Notes under the pieces: model-generated
Databases searched by the model: none
Told to the model about the DNA's origin: nothing
Seen by the model: the letters and a program-made list of their open reading frames with translations, nothing else
DNA from: Patescibacteria group bacterium
GTDB lineage: Bacteria; Patescibacteriota; Patescibacteriia; Patescibacteriales; Patescibacteriaceae
Direction: 5' to 3'
Length of the DNA: 64,000 nucleotides
Assembly: GCA_028704945.1 (NCBI GenBank)
Contig: JAQWEL010000004.1
Span: 1-64,000 of the forward strand
Shown here: in pieces, positions 1 through 64,000 of the stretch
How positions within the stretch are numbered: position 1 is the stretch's first letter
Layout of the letters: each line of letters opens with the position of its first letter
Position numbers and translations under genes: made by a program

Positions 1-156
1 AGCGAAAAACATTTCCCAAATGTTTTTCGGACGTTCACTGCAATATTTTTGCTCACTCGCAAAAATATTTAGTTCACTCCTGACCTGTTCGAATCCCTAC
101 CGCTTTTCTACAAATAATAAAATACACTCCTATTCAGGGGCGTATTTTATTATTTG
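1..156. repeat. tRNA-linked structured element A (downstream of tRNA-Ser)
   Basis: Non-coding. It holds three hairpins. The first has a perfect 12-bp stem (3-14 with 18-29) and a CCC loop, and begins and ends in CG. The second has an 11-bp stem (42-52 with 59-69). The third is a 15-bp palindrome (111-125 with 142-156) that abuts the discriminator base of tRNA-Ser. Between the second and third lies a T-arm mimic at 70-103, which contains TAGTTC and TGTTCGAATCCC. The same order of parts is found beside tRNA-Asn and tRNA-Glu. The left end is cut by the window edge, so a flanking direct repeat cannot be checked. Confidence 0.7.
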
Positions 157-243
157 CGGAGAGTGAGGGATTCGAACCCTCGAGACCGGTTAAAGTCTGG
201 CCGCTTTCCAAGCGACTGCACTCGACCACTATGCGAACTCTCC
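157..243 (-). tRNA. tRNA-Ser (anticodon GGA)
   Basis: On the minus strand the 87-nt sequence folds as a class II tRNA. It has a 7-bp acceptor stem (GGAGAGT with ACTCTCC), the anticodon loop CTTGGAAAG carrying GGA, a long variable arm and a TTCGAAT T-loop. The discriminator is G and no CCA is encoded. A palindrome begins at the next base downstream. Confidence 0.95.
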
Positions 244-245
244 AA

Positions 246-313
246 TATTATTTTTTAAATCAACCACTTCCGCCCAAGGCGGATCAGCCTAGGGCTGAAT
301 GCGAACTCTCCAA
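246..313. repeat. Twin mini-hairpin insertion with 15-bp direct repeat of the tRNA-Ser 5' end
   Basis: Two adjacent hairpins, each with a 6-bp stem and a 3-nt loop, lie at 269-283 (TCCGCC/GGCGGA) and 284-298 (TCAGCC/GGCTGA). The 15-mer ATGCGAACTCTCCAA, which covers the 5' end of tRNA-Ser, occurs at 231-245 and again at 299-313, so it flanks the hairpins. This looks like a short palindromic (REP-like) insertion with a target duplication. It lies in the transcribed leader of the tRNA. Confidence 0.7.
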
Positions 314-360
314 AATGTTTAATTTTAGCAAAAAAATATAGGCAACAGCCTTATTTTTTT

Positions 361-389
361 ATATTACTTTTTTTTCAAAAAATTGTCAA
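361..389 (-). promoter_or_regulatory. Promoter of tRNA-Ser
   Basis: On the minus strand TTGACA (384-389) and TAATAT (361-366) are separated by 17 bp. Transcription would start near 354, which leaves a leader of about 110 nt that contains the twin hairpins and the duplicated tRNA 5' end. Confidence 0.7.
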
Positions 390-518
390 CAAAAAGACGT
401 TAAATAGTGTCTTTCAGTAGTTTTGATAAATTTTATTTTTTAAATCGGTTTCATTCTGTATAAAATAGTGTTAAAATTAAATAAATAAATAAAGCAAGAC
501 TGATAATTAAATAGTTTT

Positions 519-1589
519 ATGCGTAAAGAATATATCCCAATAAAATTTCCCTTAGATGAATCAACTCATGATTGCGTAGTTGAGTGGTGGTATTTTAATG
601 GACATTTAAAAGATGAAGCTAACAACGAATATTCGTTTATGGATTGTCTGTTTAAAGTAGATGTAAAAAAAGTCAAAATACCATTTTTAAGCAAGATACC
701 GCTTAAAACATCTTACTTCTCACATTCTCTTATTACGGATGCGAAGAAGAAAAAATTTTATCACCATATAGCGCCTTTCTCTATTGTTTCTAATGATAGT
801 TTTTCTAAACCTTTGCTTTACATAAATTATCTTAATCCAGAAATTAGGAACGGATATGATAATTGCGCAATCGAAAGAATAAACGAATCAGATTACCACA
901 TAAAAAATGAAGATATTGATCTGATTTTAACCTCGACGAAAGAGCCTTTGTTTGAGGGTGACACAGGCTACCTTGATCTTGGTTCTAAGACGACTTATTA
1001 CTATTCTTTAACTAACTTGAAAACAAGTGGCAGGATAAAAATTAATGATGAGTGGATAAATGTCACTGGAAAATCATGGATGGATCACCAGTGGGCGGAT
1101 ACAAGCTATTCAAAAGATAGATGGGATTGGTTTTCGATTCAGTTGGACAATGACACGGAAATGGTGTGCTTTATCTATGATGACGGCAATATTAAGACCT
1201 ATTTAGCTGATATTTCTTACGCTGACGGCCGACAGGAGCATTGTGAAAATGTTAAAATTATCCCTTCAAAAAAATGTTGGATAAGTCCAAAAAGCAAGGC
1301 CGCCTACCCATTGGTTTGGAAAATTAAGCTACCGGAAAAAAATATTGAATTAAACCTTAAGGCCAAAGTTGAAAATCAAGAAATGTTGTTCGGATCGATT
1401 AACTATTTTGAAGGGCCACTTAAGGTTGAAGGATTGTTTAATGGAGAAAAAGCAACCGGTGTCGGTTTTATGGAGCTAGTCGGTTATCCTTCGGAGTACA
1501 GCAATGTAAAATATGTCGGTGATGAAATAATGAAGACAGCCAATCGTTTTATTTTGATGGCTAAAAAGAAAACATTCGGTAAATTTTAA
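519..1589 (+). CDS. CrtC/AttH-like lipocalin-fold protein (putative hydrolase)
   Basis: 356 aa. It resembles the predicted 'secreted hydrolase' group related to carotenoid 1,2-hydratase CrtC and AttH (two lipocalin-like barrels). Family hallmarks visible are EWWYFNGHL near residues 22-30 and GKSWMDHQWAD at 185-195, which holds the Trp/Asp/His/Trp cluster typical of the family. I see no signal peptide, so unlike AttH it is probably cytoplasmic. There is no carotenoid pathway in the window, and its substrate cannot be inferred. Start: first ATG, with no Shine-Dalgarno. The next gene follows after 19 nt and is probably co-transcribed. Confidence 0.75.
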   Translation: MRKEYIPIKFPLDESTHDCVVEWWYFNGHLKDEANNEYSFMDCLFKVDVKKVKIPFLSKIPLKTSYFSHSLITDAKKKKFYHHIAPFSIVSNDSFSKPLLYINYLNPEIRNGYDNCAIERINESDYHIKNEDIDLILTSTKEPLFEGDTGYLDLGSKTTYYYSLTNLKTSGRIKINDEWINVTGKSWMDHQWADTSYSKDRWDWFSIQLDNDTEMVCFIYDDGNIKTYLADISYADGRQEHCENVKIIPSKKCWISPKSKAAYPLVWKIKLPEKNIELNLKAKVENQEMLFGSINYFEGPLKVEGLFNGEKATGVGFMELVGYPSEYSNVKYVGDEIMKTANRFILMAKKKTFGKF

Positions 1590-1608
1590 AAGAAATATAA
1601 TTTATTTT

Positions 1609-2349
1609 ATGAAAAAGAAAAATATCATTTTGATAGCTACGGCAATACTTATCATCAGCGTTGCCTGTGTTTATGTATCTACAAAAAATAATAAAAAAAA
1701 TGTAGACCAGCAACCAGCGCCAGTAAATAACGAACAAACGCAGATAATAGATTCAACAAAGACAGAACAGCCGATTGAGGCAAAATTTATCTGTAAGGAT
1801 AATAAGATAATTCAAGCCAGGTTTGATAATAAGGAAGATATAGTCGATTTAGTTTTGAGCGATGGTCGAAATTTAAAATTACCTCGGGCGATTTCGGCTA
1901 GCGGTGCTAGGTATGCCAATCAAGAAGAGACTTTGGTTTTTTGGAATAAGGGTGATACGACTTTTTTGGAAGAAAGCGGAACATCTACTTTTGCTAATTG
2001 TTTTACTCAAAGCGATAATCAGGCTGGTTTAGCTAATCCGGCCAGCACTAATTGCCAAGATAAAGGCGGAAAAGTGGTTATCGAAAAAAAAGACGATGGC
2101 AGCGAGTATGGTTTGTGTTATTTTGATGATAATCGAGCTTGCGAGGAATGGGCGATGTTGAGAGGCGATTGTCCAATTGGAGGAAGAAAAACTACCGGTT
2201 ATGACACTATCGCTCAAAAATTTTGCGCTTGGTCTGGCGGTAAAACTTTAGCAACCGAAAACGCTGTCTGCACCTTTGGCGACGGCTCGACTTGTCTGGC
2301 TGATGATTTTTATAAAGGAACTTGCGAACCGAAAAAATTAGTTGATTAA
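1609..2349 (+). CDS. Membrane-anchored MliC-like and DUF333 domain protein
   Basis: 246 aa. An N-terminal hydrophobic segment (5-24, ending at Cys20) serves as a membrane anchor or poor lipobox. After a Gln/Pro-rich linker, residues ~59-122 look like the MliC C-type lysozyme inhibitor fold (FICKDN..., SASGARY at 97-102, FWNKGD at 111-116). Residues ~142-192 are a DUF333 domain with paired Cys (NPAST, GGKVVIE, CEEWAMLRGDC). A second, weaker DUF333-like copy follows at ~200-240. The likely role is defence of the cell envelope against lysozyme, inferred only from the fold. It ends just before a shared terminator. Confidence 0.7.
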   Translation: MKKKNIILIATAILIISVACVYVSTKNNKKNVDQQPAPVNNEQTQIIDSTKTEQPIEAKFICKDNKIIQARFDNKEDIVDLVLSDGRNLKLPRAISASGARYANQEETLVFWNKGDTTFLEESGTSTFANCFTQSDNQAGLANPASTNCQDKGGKVVIEKKDDGSEYGLCYFDDNRACEEWAMLRGDCPIGGRKTTGYDTIAQKFCAWSGGKTLATENAVCTFGDGSTCLADDFYKGTCEPKKLVD

Positions 2350-2360
2350 TAAGCTATATA

Positions 2361-2399
2361 AAAACACCCTCAGCTTAATTGCTTTGAGTGTTTTTATTT
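2361..2399. terminator. Bidirectional intrinsic terminator
   Basis: A hairpin pairs AAAACAC...CTCA with TGAG...GTGTTTT (2361-2395), with an A-run on one side and a T-run on the other. It serves the converging genes that end at 2349 (+) and 2399 (-). Confidence 0.75.
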
Positions 2400-3787
2400 T
2401 ATTGAAGCTGGTTTAAGATTTCTTGTAATAATTTGTCGGCTTGTGATTGGTTGGGCGCTTCGATATAGAGGCGCATAATTGCTTCGGTATTTGATGGCCT
2501 GATGTGAACCCAAGAGTCTGAGAAAATTATTTTTAAGCCGTCTTGTTTGTCTAAGTTTTCGTCTTTATAGATATCGGCTAATTTTTCCAGTGTCGGCTTA
2601 ATTTCATTTTTATCAGCTAAAGTAATTTTGTGTTTAATCATGGTGTAGTCGGGATATTTTTTCCTGAGCTGGCTAACGGTTGATTTTTCTTGGGCTAAGT
2701 AAGTTAGAAATAGGGCAGTGCCGACTAAGGCATCACGGCCGTAATGTAGTTCGGGATAGATAACTCCGCCATTGCCTTCACCACCAATGACAGCGGAAAT
2801 ACTTTTTATTTTATTAACTACGTTTACTTCGCCAACGGCGGCTGCTTGATATTCGCCTTGATATTTTTTAGTTAAATCATTTAGAGCCATACTAGATGAT
2901 AAATTGGAAACGGTTGCTTTTTTATAAGGAGCTTTAATTTCATTTTGTAAAACATAATCAGCCACGGCGACTAAAGTATACTCTTCGCCAAACATCTTAC
3001 CTTGTTCATCAACAAAAGCTAAGCGATCAACATCAGGATCGACTACAATGCCTAAATCGGCTTTTTGGGTTACTATCGTTTGGCTAATGGCTGTTAGATG
3101 TTCTGGTAATGGTTCCGGGTTATGAGCGAAATTTCCGTCAGGTGTGTCGTTGATGGTAATAATATTTTCTACGCCTAATTTTTTAAGTAAATAAGGTATA
3201 GCAATGGCGCCAACCGAATTAATCCCGTCTACGGCAATGGTAAAATTGGCTTGTTTGATTAGATTTGGATTTACTAAAGGTAAATTTAAAATTTGCTCAA
3301 CATGATAATTAAGCGCCTCACTATAGTTCTCTACGTTGCCTAAATTATTGATTTCGGCAAAATTAAAATTTTCTGCCTGAGCCAATTCAAGAATTTTTTT
3401 GCCTAATTCGGCTGAAATAAATTCGCCAAGAGAATTAACAAATTTAAGCGCGTTCCATTCTTTGGGGTTATGAGAAGCGGTTAAGATTATTCCACCTTGG
3501 GCTTTTTTAGCTAAGACAATCATCTCAACTGTTGGCGTGGTGGCTAAATCAATATCAATAACATCAACGCCACAAAATTGTAAAGTTGAGATAACTTGAT
3601 TTTTAAGAGCCAATCCTGAAATTCTGGCGTCACGGCCAACCACAATGCTGATTTTTTCTTGATTAGCTTTTTTTAGAACTTCAGCAAAAGCGGTTGTAAA
3701 TTTAACAACGTCTATCGGAGTTAGATTGTTGCCGGGCTGCCCGCCGATAGTTCCGCGCAAGCCGGAGATTGAAGATATTAAAGTCAT
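2399..3787 (-). CDS. Phosphohexomutase (phosphomannomutase / phosphoglucosamine mutase family)
   Basis: 462 aa, the usual length for the alpha-D-phosphohexomutase superfamily. All four domain signatures are present: the catalytic serine loop TASHNP (Ser105), the Mg2+ loop DPDVDR (Asp250, 252, 254), the sugar-specificity loop GEGNGG (336-341) and the phosphate-binding loop RPSNTEA (430-436). It would interconvert hexose 1- and 6-phosphates for cell-envelope sugars. The specificity loop GEGNGG is closer to GlmM/archaeal-type enzymes than to PgcA, but I cannot separate PMM from GlmM by eye. Monocistronic on the minus strand. Confidence 0.88.
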   Translation of the reverse strand: MTLISSISGLRGTIGGQPGNNLTPIDVVKFTTAFAEVLKKANQEKISIVVGRDARISGLALKNQVISTLQFCGVDVIDIDLATTPTVEMIVLAKKAQGGIILTASHNPKEWNALKFVNSLGEFISAELGKKILELAQAENFNFAEINNLGNVENYSEALNYHVEQILNLPLVNPNLIKQANFTIAVDGINSVGAIAIPYLLKKLGVENIITINDTPDGNFAHNPEPLPEHLTAISQTIVTQKADLGIVVDPDVDRLAFVDEQGKMFGEEYTLVAVADYVLQNEIKAPYKKATVSNLSSSMALNDLTKKYQGEYQAAAVGEVNVVNKIKSISAVIGGEGNGGVIYPELHYGRDALVGTALFLTYLAQEKSTVSQLRKKYPDYTMIKHKITLADKNEIKPTLEKLADIYKDENLDKQDGLKIIFSDSWVHIRPSNTEAIMRLYIEAPNQSQADKLLQEILNQLQ

Positions 3788-3944
3788 ATTATTTTATTAT
3801 AATCTTTATTTTGTAATTTCCAAACCATTTTGTTACATTGGTTATAATTTGTTTAATATTAGGTCTAATTTAATTTATTGTATATCTGTCAAGTCTTGTT
3901 TATTTTCTAAGCTTGTATTAAGCTAAACTTGATTTATTTTACCT

Positions 3945-4469
3945 ATGAAACTACTTATTAAAAAAAGCGCTTTAGCGCAAAATATAGCCCAATTTTTAAG
4001 AAGCGCGGGTTATATAAATATCTATGACCGCAAGACTGGTAAAGAGAGCTATGTCAGGCATTTAGCACGAGGCGATTATCCTCGTTTGCATTTATATATT
4101 GTTGATGAAGCCGAAACTATTACGCTTGATTTGCATTTGGATCATAAAGAAACCAGCTACCAAGGTCAGCATATGCATAATGCTGAATATAGCGGGGATT
4201 TAGTTGAAACTGAAATGCGTCGTTTAGCTAATTTAGCCGGAGTTGATTATCGCAGCGATAATCAACAAAGAGCTAATACTGCTGAAGAAGCGCCAAAATT
4301 GCCTCAAGACCATGAGCCAAAAGTTACAAAGAGAACAAGCGATAGTGATAATAAGTTTGGCAAATTTGCCGGTAAAATGTCAGCGCTTGGACACGGTGAA
4401 TTAAGTAATTTTTTAATTCCAGCTATGCCTAAGAAAAAGAGGCGCTGGTGGAATTTTTCTAAAGAATAA
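3945..4469 (+). CDS. Conserved hypothetical protein upstream of dnaG
   Basis: 174 aa, family not recognised. The N-terminal ~100 residues form a compact alpha/beta region rich in His and charged residues (RHLARGDYPRLHLYI, LDLHLDHKETSYQGQH, HNAEYSG). The C-terminal half is low-complexity and ends in a Lys/Arg/Trp tail (KKKRRWW). It is 14 nt ahead of dnaG in the same direction, so it is probably the first gene of the HP-dnaG-rpoD operon. A link to replication or a nucleic-acid role is only suggested by position and by the basic tail. Confidence 0.6.
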   Translation: MKLLIKKSALAQNIAQFLRSAGYINIYDRKTGKESYVRHLARGDYPRLHLYIVDEAETITLDLHLDHKETSYQGQHMHNAEYSGDLVETEMRRLANLAGVDYRSDNQQRANTAEEAPKLPQDHEPKVTKRTSDSDNKFGKFAGKMSALGHGELSNFLIPAMPKKKRRWWNFSKE

Positions 4470-4483
4470 GCGTATATCATAAT

Positions 4484-6403
4484 ATGATTGGCCCGGCAGA
4501 TGAAATTAAAGCTCGTTTAGATATAGTGGATGTGATCAAGGATTATGTCCAGCTTAAGCCTGCCGGACGGATTTTTAAAGGTCTTTGTCCTTTTCATAAT
4601 GAGAAAACGCCGTCATTTACGGTTACGCCCGATCGTCAGATGTGGCATTGTTTTGGCTGCAACAAGGGCGGTGATGTAATTTCTTTTATAACCGAAAAAG
4701 AAGGATTGAATTTTATTGAAGCTATCAGATTTTTAGCGCCGCGGGCTGGCGTGGTTTTAAAAAAATATGAATCACGTGATAACAGCCTAAAAACAAGAGC
4801 GCTTGATGCTTTGGACGAGGCAGCTGATTATTACGCTAAAACTTTTCAAAAAATGTCTAACAATTCTTCGGCTAGACAATATATTGCTAATCGCGGCTTG
4901 TCAGAAGAAATTATTGAGGAGTGGTTGGTCGGTTTCAGTCCGAATTCTTGGGATGATTTAATGATCTATTTAAAAAATAACGGTTTTTCAGAAAGGGAAA
5001 TAGAATCTGCTGGTTTGTCTGTTAAGTCTCAACGTGGTTCCGGTTTTTATAATCGTTTCCGTAATCGTATCATGTTTCCAATACGCGATGCCGCTGGCCA
5101 AACAGTCGGTTTTACGGCTAGAGTTTTACCAGGCTCACCGGAAGCGGAAACTATGGGTAAATACGTGAATAGTCCGCAATCAATCGTCTTTGATAAGAGT
5201 AAGATTTTGTTTGGATTAGATAAGGCCAAAAATTATATTCGCGAAATAGGTTTCGCCGTAGTGGTTGAAGGTCAAATGGACGCTTTAACCGCGCATCAAT
5301 TCGGTTTTAAAAATACAGTAGCCAGTTCTGGCACAGCTTTAACAGAAGAGCAGATGTCTCAATTATCTCGATTTTGCCAGACAGTTGTCTTGGCTTTAGA
5401 TGCTGATGAAGCTGGTCAAAAAGCAGTTGAACGAGTGGGTGATTTAGGACATTCGGCTGATGATCGATTTATTGAGGCGCGCGATCGTTGGGGGAGGTTG
5501 CGCCAATTTATTGACCCGGCCAAAGGATATAAATTAAATATTAAAGTAGCAGTGATTCCGTCTGGCAAAGATCCTGATGAAGCAATCCGTCAATCACCAG
5601 AAGCTTGGCGTTTAGCGATTAATAATGCAGTCAGTTTAGCTGAATTTTATTTTGAAAGATCAATCAACGGCCTTGATTTATCGACACCAGAGGCAAAAAC
5701 TATTGCTGCTAATCGTTTTTTACCTTTTGTTAATAAATTGCCTAGCGAATTAGACAAGGATTATTGGTTTAAGAAAATGGCAGCCGTTTTACATGTAGAT
5801 AATAAAGTCATTTATTCCTTAGCCAATTCTTTTAAAAAAGGCACTTTTATCGAGACTAAGGCAATCAATCAGCCTAAGCCACAGAACCAGGCTAAAAGAA
5901 TGGATCGCACTGAGATTTTATCAGAAAATCTTTTAGCAGCTGTTCTTAAATATAGTTCATATTTGCCATATATAGCTGATTATGTTCTGCCTGAAAGCAT
6001 TGCTTTAGGTAACCCGCAGATTCTTTACAAAGAGCTTATCGTGTACTATAATGAAACAAAAAGAAGTCAAGGTCAGCGCCTTGAAATTTTTGCTTTAGAT
6101 TACAACAAATTTAAACGATGGCTGTTGGGCAAAGATTGTTTGGAAGAAGTTAAATATTTAGATAAGTTGGTTGTTTTGGCAGAAAAGGATTATTTTGCTT
6201 ATGATAATGCCAAAATAGACGCTGAAATAAAAACAATAGCTAATGATTTGGCTAAAATATATTTGAATAAAAGAAGGGTGGAGCTCGGACGTTTGATTAT
6301 TGATTATGAAGCAAAGGGAAGAAATGATGAGAATATTAAAAATGTCCACGAGTTAATGAAAGAATTAGCTTTTTTGAATGACGAACTAAAAAGACTTTCA
6401 TAA
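4484..6403 (+). CDS. dnaG: DNA primase DnaG
   Basis: 639 aa. It makes RNA primers for replication. The N-terminal CHC2 zinc finger uses Cys35, His38, Cys56 and Cys59. The RNA polymerase basic domain follows (~125-255). The TOPRIM core has the catalytic Glu262 in [10 protein letters not shown], the acidic pair Asp306/Asp308 and a GKDPDE segment at 361-366. An insertion of ~25 residues (about 322-348, rich in charged residues) separates the DxD strand from the GKDPDE strand. The C-terminal ~170 residues are the helicase-interaction region. It is followed after 8 nt by rpoD, the classical macromolecular-synthesis order minus rpsU, which sits alone at 41828. Confidence 0.95.
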
Positions 6404-6411
6404 TAAAAAAT

Positions 6412-7968
6412 ATGGCTAAAAAAAATGAGCCAAAAAAAATTAAGCGAACAACTTCTTCGAAGAAGCCAGTTTTAAAACCTTCAAAAAAAGTTACTAAGAC
6501 CACTCGAAAAACTGGTAAGGATAATAAAAAAATGAAAAAACAAGATAATAAGAAAAAGGAAATCAAGAAAGTTGTTAAAAAAAATGTTAAGCCAGAAAAA
6601 AAGACTGGCAAGGTTTTAGCTAATAAAAAAAACATTAAACCAGCTAAGCCGATTAAAAAAACTCCCGCTAAAAAAATCGCCCCTAAAAAAATCGTCAAAG
6701 TTAAACCAGTCAAGAAAGATAAGCAAAAGGAAATTAAGAAAAAAGTTCAACCAGCTAAGATAATTAAGAAAGAAGTTAAGTCTGAGAAAAAGATAGAAAA
6801 AAAGGTTGAGAAAAAAGTAGACAAAAAGCCAGCTCCTATTATAAGAAAGAGAGAACCGCATGATATTGTCCGACCAACTGAGGATATTTTGAAAAAAATG
6901 ATCTTGAAGGCTAGGACTAGGAGTTTTATCACTGAAACAGAATTGTTACAAACTTTTCCAGAAGTGGAAGATTATATTTTCGACTACGAATTATTTTTAG
7001 AAGACTTACAAAGAAACAGCATTCAAATTGTTGAAGATGGAACCGGTCTTTTGGATTTCAGTTTGAATCCTAAGAAAAAATTAGAAGTAGAAGCTATTTT
7101 AGGAACAGACAAAGAGCGTTTGAAATTTGATATTTCCGAGCTTTCGGCTGATTCTATCCAAATGTATTTAAGGGAAATCGGTAAAGTGCCATTATTAAGC
7201 GGTGATGAAGAAGTCGAATTAGCGAAACGCAAGGAAAAAGGCGACAAGCGAGCCGAACGCCGTTTGATTGAAGCCAATTTGCGTTTAGTAGTTTCAATCG
7301 CTAAGAAATTTGCCGGTACTAAGGGTTTGTCTCTATTGGATTTGATTCAAGAAGGTAATATCGGTTTGTTCAGAGCGGTAGAAAAATTTGAATATCGTAA
7401 GGGCTATAAATTTTCAACCTATGCGACTTGGTGGATTAGACAGGCGATTACCAGGAGTTTAGCTGACCAATCTCGCACTATCCGTATACCTGTTCACATG
7501 GTTGAAACAATTAATAAATGCAAACAAGCTCAACGGCAATTGGTTGCCATCTTGGGCCGAGAACCATTACCAGAGGAAATTGCCGCTGAAATGGGGGAGG
7601 ATATAGATAAAGTCCGTTATGTTATTAAGATTAGCCAAGATACGATTTCTCTAGAAACTTCAGTCGGTGATGATGATGAGGATTCGACTTTAGAAGATTT
7701 TATCGAGGATGTTAAAACAGTTGCTCCAGACAAAGAAGCGGCTTTGCAACTTTTGAAAGACTATGTCAAAGAGGTTATTGCCAGACTTAGTCCGCGTGAG
7801 CAGAAAATTTTGGAAATGCGTTTTGGTTTGGTGGACGGCGTAGCTCATACTTTAGAAGAAGTCGGTATGGAATTTGATGTTACTCGTGAACGCATTCGTC
7901 AGATTGAAGCCAAGGCAATTGAGAAGATTCAGAAACAAGAAGGTGTTAAAAAATTAATTGATTATTAG
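6412..7968 (+). CDS. rpoD: Primary sigma factor RpoD with a long Lys-rich N-terminal extension
   Basis: 518 aa. Residues 1 to ~148 are a low-complexity Lys/Pro/Ala/Val tract resembling histone-H1-like tails, absent from ordinary sigma-70 proteins. A region 1.1-like domain follows at ~155-215 ([21 protein letters not shown]). Region 1.2 starts at [11 protein letters not shown] (~248). Region 2 spans ~285-362 with the -10 recognition helix ([17 protein letters not shown]), then region 3. Region 4 ends in a [14 protein letters not shown] helix-turn-helix for the -35 box. Promoters in the window fit a sigma-70 consensus, often with an extended -10 (TGnTATAAT). Confidence 0.95.
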
Positions 7969-7985
7969 AAGTAAAATATAAAAAT

Positions 7986-8495
7986 ATGAGCTACAAAGAG
8001 ATTCAACGTCCAGCCATGAAGTTGGTTGGTTTAGCTGTCGATACCACGGCTAAAAATATTTCAGCAGATTGCCAGAAGGTATGGGCAGATTTTATAAATC
8101 GTGTAAGTGAAATTAAAAATGTTACTGATGGTAAAGTTTTTTACGGCGCTTGCACATCCTCTGAACCTTGTGATGTTTGTAAAAAAATGGCGGCCGGAGA
8201 AGAAGTTGATTTAAAAGATTGTACTTGCGTTATGCATTATTTAGCTGGCGTTGAGGTGAGTGAGGCCAATGAATTGCCTGCTGGAATGGAGTCTATGGAT
8301 GTTCCCGAAGCTAAATATTTGTCTTTTGTTCATAAAGGTAAAATTGATAGTTTAATGAATACTTATAGTGAAATCACTAAGATTGTAAAGGATGAAAAAA
8401 GAACGCTTGGCTCCGTTTGGTTGGAAGCCTATGGAGGGCTTTATAAGCACGACAGTGATGATTCCGAGTTCGATATTTTGGTGCCTATTAAATAA
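7986..8495 (+). CDS. GyrI-like / effector-binding domain protein
   Basis: 169 aa. Overall pattern fits the GyrI/AraC-type small-molecule-binding fold (LVGLAVDTT, VFYGACTSSE, YLAGVEVSE, a Pro-Glu-AKYLSFVHKG strand, WLEAYGG and a C-terminal DILVPIK). A Cys-rich insertion (CTSSEPCDVCKK, DCTC) is not typical and could bind metal. There is no DNA-binding domain, so it resembles stand-alone ligand-binding members. It follows rpoD by 17 nt and ends at a strong terminator, so it is the last gene of the dnaG-rpoD operon. Confidence 0.65.
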   Translation: MSYKEIQRPAMKLVGLAVDTTAKNISADCQKVWADFINRVSEIKNVTDGKVFYGACTSSEPCDVCKKMAAGEEVDLKDCTCVMHYLAGVEVSEANELPAGMESMDVPEAKYLSFVHKGKIDSLMNTYSEITKIVKDEKRTLGSVWLEAYGGLYKHDSDDSEFDILVPIK

Positions 8496-8507
8496 AATTA
8501 GATTTTT

Positions 8508-8543
8508 TAACACAAAATGAGCCTTTGGGCTCATTTTGTGTTA
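8508..8543 (+). terminator. Intrinsic terminator of the dnaG-rpoD operon
   Basis: A long hairpin pairs ACACAAAATGAGCC with GGCTCATTTTGTGT around a TTT loop. It has no long T-run but high symmetry, and lies 12 nt past the stop codon. Confidence 0.75.
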
Positions 8544-8591
8544 AAAGTGGTTTTTATTTGGGGCTCATATTGCATTATACAGGGTTAGGTA

Positions 8592-8619
8592 TTGACACTT
8601 TTTGAAAAAATTATATAAT
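8592..8619 (+). promoter_or_regulatory. Promoter of tRNA-Asn
   Basis: Perfect consensus: TTGACA at 8592-8597 and TATAAT at 8614-8619 with 16-bp spacing. Start would be near 8626, about 38 nt before the mature tRNA. Confidence 0.85.
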
Positions 8620-8663
8620 ACTAATTGCGATTAATAAGTCGCTTTTTATATTAAAAGAATCAT

Positions 8664-8735
8664 TCCCGGGTAGCGCAGCGGTAGCGCAGTTGACTGTTAA
8701 TCAATTGGTCGTGGGTTCGAATCCCACCCCGGGAG
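8664..8735 (+). tRNA. tRNA-Asn (anticodon GTT)
   Basis: 72 nt with acceptor stem TCCCGGG/CCCGGGA, anticodon loop CTGTTAA and T-arm GTGGGTTCGAATCCCAC. The discriminator is G and CCA is not encoded. Its last 16 nt plus one base (8720-8736) are repeated exactly at 8932-8948. Confidence 0.95.
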
Positions 8736-8948
8736 CAACGATAATAAAATAGGGTTTCTTGTACAAGAAACCCTATTTTATTATCGTTATTTTTTTGGGA
8801 CGGTGGGATTCGAACAGGTTGGCAGAGAACTAGCCTGAGGGACGAAGGCGCAGTGAGCGCTCGATAACCTTTTGGGAAAAGGTTATCGCCAACCCTGGAC
8901 AAGTGAGCCCGACCCAGCGGGCGAGCGCGGAAATCCCACCCCGGGAGC
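8736..8948. repeat. tRNA-linked structured element B (downstream of tRNA-Asn)
   Basis: Non-coding. A perfect palindrome with 26-bp arms (8737-8762/8763-8788) plus a T-run abuts the tRNA. An inverted T-arm mimic (GGTGGGATTCGAAC, within 8801-8818) follows, with the TAGTTC motif on the minus strand at 8827-8832. Next is a hairpin with a 12-bp stem and 3-nt loop that begins and ends in CG (8862-8873/8877-8888). The element ends in a direct 17-bp copy of the tRNA-Asn 3' end (8932-8948). Read on the minus strand, the parts are in the same order as in elements A and C. A spurious 98-codon minus-strand frame crosses it. Confidence 0.75.
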
Positions 8949-9093
8949 CAACACATTTTTGGTGTGTCAGACCGACGTATTTGTCGTAAAATTAGTCAAA
9001 AATTAAAAAACTCAGTTTAAGCTGAGTTTTTTTGCTGGAGTCAAATATGTGAAAAATGTCAGTAAATAAAGGAAATTATTAATTCGAATCCGA
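8949..9093. repeat. Cassette-leading repeat R1, copy 1
   Basis: About 145 bp, clearly related to 12563-12705. Shared parts in order are CAACACATTTTTGGTGTGT, an intrinsic terminator hairpin (9006-9034 here) with a seven-T tail, and a closing AATTCGAATCCGA that resembles a tRNA T-loop. It lies directly after the duplicated tRNA-Asn end and before the first accessory gene. Confidence 0.75.
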
Positions 9094-9142
9094 TTGCCAG
9101 TTGTTTTATTATTAGATTTAGATAGAATATTGATATAAATAT

Positions 9143-10384
9143 ATGAAAATAAATAAAGAAGGTGAATTAGAATGGACGCCAACTGATATTGCTGAAGCAA
9201 TATCGTTGTTATTCAATTCTAAGCGTCCCAGGAAAATACCTAAAAACAAAAAAGAAAAAATAGGTATAATTATTGCCATAAAAACAATTGACGATTTTGA
9301 TAGAATTAAATTGGAAAATGATGTTGTTTTGGAAATAAATCAATATTTGAAATCATCAAAATCAGAGGAAGAATTTGAAGTTTTGTATTATCCAAAAGAA
9401 CTTTCAGAAAGAATAACTGATGAAAAAACCGCCAAAGCTTATTTGGCAAAATCAAGAGGACATCTAATAGTTTATGGTCTAATGGAACAGGGTAAAATTG
9501 ATGGAGATAACAAGTATTTATTTAAGCTTCATGGAGTCGTTAGGCATTCTCCGATCTCGACTATTTTAAGTAAAATTTTTTCTTTAGAATTTAGAGAATT
9601 GTTACCGAGTAAGATTATTTTTTCTGAGAATGACGAGGTACTCGGCTTTGAATTAACCGAAAAGTGTCTAAAGCATGTTATTAAGTACATAGTGGCTATA
9701 GCTTCTTTTGTTTCAGGTGATTTAAAATTATCTAAAGCTTTATATTTTGAGATAAAAAATGACATTGAAGGAATAAATAACTATGAAAACATAGATGTTT
9801 TAAAAATTATTATTAGTAGGATACCAAAGAGAATTACGGAAGTGATGTCAGTTTATCTTGGTGTTTATTATAATTTATATACTTCAAAAAGAGATAATAA
9901 ATATATTGCAAGCTGCAAGGAATATCTAGATATAATAAAAGAAACAGATCCTGAGAACTTACAGGCGTGTTTTCTAAGATCAATGTATTATTTCTTCGAA
10001 GGAAATATACAACAAGCAATTAATGAAATTAAAAGATTGGACGGTAGTGATACAGTTACGAAGCTTAATTTAGGTTTTTTATTAGCATATAGCGGAGATA
10101 TAAATGGTGCTTTGTATAATTATAAAAAGACTTTTTATAAATCGACATTTTCTAATATATATAATGACACTGAGATTTTTATATCTGATGTTTTGGAAAA
10201 AGAACCCAAAAAGACTCAACTCTATTTTTTTAGAGGGTTTATAAATTTTAAACTAAAGAATGATGTTAAGTTGGCCAAAGAAGATTTTCTATTTTTTTTA
10301 CAAAAAAAGAAAAAAGGTGAATTTGTAAAATTAGAAAAATTAGCACAGAAGTATTTATCAATTATTGATAGAAAAAATAATTAG
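9143..10384 (+). CDS. Hypothetical protein with TPR-like C-terminal region
   Basis: 413 aa, family not recognised. The N-terminal ~150 residues are alpha/beta with a hydrophobic strand IGIIIAIKTIDDFD (~40-53), reminiscent of, but not assignable to, nucleotide-binding folds. Residues ~170-405 are helical and contain at least four TPR-like pairs (for example YLDIIKETDPENLQACFLRSMYYFFEGNIQQAINEIKRLD cut over ~262-300, and LGFLLAYSGDINGALYNYKK). There is no signal peptide. It is first in a three-gene segment bracketed by the R1 repeats, with very AT-rich codon use. It could be a scaffold for protein-protein contacts; function unknown. Confidence 0.6.
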   Translation: MKINKEGELEWTPTDIAEAISLLFNSKRPRKIPKNKKEKIGIIIAIKTIDDFDRIKLENDVVLEINQYLKSSKSEEEFEVLYYPKELSERITDEKTAKAYLAKSRGHLIVYGLMEQGKIDGDNKYLFKLHGVVRHSPISTILSKIFSLEFRELLPSKIIFSENDEVLGFELTEKCLKHVIKYIVAIASFVSGDLKLSKALYFEIKNDIEGINNYENIDVLKIIISRIPKRITEVMSVYLGVYYNLYTSKRDNKYIASCKEYLDIIKETDPENLQACFLRSMYYFFEGNIQQAINEIKRLDGSDTVTKLNLGFLLAYSGDINGALYNYKKTFYKSTFSNIYNDTEIFISDVLEKEPKKTQLYFFRGFINFKLKNDVKLAKEDFLFFLQKKKKGEFVKLEKLAQKYLSIIDRKNN

Positions 10385-10420
10385 TAGATTTTTTAAGGAA
10401 TTCAAGATTATAATAATTTT

Positions 10421-11863
10421 ATGAGTTTAAGTTATCACGACAAAGAAGGCGTTATTTTTTCTCGATTGGAAGTTGCTCACAATCCCGCGATTGCCAAAAT
10501 TAGAGGAGAATTTTTTGAGATTGAAAATAAGTTTTTAAGAAATTATATTCAAAATGAAAAAGTACTCGTTGCTGGTTCAGGCTTGGGCCATGATGCCTTA
10601 GAATTAGCGAAGAATAATTTAGAAGTTGTTGGTGTTGAATTACTAGAAGCACTTGTAATTTATTCTAACAAAAAAGCAATAGAAGCAGACTTTAAAAATT
10701 TAAAGTTTATTTGTGGTGATATTAATAAATTACCATTTAAAGATAATTTTTTTGATTCGTGTGTTTTGAATATGGGCACTATCGGTAATTTTGATAATAA
10801 AAAAGAAATAATTAATGAGTTGCTGCGGGTATCCAATAAATTATATTTTGATTTTTATCCACCCACCAAGAAGGGATTAGAAAGACGGAAAGAAATGTAT
10901 ACGCAAGAAGGCTGGGAAAATGTTCTTATTATGGATAATGCGCTGGTTAGTGATGATGGCCTATATTCTAAATCTATTAACAAGAGCGATATTCAAAAAA
11001 TAGCCAATGATTTGAAGGCTGATATATCTTTTTACACTTTAAACGATTTTGCTGTTATGGCCGTCTTAAGAAGTGGAGACGCTCCAGTTTTTAAAATGGA
11101 AACTATTAAAGGACCAAATAATAGCGAGGTGTCATTTTGTCCAGAAAGAGGTGGGATTATATCGTCTCTTAAATTAAAAGGGAAAGAGGTTTTGTATATG
11201 GATAATGATAGCTTTAAAGATACACAAAAAAATGTTAGAGGCGGTATACCAATTCTTTTTCCTAATGCCGGCCCCGTTGAAGATAGCCGCTACAAATTAA
11301 AACAACATGGTTTTGCTAGAACATCTGATAAATGGAAAGCTGATAATAATATAGAAAAATTAGTTGCCGATAAAAAAACTATGGAAGCTTATCCATATAA
11401 TTTTTCTTTAGAAATTAAAAATGACATTGAAGAAGATGGTTCAGTCTTGTTATCTCAAGAAGTTACCAATTTGGAATCAAATAAAGACTTGCCATTAGCA
11501 ATGGGTTTACATCCGTACTTTCGAGTGCCAACTGACAAGAAAAAAGATATTAAGTTCAATTTCATCGGCGGAGATATCATTGAAAATGATGTAAAAAACT
11601 GGTCAAACGACGGTACTACAAGTATTGAAAATCCAAAGATAAAAAATCCTGATGAGGTTTTGCGAATAGAAATTCCTGATCTCGGGACTTTAATTATGGA
11701 TGTATCTCAGGAATATAACCGGATTTGGGTTTGGTCGCAACCCGGAAAGGATTTTATTTGTATCGAACCAGCTATGCGTGAAGAGGGTGGTTTAGTTAAT
11801 GAACCAGAAATGATAAAGTCTGGTCAAAAATTTTCAGGTAAAGTTAAATTTAGTCTTGAATAA
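10421..11863 (+). CDS. Fusion of class I SAM methyltransferase and aldose-1-epimerase-like domain
   Basis: 480 aa in two domains. Residues 1 to ~215 are a Rossmann methyltransferase with SAM motif I VLVAGSGLGHDAL (48-60), acidic VGVE (70-73) and a CGDINKLPF motif (98-106). Residues ~225-480 form a galactose-mutarotase/glucose-6-phosphate 1-epimerase-like barrel with GGIPILFPNAGP (274-285), His296 in QHGFAR, His364 in GLHPYFR and Glu449 in CIEPA. These match the two catalytic His and the Glu of the YeaD-like group. The reading frame is continuous, so this is a true fusion here. It may modify a sugar or nucleotide-sugar; the acceptor is unknown. Confidence 0.8.
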   Translation: MSLSYHDKEGVIFSRLEVAHNPAIAKIRGEFFEIENKFLRNYIQNEKVLVAGSGLGHDALELAKNNLEVVGVELLEALVIYSNKKAIEADFKNLKFICGDINKLPFKDNFFDSCVLNMGTIGNFDNKKEIINELLRVSNKLYFDFYPPTKKGLERRKEMYTQEGWENVLIMDNALVSDDGLYSKSINKSDIQKIANDLKADISFYTLNDFAVMAVLRSGDAPVFKMETIKGPNNSEVSFCPERGGIISSLKLKGKEVLYMDNDSFKDTQKNVRGGIPILFPNAGPVEDSRYKLKQHGFARTSDKWKADNNIEKLVADKKTMEAYPYNFSLEIKNDIEEDGSVLLSQEVTNLESNKDLPLAMGLHPYFRVPTDKKKDIKFNFIGGDIIENDVKNWSNDGTTSIENPKIKNPDEVLRIEIPDLGTLIMDVSQEYNRIWVWSQPGKDFICIEPAMREEGGLVNEPEMIKSGQKFSGKVKFSLE

Positions 11864-12009
11864 AGTGATGTGTAATTAGGCCTTGATTTGTAATGTTTAA
11901 TAAGGATTGAATTTGAAAGGAAATTTTTTAATCAATTTTAAATTAATAGTAAACTTGCGTAAGGCGAAGTGACTATTTATAATAATACGGGATAATAAAT
12001 ACAAATAAT

Positions 12010-12528
12010 ATGGCTGATCATTTAGTCGATGTTGTTAATTTAAATGACGACATCATTGGGCAAGATTTAAAAAGTAATAAAATCGCGAAAGATTTTATTT
12101 CTCGCGTGGTAGCTATTTTGTTGTTAGACGAAAATAATAATATAATTCTTTGTCGCCGTTCAGATAAAAAAATTAATGCGGCAGGCAAATACGATTTAGC
12201 TGCTTTTGGCAACGTTGAGGCTGGAGAATCTTATGATAATGCTGCCGCCAGAGAATTAAAAGAAGAATTGGGCATTGAATGTAATCTAAAATTGTTAGAT
12301 AAGTTTTATCAAGAAGTGCATAATGATGATAAAACGTATAAAATATTTTGCGGTGTTTTCGTGGGAATAACAGATCAGGAGTTAAAATTAAATCATGAAT
12401 TAGTCGAAGTTAAAAAAATGACAATAATTGAAGTAGAAAAAGATTTAATAAATAATAGTAGTAACTATTGCCCTGGATTTATAAATGATTTTAATAGAGT
12501 TAGGAATAAACTAGCTGTTGGTAATTAG
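12010..12528 (+). CDS. Nudix hydrolase (isopentenyl-PP-isomerase-like subgroup)
   Basis: 172 aa. A complete Nudix box runs from Gly67 to Ile89 (G67, E73, R81, E82, E85, E86, G88), so a metal-dependent pyrophosphohydrolase is likely. The start, with a substrate-independent strand and ISRVVAILLLDENNNIILCRRS, resembles the IDI/YfcD-like Nudix branch. The last 14 codons are duplicated at 15565-15609 after the ars operon, still encoding the same peptide with two conservative changes. Substrate unknown. Confidence 0.85.
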   Translation: MADHLVDVVNLNDDIIGQDLKSNKIAKDFISRVVAILLLDENNNIILCRRSDKKINAAGKYDLAAFGNVEAGESYDNAAARELKEELGIECNLKLLDKFYQEVHNDDKTYKIFCGVFVGITDQELKLNHELVEVKKMTIIEVEKDLINNSSNYCPGFINDFNRVRNKLAVGN

Positions 12529-12535
12529 TTAAAAA
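12484..12535. repeat. Nudix-tail repeat, copy 1
   Basis: A 52-bp segment at the 3' end of the Nudix gene and just past its stop. It matches 15565-15616 at 49 of 52 positions. The two copies flank the ars cassette. Confidence 0.85.
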
Positions 12536-12562
12536 GTTCGGAAAGTGTCCATATATACGAAG

Positions 12563-12705
12563 CAACACATTTTTGGTGTGTTAGACTTGCGGAAGTCGTC
12601 CAATGTCAGCCAAAATCAAAAAAATTCAGCCTAAACTGAGTTTTTTTGTTGTAGCCAAATATTTAAAATAGGCATAAACAAAGGATATTCTTAATTCGAA
12701 TCCGA
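12563..12705. repeat. Cassette-leading repeat R1, copy 2
   Basis: Diverged copy of 8949-9093. It has the same CAACACATTTTTGGTGTGT start, a terminator hairpin with a seven-T tail at 12620-12648, and the same AATTCGAATCCGA end. It precedes the arsR promoter. The unit from copy 1 to copy 2 is about 3.6 kb. Confidence 0.75.
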
Positions 12706-12730
12706 GATTTGTCTGGAATTTGTTAAATAG

Positions 12731-12775
12731 TTGACTATCATTTTAATTAAGAGTATCATATCAATATAAATTGAT
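12731..12775 (+). promoter_or_regulatory. ars operon promoter and ArsR operator
   Basis: TTGACT (12731-12736) and TATCAT (12754-12759) with 17-bp spacing. They are followed at once by the inverted repeat ATCAAT-ATAA-ATTGAT (12760-12775), which would cover the transcription start. This is a suitable operator for the ArsR protein encoded 10 bp further on. Confidence 0.7.
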
Positions 12776-12785
12776 TATATAAAAT

Positions 12786-13100
12786 ATGAAAGCAAAATGT
12801 TGTACAAATAAAAAGCTAACCGAAGAGTTTACTAATCTCGCTAAGTTTTTAAGAATCATCGGAGACGATAACCGCTTAAGAATTTTGTGTCTATTGAAAG
12901 ATGGAGAGCTTTGTGTTTGTGAAATATATTCTAATTTGGATTTATCCCAAAATCTCGTTTCCAGCCACTTAAAAGTTATGCTTGATTTTGGTCTACTTAA
13001 AATTAGACAGGAGTGGAAGAAAAATTATTATTCTATAAATCCTATAATATTTAAAAAATATAACTTATCATTAACTAATTTCTTAAAAAACTATGAATAA
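12786..13100 (+). CDS. arsR: ArsR-family metalloid-responsive repressor
   Basis: 104 aa winged helix-turn-helix. The effector-binding motif ELCVCEI (41-47, Cys43 and Cys45) lies on the DNA-contacting helix, as in classical As(III)-sensing ArsR, and a Cys pair at 5-6 may add a ligand. The recognition helix region is LSQNLVSSHLKVM. Its stop overlaps the next gene by 8 nt, so it heads a translationally coupled five-gene operon. It would bind the inverted repeat at 12760-12775 and release on binding arsenic. Confidence 0.9.
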   Translation: MKAKCCTNKKLTEEFTNLAKFLRIIGDDNRLRILCLLKDGELCVCEIYSNLDLSQNLVSSHLKVMLDFGLLKIRQEWKKNYYSINPIIFKKYNLSLTNFLKNYE

Positions 13101-13401
13101 TCAAATCAGCTCAATTCAAGTTTTAGGATCTGGTTGTCCAACTTGCAAGAAACTTCACGAATTAACTAAAGAAGCGGTTAGAGAGCTGAATATCACTACA
13201 GAAGTAGAATATATCTCCGATATTCAAAAATTGCTGGATACTGGAATGATGTCTTCACCAGTCTTAGTTGTTAATGGCAAGGCAGTTTTAGCTGGCGGTT
13301 TACTAAGTATTGAAAAAATTAAAGAGTTGCTAAGCACTAACAATGAACAACCTGAAATTAAAGAAAAGGGTGGTTGTTGTTCTTGCGGTGGTAAATGCTA
13401 A
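13093..13401 (+). CDS. Thioredoxin-like small protein (ArsE-like)
   Basis: 102 aa with a redox centre CPTC at Cys15/Cys18 in GSGCPTCKK, in the thioredoxin-like 'redox-active disulfide protein' group. A C-terminal Cys-rich tail (GGCCSCGGKC) could carry a soft metal. In other bacteria such proteins stand beside DUF318/ArsP permeases and in arsE-F-G clusters. Here it lies between arsR and the permease, so a role in handing thiol-bound arsenicals or reducing equivalents to the transporters is inferred. Confidence 0.8.
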   Translation: MNNQISSIQVLGSGCPTCKKLHELTKEAVRELNITTEVEYISDIQKLLDTGMMSSPVLVVNGKAVLAGGLLSIEKIKELLSTNNEQPEIKEKGGCCSCGGKC

Positions 13402-13404
13402 ATT

Positions 13405-14370
13405 ATGTTTTATCCAATTCAATTATTAGCTGATTGGTTAACTTATTCTGTCTTTGGAATTGTACCAAAAACTTTGCTCGCCAGCGCGGTTAATTTTTTT
13501 ATTTTTGATACTTTTAAAATCATTATTCTCTTATTAGTGATTATTTTTGTGGTGTCATTTATTAGAACTTATTTACCGCCTGAAAAAGTTCGTTTATTTT
13601 TGGCCAAGAAGAATAAGCTAACTGGTCATATTTTTGCTTCACTGTTAGGAATAATTACGCCCTTTTGTTCTTGTTCTGCTGTGCCTTTATTTTTGGGTTT
13701 TGTTGAAGTTGGCGTACCTCTGGGCGTCACCTTTTCTTTTTTGGTCGCTTCGCCAATGATTAATGAAGTCGCCTTAGTTTTACTAATTGGTCTTTTTGGT
13801 TGGAAAATAGCTTTAATCTATATAATTTCTGGCCTTCTAATCGCCATTATCTCGGGTTTAATTATTGATCGTCTCAAAGTTGAACATTTAGTGGCTGATT
13901 TTGTTTGGAAACATAGTAGGTTAAATAATACCGCTTTAATCATTAAGATGACTTTTAAAGAAAGATTAAATTATTCAAAAGATTATGCTTTAGATATTGT
14001 TAAGAAAGTTTGGTTTTATATTATTATCGGAGTTGGTATCGGAGCTTGGATTCATGGGTACGTACCAGCTGACTTTTTAGCCCAGTACGCTGGAGCTGAT
14101 AAATGGTATGCTGTTCCGTTGGCTACTTTAATTGGTATTCCGCTTTATTCCAACGCTGCTGGGGTAATCCCGTTAGTTAGTGCTTTAGCTGAAAAGGGTG
14201 TAGCTATAGGCACTACTTTAGCTTTTATGATGGCAGTTACCGCTTTATCGCTTCCAGAATTCATAATTTTAAAGAAAGTTATAAAAACTAAACTTATAGT
14301 TATCTTTGCTTCGGTAGTTGGTCTAGGAATTATCTTTACTGGTTATTTATTTAATGCAATTTTAAAATAA
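13405..14370 (+). CDS. arsP: DUF318-type permease, ArsP-like organoarsenical efflux
   Basis: 321 aa with about eight membrane segments. It carries the ArsP/DUF318 signature PFCSCSAVP (Cys88, Cys90), with the following GFVEVGVPLG helix and SPMINEVALVLL. The second half repeats the fold with GIPLYSNAAGVIPL. Known ArsP proteins export trivalent organoarsenicals such as methylarsenite and roxarsone(III). It starts 4 nt after the thioredoxin-like gene and is co-directional, so it belongs to the arsR operon. Confidence 0.88.
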   Translation: MFYPIQLLADWLTYSVFGIVPKTLLASAVNFFIFDTFKIIILLLVIIFVVSFIRTYLPPEKVRLFLAKKNKLTGHIFASLLGIITPFCSCSAVPLFLGFVEVGVPLGVTFSFLVASPMINEVALVLLIGLFGWKIALIYIISGLLIAIISGLIIDRLKVEHLVADFVWKHSRLNNTALIIKMTFKERLNYSKDYALDIVKKVWFYIIIGVGIGAWIHGYVPADFLAQYAGADKWYAVPLATLIGIPLYSNAAGVIPLVSALAEKGVAIGTTLAFMMAVTALSLPEFIILKKVIKTKLIVIFASVVGLGIIFTGYLFNAILK

Positions 14371-14374
14371 TATT

Positions 14375-14839
14375 ATGAACAAGAAAGTCTTGACTTTTAT
14401 TTTGTTAATTTTAAGCATATTCATTTTTACTGGCTGTAGTTCAAGCAATAATAAATCTAAGTCATCTGGCACAAACGAAGTTAAAGCCAGTGAAACTAAA
14501 TTAAAAGCTGATAAGGTTCAAGTATTCACTTTCCACGCTACTAAGCGTTGCGCTACTTGTATTGCTATCGGTAAATTGTCTGGCGAAACGGTTGAAGAAT
14601 ATTACCAGCCAGAACTACGTGATGGTAAGATAGAAGTCCGGGAAATAAATATTGATTTACCGGAAAACAAAGAACTCGCTGAAAAATTTCAGGCTAGTGG
14701 TTCATCTTTAAAAATTAATGCTATTTATGATGGACAAGATTATATAACCGAAGATACTGCCGTTTGGCGTTTAACTTCAAATCCAGATCAGTATAAAAGT
14801 TACTTAAAAAATAAGATTGACAACCTTTTGGGTAAATAA
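14375..14839 (+). CDS. Lipoprotein with CxxC thioredoxin-like domain (ArsF-like)
   Basis: 154 aa. The signal peptide ends in a lipobox-like FTGC (Cys21), followed by a Ser/Lys-rich linker. The folded part holds HATKRCATC (Cys59, Cys62), the pattern of the family named ArsF in databases, a partner of ArsG. It would act outside the membrane. The start lies 4 nt after arsP. Arsenic-related function is inferred from its neighbours. Confidence 0.75.
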   Translation: MNKKVLTFILLILSIFIFTGCSSSNNKSKSSGTNEVKASETKLKADKVQVFTFHATKRCATCIAIGKLSGETVEEYYQPELRDGKIEVREINIDLPENKELAEKFQASGSSLKINAIYDGQDYITEDTAVWRLTSNPDQYKSYLKNKIDNLLGK

Positions 14840-14840
14840 T

Positions 14841-15566
14841 ATGGATGTAATAAATAATCTTATTGATAATTATAATTTACCAATATTAACGGCTTTTCTC
14901 TTAGGAATTTTGACTTCAATTAGCCCTTGTCCGCTAGCAACTAATATTACTGCCGTCGCTTTTATATCTAAAGATATCAAAGTCCCTAGCCGCACGATTC
15001 TCTCCGGACTCTTTTATACACTTGGTCGAGGCATTAGTTATACTTTATTGGCTACATTAATTTATTTTGGTTTGTCATCTTTTAAAATTTCTAGTATTTT
15101 TCAGGGTTGGGGTGATAAAGTTCTTGGTCCAGTGTTGATAATTACTGGCCTCATAATGTTTGATATCATTAAAATTAATTTAAAAACTAGTGGTAAAGCT
15201 GAAAAATTGAAGATGTGGTTATTGAATAAAGGTTATTTGGGATCACTAACTCTCGGAATGCTATTTGCTTTCGCTTTTTGTCCTTATAGTGGTGTTTTAT
15301 TTTTTGGCGTTCTTGTTCCGCTAATATTTAAATCAGCTAGTGGATTGCTACTGCCGTCTGTTTTTGCCTTAGGTACTGGATTGCCAGTAATTATATTTTC
15401 ATTTCTAATTGCTTTTAGCATGAAAACGGTTAGCCCGGCTTTTAAGTCGGTGCAGAAAGTTGAGAAGTGGTTAAGATATGGAGTCGCTATGGTATTTATT
15501 TTGGCTGGATTATATTACACTCAATACTTAATAAAGTATTTAATAAGATATTTGATAGATTTGTAA
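14841..15566 (+). CDS. CcdA/DsbD-type membrane protein (ArsG-like efflux permease)
   Basis: 241 aa with six membrane segments. It contains the CcdA signature SISPCPLATN (Cys30) in the first half and FAFCPYSGVLFF in the second, the two Cys used by thiol electron-transfer proteins. Next to the CxxC lipoprotein it matches the ArsF/ArsG pairing. The open frame extends to a TTG at 14817 inside the previous gene, but I chose the ATG at 14841, 1 nt after that gene's stop. The stop codon lies right at the junction with the Nudix-tail repeat. Confidence 0.8.
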   Translation: MDVINNLIDNYNLPILTAFLLGILTSISPCPLATNITAVAFISKDIKVPSRTILSGLFYTLGRGISYTLLATLIYFGLSSFKISSIFQGWGDKVLGPVLIITGLIMFDIIKINLKTSGKAEKLKMWLLNKGYLGSLTLGMLFAFAFCPYSGVLFFGVLVPLIFKSASGLLLPSVFALGTGLPVIIFSFLIAFSMKTVSPAFKSVQKVEKWLRYGVAMVFILAGLYYTQYLIKYLIRYLIDL

Positions 15567-15616
15567 TGATTTTAATAGAGTTAGGAATAAGCTAGTTATT
15601 GGTAATTAGTTAAAAA
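15565..15616. repeat. Nudix-tail repeat, copy 2 (pseudogene remnant)
   Basis: 49 of 52 bases match 12484-12535. It still reads as the last 14 codons of the Nudix gene plus a TAG stop, fused to the stop of the ArsG-like gene. It marks the right border of the ars cassette. Confidence 0.85.
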
Positions 15617-15673
15617 AAGTTTCTGAATATATTTTTAAACTGACGAATTACGTGGCGCAGAGTGATTAATATT

Positions 15674-15702
15674 AAAAAACCCAAGCTTTATCGCTTGGGT
15701 TT
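15674..15702 (-). terminator. Intrinsic terminator of the kinase transcript
   Basis: A perfect 10-bp stem (AAACCCAAGC/GCTTGGGTTT) has a T-run on the minus strand. It ends the minus-strand transcript of the kinase-like gene and the small frame beside it. Confidence 0.8.
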
Positions 15703-15708
15703 ATGTTT

Positions 15709-15916
15709 TTAATTGATGATTTCATAGTGTAACATATCAATAACAAAATCTTGGAAGGATTGTCCTGGATTCTCCTTTGTCCAATTTGCTATGGCAGCAG
15801 TTAAGCATGCTTGACTGATGTTTTTGAGTGAGCAGTCATCGGTTTTGAATTCTCCTTTTGTAAAGCTTGATGAGTTTCTTTTCCTACCCCATATGGATGA
15901 AATAAACTGATTTCAT
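15709..15916 (-). pseudogene. Small ORF with apparent +1 frame break
   Basis: A strong Shine-Dalgarno (AGGAG) precedes an ATG at 15916, but that frame stops after ten codons. The next frame is open for 60+ codons to 15709 (...CSLKNISQACLTAAIANW...DFVIDMLHYEIIN). Deleting one G in the GGGG run near 15889 would give a single protein of ~68 aa. It could be a sequencing slip, a true pseudogene or phase variation. The protein is not recognised. It follows the kinase-like gene by 10 nt and ends at the terminator. Confidence 0.4.
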
Positions 15917-15926
15917 GGTAGTCTCC

Positions 15927-16496
15927 TTAGGAAGTTTTGAATATTATGTTTTTTATTATCGTTGCCACTTCAATGGATGTTATGTCACTAGTGTCAATGT
16001 GAAAACAATTTGTTTTAAACTGTTTAAATATTTCAGCCACGCGATTAAGAAAATCACTTTTTGCTTCAACATCATCCACTTCGTTTAATTTTTTGGTACG
16101 CTCTTTGATTCTTTGGTCGCGAATATCAGGGCGAGCATTTAGAATAAAACTAATATCAGGTTTAATTATGCCGAAATCGTCGTGGATGTCTTTAATCATC
16201 GGATCTTTTACTATATGATAGGCGTAAGTTGACTGGTAGTAACGATCGCAAACCACGGAAGTCGTTTTCAATAATTGTTTAATCTGTCTTGAATCAACTT
16301 GTGTTGCTAATCGATAAAAGCAGTATCGTTCAAGCGGATTAGCATGGTCATTGATAACTCGCTTAAATGGACTGAAACAGTTGTTTGGAGTTTTATAATA
16401 TTGGAAATTGCAGTCAGAGGCAATAATTTTTGCCACCGTTGTTTTGAAAGTGCCGTCAACTCCTTCAATGGCAATGAAGAGGCGTTTTTCTCTCAT
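15927..16496 (-). CDS. Thymidylate-kinase-like P-loop kinase with altered Walker A
   Basis: 189 aa. Fold and motifs resemble dTMP/deoxynucleoside kinases: N-terminal LFIAIEGVDGTFKTT (P-loop), CDRYYQSTYAY (the DRY/DRYx motif), LNARPDIRDQRIKER (LID Arg). In the Walker A the Gly normally before Lys is Phe (GVDGTFKT). A longer frame begins at 16529, but I chose the ATG at 16496 because AGGAG lies 6 nt ahead. It may phosphorylate a nucleotide or another small substrate. The strong Shine-Dalgarno is unlike most neighbours. Confidence 0.7.
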   Translation of the reverse strand: MREKRLFIAIEGVDGTFKTTVAKIIASDCNFQYYKTPNNCFSPFKRVINDHANPLERYCFYRLATQVDSRQIKQLLKTTSVVCDRYYQSTYAYHIVKDPMIKDIHDDFGIIKPDISFILNARPDIRDQRIKERTKKLNEVDDVEAKSDFLNRVAEIFKQFKTNCFHIDTSDITSIEVATIIKNIIFKTS

Positions 16497-16674
16497 TTTA
16501 ATCTCCTGGATATTTTTTTTAAATAGCAATTATTTTTGGTTATTTGTGATAATGTTTAACATTTTTAATACTTTTTGTCAATATTATTTTTATTAGCCTG
16601 TCATTTAAAGGCCTTGGTTTGACTATTGATTTATTTAAACTTAAAATAAAAAGATATAATTTATATCTACTCAA

Positions 16675-17298
16675 ATGGCTATTGAATTTGAAGCAACTTT
16701 TCCTGATATTAAAAAGGAAGAAATAAGAGACAGGCTCAAAAGCGTTGGCGCGCAATTAATTCATAATGAGATACTTCAAAAGCGAAGTAATTTTTATTTA
16801 CCAGACAAAAATGAACATTCGTGGGTCCGTGTTAGGGATGAGGGTATTGGTGTTGTTACTATGAGTTATAAGGATGTGCCAGATAAGACAGATAATATTA
16901 ACAATCAAAAGGAGATTTGTATCAAAATTGATAATTTTGAAAATGCTAAAGATTTTTTAATTAATCTTGGCTGTGTTGAAAAAAGTTATCAAGAAACTAA
17001 GCGAGAAACCTGGCAATTGCAAGGCGCTGAAATCACTATTGATGAGTGGCCATTTTTAAATCCGTTTGTGGAAATAGAAGCCGCCTCAGAAGATATTGTT
17101 AAAAATGTATCTGAGATTCTGAACTTTGACTATCAGGCAGCTTTATTCTGTAACGTTTTTTATCTTTATAGCCAACAATATAATATAGACATCAATGAAT
17201 TAAAAAATAGAATAACTAAAGATTTGAATAAATTAACATTTTCTATGGCTAATCCTTTTATTAATTTTTTAAGTCAAAAAGTTATAAATAAGTTTTGA
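16675..17298 (+). CDS. CYTH-domain protein (class IV adenylate cyclase / triphosphatase-like)
   Basis: 207 aa. The N-terminal EFEATF (4-9) is the ExExx signature of CYTH tunnel-fold enzymes, followed by basic/acidic strands (SWVRVRDEG, MSYKDVPD, RETWQLQGAEITIDEWPFLNPFVEIE). The family hydrolyses triphosphates or makes cAMP. The usual Lys of ExExK is Phe here, seen in some CyaB-like members. It stands alone behind a -10-like TATAAT at 16655-16660, with no Shine-Dalgarno. Confidence 0.8.
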   Translation: MAIEFEATFPDIKKEEIRDRLKSVGAQLIHNEILQKRSNFYLPDKNEHSWVRVRDEGIGVVTMSYKDVPDKTDNINNQKEICIKIDNFENAKDFLINLGCVEKSYQETKRETWQLQGAEITIDEWPFLNPFVEIEAASEDIVKNVSEILNFDYQAALFCNVFYLYSQQYNIDINELKNRITKDLNKLTFSMANPFINFLSQKVINKF

Positions 17299-17345
17299 TT
17301 TGTTAATAAGGATTTACAAAAATATTAATATAAAATACCAAATAA

Positions 17346-17380
17346 AAAACACAGTCATTTTAGACCGTGTTTTTTATTAG
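17346..17380 (-). terminator. Terminator between converging genes
   Basis: An AACACAGTC/GACCGTGTT hairpin (one mismatch), A-run on the left and T-run on the right. It lies between the CYTH gene end (17298, +) and the Cys-rich small gene end (17381, -), and could work in both directions. Confidence 0.7.
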
Positions 17381-17581
17381 TTAGCAACACGATTTACCAT
17401 TCGTATTCTCGCAACAACCTTCCATTAAGGTATGAGCAGCATCGATTTTTTTGTCTAAAATTTCGACATTTTTTTTATCTCCGGTAAAGGTAATAACTAA
17501 TTTATCGCCTAAGTTTTCTTTGGAAATCTTAAATTTTTCCTTGATTCCTTGGCAATGACATAAAAAGCCTGAGTGGAACAT
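17381..17581 (-). CDS. Small Cys-rich protein of the ArsR-2 unit
   Basis: 66 aa, family not recognised. Cys pairs mark both ends: FLCHCQG near the N-terminus and GCCENTNGKSCC at the C-terminus. The middle is a predicted alpha/beta segment (LVITFTGDKKNVEILDKKIDAAHTLMEG). The Cys pattern suggests metal or metalloid binding. Its own consensus promoter lies at 17672-17701 with a palindrome between -35 and -10, so control by the adjacent ArsR is likely. Confidence 0.6.
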   Translation of the reverse strand: MFHSGFLCHCQGIKEKFKISKENLGDKLVITFTGDKKNVEILDKKIDAAHTLMEGCCENTNGKSCC

Positions 17582-17641
17582 AATGTTTTAACATATCGCA
17601 ACAGTATTTGTTATTAAATAAATGATGCGAATTATTTAATT

Positions 17642-17673
17642 AATAAGAGTAAGGCGCGCTACCTTACTCTTAT
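17642..17673. promoter_or_regulatory. Perfect 13-bp inverted repeat at the transcription start
   Basis: AATAAGAGTAAGG (17642-17654) and its complement (17661-17673) flank a 6-nt centre. It lies exactly where the transcript from 17672-17701 would begin. It may be an operator or a 5'-UTR hairpin, or the terminator of arsR-2. Confidence 0.6.
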
Positions 17674-17701
17674 TATATATCCAAATATTTAAATATGTCA
17701 A
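17672..17701 (-). promoter_or_regulatory. Promoter of the small Cys-rich gene with internal palindrome
   Basis: Minus strand: TTGACA (17696-17701), 18-bp spacer, TATAAT (17672-17677). The spacer contains the perfect palindrome ATATTTAAATAT, placed as a repressor site should be. Confidence 0.7.
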
Positions 17702-17705
17702 TATG

Positions 17706-18005
17706 TTATTTTTCCCCGTGTTTGCAGAAAGAATCAACGAAGCCATGACAGCAATCACTGATTTTTTTTTCGTCGATTCGATAATAAGTTTCCTTTCCGT
17801 CTTTTCTAGATGACAAAACTCCCGATTCCACTAATATTTTTAAGTGATGGGCTACGGCTGGCTGTGAAAGCCTAAGTTTATCTATGATTTTAGAAGCGTT
17901 CATTTCCTCGCCATTCTTAAGCATATATAATATTTTATGGCGATTACTATCACAAACAGCTTTAAAGAATGATGTTATTTTTTCGTGTGGACAAGAGTGT
18001 TTCAT
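17706..18005 (-). CDS. ArsR-family regulator, second copy
   Basis: 99 aa winged HTH (LRLSQPAVAHHLKILVESGVLSSRKDGKETYYRI). It lacks the CxC of the first ArsR in helix 3 (EEMNAS at that place). It carries Cys/His near both ends instead (KHSCPH; SDCCHGFVDSFCKHGEK), so it may sense a different soft metal. Divergent from the MFS gene across 216 bp and followed by the Cys-rich small gene. Confidence 0.85.
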   Translation of the reverse strand: MKHSCPHEKITSFFKAVCDSNRHKILYMLKNGEEMNASKIIDKLRLSQPAVAHHLKILVESGVLSSRKDGKETYYRIDEKKISDCCHGFVDSFCKHGEK

Positions 18006-18028
18006 ATATTATTACTTCTATCATTTTT

Positions 18029-18043
18029 TTGACAGATAGTCAA
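18029..18043. promoter_or_regulatory. Putative ArsR-2 operator
   Basis: Perfect inverted repeat TTGAC-AGATA-GTCAA, 24 bp upstream of the arsR-2 start, in the divergent region shared with the MFS gene. The right half, read on the minus strand, would also give a -35 (TTGACT). Confidence 0.55.
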
Positions 18044-18221
18044 TGTTTCAGAGTATTAATTTTCACAGTTTAATTTATTTTTTATCAGCAGTAAGTGTTG
18101 ATAATTTTTTATTTATTAAAATAATTAATGGATTAGAATTAAAAAGTATACTTAATATAAAATAATTGATAAAATATATGATGAGCTACTGGTTGCAGTG
18201 CGAAAGTTATAAAAAACGTAA

Positions 18222-19430
18222 ATGCAATATATGAAAAAAGAACTGGGTTCAAAAATTATTTATTATCTGTCGTTAATAGGTTTTTTTGCTATTTTTTCAA
18301 CGACAATTTCAAAAAGCCCAGTGTTGCCGTTATATGTCAGGGCTCTGGGTGGAAGCGACATAATTATCGGGCTGATTTCTGCGTTTTCTCCCTTGGCCGG
18401 AATATTATTTAGTTTTCCAATAGGATTATTATCAGATAAAATTGGGCGAAAAAGAATATTGTTAGTTGCTGGAATAATTTTTTTGATTGCCCCTTTGCTA
18501 TATATTTTAGTTAGCTCTCCGCTATGGCTTATTCCAATCAGATTTTTCCACGGTATCGCTACGGCAATTTTAGGACCAGTTGCTTCGGCCATGATAGTTA
18601 AAGCTTATACGTCATCCAAAGGAGAAAAGCTTGGCGTTTATTCATCAGCTACGCTCATAGGCAGAGCCTTAGCCCCGATGTTGGGTGGATTTATAATTTC
18701 TTATTTTGCCAGTTCAGGATTGTCTTTAATGCAGTATAAGTATGTCTATATAACCGCGTTCATTTTGGCGATTCCTGTGTTTATTTTAACGCTGCTATTG
18801 AAAGATGAAGAAAAAAATATCATTAAGGTCGGCGCTAAAGATTTGTTCATAGATTTGAAATATTTTTTGATTAACAAAAGATTGTCCTCGACAGCCGGCG
18901 TCGAGATGGCTACCTATTTCGCTTACGGCGCGTTTGAAACTTATTTGCCCTTATATTTGAGCCAATTAAATATTTCAGCTCAACAGATCGGTCTGATTTT
19001 TTCTATGCAGATCCTGTCAATCGCTTTATCAAAACCATTATTTGGAAAATTAGCCGATAAAGTTGATAAAAGAAATCTTATTTTAGTTGGAATTTTTGGT
19101 CTCGGATTATCTATTGGTGTCATGGGTTATTTTCATACAGTTATTTCGGCGGTTATTCTGGGGTTAATCTTCGGTCTTGGACTTTCTTTTTCAACTGTTA
19201 CTACCAGTTCCTATGTCGCGGAGGTGACAGAGCAGAACAAACTCGGATCCTCTTTGGGGGCGTTATCATCAATTATGGATATCGGACAAACCATTGGTCC
19301 ATTTATCACGGGGATAGCCATAACTTATTTTTCTTTTAAGATTGGTTTTTTGCTGTCATTAATACTGGCAATTATTACAGGAATTATATTTTATATCTGT
19401 AATCGTCAAAAAATAGAGAATTATACGTAG
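18222..19430 (+). CDS. MFS transporter (12 membrane segments)
   Basis: 402 aa. It shows the two-times-six helix layout and the MFS loop GLLSDKIGRKR (~72-82) between helices 2 and 3, with a matching FGKLADKVDKRN in the second half. It resembles drug/metabolite efflux MFS proteins. It may start at 18222 or at the ATG nine bases later (18231). Divergent from arsR-2, so it is a candidate target of that repressor. The substrate is unknown. Confidence 0.85.
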   Translation: MQYMKKELGSKIIYYLSLIGFFAIFSTTISKSPVLPLYVRALGGSDIIIGLISAFSPLAGILFSFPIGLLSDKIGRKRILLVAGIIFLIAPLLYILVSSPLWLIPIRFFHGIATAILGPVASAMIVKAYTSSKGEKLGVYSSATLIGRALAPMLGGFIISYFASSGLSLMQYKYVYITAFILAIPVFILTLLLKDEEKNIIKVGAKDLFIDLKYFLINKRLSSTAGVEMATYFAYGAFETYLPLYLSQLNISAQQIGLIFSMQILSIALSKPLFGKLADKVDKRNLILVGIFGLGLSIGVMGYFHTVISAVILGLIFGLGLSFSTVTTSSYVAEVTEQNKLGSSLGALSSIMDIGQTIGPFITGIAITYFSFKIGFLLSLILAIITGIIFYICNRQKIENYT

Positions 19431-19460
19431 TCTGAGCGGGGCAGAAAATTTAATTGCAAT

Positions 19461-19500
19461 AAAAAACACCCAAATCATTTTTTTTGATCAGAGTGTTTTG
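19461..19500. terminator. Terminator after the MFS gene
   Basis: An interrupted hairpin with AAAACAC and ATCA arms pairing TGAT and GTGTTTT around a T-rich loop, between the converging MFS and MIB-like genes. Confidence 0.6.
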
Positions 19501-19568
19501 TTTTAGTTAATTCAATTTCTTTTTGTACAGGAAAGTTTGTTTTTTTAATATTTTTTCAATAAAAATTT

Positions 19569-20324
19569 TTATGGTGCCGGTTTAATGAGAATAAGATCTG
19601 AAACACCGTGATCAATGTCTGGACGGCCATAACGATAGACGTGACTTTTATCATCATCATCGAACCAAACCGCTGCCCAACCGCTACGATATTGATCAAT
19701 GTTTTTAATCGTGCCGATGGTTTTGCTTTGTCCCCGGAAGTCACTGTCTTTGGCAATTTTGACTCGAGCGCCTTCTTTAGCGGTTTCTGGTGTCACTTTT
19801 TGCTTCGGTTGCTTAGTTGTTTGCTTAGCCTCGGTTTCAGACGCTTCTTTTATGAGAATTATATGGCGTTCGTTTTCGCTATAAGTATAGTCGTCTTCAT
19901 AACCGTCCTTAAAGGAAATAGTAGCCCACGAATCTTCCACCTCCGTTATTTTTCCTTCACCGCGTTTAGCGTCATAGTGATATTTGTTGCTACCGCCATA
20001 AATTTTTACTATCGCGCCCAGTTTTGCCGTAGCTTTAGTAAGGAAAATAATCTCCGGTCTGGGCGGTTCCTTAACTACTTTTAGCAGGTGGCTGATATCA
20101 CCTTGATAGCCATAACGAAATTCTTCTAATACTTCACTATCCAGAAAAACTGAACATATACCGCCACTGCAACAGCCATTAGACAGCTCAACAACTGTGC
20201 CAAGTTGGCCTCTATATTTCGAGTAATTTTTATTAATCATTACTCGAAGGCCAGCTACAACTTCATTGCTGGGCAAATTTTCAGTTTCGACTGTTTTGCT
20301 ATCTTTCTTACTAAACAATTTCAT
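19569..20324 (-). CDS. Protein with three SH3-like (MIB/HERC2- or KOW-like) barrels
   Basis: 251 aa. Three similar beta segments lie at about 24-82, 102-157 and 183-248. Each starts with a [GL]xxVxI strand and ends in a YxYGxxDxxH or similar loop (FRYGYQGDISHLLKV; YTYSENERHIILI; YRYGRPDIDHGVSDLILI). The last one, with GTIKN and VWFDDDDKSHVYRYG, looks like eukaryotic MIB/HERC2 domains. A Lys/Thr/Gln-rich linker separates repeats two and three. A Cys pair (NGCCSGGIC) lies in the first. It is 15 nt downstream of sufS in the same direction. Function unknown; protein binding is likely. Confidence 0.6.
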   Translation of the reverse strand: MKLFSKKDSKTVETENLPSNEVVAGLRVMINKNYSKYRGQLGTVVELSNGCCSGGICSVFLDSEVLEEFRYGYQGDISHLLKVVKEPPRPEIIFLTKATAKLGAIVKIYGGSNKYHYDAKRGEGKITEVEDSWATISFKDGYEDDYTYSENERHIILIKEASETEAKQTTKQPKQKVTPETAKEGARVKIAKDSDFRGQSKTIGTIKNIDQYRSGWAAVWFDDDDKSHVYRYGRPDIDHGVSDLILIKPAP

Positions 20325-20339
20325 TTTTAACTCTCTTGG

Positions 20340-21572
20340 TTAATTGATAATTTTTTGAATTGCTTGAACTAATTGGTCTATGTCTTCTTTGGTGTTGTAA
20401 ATGTGGAAACTGGCTCGTGTTGCGCCCTTTAAATTTAACTGATGGCTGAAGAGCGGTTCGGTGCAAAATATCCCGCTACGAACGCAGATATTTTGTTCTC
20501 CCAGTTTTTCGCCTAAAATCATGTCATCAATTTTTTTGCGATTTGGGCAAGCCGGATGGTTAAAGGTGAAACTAACCAGGGATGACGAACAGCTGTCGCC
20601 CGGTCCGGGACCAAGCAAGAGGATATTCGGGATTTGCGCTAATTCTTGCCAAGCATAGGTTCCTAAGGACTTAATATAACGTTCAACGCCAATTAATCCG
20701 TCAGGATAATTATTGAGCCAGCGAGCCGCTTCGGCTAAGCCGATAAATCCACTGACATTTTGCGTGCCAGCTTCAAGTTTGGTGGGAAGTGGTTTAAACC
20801 AGGGTTCGGTCGGAGTTACTTTAGAAATCATATCGCCTCCCGTAAACATAGTTCCAATTTCATTGAAACGATCGGGGTGAACGAATAAGATTCCGGTGCC
20901 CATCGGTCCTAACATTTTGTGACCGGAGCAAGCGTAGAAATCGGGATTAAGATCATTAACATCAATCGGGATATGTCCGGTTGATTGTGCTCCGTCAACC
21001 AGAATCTTCGCGCCATATTTTTTAGCCAAGGCGATAATTTTTTTGACAGGGTTTAAAGTGGCGGTGACACTGGAAACGTGACCAACACAAACCAATTTGA
21101 CATCGCCGACTGATAATTTGTTTTCCATTTCAGTAAGATCAAGTAGGGCATTGTTGTCAAGATGGACAAAATCCAATATAGTTCCGATATCCTCAGAAAG
21201 AATTTGCCACGGAACTATGTTGGCGTGGTGTTCCATGATAGTAGTAAGAATTTTATCGCCAGCTTTTAGATTTTTTCTGGCCCAAGCAAAAGCTACCGTG
21301 TTCGTACTCATAGTAGTTCCGCTGGTGAAAACAACTGATGCCGTGTTTTCGGCTCCGATAAAACGAGCTATTTCTTCTCTGGCTTGGTTAAGCGCTTCGG
21401 TAGCGGCGTTAGCCATGGGGTATAAGCTGCGTCCGGTAGGGGCGTTACAGTTAAGATAGTGCTCAAGTTCAGCGTTAAGAACTGATTGCGGTTTTTGGGA
21501 AGTGGCAGCTGAATCAAGATAGATAGTATCCGGATTATTAGCTAATAATGGGAAAGATTTTTTAGTACTCAC
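20340..21572 (-). CDS. sufS: Cysteine desulfurase, SufS type
   Basis: 410 aa class V PLP enzyme. It has EHHANIVPWQ (114-123), the PLP-lysine in CSGHKML (Lys219) and the catalytic Cys370 in VRSGIFCTEP. The CxxxR/H-type group II loop fits SufS. It supplies sulfur for Fe-S clusters or tRNA thiolation. No SufU, SufB/C/D or other Fe-S assembly gene is beside it, so the acceptor is unknown. The next gene (minus) starts 15 nt after its stop. Confidence 0.9.
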   Translation of the reverse strand: MSTKKSFPLLANNPDTIYLDSAATSQKPQSVLNAELEHYLNCNAPTGRSLYPMANAATEALNQAREEIARFIGAENTASVVFTSGTTMSTNTVAFAWARKNLKAGDKILTTIMEHHANIVPWQILSEDIGTILDFVHLDNNALLDLTEMENKLSVGDVKLVCVGHVSSVTATLNPVKKIIALAKKYGAKILVDGAQSTGHIPIDVNDLNPDFYACSGHKMLGPMGTGILFVHPDRFNEIGTMFTGGDMISKVTPTEPWFKPLPTKLEAGTQNVSGFIGLAEAARWLNNYPDGLIGVERYIKSLGTYAWQELAQIPNILLLGPGPGDSCSSSLVSFTFNHPACPNRKKIDDMILGEKLGEQNICVRSGIFCTEPLFSHQLNLKGATRASFHIYNTKEDIDQLVQAIQKIIN

Positions 21573-21763
21573 AGTCGTGTTCCTTGAAATGTGTAAAATA
21601 TGTAATTTTTAAAGTTCCGGTTAATTTTTAACACAAAGTTATATTTTTGTCAAGATTAATATTTTTAAAATTTTTTGACGTCTTATTGCTTTGGGAGTAA
21701 CATTTATAACATGAAAAATATGAATAAATTAATCTTTAGTAAAAAATAATAATCTAAAATATT

Positions 21764-22705
21764 ATGAACAAAATATTAGTAACAGGGGCTTTGGGCCAAA
21801 TCGGTTCAGAATTAATTCCAAAATTGAGAGAAAAGTTTGGTAAGGATAATGTTATCGCCGTGGGACATCATAAAGAACCAACGGAAGAATTTAAAAAATC
21901 AGGCCCGTTTGAAATGGCTGATTGTCGAAATAAAGAGGAAATAAGAGCTTTAATAGAAAAATATAACATTGATACCATCTACCATTTAGTTGGTGTTTTG
22001 TCGGCCGTGGGTGAAAAAAATCCAAATTTAGCTTGGGATGTAAACATAAATGGTTTGAAGAATATTTTAGATTTGGCAGTGGAATATAAAATTGAAAAAA
22101 TGTTTTGGCCTAGCTCCATAGCGGCTTTTGGGCCGACAACTCCTTTAGAAAATACTCCGCAAAAAACTGTCCTTGAGCCAACGACAATTTACGGAGTCAC
22201 CAAGGTGGCCGGGGAGCTATTATGTCAATATTATTTCGTTAAATACGGATTAGATATCAGGAGCTTAAGATATCCTGGTATAATTTCTTGGAAAACTCTG
22301 CCTGGGGGAGGCACAACGGATTATGCCGTGGCTATTTATTATGATGCTGTGCAAAAGGGAAGTTATGATTGTTTTGTTAAAGAAGAAACGACTTTACCAA
22401 TGATGTATATGGATGATGCCGTAAGGGCTACTTGGGAATTGATGGAAGCCAAAAAGGAAAAAATAACCATTAGAACCGCTTATAATCTGGCAGCCATCAG
22501 TTTTTCTGCTAAAGAATTAGCGGAAAATGTGGCAACGTATCTGCCTGATTTTAAGTGCACTTTTACCCCAGATGAAAGACAAAAAATAGCTGATTCTTGG
22601 CCGCGTTCAATTGATGACAGCCAAGCGCGGATTGATTGGGGTTGGCAACATGAATTTGATTTAGATAAAATCTCTATTGAAATGATTAAAAATTTAAAAA
22701 AATAA
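21764..22705 (+). CDS. SDR-family L-threonine 3-dehydrogenase-like / NAD-dependent epimerase
   Basis: 313 aa extended SDR. The NAD site is GALGQIG (7-13), and the catalytic YGVTK follows S/T residues. The segment RYPGIISWKTLPGGGTTDYAVAIYYDA is characteristic of short-chain L-threonine dehydrogenases and related UDP-glucose epimerase-like proteins. It would oxidise threonine to 2-amino-3-ketobutyrate; a Kbl partner is not in this window. Monocistronic, with no Shine-Dalgarno. Confidence 0.85.
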   Translation: MNKILVTGALGQIGSELIPKLREKFGKDNVIAVGHHKEPTEEFKKSGPFEMADCRNKEEIRALIEKYNIDTIYHLVGVLSAVGEKNPNLAWDVNINGLKNILDLAVEYKIEKMFWPSSIAAFGPTTPLENTPQKTVLEPTTIYGVTKVAGELLCQYYFVKYGLDIRSLRYPGIISWKTLPGGGTTDYAVAIYYDAVQKGSYDCFVKEETTLPMMYMDDAVRATWELMEAKKEKITIRTAYNLAAISFSAKELAENVATYLPDFKCTFTPDERQKIADSWPRSIDDSQARIDWGWQHEFDLDKISIEMIKNLKK

Positions 22706-22895
22706 TTATTATCAACTTTCTTAGTTTTGGAATATTATTACTAATATTCTATATCCCAAAATTATAATTTTAAATAAAAATTGACAGCAATATCGGTTTT
22801 TTAATATTTTATTTTTATTAATATTTGATAGACAATATTTCAATATTTTGGTATACTCCCTTTAATAGAAGGTATATTAGTAATTAATATGATTT

Positions 22896-23219
22896 ATGAA
22901 CAATACTGTTAATATTTGTTCTGTTTGCCATCAAGCCGTTTTACCCGAATATTATTTTTGTCCTAATTGCGGTAATAATCTTAAAGAAGTTTTAAAGCCA
23001 GTACCAATCATTAATCAGATCGGTCTTTATCTTTTAGCTATACTTTTGCCGCCCTTGGGTTTGTGGCCAGGAATTAAATATCTAATGAAAAAAGGAAAGC
23101 AATCTAAGTGGGTTGGCGCGATTACCGTAGTCTTGACTCTTACCTCAACTGTTATAGTGATTGAGTTTACTTTTAAATTTTTGAATGATTATCTTAGTCA
23201 AATCAGTCAATATTTATAA
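22896..23219 (+). CDS. Small zinc-ribbon membrane protein
   Basis: 107 aa. An N-terminal zinc ribbon (CSVC at 8-11, CPNC at 22-25) is followed by two hydrophobic segments (about 43-60 and 72-95). The pattern is that of small membrane-bound zinc-ribbon proteins of unknown function. Followed after 50 nt by a PAS sensor gene. Confidence 0.7.
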   Translation: MNNTVNICSVCHQAVLPEYYFCPNCGNNLKEVLKPVPIINQIGLYLLAILLPPLGLWPGIKYLMKKGKQSKWVGAITVVLTLTSTVIVIEFTFKFLNDYLSQISQYL

Positions 23220-23269
23220 AAACACTTACTTTAAATTAATCAAAAGACTAATAACTAATTTTTAATTAT

Positions 23270-24475
23270 ATGGTTTTTAAAAAAATGGGAAAAAGCACTT
23301 TGTGGCTATCGATAATTACCGCTTTATTTGTTATTTCGTGGATAATTTCTTTTTTTTATATTAAACAAAAGGTCAATAAGGATTTTCGGAATGAAATTTC
23401 TTGGGTTTCCGAAATAGCTTTAGCGGCTATTAATCCCGAAAGAGTCGCTAATCTGGCTAGTATTTTGCCAGGTGACATTTCGCAATCGTCCGACTTTAAA
23501 AGACTAAAAGAACAAACTGTAAAATTAGGCAGCGTTTTATTACCTCGAGGTATTGATGCTGTTTATGTTTTAGTTGAGGTGGGCGGCCAAACTTTTTTTG
23601 CAGTCGAATCCACTCCTTTAGGTGATCCGCTTTATGTTGAGCCAGGAGCGTTATATGAAAAACCGCCAAAAGAAGTAATGTCTGTTTTTAATAACCAAAC
23701 TCAAATAATGGCTGATAAATATTCAGATGAATACGGAACATATATTTCTGAGTTTAGTCCGATTAGAAATTTTAGTGATGGGAAATTTATCGGGGTTCTT
23801 GGAGTCGATGTCGATTACAATTATCTTTCTCAGAAATTATCAACGGCAAATAAGATAACGTTTGCAATCTTGTTTTTTCTCTATGTATTAACTATTTTGA
23901 TCTTTTTATATTTTAAAAACCGAGCGGAAATACAATTAAACATAAAACGTAACGAAGAAAAAATAACCACGATTCTTAACATGATTAGTGATGGTATAGT
24001 AGTGACAGACGAAGACGGTGTGATTGTCTTTTGGAACAACGCTTGCCAAGCCATGTTTGGTCATGAAGCTAAGGAGGCAATCGGTAAAAAATTTGACAAG
24101 CTTGTTTCCTATAACAGTATCGTTAACACTTCTAACAGTCAGTTGATGAAAAACTTTTCTTTATCTAAGATGAGCAATTTCTTAAATCAGATGTTTGAGA
24201 TTGAAATGAATAATTTTAAAAAGAAGGATGTAATTTTAGAGTTGGTGATATCAACAGCTAATCTGCATGATAAAACTTTAATCATTAGTTCATTTAAAGA
24301 TATAACGGAACGCAAAAAGAGAGAAGAAGAGCTAAAGAGCAGTAAAGAAGAATTGGAGAATATTAACAAGTTTATGGTTGGGCGAGAATTAAGAATGGTA
24401 GAATTGAAAAATGAGATAAAATTAATAGAGGCAGAAGCCGCCAAATTGAGAGAAAATTGTGGTAAGGAAAAATAA
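23270..24475 (+). CDS. Membrane PAS sensor protein without a kinase domain
   Basis: 401 aa. Membrane segments at ~11-33 and ~196-216 bracket a cache-like external domain. A PAS domain with PAC end follows (~229-345; ITTILNMISDGIVVTDEDGVIVFWN...TERKKREEE), then a coiled coil ending in MVGRELRMVELKNEIKLIEAEAA. No HisKA/HATPase. The C-terminal motif is shared with the protein at 58893-60104. It is likely to signal through a separate partner. Confidence 0.8.
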   Translation: MVFKKMGKSTLWLSIITALFVISWIISFFYIKQKVNKDFRNEISWVSEIALAAINPERVANLASILPGDISQSSDFKRLKEQTVKLGSVLLPRGIDAVYVLVEVGGQTFFAVESTPLGDPLYVEPGALYEKPPKEVMSVFNNQTQIMADKYSDEYGTYISEFSPIRNFSDGKFIGVLGVDVDYNYLSQKLSTANKITFAILFFLYVLTILIFLYFKNRAEIQLNIKRNEEKITTILNMISDGIVVTDEDGVIVFWNNACQAMFGHEAKEAIGKKFDKLVSYNSIVNTSNSQLMKNFSLSKMSNFLNQMFEIEMNNFKKKDVILELVISTANLHDKTLIISSFKDITERKKREEELKSSKEELENINKFMVGRELRMVELKNEIKLIEAEAAKLRENCGKEK

Positions 24476-24506
24476 TTTAACTAAATTTTATAAATAAATA
24501 AAATTT

Positions 24507-24986
24507 ATGAAAATAAGTAGTTTTTTTAAATTGAGTTCCGCCATTATTATTTGCGAATTAGCGGGTATTGTCGGTTCTTTGTTTACCACTCCATCTATTG
24601 CTACTTGGTATAAGTCGCTTGCTAAGCCGGCACTTAATCCGCCAAGTTGGATATTTGCCCCTGTTTGGACGACATTGTTTATCTTGATGGGCGTCGCTAT
24701 TTTTTTGATATGGGAAAAGGGTTTTAAAGTCAAAAAAGTAAAAATAGCGCTCATTATATTTGCCGCTCAGTTAGTCTTAAATGTTTTTTGGTCAATTATA
24801 TTTTTCGGATTGCATAATCCGGGAGCAGCTTTTGTAGAAATTATTTTTTTATGGTTAGCCATCCTATTAACCATAATTTATTTTTTTAAGATCTCTAAGC
24901 CAGCCGCCTATCTTTTAATCCCTTATATTCTCTGGGTTACTTTTGCCAGTTACCTTAATTACTCTATCTGGCAACTCTCGATTTGA
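24507..24986 (+). CDS. tspO: TspO/MBR tryptophan-rich sensory protein
   Basis: 159 aa, five membrane helices. The family motif PSIATWYKSLAKPALNPPSWIFAPVW is cut across residues ~30-55, and later W/N-rich helices (LNVFWSIIFF) fit. TspO binds porphyrins/tetrapyrroles and affects stress responses. The stop is TGA, and the next gene starts 29 nt on. Confidence 0.9.
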   Translation: MKISSFFKLSSAIIICELAGIVGSLFTTPSIATWYKSLAKPALNPPSWIFAPVWTTLFILMGVAIFLIWEKGFKVKKVKIALIIFAAQLVLNVFWSIIFFGLHNPGAAFVEIIFLWLAILLTIIYFFKISKPAAYLLIPYILWVTFASYLNYSIWQLSI

Positions 24987-25015
24987 TTTTTTTTAAAGAT
25001 GAAATTAATAGCAAA

Positions 25016-26236
25016 ATGATATTTGATGTAATCATTATCGGTGCCGGAGCAGCCGGGTTAATGGCAGCTACCCGAGCTTCTGAATTAGGGGCCAAGGTTT
25101 TAATTTTAGAAAAAAGAGCTGCGCCAGGAACAAAACTTTTAATTACTGGTAATGGCCGATGCAATTTGACTAATAACAGCTTGGACAACAGAAGCTTTGC
25201 TTTAAAATTTGGCAAAAAAGGAAGTTTTTTATTGTCAGGACTATCTAAATTTTCTCCGGCAGAAACAATTGATTTTTTTTTCAGACAAGGATTAAAAACT
25301 AAAGTCGAGGATGGTGGAAGAGTCTTTCCACTGAGTAATTCATCCAGAGAAGTTCTTGATATCTTGATTTCAGCTATTAAGAAAAATGGGGGAGTTTTTA
25401 ATTTTTCGTCAGCGGTTAAAAAAATAGTTTATCAAGATAATAAGGTTAAAGAGCTTGTCACTATAGACGGTAAAAGTTTTTCTGCCAAAAATTATATTAT
25501 TACTACTGGCGGAAAATCTTATTCTGCTACCGGATCAACCGGCGACGCTTACGATTGGCTTAAGACAGCCGGTCATAATATAGTCGAGCCGATGCCCAGT
25601 TTGACCCCTTTTATTTTTCAAGACAAGCTTATTAAATCGCTTGAGGGTCTAAGCCTTAAGTCTGTTAAGCTGTCAATGTTGGCAGGAAATAAAAAAATTG
25701 CTTCTGAAGAAGGCGCTATAATATTTACTGATAATGGCTTGAGTGGCCCGGCTGCTTTGAATTTAAGTCGCCATTATCCTCGTGATAATGAAAATATTAG
25801 TGTGGTGATTGATTTTTTACCACAAATTAACGAACGAGAACTGGAGAATATTTTTAATGGCAAGAATAATTTTTTAATTAAAAATGTTTTAGCAGAATTT
25901 GTGCCGATGAGATTTACTTTGGCTATCTTGGATTTGTGTCATCTTGAAAAAAATCTGACTGTTAATCAAGTAGCAAGACAAGATAGAAATAATTTAATCA
26001 AATATTTAAAAGCTTTTTCTTTAGATAAGCCTGAATTGGCTGATTTTACTAAAGCGATGCTTACTAAAGGCGGAGTCGAGTTGAAAGAAATTGATAATCG
26101 AACAATGAAGTCAAAAATAATCAGCAATTTATTAGTAGCTGGAGAAGTGCTTGATCTTGATGGTCCGACTGGTGGCTATAATTTACAACTGGCCTGGACA
26201 ACTGGCTATTTAGCCGGGGAAAATTCTGTTATTTAA
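25016..26236 (+). CDS. FAD-dependent oxidoreductase (HI0933/YhiN flavoprotein family)
   Basis: 406 aa. A Rossmann FAD site VIIIGAGAAGLMAA lies near the N-terminus, followed by ATRASELGAKVLILEK and the family motif LLITGNGRCNLTN. It ends with the VAGEVLDLDGPTGGYNLQLAWTTG signature. The family covers aminoacetone/BaiN-like and poorly characterised flavoproteins. A frame open to TTG 24983 overlaps tspO, but the ATG at 25016 is better placed. Confidence 0.85.
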   Translation: MIFDVIIIGAGAAGLMAATRASELGAKVLILEKRAAPGTKLLITGNGRCNLTNNSLDNRSFALKFGKKGSFLLSGLSKFSPAETIDFFFRQGLKTKVEDGGRVFPLSNSSREVLDILISAIKKNGGVFNFSSAVKKIVYQDNKVKELVTIDGKSFSAKNYIITTGGKSYSATGSTGDAYDWLKTAGHNIVEPMPSLTPFIFQDKLIKSLEGLSLKSVKLSMLAGNKKIASEEGAIIFTDNGLSGPAALNLSRHYPRDNENISVVIDFLPQINERELENIFNGKNNFLIKNVLAEFVPMRFTLAILDLCHLEKNLTVNQVARQDRNNLIKYLKAFSLDKPELADFTKAMLTKGGVELKEIDNRTMKSKIISNLLVAGEVLDLDGPTGGYNLQLAWTTGYLAGENSVI

Positions 26237-26262
26237 TTTTATTTATTCATAAAAAGTGCTAT

Positions 26263-26268
26263 TATAAT
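26263..26268 (+). promoter_or_regulatory. -10 element upstream of the CHASE histidine kinase
   Basis: TATAAT at 26263-26268, 25 bp before the start codon. No good -35. Confidence 0.5.
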
Positions 26269-26293
26269 TTTATTAGTTCTAATTTAGATTAAT

Positions 26294-28060
26294 ATGTTGA
26301 GAGATCTTTTAAGCAAGATTAATCTGTCTAGATCATTCTTGCCGACGATTTTATTTTTATCTATTTTTGGTTTATTCTCCTATGTTTCTGTTAAAGAATA
26401 TGATGTCTTAGCTGAATCTTCTCGTTATAAAGCTCAAAGAGAGATAGAAATTGTCGTAGATGATTTTAAAACCAATAAGAGTAGTATTGATTTAGCTTTT
26501 TATGCGGTTAGATCTTTTTTTGAATCCTCTGATGATGTAACCAAAAAGGAATTTTATCATTTTATCGAATCCTCCAGATTTTTAGAAATGGTTCCAGCTA
26601 TGTCGAGTTTTTCTTTTTCCAGCAATATTCCTTTTAAAGATTCAAAAAATTTTATAGAGAATTATAAAAATGATAAGACTTTTAATGTTAGTGGTTATCC
26701 CGATTTTAAAATTTTTCCTGAAACAGACAAAATGGCTCAATTTATTTTAACTTATGTTTATCCTGAAAATATTTTTGGCAAAGCACTTGGTTATAATATG
26801 CATTCTGATGAATCTAGGCGGATTGCCATAGAAAATGCCCGAGATAAAAATGAAGGATCAATATCTAAAATAGTTAATGTCTTACCAACAGGTGAACAAT
26901 CTTTTTTATATTTTTTGCCTGTTTATAATAAGGATTTGCCTATAGGGACATTAGAAGAGCGTCGAACAGCATTTTTAGGTACCGTTAACGGAACCTTTAG
27001 GGCTAATGATTTTTTTTCTTATTTTTTTGATAGAAGATTGTCAGGTAAAAAGATTTCGGTCAGGGTTTATGATTTATTAAACGGAAGAAATCAAACAGAA
27101 GAAGGTTTGATGTATTTTTATAATCCAAGCAATATCAACTATGGCAAAGCTAACGATGTGGTTAACTTTTTTCCAAGAGTTACTCAGAATTTCGATTATA
27201 AGATAGGAGGACGAACTTGGCGTTTTATATTTGAAACACAACCGGCTTATAATATGAGTCAAGCTGAAATTATGTTGCCATTTTTAACAGTGCTATTTGG
27301 TATTTTTTTAGGCTTAACTTTATCAACTATCCTCTATATATTACGTTACCGTAATGATGTCGCTAATATTAACCATTACAATAAAAATTTAAGAGAGCAG
27401 ACGGAATTTATCGCCACTATATCGCATCAGCTTAAAACGCCTTTAAGTGTTCTAAAAATCGGCATAGAAACGGTTGCTCAGGAAATTAAAGATAGAGATT
27501 TAGCTGAAGGAATGAAAAGCAAACTTAATAGCATTAACTCAATTGTTAATAATTTATTGTTTTATCTAAAGTATCAAAAAACAGGTAAAATTATTAAGGA
27601 CGATTATATTTCTTTATCTGACGTAGTAGCAGAAATAATTGGCGAGTTGGATCAAGTAATTGCCAGCAAAAGAATAAAGATTGAATATCATCGAGCGCCC
27701 ATGGATGATCAAACAATGATGGATAAAGAGCTGCTATCCAGAGCTATATTTTTTGTCATTGAAAATGCCATTATTTATAGTCCTGAGGGAGAAAAAATAA
27801 CCATTAGCGTGCTTGATAGCAATAACACTGGAGTGAAAATTGTTATCAGTGATCATGGTTACGGCATACCTCTAAAAGAACAAGCTTTGCTATTTAGTAA
27901 ATTTTTTAGAGCATCAAATGCTTCTTTGGGTAAAAATGAAGGATCGGGTATTGGTCTTTATTTATCAGATATGATTGTTAAAAATCATGGTGGGTTAATT
28001 TCGGTAGAGAGCTATGAGAATAAAGGTTCTACTTTTACAATTTTTTTGCCAAAAAAATAA
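26294..28060 (+). CDS. CHASE-domain sensor histidine kinase
   Basis: 588 aa. Membrane segments at ~16-33 and ~328-350 bracket an external CHASE domain (~60-250; YNMHSDESRRIAIENARDK resembles the CHASE core). The cytosolic part has a dimerisation helix with His378 (ATISHQLKTPLS), the N box ENAIIYSP and the G boxes DHGYGIP and GSGIGLYL. A response regulator is not nearby, so it may be an orphan or act through a distant partner. The following small membrane gene starts 5 nt past its stop. Confidence 0.88.
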   Translation: MLRDLLSKINLSRSFLPTILFLSIFGLFSYVSVKEYDVLAESSRYKAQREIEIVVDDFKTNKSSIDLAFYAVRSFFESSDDVTKKEFYHFIESSRFLEMVPAMSSFSFSSNIPFKDSKNFIENYKNDKTFNVSGYPDFKIFPETDKMAQFILTYVYPENIFGKALGYNMHSDESRRIAIENARDKNEGSISKIVNVLPTGEQSFLYFLPVYNKDLPIGTLEERRTAFLGTVNGTFRANDFFSYFFDRRLSGKKISVRVYDLLNGRNQTEEGLMYFYNPSNINYGKANDVVNFFPRVTQNFDYKIGGRTWRFIFETQPAYNMSQAEIMLPFLTVLFGIFLGLTLSTILYILRYRNDVANINHYNKNLREQTEFIATISHQLKTPLSVLKIGIETVAQEIKDRDLAEGMKSKLNSINSIVNNLLFYLKYQKTGKIIKDDYISLSDVVAEIIGELDQVIASKRIKIEYHRAPMDDQTMMDKELLSRAIFFVIENAIIYSPEGEKITISVLDSNNTGVKIVISDHGYGIPLKEQALLFSKFFRASNASLGKNEGSGIGLYLSDMIVKNHGGLISVESYENKGSTFTIFLPKK

Positions 28061-28064
28061 GCAT

Positions 28065-28406
28065 ATGAAAAAAGATATTTGGGATAAATATAATTCCGAA
28101 ATTAACCGAACCAAGATCAACTCAGCTAAAGACACAGCTGTTTTTCAGGAAAAAATAAATTTTTTACGTCATGAACGTTTAATCCATTTAATCGTTACTA
28201 TGTTTTTTTCCAGCGCAACACTTTTTTGGTTCTGGTGTGTGGCGAATATCAATAATGAATTAATCGTTTTACTATTTATTATTTTTTTAATTATAACCAG
28301 TTTTTATTTGGCTCATTATTATAAGTTGGAAAATATGTGCCAACACTGGCAAAAGCTTTATATTGATTTATTAAACAAGAGCAATAAAAAAACTGATCAG
28401 CGTTGA
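28065..28406 (+). CDS. Small membrane protein after the histidine kinase
   Basis: 113 aa with two membrane segments (~43-64 and ~66-86) and charged ends. Not recognised. A longer frame starts at 28014 inside the kinase gene, but ATG 28065 is 4 nt after that stop. Translational coupling suggests it helps the kinase. Confidence 0.55.
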   Translation: MKKDIWDKYNSEINRTKINSAKDTAVFQEKINFLRHERLIHLIVTMFFSSATLFWFWCVANINNELIVLLFIIFLIITSFYLAHYYKLENMCQHWQKLYIDLLNKSNKKTDQR

Positions 28407-28417
28407 TCAGTTTTTTT
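28387..28417 (+). terminator. Intrinsic terminator overlapping the stop codon
   Basis: The perfect stem ACTGATCA/TGATCAGT with a T-run ends the kinase operon. The TGA stop lies in its right arm. It also serves the converging trpS end. Confidence 0.8.
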
Positions 28418-28426
28418 AAATATATT

Positions 28427-29413
28427 TTATAAGCCGATTTTTAGTTTAACTCGTTTAATTTTTTCTTCGGCAAGCGGTTTGATTTTTTCAGCGCCAGATC
28501 TCATAATTTCTTTAATATCGGTTTCGCTAAAGGCGTTAGCTTTTTTTTGAAAATCAGATAAAAAGTCAGCTGTTATTTGGGCTAAATCTTTTTTAAAATC
28601 CCCATAGCCTCGGCCAGCGTATTGTTTTTCTACATCTTTAACAGTTTTAGCTGTTAAAAGAGAGTAGATTGTTAGTAGGTTACTGATGCCTGGTTTTTTG
28701 TCAACGTCTAATTTTACAATCGCTTCAGAATCAGTCGCGGCTTTCATTATTTTTTTAGCGCCGATTTCTGGACTGTCATTTAATGCTATCCAATTGTTAG
28801 CTGAGGCGGCCGACTTACTCATTTTTTTAGTTGGATCGTCAAGTCCCATTATTCTGGCGCCTTGCTTACGGATTAAGGCGGTTGGAATTTTGAAAGTTTC
28901 ACCGTATTGATAATTAAAACGCTTAGCAAGGTCACGCGCTAATTCGATATGTTGCAATTGGTCGTGTCCGACCGGTACAACGTCAGTGTCATAAAGCAAA
29001 ATATCGGCGGCCATTAAGACCGGGTAATCGAATAAGCCGACACTGATATTTTCTTTATTCTTTCCATCGGCTTTGTCTTTGTATTGAGTCATGTTTTCTA
29101 AATCGCTCATTCTAGCTGAGACGCAATTTAGAATCCAGGTTAATTCAACGTGTTCTTTAATAGCTGATTGAGTAAAAATAATTGATTTTTTAGGATTAAT
29201 GCCGGCCGCTAAATAATTTTTAGCCATTTCAATAACACTATTTTTTAGGCTGTTTTTTTTGTTTAGTGATGTTATGGCGTGATAATCAACAATACAAAAA
29301 ATAGATTCATATTCATCTTGAAGGGGAACCCATTGGCTTAGCGCTCCAAGATAATTGCCAATGTGCAGATTGCCGGTCGGCTGAACGCCGGAGAATATTC
29401 TTTTTTTGTTCAT
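28427..29413 (-). CDS. trpS: Tryptophanyl-tRNA synthetase
   Basis: 328 aa class I synthetase. It has the HIGH-like PTGNLHIGNYLG (11-22) and KMSKS near 197, usual bacterial length. It follows tsaD with 1 nt between stop and start. Confidence 0.95.
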   Translation of the reverse strand: MNKKRIFSGVQPTGNLHIGNYLGALSQWVPLQDEYESIFCIVDYHAITSLNKKNSLKNSVIEMAKNYLAAGINPKKSIIFTQSAIKEHVELTWILNCVSARMSDLENMTQYKDKADGKNKENISVGLFDYPVLMAADILLYDTDVVPVGHDQLQHIELARDLAKRFNYQYGETFKIPTALIRKQGARIMGLDDPTKKMSKSAASANNWIALNDSPEIGAKKIMKAATDSEAIVKLDVDKKPGISNLLTIYSLLTAKTVKDVEKQYAGRGYGDFKKDLAQITADFLSDFQKKANAFSETDIKEIMRSGAEKIKPLAEEKIKRVKLKIGL

Positions 29414-29414
29414 A

Positions 29415-30458
29415 TTATTTTAGTGTTAGATTTGGATTAGCGGTTAATTTTTGCCAACTAAAAGTTTGATTATTTAAAAATTTAAAATAGCCAGCTACCG
29501 CAATCATGGCGGCGTTGTCGGTTGTATATTCAAATGGCGGGACAATAAAAGTAGTTTTTGGCAGTTTCTCTTCGATTGTTTTTTTTAATTTTTGTCTAAG
29601 AACCAGATTGGCTGAAACGCCGCCAACTAATAAAATAGTTTTTGCGTTTGTTCTTTGCGCCGCCTTAACGACTTTGCGGGTTAGGGTGTCTGCTACCGCT
29701 TGTTCAAACTCATAAGCGTACTCAGGAATAAATTTTGACCAAGCTTTGTCTTTTTTAATAGCGTAAAATAAAGCTGTCTTTAAGCCAGAGAAAGAAAAAT
29801 CGCTGGAAGGATCATTAAGCATCGGTCTTGGCAAGTTTATTTTTTTGGTTGCCAATTTATTTTTGTCAGCTTTAAGCGCCGCCTTGGCAATAGCTGGCCC
29901 ACCAGGATAACCCAAGCCAAGTATTTTAGCCGCTTTATCAAAAGCTTCTCCAGCAGCATCATCTCTGGTGTCGCCGATAATTTTGTATTTTAAAGAAGAT
30001 TTTATTTCAACAATCATATTGTGTCCACCAGAGACAGTTAAAGCAATTGCCGGTAACTCCGGTGTTTTAGTGGCTAACCAAGCCGCATGAATGTGGCCTT
30101 CGATGTGGTTAACCGCAATGATAGGCAAATTCCAAGCAAAGGCCAAAGTTTTAGCAGTTTCGACACCCATCATTAAAGAAGTGATTAATCCTGGGCCAGC
30201 AGTGACGGCGATAGCTTTAATTTTTTTTGGCGCTTCATGTTTATTTATTTTAGCTAATACTAAAGCTTCATTAATAACAGGAATAATGTTTAAGATGTGT
30301 TCTCTGGCCGCAATTTCAGGCACCACGCCACCATATTTTTGGTGGATAGCTATTTGGGAAGAAACCACATTGGCTAATATTTTTATTTTTTTGCCTTTAC
30401 CCTCTAAAATGGCTACGGCTGTTTCGTCACAACTTGATTCTATGGCTAATATTTTCAT
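29415..30458 (-). CDS. tsaD: tRNA N6-threonylcarbamoyladenosine transferase TsaD
   Basis: 347 aa. ASKHA fold with metal-binding HIEGHIHAAW, the ATP motif TVSGGHN and the C-terminal CVGGVSANL-like LLVGGVSANLVLR. It transfers the threonylcarbamoyl group to A37 of ANN-decoding tRNAs. Operon with trpS. Confidence 0.95.
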   Translation of the reverse strand: MKILAIESSCDETAVAILEGKGKKIKILANVVSSQIAIHQKYGGVVPEIAAREHILNIIPVINEALVLAKINKHEAPKKIKAIAVTAGPGLITSLMMGVETAKTLAFAWNLPIIAVNHIEGHIHAAWLATKTPELPAIALTVSGGHNMIVEIKSSLKYKIIGDTRDDAAGEAFDKAAKILGLGYPGGPAIAKAALKADKNKLATKKINLPRPMLNDPSSDFSFSGLKTALFYAIKKDKAWSKFIPEYAYEFEQAVADTLTRKVVKAAQRTNAKTILLVGGVSANLVLRQKLKKTIEEKLPKTTFIVPPFEYTTDNAAMIAVAGYFKFLNNQTFSWQKLTANPNLTLK

Positions 30459-30518
30459 AAAGTTTTCTTTAGCTTAGCAAAAAGTTAGGAATTATTCAAT
30501 TACTAGTATTATTTCGCT

Positions 30519-30550
30519 CCTTCCGCCTACGCCAGTTGGCGGATGGCGGA
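30519..30550. repeat. REP-like nested palindrome
   Basis: TCCGCC...GGCGGA arms enclose an inner GCCA-GT-TGGC hairpin. It is related in its TCCGCC/GGCGGA core to the twin hairpin at 269-283, and lies at the left edge of the tRNA-Glu element. Confidence 0.65.
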
Positions 30551-30866
30551 TTGTTCGATTCCCATAGGGTTTGATACATAGCAAAAACAAGCTACTTATA
30601 CTATAATCTCTCTTGCTCGCTGAGTCGGGCTCTTCGTAACTTATAAATTAACTACTATTTTCTTGTTAATCTCACTCACTGGCCGACAGAATACGGCCAG
30701 TTCGTTCGTCCAGAGTCAGCGTTAACCTGATAACATCAGGTTAACGGACGCTCATTTAACGCTCGCTCGTTCCCTCACGAGCATTATTTCGCTCCTGACT
30801 TGTTCGATTCCCCTATGGTTTGATACATAACAAAAATAAGCTACTTTGTAGCTTATTTTTGTTATG
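30551..30866. repeat. tRNA-linked structured element C (downstream of tRNA-Glu)
   Basis: Non-coding. A 47-bp direct repeat (30551-30597 and 30800-30846, 43 of 47 identical) contains the T-arm mimic TTGTTCGATTCCC and flanks the core. Inside is the 12-bp stem with 3-nt loop beginning and ending in CG (30720-30731/30735-30746), followed by GACGCTCA. A 20-bp palindrome (30825-30844/30848-30867) reaches exactly the tRNA discriminator. Architecture as in elements A and B. Confidence 0.75.
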
Positions 30867-30938
30867 TAGTCCCTAGGGGAATCGAACCCCTGTTGTCGGG
30901 ATGAAAACCCGGTGTCCTAACCACTAGACGAAGGGACC
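30867..30938 (-). tRNA. tRNA-Glu (anticodon TTC)
   Basis: 72 nt with acceptor stem GGTCCCT/AGGGACT, anticodon loop TTTTCAT and T-arm AGGGGTTCGATTCCCCT. Discriminator A, no CCA encoded. The discriminator is also the first base of the downstream palindrome. Confidence 0.95.
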
Positions 30939-30966
30939 AAGTGGTTGTTATTTAATTAACAAAAGC

Positions 30967-30995
30967 ATTATAAAATAAGACAATAATTTTGTCAA
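30967..30995 (-). promoter_or_regulatory. Promoter of tRNA-Glu
   Basis: Minus strand TTGACA (30990-30995) and TATAAT (30967-30972) with 17-bp spacing, 29 bp before the tRNA. Confidence 0.85.
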
Positions 30996-31042
30996 TAAAA
31001 CATTTAGTAATATTTTTTACTTATTGTTGGCTATTTTTTGTA

Positions 31043-31071
31043 TTGTTGTTGTCTTATAAATTTGTTATAAT
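31043..31071 (+). promoter_or_regulatory. Promoter of the PLD-like gene
   Basis: TTGTTG (31043-31048) and TATAAT (31066-31071) with 17-bp spacing. About 13 nt of leader remains before ATG 31091, and this supports that start over the TTG at 30989. Confidence 0.65.
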
Positions 31072-31090
31072 TAAACAAAATAACAAAAAT

Positions 31091-32599
31091 ATGTTTAAAA
31101 GTGAATACGAAGAAGTATTAAGAAATCGTCGAAACCGTCGCTTGAAAAGGCTTAAAACTATCTTAACCGTCATCTTGGTCGCTATTCTCGTTGTTGCTAT
31201 TTTTTATAGCAACAAACCAATACCGGTTGGTCTTGATAGTCAAAGCCAAGAATTTATAACTAATGATGACGATCTTAACCTGATTGCTGATTTGTCTTAT
31301 ATTGATTCAGCTGGCCAAAAGATGCAAGAGCATAAGATTTTTGACACCATTTTAGATTATATTGACAAGGCTGAACAATATATTTTGCTTGATTATCATC
31401 TTTTTAATGATGGGCATAATTTAGGCATGACTAATTCTCGTTTATTGGCCGAAGAATTAACTAATAAATTAGTTGAGAAAAAACAGTCAATGCCCGACAT
31501 TAAAATAGATTTCATTTATGATCCAATTAATACCGGCTATACTAATACGTTTACAACAGAATTAGGTAAATTAAAAAGGGCTGGCATTAATCTTATCCCT
31601 GTTAATTTGAATAAACTAAGAGATTCTAATCCATTTTATTCAGCTGCATGGCGTTTAGCTTTATCTTGGTTTGGCGGTGGTGATAAAGGATTTTTTAATA
31701 ATCCTTTGGGCGACACTTTGCCTAAAGTAACTTTTCGTGGTTTAGCTGCTTTTCCGAATTTTAAAAGCGATTATCGAAGTGTTTTTTTAGCTGACAATAA
31801 TAGCAGATTAATATCAATTATTGGTTCTTTCAATCCGCATGGCTTAAGCGCTGATAATTCTAACATCGCTTGGCTTATCAAGGGTTCTTTTGGTACCGCA
31901 GTTTATGACTCTGAGGCAGTTGTTGCTACAATGAGCGGCAACGGCTTGTCTTATTTACCTGATAATTTACGTAAAGAAAACACAACAGAAAAAAATGAGT
32001 ATTATCGGGTTAAATTATTAACTGAAGGCGAAGTGCAAAGTGTTTTAGATAAGGCAATCAAAGAAACTACCGGTGTTGATGTTATTTATATAACTTCATT
32101 TTATTTATCTGATAGACATGTTGTCAGTTATTTAAAAAGCGCTGCCAAAAAAGGAGTGTCTATAAAGATATTGCTTGATCCTAATAAAGATTATTTTGGT
32201 TATCATAAATCGGGTTTGCCTAACACCGCGGTTGCTAAGGAGTTAGTCAAGAAGTTCGGTGACCAAATCAGTGTTCGCTGGTGCAATACTACTGGAGAAC
32301 AATATCATGCTAATTTATTTATAATTGTTTATAAAAATCAGGAAACCGCTAAGATTATTTCTGGTTCAGCCAACTTAACTGCTAAAAATTTGCATAATTA
32401 TAACTTAACTTCAAATATAGTCATTGATTCGGTTTCTCAAAGTAGGCTAGTCCAAGAAGCGATTAGTTATTTTGACAAGTTGTGGAGCAATCAAGATGGC
32501 AGACAGTATACGCTTGATTATAGTGCCTTTAAACAACCGTGGTTTTTACAAACCTGGGGTTATCGTTTAGCTGAATGGACTGGTTTTTGTTCATATTAA
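31091..32599 (+). CDS. Phospholipase-D-like membrane protein with degenerate HKD motifs
   Basis: 502 aa. Membrane helix at ~20-42, then two PLD-type halves. The strands after each motif are kept (IISIIGSFN in half one, IISGSANLT in half two), and residues around DYHLFNDG resemble cardiolipin synthases. But the HxKxxxxD motifs are broken: half one has SDYRSVFLAD where H and K should be, and half two reads YHANLFII with Asn for Lys. It is probably inactive as a transferase or uses another chemistry. Start at ATG 31091 is set by the promoter. The Kazal-domain gene follows after 15 nt. Confidence 0.75.
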   Translation: MFKSEYEEVLRNRRNRRLKRLKTILTVILVAILVVAIFYSNKPIPVGLDSQSQEFITNDDDLNLIADLSYIDSAGQKMQEHKIFDTILDYIDKAEQYILLDYHLFNDGHNLGMTNSRLLAEELTNKLVEKKQSMPDIKIDFIYDPINTGYTNTFTTELGKLKRAGINLIPVNLNKLRDSNPFYSAAWRLALSWFGGGDKGFFNNPLGDTLPKVTFRGLAAFPNFKSDYRSVFLADNNSRLISIIGSFNPHGLSADNSNIAWLIKGSFGTAVYDSEAVVATMSGNGLSYLPDNLRKENTTEKNEYYRVKLLTEGEVQSVLDKAIKETTGVDVIYITSFYLSDRHVVSYLKSAAKKGVSIKILLDPNKDYFGYHKSGLPNTAVAKELVKKFGDQISVRWCNTTGEQYHANLFIIVYKNQETAKIISGSANLTAKNLHNYNLTSNIVIDSVSQSRLVQEAISYFDKLWSNQDGRQYTLDYSAFKQPWFLQTWGYRLAEWTGFCSY

Positions 32600-32614
32600 T
32601 TTATTTTTAATATT

Positions 32615-33832
32615 ATGACTATGAAAAAAATTGCCGTGTTAATTTTGTGTTTTGGTTTTTTATTTGTTTTAACGCATAGAGTTCAAGCGATTATTGAAAA
32701 GACCAAAGTTAGCTCAGTTAAGTCAATTGAGCTCAAAGTTGATGACGGGAAAATTATTTGGAAGGCTGATGGTTATTCACCGTTGGGTTATAAAGTTGTC
32801 TGGTCCAAGAATCAAAATCCAACTTATCCTTGTCGTGAAGGTGATAAATATAATTATTTGCCCAGTCCTTCAGCTGCGGAAAGTTTGATTAGCACTTTTT
32901 ATGGTAATGGAATTTATTATGTTAGGGTTTGCGAATATTTAGAAGGGAAATGCGGAACATACTCTAATCAGATTATGATAGAATTATCTGAACTAAAAAA
33001 TCAGGAAGCTAGTGTTTGCGCCAAAGAAGGCTCTTGGTCAACCGGATCAATCAGTCCTGAATATCAAGTTACTTGTTGTAGCGGCCTGACCGGAAAAACG
33101 CCAGTCGCTGGCATCGTCGGCTCGAAATTGTTGTGCTTTGATGCTGTTAAGGGCGAACCGATTTGTCGTGTGGGTGATGGAACTGAAGGTTGGTATTATC
33201 CTAATGGACAGTTATTAGCCAAGGCCAGCTGTCCCCAGGAGCAAACTTTTTGTACAATGGAATATAGTCCGGTTTGCGGAGTAAATGGCAAGACTTATTC
33301 TAATTTATGTATGGCCAAAGCTGCTAATGTTAATGTTCTTAAAAATGGTGTTTGCCAGCCAGAAGATACGAAGGTTGTTGTAGATAATAAATATAAAAAT
33401 TGTGAGCTTTGGTTTGACGGTTGCAATAATTGCACAGTTAAAGATAATAAATTAGCTGGTTGCACTAAGATGTTTTGTAATGATAAAAAGAAATTAACCC
33501 CACGTTGTCTTAAGTTTGTTGGCAATAAGACAGAAACAAAAATTGATTTAAACGCTTGCGCTAAATATTATGATGGTTGCAATGAGTGTCAAGTCGAACA
33601 AGGTGTTTTAAAAAATTGCACCGAAAGAAATTGTATTCGTTTCGATACTCCTAAATGTTTAGAAAATAAAAAAACGGCTGATACAAAACAAAACAGCAAT
33701 GACGTTTTGAAAGCTAGGCTTGATGCGCAAGAAAAAGAAATTAAAAACCTGAAGCAAATTATTGAAAAGATGCAAAAGATTAATGAAGAAAATAATGTTT
33801 TATTAAAATCATTACTGGAAAAAATTAAATAA
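32615..33832 (+). CDS. Secreted Cys-rich protein with Kazal-type domain
   Basis: 405 aa. Signal peptide (residues 1-25, ending HRVQA). Residues ~30-125 are a beta domain. A Kazal-like module follows near 210-246 (FCTMEYSPVCGVNGKTYSN...C pattern), typical of serine-protease inhibitors. Next come two similar Cys segments of the CELWFDGCNNC/YYDGCNECQV type, and a coiled coil at the C-terminus (~355-405). It is the second gene after the PLD-like gene. It may block proteases of a host or neighbour cell; this is inference from the Kazal pattern. Confidence 0.75.
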   Translation: MTMKKIAVLILCFGFLFVLTHRVQAIIEKTKVSSVKSIELKVDDGKIIWKADGYSPLGYKVVWSKNQNPTYPCREGDKYNYLPSPSAAESLISTFYGNGIYYVRVCEYLEGKCGTYSNQIMIELSELKNQEASVCAKEGSWSTGSISPEYQVTCCSGLTGKTPVAGIVGSKLLCFDAVKGEPICRVGDGTEGWYYPNGQLLAKASCPQEQTFCTMEYSPVCGVNGKTYSNLCMAKAANVNVLKNGVCQPEDTKVVVDNKYKNCELWFDGCNNCTVKDNKLAGCTKMFCNDKKKLTPRCLKFVGNKTETKIDLNACAKYYDGCNECQVEQGVLKNCTERNCIRFDTPKCLENKKTADTKQNSNDVLKARLDAQEKEIKNLKQIIEKMQKINEENNVLLKSLLEKIK

Positions 33833-33851
33833 TCTTAGTTTATTCAATAAA

Positions 33852-33879
33852 TTAAAACCGCCTTATTAGGCGGTTTTAA
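33852..33879. terminator. Bidirectional terminator
   Basis: Perfect TTAAAACCGCC/GGCGGTTTTAA hairpin between the converging Kazal-protein gene and typA. Confidence 0.85.
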
Positions 33880-33904
33880 TTATGAGTAAAATTTAGCTAA
33901 GTTT

Positions 33905-35707
33905 TTATTTTAGACCCAATTGTTTGCGGCGTTCTTCAAGCTTGGATAAAGTCATTTTTCGAATACGGATATTCTTAGGAGTTACCTCGACTAACTCATC
34001 GTCGCTGATATATTCTAAACTGGCTTCTAAGTCCATTGTCTTAGCGACGTCAATTGCAATAGAAACACCATCGCCTTTGGAACGCATGTTGGATAATTCT
34101 TTGGCTTTACAAATATTAACAGTCAGATCTTCTTTACGAGAATTTTGTCCAACTACTTGGCCTTGATAGACTTCAACACCTGCCCCGAAAAACAAAGTGC
34201 CACGATCCTGTAAATTGCGGATAGCATAGGCATTAGTTTGACCAGCTTCATGGGCTATTAAAGAACCGCGTTCGCGTTCTGGCCAAGCGGCTGAATCTCG
34301 ACGATAATCCAAGAAGCTGGAATTAATTAAGCCCAAACCTTTGGTGTCGGTCATAAATTCAGTCTGGTAACCGAATAAGCCTCTGGTCGGCATTTCAAAT
34401 TCAAGATGGACTATGCTGTCAATGATATGCATGTTTTTTAAAAGGCCATGTCTGGAACCTAATTTTTGAATAACAGCGCCGGAGTATTCTTCTGGCACCT
34501 CAATAGAAACTTCTTCAAATGGGACGCATTCTTTGCCATCAATAATTTTAGCAATAACTTGAGGACGAGCAACTTGGAATTCAAAACCTTCGCGTCGCAA
34601 GCGTTCAATCAAAATGGCCAAGTGTAATTCACCGCGTCCAGAAACAACCCAACCCCCATCAGCTGAATCCTCAAACTTAAGCGCCATATCGTTTTCTAAT
34701 TCTTTGACTAAGCGTTCGCGAATCTGGCGACTGGTTGAGTATTGGCCTTCGCGTCCAGCCAAAGGAGAGTCATTGACCATGAATTTCATCTTAACAGTTG
34801 GTTCCTCGATATTTAAAACAGGTAAGGCGACCGGACTATTTTGATCAGCTACGGTTTCGCCGATATTGACATCAGGAATTCCAGCGATGGCGGCAATATC
34901 ACCAGCTTCAACTAAAGTCGCATCAATTTTTTCTAAGCCTCTGTAGACCATAATTGAAGTGGGGCGATAAAAATTAATTTGACCTTGGCGATTAATATGA
35001 GCAATGCGTTCACCAGCATTAAGAGAGCCGTTCACAATTCTGCCAGTAGCAACGCGACCTTTGAAGTTATCATAATAGATGTTGGTGATCAGCATCTGTA
35101 AAGGAGCGTTTTGATTAATGATTGGGGCGGGAATATGAGCTAAAATAGCGTCAAAAATAGGAGAGATATCAATCATTGATTTCAAGTCAGCCTCTGTTCC
35201 AGCCAAACCTTGTTTAGCACTGGCGTAGATGATTGGGAAGTCTAATAACTCGGCCGGAGCGCCCAATTCAACGAATAAGTCAAAAGTCTTGTTAATTGCC
35301 TCATCTGGGTTAGCACCATCTTTATCAATCTTATTAATAACCACTACTATTTTTAAACCAAGGTTTAAAGCTTTTTTAAGTACAAAACGAGTTTGAGGCA
35401 TCGGCCCTTCTTTGGCATCAACCAAAAGCAAGCAGCCATCAGCCATTTTTAAAACACGTTCAACTTCTCCGCCAAAGTCAGCGTGACCTGGGGTGTCAAT
35501 GATATTAATCTTAGTGTCCTTCCAAACAACAGCGGCATTTTTAGAAAAAATAGTAATGCCACGCTCTTTTTCAAGATCGTTAGAGTCCATAATCAAGGCG
35601 TCCGGAGCGTCTTTCATGTGGGTATTAGATTGTTTTAATAGGGCATCAACTAAAGTAGTTTTGCCATGATCGACGTGAGCGATGATGGCTACATTGCGAA
35701 TATTCAT
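33905..35707 (-). CDS. typA: Ribosome-associated GTPase TypA/BipA
   Basis: 600 aa. G1 AHVDHGKTT (10-18), G3 DTPGHADFGGEVERVL, G4 NKID, then EF-G-like domains and the BipA-specific C-terminal domain (GSLIAHEAGQTNAYAI). It assists 50S assembly and stress growth. Confidence 0.95.
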   Translation of the reverse strand: MNIRNVAIIAHVDHGKTTLVDALLKQSNTHMKDAPDALIMDSNDLEKERGITIFSKNAAVVWKDTKINIIDTPGHADFGGEVERVLKMADGCLLLVDAKEGPMPQTRFVLKKALNLGLKIVVVINKIDKDGANPDEAINKTFDLFVELGAPAELLDFPIIYASAKQGLAGTEADLKSMIDISPIFDAILAHIPAPIINQNAPLQMLITNIYYDNFKGRVATGRIVNGSLNAGERIAHINRQGQINFYRPTSIMVYRGLEKIDATLVEAGDIAAIAGIPDVNIGETVADQNSPVALPVLNIEEPTVKMKFMVNDSPLAGREGQYSTSRQIRERLVKELENDMALKFEDSADGGWVVSGRGELHLAILIERLRREGFEFQVARPQVIAKIIDGKECVPFEEVSIEVPEEYSGAVIQKLGSRHGLLKNMHIIDSIVHLEFEMPTRGLFGYQTEFMTDTKGLGLINSSFLDYRRDSAAWPERERGSLIAHEAGQTNAYAIRNLQDRGTLFFGAGVEVYQGQVVGQNSRKEDLTVNICKAKELSNMRSKGDGVSIAIDVAKTMDLEASLEYISDDELVEVTPKNIRIRKMTLSKLEERRKQLGLK

Positions 35708-35820
35708 ATTTATAGTTTACTTATAATTTAGAACAAAAAGAAAACGCTGCTATTAGAAGCGCTTATTTATACTTTAAATATAGCATTTTTTAATTAAAAA
35801 GTCAATGACGTTTTAATTTA

Positions 35821-35849
35821 TTGACTTTTTACAAAGAAAGTGATTAAAT
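35821..35849 (+). promoter_or_regulatory. Promoter of the 104-aa gene
   Basis: TTGACT (35821-35826) and TTAAAT (35844-35849), 17-bp spacing, TG one base before the -10. Confidence 0.5.
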
Positions 35850-35895
35850 ATTGGCAAATATTAGTTCATTTTAAATAATTTATTCGGAGGATACT

Positions 35896-36210
35896 GTGGA
35901 ACGCAATATTTATGATTTAGAAAAAAGTGCTAAAGCAACTGCTGCTCTCATTGGAAACGCCTTAGATACGGCTGAAGATTCTTTGCCGTTAGTAAGTATC
36001 TTGGGAGGTGAAAAAAACGAGAAGGCACAAAAAATCGAAGGATTCAATAAAGAACTTGAAGCTATTTTGAAAGAAATTAATCAAGTTCCCGAAAAGCCGG
36101 AAATGGAGCGTTTTGGTATTTGGCAAAGAATTACCGAAAATCTTCTTTTTTTGAATATGAGAGTGATGACCTTTTTATACAACGACAAACATCCTGAAAA
36201 TCAGGATTAA
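35896..36210 (+). CDS. Hypothetical protein with GTG start and strong Shine-Dalgarno
   Basis: 104 aa, not recognised, mostly helical and charged. The start is GTG at 35896, decided by GGAGG (35886-35890) five bases upstream. Strong ribosome sites are rare here, so this may be a gene of different origin or high expression. It has its own promoter and terminator. Confidence 0.65.
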   Translation: MERNIYDLEKSAKATAALIGNALDTAEDSLPLVSILGGEKNEKAQKIEGFNKELEAILKEINQVPEKPEMERFGIWQRITENLLFLNMRVMTFLYNDKHPENQD

Positions 36211-36233
36211 ATCTACCGGGTTTGTCGCTTTTT

Positions 36234-36270
36234 AACACCCCTAGTAACAGCAGTTATCAGGGGGTTTATT
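36234..36270 (+). terminator. Terminator of the 104-aa gene
   Basis: An interrupted stem with CCCCT/AGGGG core (36236-36263) is followed by TTTATTTTTT. Confidence 0.65.
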
Positions 36271-36278
36271 TTTTAAGT

Positions 36279-36441
36279 AGTTGATCTGTGCGAGTGGAGG
36301 GACTCGGCTCCGGTTGCTAAGTTTTTTGCTATCGCTATGCTCTGCAAAAAACAAGCACCCCAGCCCGGCCTCGCGGTGCTCACTACCGTTCACACATCGC
36401 TCCGGCTTTCTCGTCCCTGCACAGGTCAAGCAGTTGATCTG
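36279..36441. repeat. tRNA-linked structured element D (downstream of tRNA-Leu)
   Basis: A perfect 28-bp direct repeat containing the tRNA-Leu 3' end lies at 36279-36306 and 36432-36459, and encloses ~125 bp. The core has a 9-bp stem hairpin (GTTTTTTGC/GCAAAAAAC), a GCACC/GGTGC hairpin and several GCTC and TTCAC words as in A-C. A 10-bp near-perfect palindrome (36420-36429/36434-36443) runs into the tRNA. The similarity to A-C is weaker than among those three. Confidence 0.6.
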
Positions 36442-36523
36442 TGCGAGTGGAGGGACTCGAACCCTCAATTCGTGAGAAACATGCTCCTAAGGCATGCGCG
36501 TATACCAGTTCCGCCACACTCGC
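36442..36523 (-). tRNA. tRNA-Leu (anticodon TAG)
   Basis: 82 nt class II tRNA with acceptor stem GCGAGTG/CACTCGC, anticodon loop CTTAGGA, variable arm and T-arm GAGGGTTCGAGTCCCTC. Discriminator A, no CCA encoded. Confidence 0.95.
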
Positions 36524-36536
36524 TTTGATTGTTTTA

Positions 36537-36565
36537 ACTATAAAGAATTTCAAAAAAAAAGTAAA
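36537..36565 (-). promoter_or_regulatory. Promoter of tRNA-Leu
   Basis: Minus strand TTTACT (36560-36565) and TATAGT (36537-36542), 17-bp spacing, 13 bp before the tRNA. Confidence 0.6.
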
Positions 36566-36677
36566 TACAAATTGAAAAAATATATTATATATAAAATTTT
36601 CTCTAATAATAAACAAAAAATTAAAATAGAATTTTTTGTATTTTTAAATTTGGCTAAAATTAAATAAATATTAGATA

Positions 36678-36706
36678 TTGACATAAATATTAAAAAATGT
36701 TAATAT
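36678..36706 (+). promoter_or_regulatory. Promoter of the RlpA-like gene
   Basis: TTGACA (36678-36683), 17-bp spacer, TAATAT (36701-36706). Confidence 0.75.
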
Positions 36707-36750
36707 GATAAGTATCTAAGTATTTTTGTTTACATTAGGAGGAAGCCATA

Positions 36751-37251
36751 ATGGCTCGAATCAAACAATCTATGACCACAAGGGTTATAGCCTTAGTCGC
36801 TCTTTTTACTATCTTTTTTTCTTCATTTGCCAATAATTTATATTCAATAGAATGTTGTTCTAAGCCTCCATCTGATTCGTTGTATCAAGCTGTCGATTTC
36901 GTCAGTTTTAAACTTAATGAGCTAAAAGATTCTTTGCCTTTAAATAGTGTTAAAAAAACATTTATAAAAGGAGAAGCATCTTATTATGCTGATCAGTTTG
37001 ATGGCAGAAAAACTGCCAGCGGAATAGTCTTTGATAATGATAAGATGTATGCGGCTCATCGTAAACTTCCTTTCGGAACCAAAGTTCGTCTTTATGTTGG
37101 CTCACGTTCAGTTATTGTTACTATTGTTGACCGCGGACCGTTTGCTAATAGGCATAAAAGAATTTTCGACTTGTCGCAAGCTGCTTTCGAAAAACTATCA
37201 GGTTCACTTGCCAAAGGCACTATTAATATTAAAGCAACTGTCATTAGTTAG
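36751..37251 (+). CDS. RlpA-like double-psi beta-barrel protein
   Basis: 166 aa. Signal/membrane segment at ~12-28 and a C-terminal RlpA/3D-like barrel (~70-166) with GEASYYADQFDGRKTASG, KLPFGTKV, VTIVDRGPF and RIFDLSQAAF. The catalytic Asp in VxDRGP and other family residues are kept. RlpA proteins cut peptidoglycan glycan strands, so it is probably secreted and acts on the cell wall. Strong Shine-Dalgarno AGGAGG. Confidence 0.85.
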   Translation: MARIKQSMTTRVIALVALFTIFFSSFANNLYSIECCSKPPSDSLYQAVDFVSFKLNELKDSLPLNSVKKTFIKGEASYYADQFDGRKTASGIVFDNDKMYAAHRKLPFGTKVRLYVGSRSVIVTIVDRGPFANRHKRIFDLSQAAFEKLSGSLAKGTINIKATVIS

Positions 37252-37283
37252 CTTTTAGAAAAAAAAGAAATAAAAAAGAGCAG

Positions 37284-37320
37284 AAGCGTTTTTCTAAATA
37301 AACAGAGAGACGCTTTTTTA
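37284..37320 (+). terminator. Terminator of the RlpA-like gene
   Basis: AAGCGT/ACGCTT stem with T-run. Confidence 0.6.
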
Positions 37321-37334
37321 TTTATTTAATTTTT

Positions 37335-37344
37335 GTGCTATAAT
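37335..37344 (+). promoter_or_regulatory. Extended -10 promoter of ppsA
   Basis: TGC-TATAAT (TATAAT at 37339-37344). No clear -35, as is usual for extended -10 sites. Confidence 0.6.
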
Positions 37345-37392
37345 AATTTAAATCTATTTTTATAAATAATAACTTTAAATAATCTAAAACCT

Positions 37393-39816
37393 ATGCCAAG
37401 ATTTATTAAGTTTTTTGAGGAATTGACTATCAAAGACGTGCCGTCTGTTGGTGGTAAAAATGCTTCTTTGGGGGAAATGTATCAAAAATTAACCAGTCAA
37501 GGCGTTAATGTGCCTAATGGTTTTGCTACTACCGCCGAGGCTTATAATTTTTTCATGGAGCGGGCCGGTTTAAAAAAGAATATCATGAAAATTTTAGACG
37601 GATTGGACACAAGAGATGTTTTGGATTTAGCTAAACGTGGTAAAAAAGTTCGAGCGACCATTATGGCGGCAGAGTTTCCAAATGAATTAAAAAAGGAAAT
37701 CGCTGTTGCTTATAAGAGATTATCGGCTATGCATAAGACTAAAAATCTTCATGTTGCTGTCCGTTCATCGGCAACAGCTGAAGATTTACCAGACGCTAGT
37801 TTTGCTGGACAACAAGAAACTTTTTTAAACATTTCTGGTGAAAAAGTTTTATACCAAGCTATTCAGGCTTGCATCGCTTCTTTGTTTACTGATCGCGCCA
37901 TTAGTTATCGTGTCGATAAAGGTTTTGATCATTTTAAAATTGCTTTATCGGCTGGTGTGCAAAAAATGGTCCGTTCTGACGCCGCTTCTTCTGGCGTGAT
38001 GTTTTCAATCGATACCGAGTCTGGTTTTGCTGGCACGGTTTTGATTAACTCCATCTATGGTCTTGGTGAAAATATTGTCCAAGGAGCCGTTAACCCGGAT
38101 GAATTTTTAGTTTTTAAAGGTACGATGAAAATTATTTCTAAGCGCCTTGGCTCTAAAAAGGTAAAGATGATTTATGATAATAACATTAAGTCAGCTAAGC
38201 CAGTTAAAAATGTTCCTGTGCCAGCGGCTGATGAAAAGAAATTTTCTATTACTGATGCCCAAGCTTTAACTTTAGCTGATTGGGCTGTTAAAATTGAAAA
38301 GCACTATAAACGTCCAATGGATATGGAGTGGGCGTTGGATGGTCTTGATAATAAATTGTATATGGTTCAGGCTAGGCCGGAAACCATCCACAGTGTTCGT
38401 GATTATTCCGTAGTTGAAGAATATCTTATTTCTAAAAAAACTAAGGTTTTGGTTAAGGGTAGGAGTGTTGGCAATAAAATCGGCTCAGGTGTGGTTAACA
38501 AGATTATGAATGTAAAGGATATTAGTAAATTTAAAAAAGGCCAAGTGCTTTTGACTGATATGACTGATCCGGATTGGGAGCCGATTATGAAAATCGCTTC
38601 CGCTATCGTAACTGACAAAGGCGGGCGAACTTGCCATGCGGCTATCGTGTCTCGCGAACTTGGCATACCTTGCGTGGTTGGCACAGAAACTGCTACTAAG
38701 GTTTTGAAATCAAATAATAAAGTAACAGTTTCTTGCGCCGAAGGTGACGATGGTTATGTTTATGACGGTTTAATTAAATTTGAAGTTAAAAAGACTAGCA
38801 TCAAGGATTTGGCTCGACCGAAAACAAAGATTATGATGAATATCGGTTCGCCAGACATTGCTTTTGCTTCCAGCTTTATTCCTAACGATGGCGTTGGCTT
38901 AGCTCGTGAAGAATTTATCATTAATAATCACATTAAAATTCATCCCTTAGCTTTGATTAATTTTGATAAGCTTAAGGACAAAAAAGCTAAAGCCGAAATC
39001 GCTAAAATCACTGATGGCTATACTGATAAAAAACAATATTACATTGATCGCTTAGCTGAAGGAGTCGCTATTATCGCTGCCGCTTTTCATCCGAAAGATG
39101 TAATTGTCCGTTTGTCTGATTTTAAATCAAATGAATATGCTAACTTAATCGGTGGCCGTGAATTTGAACCGGTTGAATCAAATCCGATGATTGGTTGGCG
39201 TGGCGCCTCACGTTATTATGACCCTCGCTACGAAGCCGCTTTTGCTTTGGAATGTTTAGCCTTTAAAAAAGTTCGTGATGATATGGGTTTAACTAATGTT
39301 AAAATCATGATACCTATTTGCCGCACTGTTGAAGAAGGTCAGCGAGTTTTAGATATTATGGCTAAATATGGTTTAAAGCGAGGAGTTAATGGTTTGCAAG
39401 TTTATGTGATGGCTGAAATTCCTACTAACATCATTTTAGCCGATCGTTTTGCTAAAATTTTTGACGGTTTTTCTATCGGTTCCAATGACCTGACTCAGTT
39501 AACTTTAGGTATTGACCGAGATGCTGGGGATTTGCATATTGAAGGTGTTTCCAATGAGAAAAACGATTCGGTCAAAATGTTAGTCAGATATTTGATTGAA
39601 GTTGGCAAAAAAACTGGCCGTAAAGTCGGAATTTGCGGACAAGCCCCATCTGATTTTCCAGATTTTGCTAGATTTTTAGTTGATTGCAAGATTGATTCAA
39701 TCTCGCTAAATCCAGATACTGTCATTAAAACCACCATAGATTTAGCTCAATATGAAAAAAAAATCGGAGCAAGCTCTAAGAAGGTTTCTTCCGTTAAAAA
39801 GACAGTTAAAAAATAA
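37393..39816 (+). CDS. ppsA: Phosphoenolpyruvate synthase
   Basis: 807 aa. N-terminal ATP-grasp domain (VPNGFATTAEAY, AVRSSATAEDLPDASFAGQQETFLN), the swivelling domain with phospho-histidine in GGRTCHAAIVSRELGIP, then a TIM-barrel with FSIGSNDLTQLTLGIDRD and ICGQAP. It makes PEP from pyruvate and ATP (or the reverse). It fits a gluconeogenic or Embden-Meyerhof bottleneck role. The C-terminus has a short Lys-rich tail. Confidence 0.95.
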   Translation: MPRFIKFFEELTIKDVPSVGGKNASLGEMYQKLTSQGVNVPNGFATTAEAYNFFMERAGLKKNIMKILDGLDTRDVLDLAKRGKKVRATIMAAEFPNELKKEIAVAYKRLSAMHKTKNLHVAVRSSATAEDLPDASFAGQQETFLNISGEKVLYQAIQACIASLFTDRAISYRVDKGFDHFKIALSAGVQKMVRSDAASSGVMFSIDTESGFAGTVLINSIYGLGENIVQGAVNPDEFLVFKGTMKIISKRLGSKKVKMIYDNNIKSAKPVKNVPVPAADEKKFSITDAQALTLADWAVKIEKHYKRPMDMEWALDGLDNKLYMVQARPETIHSVRDYSVVEEYLISKKTKVLVKGRSVGNKIGSGVVNKIMNVKDISKFKKGQVLLTDMTDPDWEPIMKIASAIVTDKGGRTCHAAIVSRELGIPCVVGTETATKVLKSNNKVTVSCAEGDDGYVYDGLIKFEVKKTSIKDLARPKTKIMMNIGSPDIAFASSFIPNDGVGLAREEFIINNHIKIHPLALINFDKLKDKKAKAEIAKITDGYTDKKQYYIDRLAEGVAIIAAAFHPKDVIVRLSDFKSNEYANLIGGREFEPVESNPMIGWRGASRYYDPRYEAAFALECLAFKKVRDDMGLTNVKIMIPICRTVEEGQRVLDIMAKYGLKRGVNGLQVYVMAEIPTNIILADRFAKIFDGFSIGSNDLTQLTLGIDRDAGDLHIEGVSNEKNDSVKMLVRYLIEVGKKTGRKVGICGQAPSDFPDFARFLVDCKIDSISLNPDTVIKTTIDLAQYEKKIGASSKKVSSVKKTVKK

Positions 39817-39828
39817 ACTTGACCCCCT

Positions 39829-39868
39829 AATACAAAGGTGTTATTCTTGAGTCACCTTTGTATTTTTG
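39829..39868 (+). terminator. Terminator after ppsA
   Basis: Perfect stem ATACAAAGGTG/CACCTTTGTAT with T-run. Confidence 0.85.
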
Positions 39869-39879
39869 GCTTTTAATAT

Positions 39880-40446
39880 ATGAAAAAATTTTTAACTTTT
39901 ATTTGGGAAACAATGAAAATGTTGATTGTTTCTTTAGCTATTATTTTGCCAATTAGATATTTTTTGGCTGAACCATTTTATGTTAAAGGAGCGTCAATGG
40001 AGCCTAATTTTCATGATCATGAATACTTGATTATTGATCGGCTTAATTATCGCTTCAATGAACCTAAACGGGGTGACCCGGTAGTTTTCCGTTATCCTAA
40101 TGATCCAAGAGAGTATTTTATCAAACGTCTGATTGGCTTACCTGGAGAAACAGTGGAGGTTAAAGACGGTGGTATCTATATTTTTAACACTGAACATAAA
40201 GACGGCTGGAAATTACCAGAAGAATATTTACCTAATGGATTAATAACTATTTCCAGTAATCCGGCTTATGCTAAATATGAATTAGGTCCCGACCAATATT
40301 ATTTTTTAGGTGATAATCGTAATGCCAGTATGGATAGCCGAGTTTTTGGACCGGTTAATAAAAGTTTTATTATCGGGCGAGTAATTTTTAGGGGGTTACC
40401 AGTTGATAAATTTGGTAAAATAGAAGGATTTAATTATAGTCAATAA
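39880..40446 (+). CDS. lepB: Signal peptidase I
   Basis: 188 aa. One N-terminal membrane helix, catalytic Ser in VKGASMEPN, Lys in YFIKRLIGLPGE, and box E GDNRNASMDSR. It cleaves signal peptides of exported proteins, such as those in this window. hisS follows after 3 nt. Confidence 0.93.
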   Translation: MKKFLTFIWETMKMLIVSLAIILPIRYFLAEPFYVKGASMEPNFHDHEYLIIDRLNYRFNEPKRGDPVVFRYPNDPREYFIKRLIGLPGETVEVKDGGIYIFNTEHKDGWKLPEEYLPNGLITISSNPAYAKYELGPDQYYFLGDNRNASMDSRVFGPVNKSFIIGRVIFRGLPVDKFGKIEGFNYSQ

Positions 40447-40449
40447 AAT

Positions 40450-41787
40450 ATGTCCAGACCAAGAAAAAATCCAGTGGAAGCGCCTAAAAAGAGCGCTAAA
40501 GAAACCGCTCCAATCAGTAAGATTAGGGGCTTTAAGGACGTTTTGCCGGAAGAATATAAATATTGGAATTTGGTCTTTAAAAAAGCGACCGAATTAGCCA
40601 AAGTTTATAGTTTTAGAAGAATTGATTTGCCAATTTTAGAAAATCAAGCTTTATTTGACCGAGCTGGTGGAAAAACATCCGAACTTGTTTCGGAGGAATT
40701 ATGCAGTTTTTGCGCTAAAGGCGGAGAAAAAGTCGGCATCAGGCCAGATGTCTTGCCAAGTTTAGTCCGTTCTTTTGTTGAGCATGGCGTTCTGCAACCT
40801 GGCCAGATTTCAAAATCATTTTGGCTGGGGCCAGTTTTATCTTATGACTCAAGTCAAGGCAGCCGCCCACGTCAGTATAATCAAGCCTCTTTTGATTTTT
40901 TGGGTGATTTTGGCCATTCAGCTGATGCCCAACTTATCTTGATTGCTTATAATTTTTTTAAAGAATTACAACTGGATGTTGAAGTTCAATTAAATTGTGT
41001 CGGTTGCCCAGAGTGTCGTGGTCAGTATTTAAAAGAATTGAACGAAGCTTTTAAGGAAAGGGGACGAAAGTCAAAGCTGTGCAATGACTGTAAAAAACAT
41101 CTTTTGAAAAATCCTTTGAGAATATTTGATTGTCATGAAGAAAGTTGTTCGGATTTAGCTAATGAGCTGCCACCGGTTATTGATCATTTATGCGATGCTT
41201 GCCATAAGCATTTTGAGCGTATTTTGGAATTTATGGATAATTTATCTATTCCTTATAGTTTGAATACTAAATTATTTTTTGTCCGCGGTTATGATTTTTG
41301 GCAAAGAGTTGTCTATGAAATTATGCCAGTCGGTGAGACTAGGCGACATTTGTCTTTGGCCTCAGGTGGTAATTACCCGGAATTAGTATCTGATTTAGGA
41401 GGTAAATCAAACGCTGCTTGCGGTATTGCTATGGATTTAGAAAGGACTATTTCTAGAATCAGAAGTCATAATATCGCTGTCGACTGTGGTGAGAAAGTTG
41501 ATGTTTTTATTGCTCAATTATCAGAAAATGCCAAGCAAAAATGCATGACTTTATTTGAGGAATTAAGAAAAGCTGGCTTCAAAGTTCGTGAACATTTTAT
41601 TAGCGATTCTTTAAAAGGGCAATTAGATGAAGCTGAAAGAATAAAAGCAAAATTTTCTTTGATATTAGGTCAAAAGGAAATGATGGATAATACGATTTTA
41701 TTACGTGATATGGAGTCTGGTGTTCAGGAAACTATTGATATTAGGAAATTAGCGGCAGAACTTGACAGAAGACTAAATATTATCTAA
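40450..41787 (+). CDS. hisS: Histidyl-tRNA synthetase, divergent
   Basis: 445 aa class II synthetase. It has GFKDVLPEE, motif 2-like regions, a Cys-rich insertion (CVGCPEC, LCNDC, LCDAC) and a C-terminal anticodon domain (DVFIAQLSENAKQKCMTLFEELRKAG). The histidine-binding loops differ from the usual forms: RGYDFWQ for RGLDYYT, SGGNYPEL for GGGRYDGL, and motif 3 reads GIAMDLER. So the histidine-specific assignment is by overall order, and it is the likeliest call. Confidence 0.85.
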   Translation: MSRPRKNPVEAPKKSAKETAPISKIRGFKDVLPEEYKYWNLVFKKATELAKVYSFRRIDLPILENQALFDRAGGKTSELVSEELCSFCAKGGEKVGIRPDVLPSLVRSFVEHGVLQPGQISKSFWLGPVLSYDSSQGSRPRQYNQASFDFLGDFGHSADAQLILIAYNFFKELQLDVEVQLNCVGCPECRGQYLKELNEAFKERGRKSKLCNDCKKHLLKNPLRIFDCHEESCSDLANELPPVIDHLCDACHKHFERILEFMDNLSIPYSLNTKLFFVRGYDFWQRVVYEIMPVGETRRHLSLASGGNYPELVSDLGGKSNAACGIAMDLERTISRIRSHNIAVDCGEKVDVFIAQLSENAKQKCMTLFEELRKAGFKVREHFISDSLKGQLDEAERIKAKFSLILGQKEMMDNTILLRDMESGVQETIDIRKLAAELDRRLNII

Positions 41788-41827
41788 TATAATCCACAAA
41801 ATATAACTAGAAAGGTCGGTGGAAATA

Positions 41828-42061
41828 ATGGTCCAATTCAAAAGGAAAAAGGGTGAAAGTTTTGAAAGTTTTTTAAGGCGTTTTAATAAGCGCTTGCAAC
41901 AAAGTGGCAAGCTTTTTGAAGCCCGCAAAAGACGATATCATCGCGACCTTCCCAACCGAAATAAGAAAAAAAATAGCGCCTTAGTGTCTTTGAAGTTAAA
42001 GCACGATAAGGAATACCAACGCAAAATTGGTAAAATCGAAGAAAAAACCAAAAGATGGTAA
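41828..42061 (+). CDS. rpsU: 30S ribosomal protein bS21
   Basis: 77 aa, basic, with the bS21 pattern FKRKKGESFESFLRRFNKRLQQSG and RKRRYHRDL. The open frame reaches back to a GTG at 41819, but ATG 41828 gives the usual N-terminus and has GGTGG six bases ahead. A Lys-rich tail extends it slightly beyond the typical ~70 aa. Confidence 0.88.
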   Translation: MVQFKRKKGESFESFLRRFNKRLQQSGKLFEARKRRYHRDLPNRNKKKNSALVSLKLKHDKEYQRKIGKIEEKTKRW

Positions 42062-42066
42062 TACTT

Positions 42067-42096
42067 AAAACCGCTCCTTTTTTGAGCGGTTTTAAT
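42067..42096 (+). terminator. Terminator after rpsU
   Basis: AAAACCGCTC/GAGCGGTTTT perfect stem. Confidence 0.85.
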
Positions 42097-42150
42097 TATT
42101 GTTATTTTTGTAAAGTGAAACGGTTCTTTTATAATATGGAGGAATAAGTC

Positions 42151-42669
42151 ATGAACACCAAGAAAACAACGACCGAAGAATGGTCGACAGTTGAGCAAAA
42201 CGATTGTTATATCGTTTATGAGACTAAAGTGGTGTCACCCAGTAAAGCGATTAGCTTTATTTCGGAAATTTGTATCTTGAAAGATTGCGATCTTGGCGGA
42301 GGAACCTATGAAGACTTTTTTCAAACCTTTACCTTAATTAAGGATACGGCTAAATGTGGATTACAATTCTTTATCAATGCCGCTTTCGGGGAGGATCAAG
42401 ATGTAACTCATCGAAAAGTTTTTGATGAAGATCTTTGTTTTTTGGCTTTTGAAACCGAACAATGCACTATCGGCAGCTATATGCTTTATTGTCTTGAAGC
42501 TAAAAAAGGTATGGTCATCAGCTATCAAAGTTCTCATAGTTGGACGGATAGAGAAAAAAAGTTGGATGAGAACGCTTTAGAAATCATAAAATCAAATATA
42601 GAGCTATACCGTAAAGAAGAAAAAAGGCTGGGTTTTAATTTCAAGTATTTGCGTGAACTAAGAGCTTGA
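42151..42669 (+). CDS. Hypothetical protein with Shine-Dalgarno start
   Basis: 172 aa, not recognised. Contains several Cys (CYIVYE, CILKDCDLGG, CGLQFF, CFLAFETEQC) and alternating strands. It resembles no family I can name. GGAGG lies about 10 nt ahead of the ATG. Slightly richer in G+C than its neighbours. Confidence 0.55.
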   Translation: MNTKKTTTEEWSTVEQNDCYIVYETKVVSPSKAISFISEICILKDCDLGGGTYEDFFQTFTLIKDTAKCGLQFFINAAFGEDQDVTHRKVFDEDLCFLAFETEQCTIGSYMLYCLEAKKGMVISYQSSHSWTDREKKLDENALEIIKSNIELYRKEEKRLGFNFKYLRELRA

Positions 42670-42689
42670 TTTATTCTTTTGTTGATTAC

Positions 42690-42722
42690 AAAACGGAGTT
42701 TTTAATTAAACCCCGTTTTTAT
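42690..42722. terminator. Bidirectional terminator
   Basis: AAAACGGAGTTT/AAACCCCGTTTT (one mismatch), between the converging 172-aa gene and rel gene. Confidence 0.75.
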
Positions 42723-42737
42723 TTTAAGATGACGATT

Positions 42738-44213
42738 TTATTTATCAGATAGTCCTGGGATAATCCGTTTAATTGAGCTTAATTGGAAACGACGCGAATA
42801 TTGCTTAATGCGATCTTTGGCTTTTTTAGTTTTAACGAATTTTAACCAATCATGGTTTGGACCTTTACGGCCCTTTTCGATAATTATTTCCACGACGTCA
42901 CCATTGGTAAGCTCAGAATCTATCTGCGATATTTTTCCATTTACCAAAGCCGACGATGATTTATTGCCGATTTCAGTGTGGACAGCATAAGCTAAATCAA
43001 TCGGCGTCGAACCGCGCGGCAAATCATAAACATCGCCTTTGGGAGTGTAAACAAAAATTCTATCACGGAAAACATTTAACTTGACCGTTTGGATGAATTC
43101 GTCGGTGTTTTTTGAATCTTTTTGAGCATCTAAAATTTCTTGAACCCAGCGCATCGGTTGATTTTTGCCATAACCGTCATGCAATTTATTCTTATAATTA
43201 ACGTGAGCGCTAATGCCATATTGGGCTTCTTCATGCATTTCGTCGGTGCGAATTTGAAACTCGGTTGCTTTGCCGCCAGGACCAAACACAGTGGTGTGCA
43301 AACTCCGATAACCATTTGGTTTAGGAACAGCAATGTAATCTTTGAAACGATTATAATTTGGTCTCCACAGCGAATGAATGATACCGAGAGTATTGTAACA
43401 ATCAGCCACGGTCGGTACAATCACTCGCAAGGCAAAAACGTCATAAATTTCATCAAATTTACGATGTTTATTTTTCATTTTTTGCCAAATACTATATAAA
43501 TGTTTGAATCGACCCTCAATTTTATGTTCAATGTCAGCCTTGGTCAATTCGACTGATAACATTTTTTTTAACAGTTCAATATATTCATTTAATTCAGTTC
43601 TCTGTTCGACCTCATATCGATATTCTAAGTCTTTGTATTCATCAGGTTGGAGATGTTTAAAGCAAATATCTTCCATTTGCCATTTTAATGACCAAACGCC
43701 TAATAACCCAGCAATCGGAGCATATATTTCTAAGGTTTCTTGGCAGATGCGTTGGCGTTTTTTTTCTTCTACGCCTTCAAGCGTCCTTAAATTATGAAGA
43801 CGATCAGCGAATTTGATTAAGATAACTCTGATGTCTTCAGCCATAGCTAAAAACATTTTTCTTAAAGATTCGCGATAACGTTCTTCGCCACGATATTTTA
43901 TTTTAGACAATTTAGTGACCCCTTCGACCAAATAAGCTATTTCTTCACCAAATGTTTTTTTGACCTCTTCGAAAGTTGTGGCAGTATCCTCAGGCACATC
44001 ATGAAGCAGTCCGGCAGCAATGGTCGGGATGTCAGCTTTGATTTGCGCCAAAGTAAAGGCGGTGTTAAGGGGGTGGATGATATAAGGTTCACCAGTCTTA
44101 CGAATCTGTCCGTCATGCGCCTTAAAAGCAAAATTATAAGCTCTAACTATGACAGTCGTGTCAGCTTGTGGATCGTTTTCTTTAATTTTTTGGACGACCT
44201 GTTCAATAGTCAT
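42738..44213 (-). CDS. rel: RelA/SpoT-family (p)ppGpp synthetase/hydrolase
   Basis: 491 aa. HD hydrolase domain (HPLNTAFTL, AGLLHDVPEDT, KFADRLHNLRTL), synthetase domain (YDVFALRVIV, RFKDYIAVPKPNGYRSLHTTVF, EFQIRTDEMHEEAQYGISAH) and a TGS domain (VYTPKGDVYDLPRGSTPIDLAYAVHTEIG). It stops after TGS, without the ACT/RRM end of long Rel proteins (~700+ aa), as seen in reduced genomes. Start at ATG 44213; a longer frame reaches 44252 but adds only a hydrophobic stretch. Confidence 0.92.
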   Translation of the reverse strand: MTIEQVVQKIKENDPQADTTVIVRAYNFAFKAHDGQIRKTGEPYIIHPLNTAFTLAQIKADIPTIAAGLLHDVPEDTATTFEEVKKTFGEEIAYLVEGVTKLSKIKYRGEERYRESLRKMFLAMAEDIRVILIKFADRLHNLRTLEGVEEKKRQRICQETLEIYAPIAGLLGVWSLKWQMEDICFKHLQPDEYKDLEYRYEVEQRTELNEYIELLKKMLSVELTKADIEHKIEGRFKHLYSIWQKMKNKHRKFDEIYDVFALRVIVPTVADCYNTLGIIHSLWRPNYNRFKDYIAVPKPNGYRSLHTTVFGPGGKATEFQIRTDEMHEEAQYGISAHVNYKNKLHDGYGKNQPMRWVQEILDAQKDSKNTDEFIQTVKLNVFRDRIFVYTPKGDVYDLPRGSTPIDLAYAVHTEIGNKSSSALVNGKISQIDSELTNGDVVEIIIEKGRKGPNHDWLKFVKTKKAKDRIKQYSRRFQLSSIKRIIPGLSDK

Positions 44214-44220
44214 AAACAAC

Positions 44221-44249
44221 TTGTAACTTAATAATGGTAATGTTATAAT
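44221..44249 (+). promoter_or_regulatory. Promoter of the 891-aa surface gene
   Basis: TTGTAA (44221-44226), 17-bp spacer, extended TGT-TATAAT (TATAAT at 44244-44249). Confidence 0.75.
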
Positions 44250-44284
44250 CATTATAGATTTGACTTAACAATTAGTCAAAACCC

Positions 44285-46960
44285 ATGAATAAATTTATCA
44301 ATCGCCATCGTCAAACAATAGGCACAGCCTTAATTTTGTTAGGTTTTGTTTTTGTTGTGACAATGGTTTTTTTTATAAAATCAACCACCGTGTTAGCTGC
44401 TGATGCTTCGGTTGGCACAGGACAAGTTGATATTTGGAGTGATCAATACTCTCAAGATCAAGTCGGCTTTACCTCTTTTGAAGACATCGGTATGGGCAAG
44501 CGCGATCCAAGAAGAATTATTGCTGCCGCTATCAATGTTATGCTTGGTTTTATGGGGGTAGTGGCTACTTGTTTTATAATTTACGGCGGTTGGCTTTGGA
44601 TGAATGCTAAAGGCAATGAGGCCCAGATTGAAAAAGCTAGAACATTATTAAAAAATTCTATTATCGGACTTTTGATAATACTATCAGCTTTTGCTTTAGC
44701 AATCTATATTACCAGGGTTCTGCTGGGGATTACGGATGGTAAGAGTGCTGGTGTCGGAAATAGTTTCAGTGGAAATAATTTTTCTGGTTCCAGTGGAGCC
44801 TCGGCTTTGGGTGGTGGAATTATTAAAAGTGTTTATCCTGCGCCTAATCAAACTGATGTTCCACGAAATACCGGCATCTTAGTGACTTTTAAAGAAGCAA
44901 TTGATCCCGCTACAATCTGTGATAAAGTTTCTGGTGGTAAATGTGATACCGACGCTAAAATTTTAACTGACAACATAAAAATATTTGCCAATGATAGCCA
45001 GTTGAATAAAGTTAGCGGTATTAGCAAGCAACTGGGTAGTACTAGCAGTATTGAATTGGTTGATGCTTTTGTTAAATCGATTGATAATTACACTTATTTA
45101 TTTAAACCAGTAGAAGTAATCGGTTTGCCGACTGATAATGTTTGGTATAGCGTTGAGATGACTAAAAATATTAAAAAACACAACGCCAAAGATGCTTTTA
45201 CTAAAGGTAATTTTTCTTGGAAATTTGAAGTTTCTTCAAAAATTGATTTAACCCCTCCAAAAGTAACTGACTTAATTTTCCCTTATCCTGATAATAGTCA
45301 GGACACGGTCGGTTCAATTGAACCCGCTAAAGCCGCCTCTGCTTCATTTGTGTTAAAAGAAATACCACAAGCAGCGTCTGTTAATCGTGTTAGTTATGTC
45401 AAACTTAATCCATCAGCTTCAGAAATAAATATAGCTAATCCAGACACTAATACTTGCTCAGGCCAGATGGATATCTCTATAAATAACACTTCGCCATACA
45501 CAGCCAATATTGATTACAATAACATGGCGGGCAAGGTTAACGAGCCCAATAAAGCGATTGTTGATAGATTTATTGAAACCGCCTGCGGGTTTAATGTTGA
45601 AATTGATCCGGGTTTTCAGGCTGGCCATGCTTGGCGCTTGGATTTGTCTGCTAAAAGATCATCTGACTTTTTAACTGTTGGTTTGATTAAATATACGTTC
45701 GTAACTAACAATCCGGCTGAGTCTGAAATAGCAATCGGGTCTACGCTTGAAGAAACTGTTGCTGCTATCGCCACTAAATTACGATTTAATCAGATGGTTA
45801 ATGTTTATTTGGAAGCAAATAATAAAATAAAATTAATTGCCAAAACTCCTGGCGAAGCTGGCAATAAATTAATCTTGTCGTCAAATCTGGATTCGTCAGC
45901 CATTGTCATTGATGATTTTAGCGGTGGAGCTGATGAAAACAAAAAAATGAATATTAATGATAAACAAGATCAGCCTAAGAACGCTATTATCCAAATAAAT
46001 TTTAATGAATCGATTGATCCAGCTTTTGTTTCCGGTAGTTCTGAGGATGTTAAGGATGTTATTAGGGTGATAGATAAAAAAACCAATACGCGTATCGCTG
46101 GTAATTTTATCGTGTCTAATGATTTTAAAACAGTTGAATTTATTCCTAAAGAAGAATGTGGGGTTAATGGTTGTGGAGAAACTGTGTATTGTTTGCCTGG
46201 CGAATCAGAAATAGTAGTGGAGCTTGTAGCCGCTAGGCTAACTGCCTCTTGTACAGGCGCAGCTGATTGCGGGCCAAGATCTCCTTTTGATGTTTGCCAA
46301 ACTAATATTTGCGTTGATAAAGATGGAGTTAAATATCCTGAGGGTCAATCAGGCAGCGGTATTACCGACTTAGCTAAAAATTCTCTTGATGGAAATGCTA
46401 ATAGCCAAGCTGAAGGACCAGGGGATTGGTTTAATGCTAATTTGCCTACACTAAAGCGAGGCGATAATTTCCGTTGGTCATTTTGGACATCGGCCAATCT
46501 TGATATTACGCCCCCCGCAATTGTTGAAGTAAAACCAGAGCTAAATGCCGCTGGAGTCGGCTTGTATGATCCGGTAACGATTGAATTCAATAAATTAATG
46601 CTTTCTAATAGTTTAACAACCGGTGAAGTAACAATTAAAAAAGGTGATAAAGAAGTTAAACATCAATTAGTTAATTTATGGTCTTTGGATAATTCTATTT
46701 TGGCTTATTGGGTTAGCAAAAATGATTTGGCTACCGGTCAAACTGGTTCCCAACTGCCTGATCGTTCTATTGCGGTTATCGGTCATTCTCCATTTAAAGA
46801 TGCTTCATTATTTAAAGCTCAGGTCGGGTCAGGCGTAAAAGATATTTATCAAAATTGTTTTAAGCCTTGCGCTGGTGTTGCTTGCAATGCGGATGTAATT
46901 AATTCAAGTTGTTGCGCTGGCAATCCTTCTAAAACTACTAATGATGGCAAGTGCCCTTAA
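44285..46960 (+). CDS. Giant surface protein 1: TrbC/VirB2-like membrane module plus Ig-like domains
   Basis: 891 aa. Hydrophobic segment 12-35, then two helices (80-104, 123-147) with the sequence ...DPRRIIAAAINVMLGFMG...IYGGWLWMNAKGNEAQIEKA... typical of the pilin-like TrbC/VirB2 modules in CPR proteins. After ~150 a Gly/Ser linker leads to Big_5/SbsA-like Ig domains (IKSVYPAPNQTDVPRNTGILVTFKEAID, cut at ~185-215; further copies near 310, 560 and 750). The C-terminus has paired Cys (CFKPCAGVACNADVINSSCC). It is a paralogue of the next gene. Likely a membrane-anchored external protein. Confidence 0.8.
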   Translation: MNKFINRHRQTIGTALILLGFVFVVTMVFFIKSTTVLAADASVGTGQVDIWSDQYSQDQVGFTSFEDIGMGKRDPRRIIAAAINVMLGFMGVVATCFIIYGGWLWMNAKGNEAQIEKARTLLKNSIIGLLIILSAFALAIYITRVLLGITDGKSAGVGNSFSGNNFSGSSGASALGGGIIKSVYPAPNQTDVPRNTGILVTFKEAIDPATICDKVSGGKCDTDAKILTDNIKIFANDSQLNKVSGISKQLGSTSSIELVDAFVKSIDNYTYLFKPVEVIGLPTDNVWYSVEMTKNIKKHNAKDAFTKGNFSWKFEVSSKIDLTPPKVTDLIFPYPDNSQDTVGSIEPAKAASASFVLKEIPQAASVNRVSYVKLNPSASEINIANPDTNTCSGQMDISINNTSPYTANIDYNNMAGKVNEPNKAIVDRFIETACGFNVEIDPGFQAGHAWRLDLSAKRSSDFLTVGLIKYTFVTNNPAESEIAIGSTLEETVAAIATKLRFNQMVNVYLEANNKIKLIAKTPGEAGNKLILSSNLDSSAIVIDDFSGGADENKKMNINDKQDQPKNAIIQINFNESIDPAFVSGSSEDVKDVIRVIDKKTNTRIAGNFIVSNDFKTVEFIPKEECGVNGCGETVYCLPGESEIVVELVAARLTASCTGAADCGPRSPFDVCQTNICVDKDGVKYPEGQSGSGITDLAKNSLDGNANSQAEGPGDWFNANLPTLKRGDNFRWSFWTSANLDITPPAIVEVKPELNAAGVGLYDPVTIEFNKLMLSNSLTTGEVTIKKGDKEVKHQLVNLWSLDNSILAYWVSKNDLATGQTGSQLPDRSIAVIGHSPFKDASLFKAQVGSGVKDIYQNCFKPCAGVACNADVINSSCCAGNPSKTTNDGKCP

Positions 46961-46969
46961 TTTTTTATT

Positions 46970-49900
46970 ATGTCAGGCGATAAATTAAAAATATTTTATA
47001 AAAAGATAACGATTATTTGTTTGTTTTTAATTTCGGCAATCGGCTTTTTTTATCCAATTACTAATGTAATGGCCGAAACTTTAAACAGAGTTGATGTTTG
47101 GTCTGATCCGTATTCTACGGAGCAAGTCGGCTTTGCTGCTTTTAAAGAAATCGGCTTAGGTACGCGCGATCCAAGAAGGATTATTGCTGCTGGAATTAAT
47201 GTTTTGTTAGGCTTTGCCGGTGTAGTGGCTATCTGCTTTATAATTTACGGCGGTTGGATTTGGATGAATGCTAAGGGCAATGAAGCTCAGGTTGAAAAAG
47301 CTAAAAAATTATTAAAAAATGCTGTTATCGGTTTGTTAATTATTTTGTCAGCCTTTGCATTATCTATTTATATCACCAGGGTTCTTTTAGGAATTACTGA
47401 TGGTACTAGCGCTGGTGTTGAAACTGGTTGCCAAACTGGGCAAAGCAGAAGTTGCGGCTGTAGTGGCTTACAGGCTTGTTCAGACGGGCAGTGGGGGGCA
47501 TGTGTTGGGTCAGATTGCGGTGGCAGTAACCCGGGACAGTATTGTGACGGTAATGTGCTTACCCCGACTTGTGAGGCTGATAATAGTAATTGTGGCGTTA
47601 ATGAATATTGTGACGCTACGAGTTGTCGCTGTCTTAAGGGGGGTGGGCTTGGATCTTCTTGTAATGGAGATACCTCTACCAGCACGGCTGCTTGCCAACC
47701 GGACCAGACTAAATGCGGACAATATTTAAAATGTGATGCGACTTCTTGCACCTGTGTTGGCGGGCCAGTCATTGAAGGCATTACCCCGCAAGGCGGTTAT
47801 TGCGATGGATCATTGTCAACGCCTTGTTTATCTGATGATGATTGTAAAACATTTAATCCGACAACCTGTAACCGCAAAAATCCAAATATCGCGACCGGTA
47901 ACTTAGTTACAGTCAGGGGTCGTTATTTTGGCAACTATGATACAGCTAAAAGTAAAGTTCTGTTGCCCGCTACAACAGGTTTCGTCGAGGCTAATTTAGC
48001 TGATACTGTAAATCCTGATTGTTCTGGAGGCTGGACTGACACTCAAATCGTAGTGGTAGCACCGGCAGGCATCAAGGATGGAGCCGTAAAGGTTGAGTCT
48101 GTTAATGGTGAAGATATTTCTAATGATAGTGTCGGACCGCAATTAGCTGATGCTAAGGTTAATGAATTAGAGCGTCCCGGACTTTGTAAGCTTTCCAAGG
48201 AAAAGGGAATTTTTGGGGACAAAATTGATTATTATGGATTAAATTTACAAAATTCAACCGGTTTTTTTGGTAATTTTTTTCAAAATTATCAAGGTGATCA
48301 ATCTATTTTTCAAGATAAGCTAAAAGGTTCTGTTACTGTGCCAAATATTGAATCTCGCGATACTACTACTTATGTTTTAAAGACTAATAAAGCCGCCAGT
48401 AATTTTTTAGATTTTAGTAAATTAGCTGACGCTATGTCAGGACCAGCAATCAATAATTTTGAACCTAAAGATGGTCCTGCCGGTCAATATGTAACTATTC
48501 GTGGAACAGGTTTTGGTATTAAGAAGAACGACAGCAAAGTGATTTTTGGCGACATTGAAGCTGATTATTCGTTTCCAGCCGTTTGCGCCGAAAGTGTTTG
48601 GAGCGACAATGAAATAGTTGTTAAAGTGCCGAAAGGTTTGACTGATAATAATTATAAATTAACAGTTATTGTTGGTTCTGATCGCGCCGAGTCACTTGAT
48701 AATTTTGTTTATGATTCTAACAAAGATTTAACGCCAGGTTTGTGCAAGCTTGAACCAAATTTAGCGGCTGGCAATGATGACATAAATTTATATGGAGAAT
48801 ATTTTGGCAGGTTAGATGATTATTCTAAGATAATTTTTCAAAACAATTTAGAACGTCAGCGAACTAATAAGCTGTGTATCGGTGGAGCTGATAATGGCCA
48901 AAGTTGCAATTCTGATACTGACTGTGACTCTGGTAAATGTCAATCAGAAATTTCTTTTTGGGCGATTGATACTAAGGCAACCACTAAAATTGAACGAGCT
49001 ACCACTAAAATTCCAGCTGAAGCTATTACTGGTCCAGTAAGATTATCTAAAAATCAAACTGGCTTATTGAGTAACAGTTTGAATTTGACCATCGGTCAAT
49101 GCTCTAAGGATGAACAATGCGGTAATGGCAATATCTGCTGCCAAATTGGTTCTCCTTTAGCTGGTACTTGTCAGTCAAATAAAGAAAAATGTTTTGGCAC
49201 AAATGATAATTGTGTGTTTGAATGGGGATTTGGCACTGGTTCCGCTGGCAAATGTCCTGAAGATCGACCTAACTCTTGCCAAGATGGAACTTGCTGTAAA
49301 GCTATCTGCGCTTATGACAAAAATTTGGGTAAAACGACTTGTATGGATGGAGAATCTTGTGGCGGTTATGGTGTTGGGCAATGTTTAGATGCTAATACTT
49401 GCCCGAATTCTCCAGGTAAATGCAGCTTTAGCGATGCTGGGGAGAAAATTCAAGGTTCAAGTTGTGATTGTACGATTTTAGGCTATGTCGGCGCTGAATA
49501 TGATGTTAATCTTAATAAGTGCGTTAAGTTTAGCTATAATTGTTCTCTTAATATGAAAGTTGATGACGTTGACGGTAATCAGGTTGACGCTTATTGTGCG
49601 GACTATGCTGGACAGCCACGTTGGCACATTGATAGCGATAAAATTTGTCCCAACGGTTTTACTAAAGCAGCTGGCAACAATAGCCTGTGTGTTGATGTTA
49701 ATAGTTTTTGCCAGTTATGCAATAGCAATTATAAATGCATTGATCAAGACGGGCTCGGTGTTTGCGCTTCGCCATACCCTGTTTGTCCATCACAATTTAC
49801 TTGCCAAGCTGGTTCTTGCACGCAAGAAAAAAAAGGTTCTTGTGAGTGTTGCTGTGACAAGCAACAAAATAAGACGGACGGCACCAATCCAGCTTGTTGC

Positions 49901-52525
49901 GCTCCGTTGACTTGCGATAATGAATGCGGAGCGGGTGGTGATTTTGGTAGTTGCTCAGGTTGCGCTAATGTTGGTTCAACTCAAGCTGAGCATGATGCTG
50001 CTTGTAATTGCACTGGCAATTCTGGAAAATTTTGCGATATTTCAGTCGCTGGAGGGGTTTGTCGAGATTGTTCACAAATTGGTGATAGTACAAAATGCAC
50101 CAGCCATAATGCTTGTTGTGTTGATTTTAAAAAAGGTAACGCTTGTACTGGTGTTAAAGAAACGAAGATTTTTGAAAATAATATTGGTTTTTGCGCTTAT
50201 TTTGATTGTGGTGATAATTGCCAAGCAGCCGGTAAAGATAAAAAATATTCAGAAGTTAAGAATTGCCAAGGCTCATGCGCTATCAGTTGCGATGGTAGTG
50301 GTAGCGCCGGCTGTCAGAAAGATTTAAATCTTTGCCCGGCTGACAAACCGGTTTGTGGCAACGATTGTCTTTGTAAAGAGTCTGGTGAAAAGCCTGGCGA
50401 CCCTTGTTCATCGCCTAAAGACGGGCAGTGTAGTTTATTTTGTGGCAACATTTATGCTTGCCGCGGTTCTTTGGGTTGCACCGGACTTGATTGTAACGGG
50501 CAACCAGATGAAAAAACTTGCCGATGTTGCTGTAATCCGCATAACCAATCTAATGATCCAAGTTCAGCTGATTATGATAAATGTAAAGCCGTTGGTAAAG
50601 GTAATTTGTCTTGCCAAGCTAATGCCGGTGATTGTACTGGTAATGAACGCGGCTTGTGTTGCGGTTGTAGTGGAGATGATGAATGCGGTTTACCTAATGA
50701 GGTTGGTTGCGGCAAAGATCGCTGTTGCCATCCAAGGCCGGTTGTCGAGCAAATGGTGCCAGCCAGCAATGCTGATAATGTCTGTCGCAACCCTTTGATT
50801 AGAGCCGACTTTTCTCAACAAATGGATAAAGGTTCTTTTTTGACTAATATGATTTTGGTCGGTGATTTTTTGGATGAAACTTGCCCAGAAGGCACAAGTC
50901 TATTGGCAACGGCTGATACTAGCGGTAATTGGTTTACGAATGTGGTTAAGACTATCAAAGATTGGTTAGCAACTCTTGTCGGTTTAAATAATGAAGTCGT
51001 CGCGGCTAGCGGACATAATTATTGCTTAGTTAATGGCGGCATAGCTGTCAGCGATTTTCAGGATGCTAATAAAAATAAAACTAACGCTTATTATCAAATT
51101 AGATCAGTCCTTAATCCCGGCATAAAATATTATGTAATCATTAAGGGTGATTCTCAATTAAATAGTCAAAGTGGCATTAAGTCTATTAATCGGATTGGTC
51201 TTAAAGGAGAAAATTTAACAGCAGAAACGTCTTTTAATGGTTTGGAATTTCCTAACGCGCAAATTTGGTCTTTTACTACCGGATATGATATTTGCACTAT
51301 TAGTAATATTGAAGTTAGTCCTAGTCAGCATTTATTTCAGAAAAAAGATGAAAAATATTCTTTTTTTGCCGTTGCTAAAACTGATAACGGTCAGCCGATA
51401 GTTTCAACCAATGAATATGCTTGGAACTGGGAATGGTCGGTTGATGATCCTTTAATCGCAACTTTATCAGCCGATGAAACCATTCCAGAAATGGCTGAAG
51501 GAACACCAACTAAGTCTAACAATGGCCAAACTTTCGGCTATGCTAAGGCTTATATTACGGCTGATACTGTCAGCCCGATGTCAACCGCCGGACAGTTTTA
51601 TGAAGGTCAAACGCTTTTGATCGTGTTTTTGTGTAATAATCCTTGGCCGCCAGTTAACAACGTTAACACTTGGCCAATCAAATGGATTGATAGCTCTGAT
51701 AATTGTAAAATTTGTTATGACAAAACTACTGGTCAGACAAAAAATTGTACCCCAGCTGATTGTTTGAATAATGATTTCTCAATTTATTATTGTCGTGATA
51801 AAGCAACTGATAAAACCAAAGATGATTTACCGTCGATTGATAAAAATTCACCTATCAATGGTTATTATCTTTATGTTGAAAATAGTAAATGGAAAGAGGT
51901 TATAAAGAGTTATTATTTCTTTAGGGACAAGCTGCCTGATGTACCAACTGGTATTAAATCGGAAAATAGCGATAATAAGCTTGGTGGTAGTGCTAAAATA
52001 AGCTGGAATATTTCGGCCGGTAAAAAATATAAAATTTATTACGGCACAGCTTCTAAAGGTTATTCAGCTTCGGTGGAAGCATTAAAATCTCCGACCATTA
52101 TAACTGGTTTAAAAAATAATCAGACTTATTATTTTGCCGTTACTTATATTGATGATAATGCCAATGAATCATCTTATTCAAACGAATCAAAATTATTAGT
52201 CGGCGATGTTGTCCCACCATCAGCTCCAGCAGAATTTTCTGGTTTGATAACCAAAAAACAGGCCGATGGTTTGATTAATTTGGCTTGGCGGCAAGAGAAA
52301 ATAGATGTTGTTAAGTATATTATTGAATATGGTCCCAGTGTAATGCCGGCTGTTAGTGTTGATTTAGGTTTAAAAAATAATTTTAAATTAGATAAGCTTA
52401 CTAATTTAAATACTTCTGACTATTATTTTAAATTATATGCTGTCGATGCTTTTGGTAATAAAAGCGCCGCCGCTAATTTAAAATGCGCTAAGGCTTGCGC
52501 TCAAGCTAAATGTGTTTGCCAATAG
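46970..52525 (+). CDS. Giant surface protein 2: TrbC/VirB2-like module, IPT/TIG, Cys-rich and FN3-like regions
   Basis: 1851 aa. The first ~150 residues match protein 1 closely (same DPRRIIAAG, IYGGWIWMNAKGNEAQVEKAKKLLKNA). Then a Cys/Gly-rich segment (~155-270), IPT/TIG-like domains (~275-385 and ~505-590), a long Cys-rich region (~690-1240) with knottin-like spacing, and a C-terminal FN3-like pair (about 1640-1851; ISWNISAGKKYKIYYG...NQTYYFAVTYIDDNANESSYSNES). It could be the longest adhesin in the window. The 9-nt gap to protein 1 indicates one operon. Confidence 0.8.
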   Translation: MSGDKLKIFYKKITIICLFLISAIGFFYPITNVMAETLNRVDVWSDPYSTEQVGFAAFKEIGLGTRDPRRIIAAGINVLLGFAGVVAICFIIYGGWIWMNAKGNEAQVEKAKKLLKNAVIGLLIILSAFALSIYITRVLLGITDGTSAGVETGCQTGQSRSCGCSGLQACSDGQWGACVGSDCGGSNPGQYCDGNVLTPTCEADNSNCGVNEYCDATSCRCLKGGGLGSSCNGDTSTSTAACQPDQTKCGQYLKCDATSCTCVGGPVIEGITPQGGYCDGSLSTPCLSDDDCKTFNPTTCNRKNPNIATGNLVTVRGRYFGNYDTAKSKVLLPATTGFVEANLADTVNPDCSGGWTDTQIVVVAPAGIKDGAVKVESVNGEDISNDSVGPQLADAKVNELERPGLCKLSKEKGIFGDKIDYYGLNLQNSTGFFGNFFQNYQGDQSIFQDKLKGSVTVPNIESRDTTTYVLKTNKAASNFLDFSKLADAMSGPAINNFEPKDGPAGQYVTIRGTGFGIKKNDSKVIFGDIEADYSFPAVCAESVWSDNEIVVKVPKGLTDNNYKLTVIVGSDRAESLDNFVYDSNKDLTPGLCKLEPNLAAGNDDINLYGEYFGRLDDYSKIIFQNNLERQRTNKLCIGGADNGQSCNSDTDCDSGKCQSEISFWAIDTKATTKIERATTKIPAEAITGPVRLSKNQTGLLSNSLNLTIGQCSKDEQCGNGNICCQIGSPLAGTCQSNKEKCFGTNDNCVFEWGFGTGSAGKCPEDRPNSCQDGTCCKAICAYDKNLGKTTCMDGESCGGYGVGQCLDANTCPNSPGKCSFSDAGEKIQGSSCDCTILGYVGAEYDVNLNKCVKFSYNCSLNMKVDDVDGNQVDAYCADYAGQPRWHIDSDKICPNGFTKAAGNNSLCVDVNSFCQLCNSNYKCIDQDGLGVCASPYPVCPSQFTCQAGSCTQEKKGSCECCCDKQQNKTDGTNPACCAPLTCDNECGAGGDFGSCSGCANVGSTQAEHDAACNCTGNSGKFCDISVAGGVCRDCSQIGDSTKCTSHNACCVDFKKGNACTGVKETKIFENNIGFCAYFDCGDNCQAAGKDKKYSEVKNCQGSCAISCDGSGSAGCQKDLNLCPADKPVCGNDCLCKESGEKPGDPCSSPKDGQCSLFCGNIYACRGSLGCTGLDCNGQPDEKTCRCCCNPHNQSNDPSSADYDKCKAVGKGNLSCQANAGDCTGNERGLCCGCSGDDECGLPNEVGCGKDRCCHPRPVVEQMVPASNADNVCRNPLIRADFSQQMDKGSFLTNMILVGDFLDETCPEGTSLLATADTSGNWFTNVVKTIKDWLATLVGLNNEVVAASGHNYCLVNGGIAVSDFQDANKNKTNAYYQIRSVLNPGIKYYVIIKGDSQLNSQSGIKSINRIGLKGENLTAETSFNGLEFPNAQIWSFTTGYDICTISNIEVSPSQHLFQKKDEKYSFFAVAKTDNGQPIVSTNEYAWNWEWSVDDPLIATLSADETIPEMAEGTPTKSNNGQTFGYAKAYITADTVSPMSTAGQFYEGQTLLIVFLCNNPWPPVNNVNTWPIKWIDSSDNCKICYDKTTGQTKNCTPADCLNNDFSIYYCRDKATDKTKDDLPSIDKNSPINGYYLYVENSKWKEVIKSYYFFRDKLPDVPTGIKSENSDNKLGGSAKISWNISAGKKYKIYYGTASKGYSASVEALKSPTIITGLKNNQTYYFAVTYIDDNANESSYSNESKLLVGDVVPPSAPAEFSGLITKKQADGLINLAWRQEKIDVVKYIIEYGPSVMPAVSVDLGLKNNFKLDKLTNLNTSDYYFKLYAVDAFGNKSAAANLKCAKACAQAKCVCQ

Positions 52526-52530
52526 TCTTT

Positions 52531-52559
52531 TTGGCAAAATTAGTAAGAGGTGTTATAAT
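52531..52559 (+). promoter_or_regulatory. Promoter of the TSP3-protein operon
   Basis: TTGGCA (52531-52536), 17-bp spacer, extended TGT-TATAAT (52554-52559), only 17 bp before the ATG. Confidence 0.75.
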
Positions 52560-52576
52560 AAAAAAATACTATAATT

Positions 52577-53398
52577 ATGTTTGATAATTATCCACCAAAA
52601 ACAAATAGTGGTAGTCTTGGGCAAGCGAAGCCCGAAGACATTTTTGCTGACTTAGAACAAAACGCTAATAATCGCTCTGATAATTTTGTTAAGAAGTCGC
52701 CAATCAGCGCTTCTCAATCGTCCGCAAGACCAATAGCTACTCAAATAGGACAGAATCAAATGGGACCAGCGGCTCAGTATGGTAATGTTGATAATTCCCA
52801 AATTCCAAGCTATCAATCAGGCGGTGGAAATAGTTTAAAATATTTAATTATTGGCGTTGTGACTTTTGCAGTTTTATTGGGCGGCGGTTTTTATATTTAT
52901 CAAACGGTTTTAGTGCCTAAATTTTCCAATACTAATAATAGCCAGATTAATGAAAATAATCAGCCACTCGTTGAGGAGAAAAATAATTTGAATAGTGATG
53001 GCGGACAAGAAGTCGATGCTGGTGTTTTACCTCCAGAAAACATGGCTACTAGCTCCGAATTAACAACTGAAACACCATCAAGCTCTATCACGACGGTTTC
53101 AAGTAGCTTATCTTATTCTGATGCTACTAGCACGGGTAATTTATCCGGCGGAGAAGCTGTTGATCAGACAGTTGATTCTGACAATGATGGTTTGACTGAC
53201 GTGAGAGAGATTGAACTAGGCATTAATCCTAATAAAATTGATAGCGATGATGACGGTTTATTGGATTACGAAGAAGTAGAAGTATGGAAAACCAATCCAT
53301 TGGTTAGGGATACGGATGGAGATGGTTATTCCGATGGTGATGAAGTTAAAAATAAATATAATCCTAACGGTCCAGGTAAAGCAATAATTAACAAGTAA
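52577..53398 (+). CDS. Membrane protein with thrombospondin type-3 repeats, 1
   Basis: 273 aa. Cytosolic Gln/Ser/Pro-rich N-terminus, one membrane helix (88-111), a Ser/Thr-rich linker, and Ca2+-binding TSP3 repeats at ~198-268 (DSDNDGLTDVREI, DSDDDGLLDYEEV, DTDGDGYSDGDEV). Type II topology places the repeats outside. Start of the ybeY-dgkA-ftsA operon. Confidence 0.8.
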   Translation: MFDNYPPKTNSGSLGQAKPEDIFADLEQNANNRSDNFVKKSPISASQSSARPIATQIGQNQMGPAAQYGNVDNSQIPSYQSGGGNSLKYLIIGVVTFAVLLGGGFYIYQTVLVPKFSNTNNSQINENNQPLVEEKNNLNSDGGQEVDAGVLPPENMATSSELTTETPSSSITTVSSSLSYSDATSTGNLSGGEAVDQTVDSDNDGLTDVREIELGINPNKIDSDDDGLLDYEEVEVWKTNPLVRDTDGDGYSDGDEVKNKYNPNGPGKAIINK

Positions 53399-53412
53399 AA
53401 TAGCTAATAATT

Positions 53413-54972
53413 ATGCCGGAAAATAATTTTAATAACCCAACCAGTCAAACGCCTTTAAGCCAAGATCAAGTTGGTTCAAATATCGGCACAGCATCAAACC
53501 AAAGCAGCGTTTCTAGTATTAATAATTCTGTTGCGCCAGGACAGCTACCATCAAAGGTTAGCGGTTCTTTTAATATGCCACCTAGCCCGCCTCCGCCTAT
53601 TCAAACTCCTATCTCAGCCTCAAAAAATTCTGCTGATAAGCCCAATAATGCCTCCAACCAAAGTAATTTTTTAAAGGGAGCAACTCCAATCGGACAGACA
53701 AAACCAGCTGATGCCGCCGCTAAAGAAGCAATTGATATTTATGTCATGCCTAAAGAATTTCAAAAACATAATCGCGTGGTTGGTAATGGATCTAAAACAA
53801 CTGGGATAGTCATTATGACTATTGGCATTGTTATTTTATTAGGCGCTGGTAGCGTAGTTTATTTTTATTTATTTAACCCAAGTGTTTTAAAACAATTTTT
53901 AGGAATTAAACAAACTACTGAAAAGGTTAATCCGCCAGTTAACACTGTTGAACAAAATAATTCTGAAAATTTGCCAAGCTTAACTACCTCAACAACCGAT
54001 ATAGCTAGTTCAACGGAAGAATTACCCTTGGTAAACCCCAAAGATTCTTATTTAACTTACAATAAAGGTTTGTTTGGAGCTAATAGTTTTTTGGAATATT
54101 ATAATTTAATTGGTCAATACGGTAGTGAGGTTAAGAAAACTAATTTAGAAGCGGAAAAAGCTATTGTAGATGTTTCTCCGGAAAAGGGTAATGATACTTT
54201 AAATAAAATTAAACTAGAAACACCTTTGCTAAACGGTGGGGAAAACATCCAAGAAACAATCGGTCCAGATAACCAATCAGCCACTTTGAAAATATCTTTA
54301 GCCGATGGAATATCATCAGGGGTTATTGATTTAGTTTTAGAAAATAAATCATGGAAAATTTCTAATGAAGCTTGGGATCTGAAAAAAGATTCTACTAATA
54401 ATGTTGTTTATAAAGCGAGTGAAGACAGGGATAATGATCAGTTTACCGATATAGAAGAAGATTTGTTTGGAACAAATAAAGAATCAGCTGATACGGATGG
54501 AGACACTTATCTTGATGGTAGCGAAGTTATGAATTTATATAATCCAAATGGTAAAGACCAACTCTTTAAGAGCGGAAAAATATTTGATTATTATAGCTCT
54601 GTTTATCGTTTTAGAGTCTTATATCCGAAACAATGGACTAAGGCGGTTAATGAAACTGACAAAAACCAAGGTGATTTAGCTTTCAATATTGGTGGCGGGC
54701 ATAATATTATCATTAAAATTGAAACTAACAGCACTCATCAATCAATTGATGATTATTATAAAGGCATAAACAGCGGTCAAGCAGCCCTGCCAAGCCAAAA
54801 AATTATTTCCGATACTTGGATTGGTATAAGTTCTAAAGATGAGTTAGTTTATTATATAACAGATCTCAATAAAGAAAGGATATATATTTTTAGTTATATC
54901 CCGGGAGACGACAAGTCGCTTGATTACATACATGTCTTTAAGGCTATGGTCAAGAGCTTGATTATCAAATAA
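53413..54972 (+). CDS. Membrane protein with thrombospondin type-3 repeats, 2
   Basis: 519 aa. Same plan as protein 1: Gln/Pro/Ser-rich cytosolic part (1-130), membrane helix (~131-154), then an external domain. It holds TSP3-like repeats (DRDNDQFTDIEEDLFG, DTDGDTYLDGSEV) around 335-365 and a PsbP-like C-terminal domain (YRFRVLYPKQWTKAV ...). 14 nt from protein 1, 1 nt before ybeY. Confidence 0.8.
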   Translation: MPENNFNNPTSQTPLSQDQVGSNIGTASNQSSVSSINNSVAPGQLPSKVSGSFNMPPSPPPPIQTPISASKNSADKPNNASNQSNFLKGATPIGQTKPADAAAKEAIDIYVMPKEFQKHNRVVGNGSKTTGIVIMTIGIVILLGAGSVVYFYLFNPSVLKQFLGIKQTTEKVNPPVNTVEQNNSENLPSLTTSTTDIASSTEELPLVNPKDSYLTYNKGLFGANSFLEYYNLIGQYGSEVKKTNLEAEKAIVDVSPEKGNDTLNKIKLETPLLNGGENIQETIGPDNQSATLKISLADGISSGVIDLVLENKSWKISNEAWDLKKDSTNNVVYKASEDRDNDQFTDIEEDLFGTNKESADTDGDTYLDGSEVMNLYNPNGKDQLFKSGKIFDYYSSVYRFRVLYPKQWTKAVNETDKNQGDLAFNIGGGHNIIIKIETNSTHQSIDDYYKGINSGQAALPSQKIISDTWIGISSKDELVYYITDLNKERIYIFSYIPGDDKSLDYIHVFKAMVKSLIIK

Positions 54973-54973
54973 A

Positions 54974-55399
54974 ATGATTGATATTTTAAACAAAACTAAG
55001 ACAAATATTCAAATAAAGTTAGCGCGTCAAGCGGGCGAAGCTGTTCTGAAAAAATATAAAAAATCCCAAGCCGACGTTTCAGTTGTCTTTATTGGAGATA
55101 CATTAATGAGAAAAATGAACAAAGCTTGGCGCAAAAAGGATAAAATAACAGATGTTTTATCATTCAGATCAGAAGATTCAATTGGCCCCAATGACAATAG
55201 TTTGGGCGAGATTTTCATTGATTATGCCCAAATCAAAAGACAAGCCTTAAAAATGAAACATAGTGTTAAATATGAATTGGTTTTTATCGTTGTACACGGT
55301 TTCTTGCATTTACTTGGTTATGATGATAAAACTGAGTTGGAATCAAAGAAAATGTTAAAACTGGGCGAAGATATCATTGTAAAGTATAAATTAATTTAA
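54974..55399 (+). CDS. ybeY: Endoribonuclease YbeY
   Basis: 141 aa. It has the metal motif HGFLHLLGYDD (His-x3-His-x5-His family; the third His position is Asp here: HGFLHLLGYDD) and SFRSED. It functions in 16S rRNA 3' processing and ribosome quality control. The canonical HGxLHLxGYDH ends in D-D, and this swap may alter metal binding. Confidence 0.88.
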   Translation: MIDILNKTKTNIQIKLARQAGEAVLKKYKKSQADVSVVFIGDTLMRKMNKAWRKKDKITDVLSFRSEDSIGPNDNSLGEIFIDYAQIKRQALKMKHSVKYELVFIVVHGFLHLLGYDDKTELESKKMLKLGEDIIVKYKLI

Positions 55400-55401
55400 T
55401 T

Positions 55402-55767
55402 ATGCCGATTATCAGAATCAGAAGGCTTTTGCAGAGCTTCAAACATTCATTTCGCGGTTTTAAGAAGGTTGTTAAAGAAGAACAGAATTTTCGGATTGAA
55501 TTAACAGTTGGTTTGCTTGTTTTGATAGTTGGTTTTATTTTGGGAGTTAGCCAAGTGGAGATGGCTATTTTGATAATTACTATCGGTATTGTTTTGTTAA
55601 TGGAAATTTTGAATACTTTGATTGAGGCTTTAACTGACTTATTGAAGCCAAAACTGGATTATTATGTCAAAATGATAAAAGACATCGCCGCCGCCGCAGT
55701 AGTCGTCGCTTCAATAGTTTCTGTCGGTGTCGGTTTAGTGATTTTTGGGCATTATTTATTTAAATAA
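55402..55767 (+). CDS. dgkA: Diacylglycerol/undecaprenol kinase (DgkA family)
   Basis: 121 aa with three membrane helices. Motifs NFRIEL, MEILNTLIEALTDLL and KDIAAAAVVVAS match the family. Recycles lipid carriers or diacylglycerol. 2-nt gap to ybeY. Confidence 0.9.
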   Translation: MPIIRIRRLLQSFKHSFRGFKKVVKEEQNFRIELTVGLLVLIVGFILGVSQVEMAILIITIGIVLLMEILNTLIEALTDLLKPKLDYYVKMIKDIAAAAVVVASIVSVGVGLVIFGHYLFK

Positions 55768-55788
55768 TTATTAGTTTGAATATACTAT

Positions 55789-57042
55789 ATGAAGAATAAC
55801 AGGATTATCGCCGGTTTGGATATCGGTTCAACTGCAGTCCGCTTGGTTTTGGGTAATATTGTGGCGACGGAACAACAAGAAAAATTGCAGATTATCGGAG
55901 CAGTTTCTTCACCTTCTGAAGGCATTAGCCGAGGAGTGATTAATAGTATAGAAGATGCCACTTCAGCTATCGCTGCTTGTTTAGAGAAAGCCGAAAGGCT
56001 TTTGGGCGTCAATGTCTATGACATTTGGCTTGGCATTAATGGCCCGAATATGAAATGCGAAACGTCTAAGGGTGTAGTGGCTGTTTCTAGAGGTGATGGA
56101 GAAATAAATGCTGATGATGTCAACCGAGCTTTAGAAGCCGCCCAGGCCTTGTCTGTGCCCCAACACTACGACATCCTGCATGTCTTACCGGTAGAATTCA
56201 AAGTAGACAGCCAAGAATGCGTTAAAAATCCTTTGGGCATGGTTGGCGTGCGTTTGGAAGTGGAAGCTTTGATTATCCAGAATTTATCCAGTCAAATTAA
56301 TAATTTAAAAAAATCAATTCAACGAGCCCAACTTAATATCGATGATATTGTTTTTTCAGCTTTGGCTGCCTCCGCAGTTGCGCTTGATAGCAAACAAAAA
56401 GAGCTTGGCGTAGCTTTGGTTAACATCGGTTCCTCGACCACTAGTTTAGCTGTTTTTGAAGATGGGGAGCTTTTGCATGCAGCTGTTATTCCGCTTGGTT
56501 CCAGTCATATCACAGCTGATGTTGCTATTGGCTTGAGGTGCCCTATAACTTTAGCCGATAAAGTAAAAATTCTTTATGGTAGCGCTAATGCCAGCCGATT
56601 TAACAAAACCGACGAGATTGATATTACTGAGATTATTCGTGAAGAAAATTTGGCCGATGAAACAAATATTATTTCAAAACATTATGTAGCTGAAATTATT
56701 CAGGCGCGCGTTGAAGAGATTTTAGAAAAAATTGACGAAGAATTTAAAAAAATAGGTAAAAGCGGAATGTTGCCAGCTGGTGTGGTCTTAATCGGCGGTG
56801 GCGCTAAATTGTCAGATTTAGTGGAAACAGCCAAAAAGGTTTTAAGATTACCAGTTAGCTTGGGAGGCAATAAACATGTGCCAACAGTTATTGATAAAGC
56901 TAATGATGTTGAATATTTGACTGCCCTTGGTTTGGTTGTCTGGGGCGACCAAATATTAAGGCGATCAGGTTCTGATAATTCCAATTCAGCCAGAAATATT
57001 AATGGTTTGTTTAAGAAGATTATTTCTATTCTAAAGCCATAG
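55789..57042 (+). CDS. ftsA: Cell-division protein FtsA
   Basis: 417 aa. ATPase motifs AGLDIGSTAVRLVLG (9-23), an SHS2 domain at ~85-165 and IGSSTTSLAV. It ends in an amphipathic membrane helix (GLFKKIISILKP). It tethers FtsZ to the membrane. ftsZ is not beside it. Confidence 0.92.
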   Translation: MKNNRIIAGLDIGSTAVRLVLGNIVATEQQEKLQIIGAVSSPSEGISRGVINSIEDATSAIAACLEKAERLLGVNVYDIWLGINGPNMKCETSKGVVAVSRGDGEINADDVNRALEAAQALSVPQHYDILHVLPVEFKVDSQECVKNPLGMVGVRLEVEALIIQNLSSQINNLKKSIQRAQLNIDDIVFSALAASAVALDSKQKELGVALVNIGSSTTSLAVFEDGELLHAAVIPLGSSHITADVAIGLRCPITLADKVKILYGSANASRFNKTDEIDITEIIREENLADETNIISKHYVAEIIQARVEEILEKIDEEFKKIGKSGMLPAGVVLIGGGAKLSDLVETAKKVLRLPVSLGGNKHVPTVIDKANDVEYLTALGLVVWGDQILRRSGSDNSNSARNINGLFKKIISILKP

Positions 57043-57090
57043 TTTATCGTTAATTTTATTTGTAAGGCCAAAATACAATTATTTTTGTTT

Positions 57091-57125
57091 AAAAGCGTAT
57101 TAAGAATGATACGCTTTTAGTTTTT
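57091..57125 (+). terminator. Terminator after ftsA
   Basis: AAAAGCGTAT/ATACGCTTTT perfect stem, then T-run. Confidence 0.85.
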
Positions 57126-57192
57126 TAGGTAATATTGAAAAAAAATAACAATTATTATAAGATGAAATATAATATATAATAAATTAGAGATT

Positions 57193-57594
57193 ATGGTTAA
57201 TAGAAAATTGATTATTTCCGGTTTTTTTAGCGTAATTTTTTTAATTATTAGTATTTTTGCTTTAGTTCACGAAAAAAAATCAGTTAATTCGCCTGTTTTG
57301 GCAGAAACTAATAATGATGAAATAATTTTGTTTTATGGTACAACTTGCCCGCATTGTAAAAATGTAGAGGAATATATGGCAGAAAATAAAACTGAGGAAT
57401 TTATAAAATTAGTTCAAAAAGAAGTTTTTGATAATAAGGTTAATAGCCAGCTTTTGATTAATAAGGCGCGGGCTTGCGGTATCAATACTGACTCAATTGG
57501 AGTGCCATTGTTGTGGGTCAAAGGTCAATGCTATTCTGGAGATGAACAGATAATTAATTATTTTAAGGTCGAGCAGGAAAAGCTTGGAAAATAA
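57193..57594 (+). CDS. Membrane-anchored thioredoxin-like protein
   Basis: 133 aa. N-terminal membrane helix (7-25), then a glutaredoxin/thioredoxin-like domain with FYGTTCPHCKN (Cys52, Cys55). Two further Cys (ARACGIN and KGQCYSG) may form a second pair. Outside the membrane. It forms a pair with the next gene. Confidence 0.8.
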   Translation: MVNRKLIISGFFSVIFLIISIFALVHEKKSVNSPVLAETNNDEIILFYGTTCPHCKNVEEYMAENKTEEFIKLVQKEVFDNKVNSQLLINKARACGINTDSIGVPLLWVKGQCYSGDEQIINYFKVEQEKLGK

Positions 57595-57598
57595 TCTT

Positions 57599-58105
57599 AT
57601 GGGAAAAATAGGTTTTTTACTTAGCGCTTTGGTGCTATTATCAGCCAAACAAGCTTTAGCTTTTTGCCCTGTTTGCGCCATAGCGGCTGGAGCCGGAGTT
57701 GGTGTAGCTCGTGAATTTGGTGTCGATGATTTTATTGTCGGCTTATGGCTGGGCGGCTTGATGGTTGCTTTGATTGCTTGGACAATAGAATGGCTGGCTC
57801 AAAAGAAATGGGTTTTTAAATACTATCAATACGTAGTCGGAATTGTCTTTTACGCCATAACCTTTATACCGCTTTATTTCATGAATATCATTCAAAAGCC
57901 TTTAAAATTATTTGACCAACTACCGGTTGATAAAATAATTTTAGGTTCAGTCTTAGGTAGTTTTTTGTTTTGGTTTGCTGGAGAATGGTATCAGGCTTTA
58001 AAGAAAAATAATAACAATAAAGCCTATTTTCCTTATCAGAAAGTAATTATGCCTCTTGGAGCATTGATTTTATCAAGTGTTTTATTTTATTTTTTAATTA
58101 AATAA
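57599..58105 (+). CDS. Membrane protein with CxxC near the N-terminus
   Basis: 168 aa, about four membrane helices, with CPVC at Cys23/Cys26 directly after the first helix (ALAFCPVCAIAAGAG). Not recognised. I use ATG 57599, 4 nt past the previous stop. Together with the CxxC protein it may form an electron-transfer pair for disulfide chemistry. Confidence 0.65.
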   Translation: MGKIGFLLSALVLLSAKQALAFCPVCAIAAGAGVGVAREFGVDDFIVGLWLGGLMVALIAWTIEWLAQKKWVFKYYQYVVGIVFYAITFIPLYFMNIIQKPLKLFDQLPVDKIILGSVLGSFLFWFAGEWYQALKKNNNNKAYFPYQKVIMPLGALILSSVLFYFLIK

Positions 58106-58109
58106 ATAT

Positions 58110-58637
58110 ATGGAAGATAATCAAAAGTTAAATGAGTTGATTGAGAAATATGATCAAATGAAAAAACAAGAGAAAATGGATCTTTCATCTGACCAGGATT
58201 TAACAATTGCTATCATGAATTTAGTCGGTATTGAAGAACATTTTTTCTTTTCAGGCGCTAAAACAGGTAAAACCGAATATTATGATCTCATTAATGAGGT
58301 TAGAGAGATGCGCAAGGATTTGTTAAAAAAGATAATCAAGGAATACGAAGGCGAAGTCTGGTGCATATCCAAGCATTTACTGGCGGCCAGCTATCGTTTG
58401 ATGGAGGTTGGCACTAAAGCCTTGTCGCGCGGACGCAAAGAAGAAGCTTATGAAATGTTTGAAAAAGCTTACAATCTTTATTCACTGTTTTGGGGATTAA
58501 ATATGAAGATTATTGCCGCTGATGATGTTAAAAAAATAGATGAACAGGCCGTTAACAAACACGATGATGAGAAAAAAGGTTTTTTGGGTAAGATGGGAAC
58601 TTTGGTTAAAAAAGCAGTCGATTGTTGTATTGAATAA
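58110..58637 (+). CDS. Helical hypothetical protein
   Basis: 175 aa, almost fully helical and charged, without a membrane segment, ending in a Cys pair (DCCIE). Family not recognised. Starts 4 nt after the previous gene, so it belongs to the same operon. Confidence 0.55.
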   Translation: MEDNQKLNELIEKYDQMKKQEKMDLSSDQDLTIAIMNLVGIEEHFFFSGAKTGKTEYYDLINEVREMRKDLLKKIIKEYEGEVWCISKHLLAASYRLMEVGTKALSRGRKEEAYEMFEKAYNLYSLFWGLNMKIIAADDVKKIDEQAVNKHDDEKKGFLGKMGTLVKKAVDCCIE

Positions 58638-58659
58638 TTTTAAGAATAAAATTTCTTTT

Positions 58660-58685
58660 AAAAACAGCTCAAGCGAGCTGTTTTT
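58660..58685 (+). terminator. Terminator of the thiol operon
   Basis: AAAAACAGCTC/GAGCTGTTTTT perfect stem with AAGC loop. Confidence 0.85.
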
Positions 58686-58700
58686 AAGTTGTTAAAAATA

Positions 58701-58709
58701 TGTTATAAT
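58701..58709 (+). promoter_or_regulatory. Extended -10 promoter of the sensor operon
   Basis: TGT-TATAAT (TATAAT at 58704-58709), 33 bp before the small membrane gene. Confidence 0.6.
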
Positions 58710-58741
58710 AAAAAAATGTTTCAGTTTGATAACTTATTTTT

Positions 58742-58864
58742 ATGGTTAAGAAAAATCATTATTTAGTGATATGTTTGATTGCTTGGGGCGTCAGTATCAT
58801 TATTCTTGTTTGGAATTGGATTAATGTAATTAAGTCGGTTAATGCCATATCTTTTAATAATTAA
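58742..58864 (+). CDS. 40-aa single-helix membrane protein
   Basis: A short ORF with a clear hydrophobic segment (residues ~8-27: LVICLIAWGVSIIILVWNW) flanked by Lys at the N side. It lies between the promoter and the sensor gene with a 28-nt gap. Not recognised and short, but the frame, promoter and topology support a real small membrane protein. Confidence 0.5.
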   Translation: MVKKNHYLVICLIAWGVSIIILVWNWINVIKSVNAISFNN

Positions 58865-58892
58865 TTTTTAGTTTTTTTAAATTGGTGGTGCT

Positions 58893-60104
58893 ATGAAATT
58901 ATTCACCAAGTTTATTGTTATTATTGTTACAACAAATTTGATAGTTTTATCTTTTGTTGGTTTTTTATTTATTTTTTTTGAAGCTAAAGCATACGCCGTG
59001 GAAACATTTTTTTCTATTTTGGGAATAATGATCATCGCTACCTTGGTTGTCTTAGGCTTAATTTATTACAAGCTTATTAAACCGATTAAAGCTTTAACGA
59101 TTTTTTCAAGGCAGGTAGCTTTAGGTATTGATAATAAAAAGGTTGTTATTAAAGGCAATGATGAGATGGCTCAAATGGCAAATAGTTTGAATAAAATGAC
59201 GGAAAATTTAGCCGCCTCAGGACGCCATATTCATGACATTATAGTTGCTATGCCAATCGGATTAGTAGTTACTGACGATGAAGGAATAATAAAATCAGTT
59301 AATCAACCATTCCTGAAGATTATAAATATTGATCCCAAAAAGAATTTTAAGAAAAAGAGCATTTTTGATTTTTTCGATTTTAAAAATGAGGAAGAGAATC
59401 GGTCTTTTAAAATAATGCTGGATGGTAAAAAAATATCCGAGTATCGAATTTATGCTATTAAGAACGATGGATCAAAAGTATCGGTCAACGTATCATCTAA
59501 TGCTTTATTTGATGATAATGGTTTGGTCGACTCAATTATTTTTACAATTAAGGAAACGGACGCAATAACGGATTATGCCAAAGAACGCTTGGCTCAAGTT
59601 GCACCTATTTTGCATCAGACAGCCATGGGTAACTTTAGCCAGACGATTCCTTTGCCAGAGGGCGAAGATGAATTTACTGAACATTTTGTTTCTATTAATT
59701 TGATGATTGAGGATTTAAATAGTTTAATGAAGCAATTAAAAAGCAAGCAGCTTGAACAACAAAAACAGAATGATGAACTAGAAAAAACATCCAAAGAACT
59801 CGAAGAAGCTAAAAGCAATCTTGAGGAAAAAGTGGTTGACAGGACTAAAGAGTTAGAGTTGGCCAAGAAAGATTTAGAGCTTAAAGTAGGGGAAAGAACT
59901 AAAGAGTTAAAACGCTTAAATGCTAATTTAGAAAAAGAGGTGGCTAAGAGAACCGCAGAGCTCCAAGACAAGGTTAGCGAGCTGGAAAGGTTTAATAAGT
60001 TTGCTGTTGGACGGGAATTAAAAATGGTTGAATTAAAAAATATGATTATTAAGCTTAATCAAGAGCTTAGTAATGCTTTAAAAAGAGTAAGAGATAATCA
60101 ATGA
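58893..60104 (+). CDS. HAMP-PAS membrane sensor without kinase domain
   Basis: 403 aa. Two membrane segments (~6-29 and ~38-58) with almost no external loop, then HAMP (~60-112; KLIKPIKALTIFSRQV), PAS (~115-225), and a long coiled coil (~265-400) ending in AVGRELKMVELKNMIIKL. The same end is found in the sensor at 23270-24475. Translation overlaps the histidine kinase by 4 nt (ATGA), so the two make a pair. Confidence 0.8.
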   Translation: MKLFTKFIVIIVTTNLIVLSFVGFLFIFFEAKAYAVETFFSILGIMIIATLVVLGLIYYKLIKPIKALTIFSRQVALGIDNKKVVIKGNDEMAQMANSLNKMTENLAASGRHIHDIIVAMPIGLVVTDDEGIIKSVNQPFLKIINIDPKKNFKKKSIFDFFDFKNEEENRSFKIMLDGKKISEYRIYAIKNDGSKVSVNVSSNALFDDNGLVDSIIFTIKETDAITDYAKERLAQVAPILHQTAMGNFSQTIPLPEGEDEFTEHFVSINLMIEDLNSLMKQLKSKQLEQQKQNDELEKTSKELEEAKSNLEEKVVDRTKELELAKKDLELKVGERTKELKRLNANLEKEVAKRTAELQDKVSELERFNKFAVGRELKMVELKNMIIKLNQELSNALKRVRDNQ

Positions 60105-61891
60105 CAATAGTTTCTAAAAAAAATGAACCGGCAACCAAGGCAACTGAAGTGAACGAGAATCATAATTATAAAGTAGCCTCCTTGGAAGAAGAAAGACGTT
60201 TTTTGCAAGAACAACGTTTGGCTATTTTTAATGTTTTAGAGGATGTTAATGAAGTCCAAGTTGAATTAAAAAGAAAATATCAAGAGTCTGGCATAGTTCA
60301 TGATTTGATTGAGAAGATAAGCAATACGCTTGAGCCTAAAGATATTTTTTATTATATTGTTCAATCTATTAAAGTTATCTTCAACGATCGCCAAATTGCT
60401 TGGACATTTGCGCCGGTCGGTGTTTTTAGTGGTAAGCAAAAAATTTTTTTTATCTTAAGTGAGCCAGTCGGAAAAACTTATTGTCAAAAACTTTGTTTGG
60501 ACATAGAAAAAGAAATTAAAGATAAGAAAATAGTTGATAAAAGTGGTTTTGTTTACCCTGAGAATAACGAACAGTTTGAATACGAAATTATTGAAGGAAT
60601 TAGTGATGAAAGCAACCCTAAAGAACCTTTGGCAGAGAAAAATTTTTTTGTTCTAGTGCCAGCAACTTTTTATGGATTGATAAATATTTCTTCAGTTGGC
60701 GAGCAAGCTTTAAGCAAGCAGGACGTAGAAACTATCAATTACATAATAAGTAGCGCCACCGAAACAGTTGCGCGTTTAAAGGTATTAGTAGCATCAGAAC
60801 AATCAAGAGTTGGTGATTTAGTTGAAAATTTAAATAGCAGCATTCTGATGTTTGATATTAATAAAATGATTTTAAACGTTAATCGAAGCATGAGGGAAGT
60901 ACTGATGAACAATGAAGCTCAGACAAATCTTAATTCGTTAAACAATCTGTTTAAGTTAAGCGACTCTAATTCAACGAAAGCACTCTCTTTAAACGAGGCG
61001 ATCGACAGTATGATATCAACTAGCCAATCAATCAAGATTGAAGAAGTGTTTTATGATGGTAAATACTATGAATTATATATTGGACCCCTTAAAGATTTTC
61101 GAGGCAATCTTTCGGGAGGGATTTTGGCTTTATATGATATTACTCGTTTAAAAGAGATTGATAAAATGAAGACAGATTTCGTTTCTATTGCCAGCCATCA
61201 GCTAAGGACGCCTTTGACAGGCATTAAGTTAATGGCTGAAACTTTAGCGGATAAAGAAGTTGGACAATTAAACGAAGCACAAAGCAGTTATTTGAAAGAT
61301 CTATATAACTCAACACTTATAATGATTAAATTGGTTAATGACTTGTTAAACGTATCAAGGATTGAGTCCGGCAGATTAAAAGTGGAGCCGATTTTAACAG
61401 ATTTGCCGACCTTGGTTGCCGCTCTTGTGAACGAAGCTCAAATAGTAGCTAGGTCGGATTGTAAAATAGTTTTTGTTTGCCAGCCGGATGATTTTAAGCC
61501 AATAATGCTTGATTCCGGTTTGATTAGGCAAGCTATTAATAATTTAATATCTAACGCGCAACGTTATTCACCTGACAGAGAATGTCAGATTACCGTATCT
61601 TTAAAGAAAGAAGGAGATAATTATTTATTGTCAGTTAAAGATGAGGGCATAGGTATTGAAAGCACCGAAGGAGTAAGGGTGTTTGAGAAATTTTTTAGAA
61701 TTGATAGAGCTGTTAAAAAAGAATCAGAAGGCACTGGTCTGGGACTTTATGTGGCTAAGATGATAGTTGAATTATCCGGCGGATCTATTTGGTTTCAATC
61801 AGACGGAAAGGACAAAGGCACTGAATTTTTTGTAAAAATTCCAATGACTGGTATGCAGAAGAAAGAAGGTAAAGTTGGTTTAGAAAAATGA
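60101..61891 (+). CDS. Soluble sensor histidine kinase (GAF-like + PAS)
   Basis: 596 aa, no membrane segment. Coiled start (~25-65), a GAF-like domain (~68-225), PAS (~235-350), HisKA with His366 (IASHQLRTPLTG), N box NNLISNAQRYSP and G boxes KDEGIGIE and GTGLGLY. It likely reads the membrane state through the HAMP-PAS partner and phosphorylates the following response regulator. Confidence 0.9.
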   Translation: MTIVSKKNEPATKATEVNENHNYKVASLEEERRFLQEQRLAIFNVLEDVNEVQVELKRKYQESGIVHDLIEKISNTLEPKDIFYYIVQSIKVIFNDRQIAWTFAPVGVFSGKQKIFFILSEPVGKTYCQKLCLDIEKEIKDKKIVDKSGFVYPENNEQFEYEIIEGISDESNPKEPLAEKNFFVLVPATFYGLINISSVGEQALSKQDVETINYIISSATETVARLKVLVASEQSRVGDLVENLNSSILMFDINKMILNVNRSMREVLMNNEAQTNLNSLNNLFKLSDSNSTKALSLNEAIDSMISTSQSIKIEEVFYDGKYYELYIGPLKDFRGNLSGGILALYDITRLKEIDKMKTDFVSIASHQLRTPLTGIKLMAETLADKEVGQLNEAQSSYLKDLYNSTLIMIKLVNDLLNVSRIESGRLKVEPILTDLPTLVAALVNEAQIVARSDCKIVFVCQPDDFKPIMLDSGLIRQAINNLISNAQRYSPDRECQITVSLKKEGDNYLLSVKDEGIGIESTEGVRVFEKFFRIDRAVKKESEGTGLGLYVAKMIVELSGGSIWFQSDGKDKGTEFFVKIPMTGMQKKEGKVGLEK

Positions 61892-61910
61892 TGTTTTATA
61901 TTATTTTTTG

Positions 61911-61919
61911 TGTTATAAT
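61911..61919 (+). promoter_or_regulatory. Extended -10 promoter of the response regulator
   Basis: TGT-TATAAT (TATAAT at 61914-61919). The AAGGAGG at 61938-61944 is too far (over 20 nt) from ATG 61966 to be its ribosome site. Confidence 0.55.
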
Positions 61920-61965
61920 GTTATTAATTAATAAATAAGGAGGGATAGTTAAAGATAATGTAATT

Positions 61966-62334
61966 ATGTCGAAATTAATTATTCTAGCTGAAGATGATAA
62001 GTTTATTAATCGAGCCTATCACGACGGCCTTAAAAGAGCTGGTTTTGAAGTTGAGTCAGCTAATGACGGAGAGGAATTATTAAAAATGTTGGAAACTAAA
62101 AAACCAGATTTAATTCTTCTTGATTTGATTATGCCTATTAAAAATGGCTTTGAAACTCTTGAAGAAATAAAAAATAATCCGAAATATAAAAATATTCCCG
62201 TTATTGTAGTTTCTAATTTAGGTCAAGAATCAGATGTCTCTAAAACAATGAAGCTTGGCGCAGTCGATTATCTTATTAAAAGCGATTATTCTTTAAAGGA
62301 AATGATTGATAAGGTTAAATCGCACCTTGAATAA
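61966..62334 (+). CDS. Single-domain response regulator (CheY-like)
   Basis: 122 aa receiver domain: acidic Asp10/Asp11, phospho-acceptor Asp53 (LILLDLIMP), Ser83 and Lys105. No output domain. It sits between the kinase and pilB, so a role in pilus control is inferred. Confidence 0.9.
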   Translation: MSKLIILAEDDKFINRAYHDGLKRAGFEVESANDGEELLKMLETKKPDLILLDLIMPIKNGFETLEEIKNNPKYKNIPVIVVSNLGQESDVSKTMKLGAVDYLIKSDYSLKEMIDKVKSHLE

Positions 62335-62336
62335 TT

Positions 62337-64000
62337 ATGGTTATTTCGCCTAAAAAATTAAGGGAGGTTTTAGTTACCCCAGGTCTTATTGACAGGGGTG
62401 ATTTTGAAAAAGCTTTAGCTAAGGCTGAAAAAAAAGGCAGCTCCATTGATGTAGCCCTCATTGAACTCGGTTTAATATCGGAAAGCCATTTAGGGCAAAT
62501 TATTGCCAATGCTTATGATTGGCGTTTTGTTGAATTATCTAAAATAAAGATAACTAACGAGATGCTTAGTTATATTAATGTCGTGGCTGCTAAATCACAA
62601 TTAGCTATCGCTTTTGAAAAAGAGGGCGATGTTTTGAAAATCGCTACCACTAATCCTGAAAATTATCCTTTTTTTAAATTGATAGAAAAATCATCTGGCC
62701 TGACTGTCGAACCTTATTATGCACCAACACCAGTAATCAAAGAAGCGATTAAAGCTTATAAGTCCGATTTAGTTGGTGTAGTAGGGAAATTGATTGATGA
62801 TTTTCAAAGTGGTTACAAACCCGAAGAAAGTGTAGTAAAATTTATTGATTTAGTCTTGGAATATGCTCGTGATAGCAGAGCCTCCGATATACATTTTGAG
62901 CCTTTAGCAAATTATGTTTCTATCCGTTATCGCATTGACGGCATCATGCACGAAGTAGTTCAATACCCCAAAGCTTTTCATGAGAAAATTATTTTTCGTT
63001 TAAAAATATTATCAAAATTAAGAACTGACGAACATGCTGCTGCTCAAGATGGTCGGTTTACTTTTAACTCAGGTGATGTTAATTTTGATGTTCGTTTGTC
63101 AATTTTGCCTATAGCTAATGGAGAAAATGTTGTCTTAAGACTTTTGTCTGACAGCTCTCAGCGATTAACCTTAGAGGATTTAGGTTATAAACCCAATGAC
63201 TTAGAGAAGATTAACCGAGCAGCAGCTAAGCCTTATGGTATGCTTTTGGCTGTTGGGCCGACTGGTTCTGGTAAAACCACCACATTGTATGCTTTATTGC
63301 AGATTTTAAATCAACCGGATGTTAATATCGTTACGATTGAAGATCCGATTGAATATCAGCTTGAACATGTTCAGCAAACTCAAATTAATCCTAAGAAAAA
63401 TTTAACCTTCGCCAACGGTCTGAGAAGTTTAGTTAGACAAGACCCAGATATTATTATGGTTGGTGAAATCAGGGATCCAGAAACAGCTAATATAGCCGTT
63501 AATATCGCTATGACCGGTCATTTACTTTTGTCCACGATGCACGCCAACGATTCCGCAACGACTTTTCCTCGCTTAATAGATATGGGTATAGAGCCTTTTT
63601 TAATAGCCTCGTCAATCAATGTTGTTGTAGCTCAGCGTTTGGCCAGAAAAATTTGTGATAAATGTAAGGTCAGTTTTTCGCCAGATGAAAAAATGATTAA
63701 ACGAATTGAAGCAGAGCCGGAATTATCTGATTTTCTGAAAAAGATTGGCCATAAAAAAAATTTGGATAAAATGATTTTTTATAAAGGCCAGGGCTGTGAT
63801 TATTGTGGACAGACAGGTTTTACTGGGCGAATCGGAGTCTTTGAGGTTATGGAGGTTGACGATGATTTAAGGCTGTTGATTAATAAAAAATCATCTTCTG
63901 AAGATATAAGAGCTTTGGCTGTAAAAAAAGGTATGTCGACAATGCTTGAAGATGGAATAGTCAAAGTTTTTGCCGGTCAAACAACAATAGAGGAAGTGCT
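62337..64000 (+). CDS. pilB: Type IV pilus assembly / secretion ATPase PilB-GspE family (partial)
   Basis: At least 554 aa; the 3' end runs off the window. N-terminal MshEN-type domain (VLVTPGLIDRGDFEKAL, IELGLISESHLGQI), then Walker A GPTGSGKTT (~306), the Asp box IEDPIEYQ, Walker B IIMVGEIRD and His box MTGHLLLSTMHAND. A zinc ribbon (CDKC, CDYC) lies near the end. Hexameric motor of pilus extension. Starts 2 nt after the response regulator, so it is the last visible gene of the sensor-pilus operon. Confidence 0.93.
   Translation, partial: MVISPKKLREVLVTPGLIDRGDFEKALAKAEKKGSSIDVALIELGLISESHLGQIIANAYDWRFVELSKIKITNEMLSYINVVAAKSQLAIAFEKEGDVLKIATTNPENYPFFKLIEKSSGLTVEPYYAPTPVIKEAIKAYKSDLVGVVGKLIDDFQSGYKPEESVVKFIDLVLEYARDSRASDIHFEPLANYVSIRYRIDGIMHEVVQYPKAFHEKIIFRLKILSKLRTDEHAAAQDGRFTFNSGDVNFDVRLSILPIANGENVVLRLLSDSSQRLTLEDLGYKPNDLEKINRAAAKPYGMLLAVGPTGSGKTTTLYALLQILNQPDVNIVTIEDPIEYQLEHVQQTQINPKKNLTFANGLRSLVRQDPDIIMVGEIRDPETANIAVNIAMTGHLLLSTMHANDSATTFPRLIDMGIEPFLIASSINVVVAQRLARKICDKCKVSFSPDEKMIKRIEAEPELSDFLKKIGHKKNLDKMIFYKGQGCDYCGQTGFTGRIGVFEVMEVDDDLRLLINKKSSSEDIRALAVKKGMSTMLEDGIVKVFAGQTTIEEV

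Follow-up and report, generated by a model that had tools for sequence, protein, structure and literature searches.

The window, by which we mean the whole 64,000-nt stretch analysed (positions 1 to 64,000 of contig JAQWEL010000004.1), belongs to a Patescibacteria genome of 984 kb in 13 contigs, with 49 tRNA matches. On its minus strand lies tRNA-Leu(tag) (36441-36523, ARAGORN and Rfam), and by repeat comparison the last part of this gene (tRNA 56-74) and 9 nt of trailer form one copy of a 28-bp repeat (36432-36459, minus strand) that recurs with 28 of 28 nt matching at 36279-36306 on the same strand, just as the preliminary description of this DNA had stated. Extended to 36275 and 36428, the two copies agree at 31 of 32 positions. 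The distal copy is taken as the native 3' end of the tRNA, on the CCA polarity argument given below, and the insertion point falls at tRNA 57/58 (about 36457/36458, numbered by hand). Between the copies, again on the minus strand, there is a short guide, AGGGAC (36413-36418), complementary to tRNA-Leu 59-64; the sequence and the covariation of helix P1 in class 2 indicate that it forms P1 with the distal copy. The class-2 folded unit (36286-36421, minus strand), a match of the covariance model R2, takes in the guide, the core and part of the distal copy. We saw no perfect hairpin in the unit at tRNA-Leu.

The repeat reported for tRNA-Asn(gtt) (8664-8736, plus strand, ARAGORN; insertion point 8719/8720) was also recovered, 8720-8736 being identical to 8932-8948 (17/17). 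This distal copy of tRNA 58-74, the native one, is followed by CA, i.e., CCA is kept. In between, all on the plus strand, we found a perfect 26-bp inverted repeat forming a terminator-like hairpin (8737-8788), the guide GGTGGGATTCGAAC (8802-8815), which is the exact complement of tRNA-Asn 53-66, and a class-1 folded unit matched by model R1 (8804-8938). The third gene, tRNA-Glu(ttc) (30866-30938, ARAGORN), is followed on its minus strand by a perfect 21-bp inverted repeat, again a terminator-like hairpin (30824-30868), by a guide consisting of the inverted T-arm (30802-30818) and by a class-1 folded unit (30664-30813, R1 match). The 47-nt pair that the preliminary description gave as a duplicated tRNA end (30551-30597 and 30800-30846) does exist, with 43 of 47 positions matching. 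What recurs in it, however, is not the tRNA 3' end: each copy consists of the right hairpin arm followed by the inverted T-arm. The repeat is the leftover of a decayed second unit behind tRNA-Glu, reduced to hairpin arm and guide (30551-30597, minus strand, within 30551-30600 of the window).

The preliminary description had no case at tRNA-Ser(gga) (156-243, minus strand, ARAGORN), which bears a like class-1 unit at 1-100 on the same strand. The contig start truncates this unit, whose guide is at about 87-100, and contig C8 has a more complete copy at its end. The assembly breaks within the near-identical units of two tRNA-Ser genes (window 1-100 and the ends of contigs C8 and C13), and several contigs end within units, as expected for near-identical repeats. 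Elsewhere in the window (44285-52525) there are two large proteins of 891 and 1851 amino acids with TIG, Big_5 and weak T4SS-pilin matches. T4SS-pilin matches, the sizes of the genomes and the single Xer gene would fit a patescibacterial host.

Anatomy and fold of the units

All four tRNAs of the window (Leu, Asn, Glu, Ser) carry units, as do about a dozen tRNAs genome-wide: Arg(tct), Gly(gcc), Asp, Gln(ttg), Leu(caa), Asn, Glu(ttc), Ser(gga), Ser(tga), Val(cac) and Leu(tag); the units at Ser(cga) and Glu(ctc) are degraded. The repeats are not due to chance, since a like anatomy is found in this genome at Arg(tct), Gly(gcc), Asp, Gln(ttg), Leu(caa), Val(cac), Ser(gga) and Ser(tga); in the complete cases among the other unit-bearing tRNAs it is the tRNA's own last ~17 nt that are repeated. 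A unit is 150-250 bp long and comprises, in this order, a copy of tRNA 58-74, in most cases a perfect hairpin, the guide, which is complementary to the T-arm, and the folded core (about 110-150 nt); the second copy of tRNA 58-74 comes next. The inverted T-arm copy, absent from the preliminary description, is present in every unit (e.g., 8802-8815). The cores are GC-rich and of two kinds, class 1 in most units and class 2 in those of Leu and Val.

In the class-1 fold, the guide pairs with the distal tRNA copy as P1, two hairpins lie within P2, and one more hairpin stands at the end. Over 101 distinct class-1 sequences 90.4% of cells were paired, with 797 double changes against 236 in shuffled and at most 105 in slid controls, and over 31 distinct class-2 sequences 96.3% of cells were paired, with 122 double changes against 29; the alignments were fitted to their models, which favours structure, yet the excess over slid controls is still large. 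By this covariation the fold is under selection. Two helices of the class-1 fold contain tandem G-A, and its one-sided placement suggests that one particular strand folds.

Comparison with Rfam, at the gathering cut-off and at E≤5, gave nothing credible for the cores of the window and of six own loci. A phage search matched the tRNA alone, and loose pattern scans of genome contigs and viral contigs gave no match with the tRNA context of the unit, the matches obtained being judged chance. We found no earlier description of such units in the open-licence literature, and they seem to be an undescribed family of tiny folded DNA elements lacking a recombinase gene.

Distribution, insertion and polarity of the units

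We searched 381 genomes of the same taxonomic class with the two models, R1 (trained with the tRNA-Asn copy of the window included and the tRNA-Glu copy left out) and R2 (built from three copies, the tRNA-Leu unit among them). The units recur across many genera in a patchy distribution, with R1 matching in 46 of the 381 genomes and R2 in 43. About 100 class-1 matches were retrieved, and in 60 of the 88 with full upstream context a tRNA, of many isotypes, was located 40-64 nt upstream on the same strand; the rest were in tandem, in arrays or without a recognisable tRNA. Most class-2 loci that we read had a like tRNA-adjacent setting. As the models lack the tRNA body, this placement is largely an independent result, limited by the tRNA-derived guide and tail of both models. 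Both classes were found in tandem in one array (L353). At L351, L421 and L436 a single tRNA is followed by unit copies in tandem, perfect or nearly so. Homing to the same isoacceptor was considered and dropped, nearest neighbours in other genomes being only weakly enriched (10 against 4.3 expected, with a largest shuffle of 10).

The preliminary description had set beforehand, as the observation that would speak against insertion, that all sister genomes be occupied at these tRNAs. The genus was represented in our search by one further genome, G001, and this one has empty sites: it is without a unit at Gly(gcc), Asp, Gln(ttg), Leu(caa), Arg(tct), Ser(gga) and Val(cac), all of these sites coming from this one genome, which is fairly distant for the same genus. 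At Gly(gcc) the empty site lies in a tmRNA-Leu-Gly cluster common to both genomes (about 66% DNA identity around tmRNA). At Glu(ttc), G001 has a decayed unit. The polarity can be read from the CCA. Of 55 tRNA-adjacent units, 9 encode it behind the distal copy alone, and no unit (0/55) has it behind the proximal copy alone. Therefore, the distal copy is the old tRNA end, the proximal one arrived with the unit, and insertion took place at 57/58.

In G084 a near-identical unit, hairpin included, is found at Glu(ctc) and Glu(ttc), and the DNA beyond the distal copy differs. The hairpin loops of these two units (L325, L407) are inverted relative to each other (CAGAG and CTCTG). Cores can also be 83-86% alike at different tRNAs, with differing hairpins and guides (Asp and Gln in G268, Ser and Leu in G000). 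Like tRNA-integrating elements, the units thus lie between the copies of a duplicated tRNA 3' end and have an empty site in a relative; they have no integrase gene of their own, for which 150-250 bp leave no room. We are close to certain that they are insertions at tRNA genes, and the proposal of a non-autonomous inserted element, already made in the preliminary description, is well supported by the empty sites and by the lack of a recombinase in every unit. A non-mobile RNA module of long standing, kept behind tRNA genes to regulate or protect tRNA ends, would explain the conserved fold and the constant place behind tRNAs. However, it is disfavoured by the empty sites and the decayed remnant in the same genus, and the patchy distribution, the tandem copies, the distal CCA and the gene cassettes at the same point (see below) also argue against it, making it a most improbable reading.

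Gene cassettes at the same T-loop point

In relatives, ORFs are found between the tRNA, or its unit, and the next copy of the tRNA end, i.e., at the same T-loop point. Their cargo includes a radical SAM protein, a nitroreductase, MarR with two ABC exporters, Fic, CYTH, EutH and a DHH-like ORF, and no integrase was among the cargo examined. Where the boundary was clear, the cassette ended in GTTCnAACnnC followed by the tRNA-end-like sequence of a folded unit or by the native end. The cassettes are sometimes in arrays interleaved with folded units, and arrays have up to six end motifs, the tRNA being identified for some of them; in G080, single-gene cassettes without a folded unit are located at Ser(cga) and Ser(tga). 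An earlier idea, that of a folded core at the end of each gene cassette, was dropped: cassettes and folded units are separate units.

Exact GTTCnAACnnC was counted by hand about 117 times forward and about 46 times in the reversed control, and since this is a ~2.5-fold excess single matches may be chance. The motif does not occur in the window's genome. Exact 8-mers of tRNA 66-73 were found behind 11 of 66 end motifs (against 83 of 3636 random positions), so that most copies are degenerate or some motif matches are chance. As in integrons, arrays occur whose gene units have a common site at their ends (L344, L347, L359, L553, L568). By eye, however, the ends are not those of attC (R''-L''-L'-R' boxes, GTTRRRY), consisting instead of GTTCnAACnnC plus the tRNA-end-like copy. 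Beside one cassette array (L346/L389, G149) there is a reverse transcriptase with repeats resembling a diversity-generating retroelement.

Candidate recombinases and known systems

A tyrosine recombinase was present in 24 of the 24 genomes tested, with exactly one, Xer-like, in the window's genome; being found in genomes with and without units, its presence does not discriminate. The recombinase genes in or near the loci examined were of Xer-like, phage-type or serine kinds only. As agents we discarded the IS110-type DEDD recombinase (in 2 of 14 unit-bearing genomes), HUH Y1 and serine recombinases (each missing from some carriers) and reverse transcriptase. Because the other classes examined are each missing from some carriers, an Xer-like or unlinked recombinase would be the most economical agent; a helper recombinase since lost from the genomes is possible.

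Alternatively, units and cassettes might owe their movement to a large serine recombinase, or to integrative elements likewise located at tRNAs. In G031 a large serine recombinase (L564, 4983-6503), its end overlapping tRNA-Gln, is about 4.5 kb from a cassette array, and there are phage-type integrases in the neighbourhood in G080 and G090. This is nevertheless very unlikely, as G141 has 8 class-1 matches and no serine recombinase, and several unit-bearing genomes have only one tyrosine recombinase.

Bridge RNAs and the guide sequences of introns direct insertion, and on this model an RNA of the core could pair through its 5' guide with the tRNA gene across the insertion point and direct insertion there. 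The guide does span the 57/58 junction, reaching 5 nt to one side of it and about 8 to the other, the covariation is strong and the tandem G-A motifs, which are familiar from RNA and count against a folded-DNA site, are on one strand. Still, we consider RNA guidance unlikely given that the DEDD recombinase is absent from 12 of the 14 unit-bearing genomes, the window's included, that several carriers lack a reverse transcriptase and that the cores fit no group I or other Rfam family. The terminator-like hairpin usually found just upstream of the guide, and G-U pairs that are rarer than in tRNA stems (a weak point), lean weakly towards a site acting at the DNA level. A group I intron proper was discarded: the pairing order of the guide is alike, but there is no intron core and no Rfam match, either at cut-off in the window or among the weak matches in six own loci.

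The explanation that we favour, and that we regard as probable when taken as a whole, is an inserted non-autonomous unit with a folded site recognised by a trans-acting recombinase. The unit inserts in the T-loop of the tRNA gene between positions 57 and 58, where comparison shows both insertion and polarity. With it come a copy of tRNA 58-74 that lacks CCA, in most cases a terminator-like hairpin, the guide and the folded core. The tRNA end that it brings restores the interrupted tRNA immediately; the old 3' end is displaced to the other side of the unit, and hence the direct repeats. The folded strand, with the core closed by the guide:tRNA-end helix P1, may be the attachment site of a site-specific recombinase, most likely of the tyrosine type and recognising a folded strand as integron integrases do with attC; this recombinase part, proposed by analogy, is plausible and put forward tentatively. 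Two points speak against the favoured explanation: the branched fold of 150 nt does not resemble known attC sites, and there is no account of how guide and tRNA-end copy change together when a similar core appears at a new tRNA.

Integron cassettes are similar in being recombinase-free units in arrays, with a folded site, a fixed insertion point and cargo genes. In contrast, the units here are anchored in the T-loop of a tRNA, we saw no integron integrase next to the arrays, and the fold, of ~150 nt and branched, has one helix formed with the tRNA-end copy, unlike attC. Genomic islands and satellites that integrate in tRNA genes also duplicate and restore the 3' end, but the units measure 150-250 bp, lack an integrase, have a conserved fold and usually their own terminator-like hairpin, and occupy many tRNAs within a single genome. 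Xer-dependent elements (IMEX, plasmid dif modules) are likewise non-autonomous and use the host recombinase, a likeness that holds if Xer is the agent here; the units target tRNA and not dif. With the bridge RNAs of IS110/IS1111 they share a structured nucleic acid and a guide spanning the target, whereas most carriers lack the DEDD recombinase and the guide pairs in an outer helix rather than in internal loops.

A broader and somewhat doubtful possibility is a tRNA-anchored cassette system, integron-like and independent of integron integrases, in which folded units and gene cassettes would share one recombinase and enter the T-loops of many tRNA genes, the guide:tRNA-end helix giving target specificity. 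The analysis yields a precise site (57/58), two search models and one cassette-end motif, and indicates that where tRNA ends are duplicated around very short DNA, this can be the sign of a coherent mobile system and not of debris. If true, the target would be chosen by base pairing between the element and the tRNA sequence, and bacteria with small genomes would have a route to capture genes at tRNA loci.
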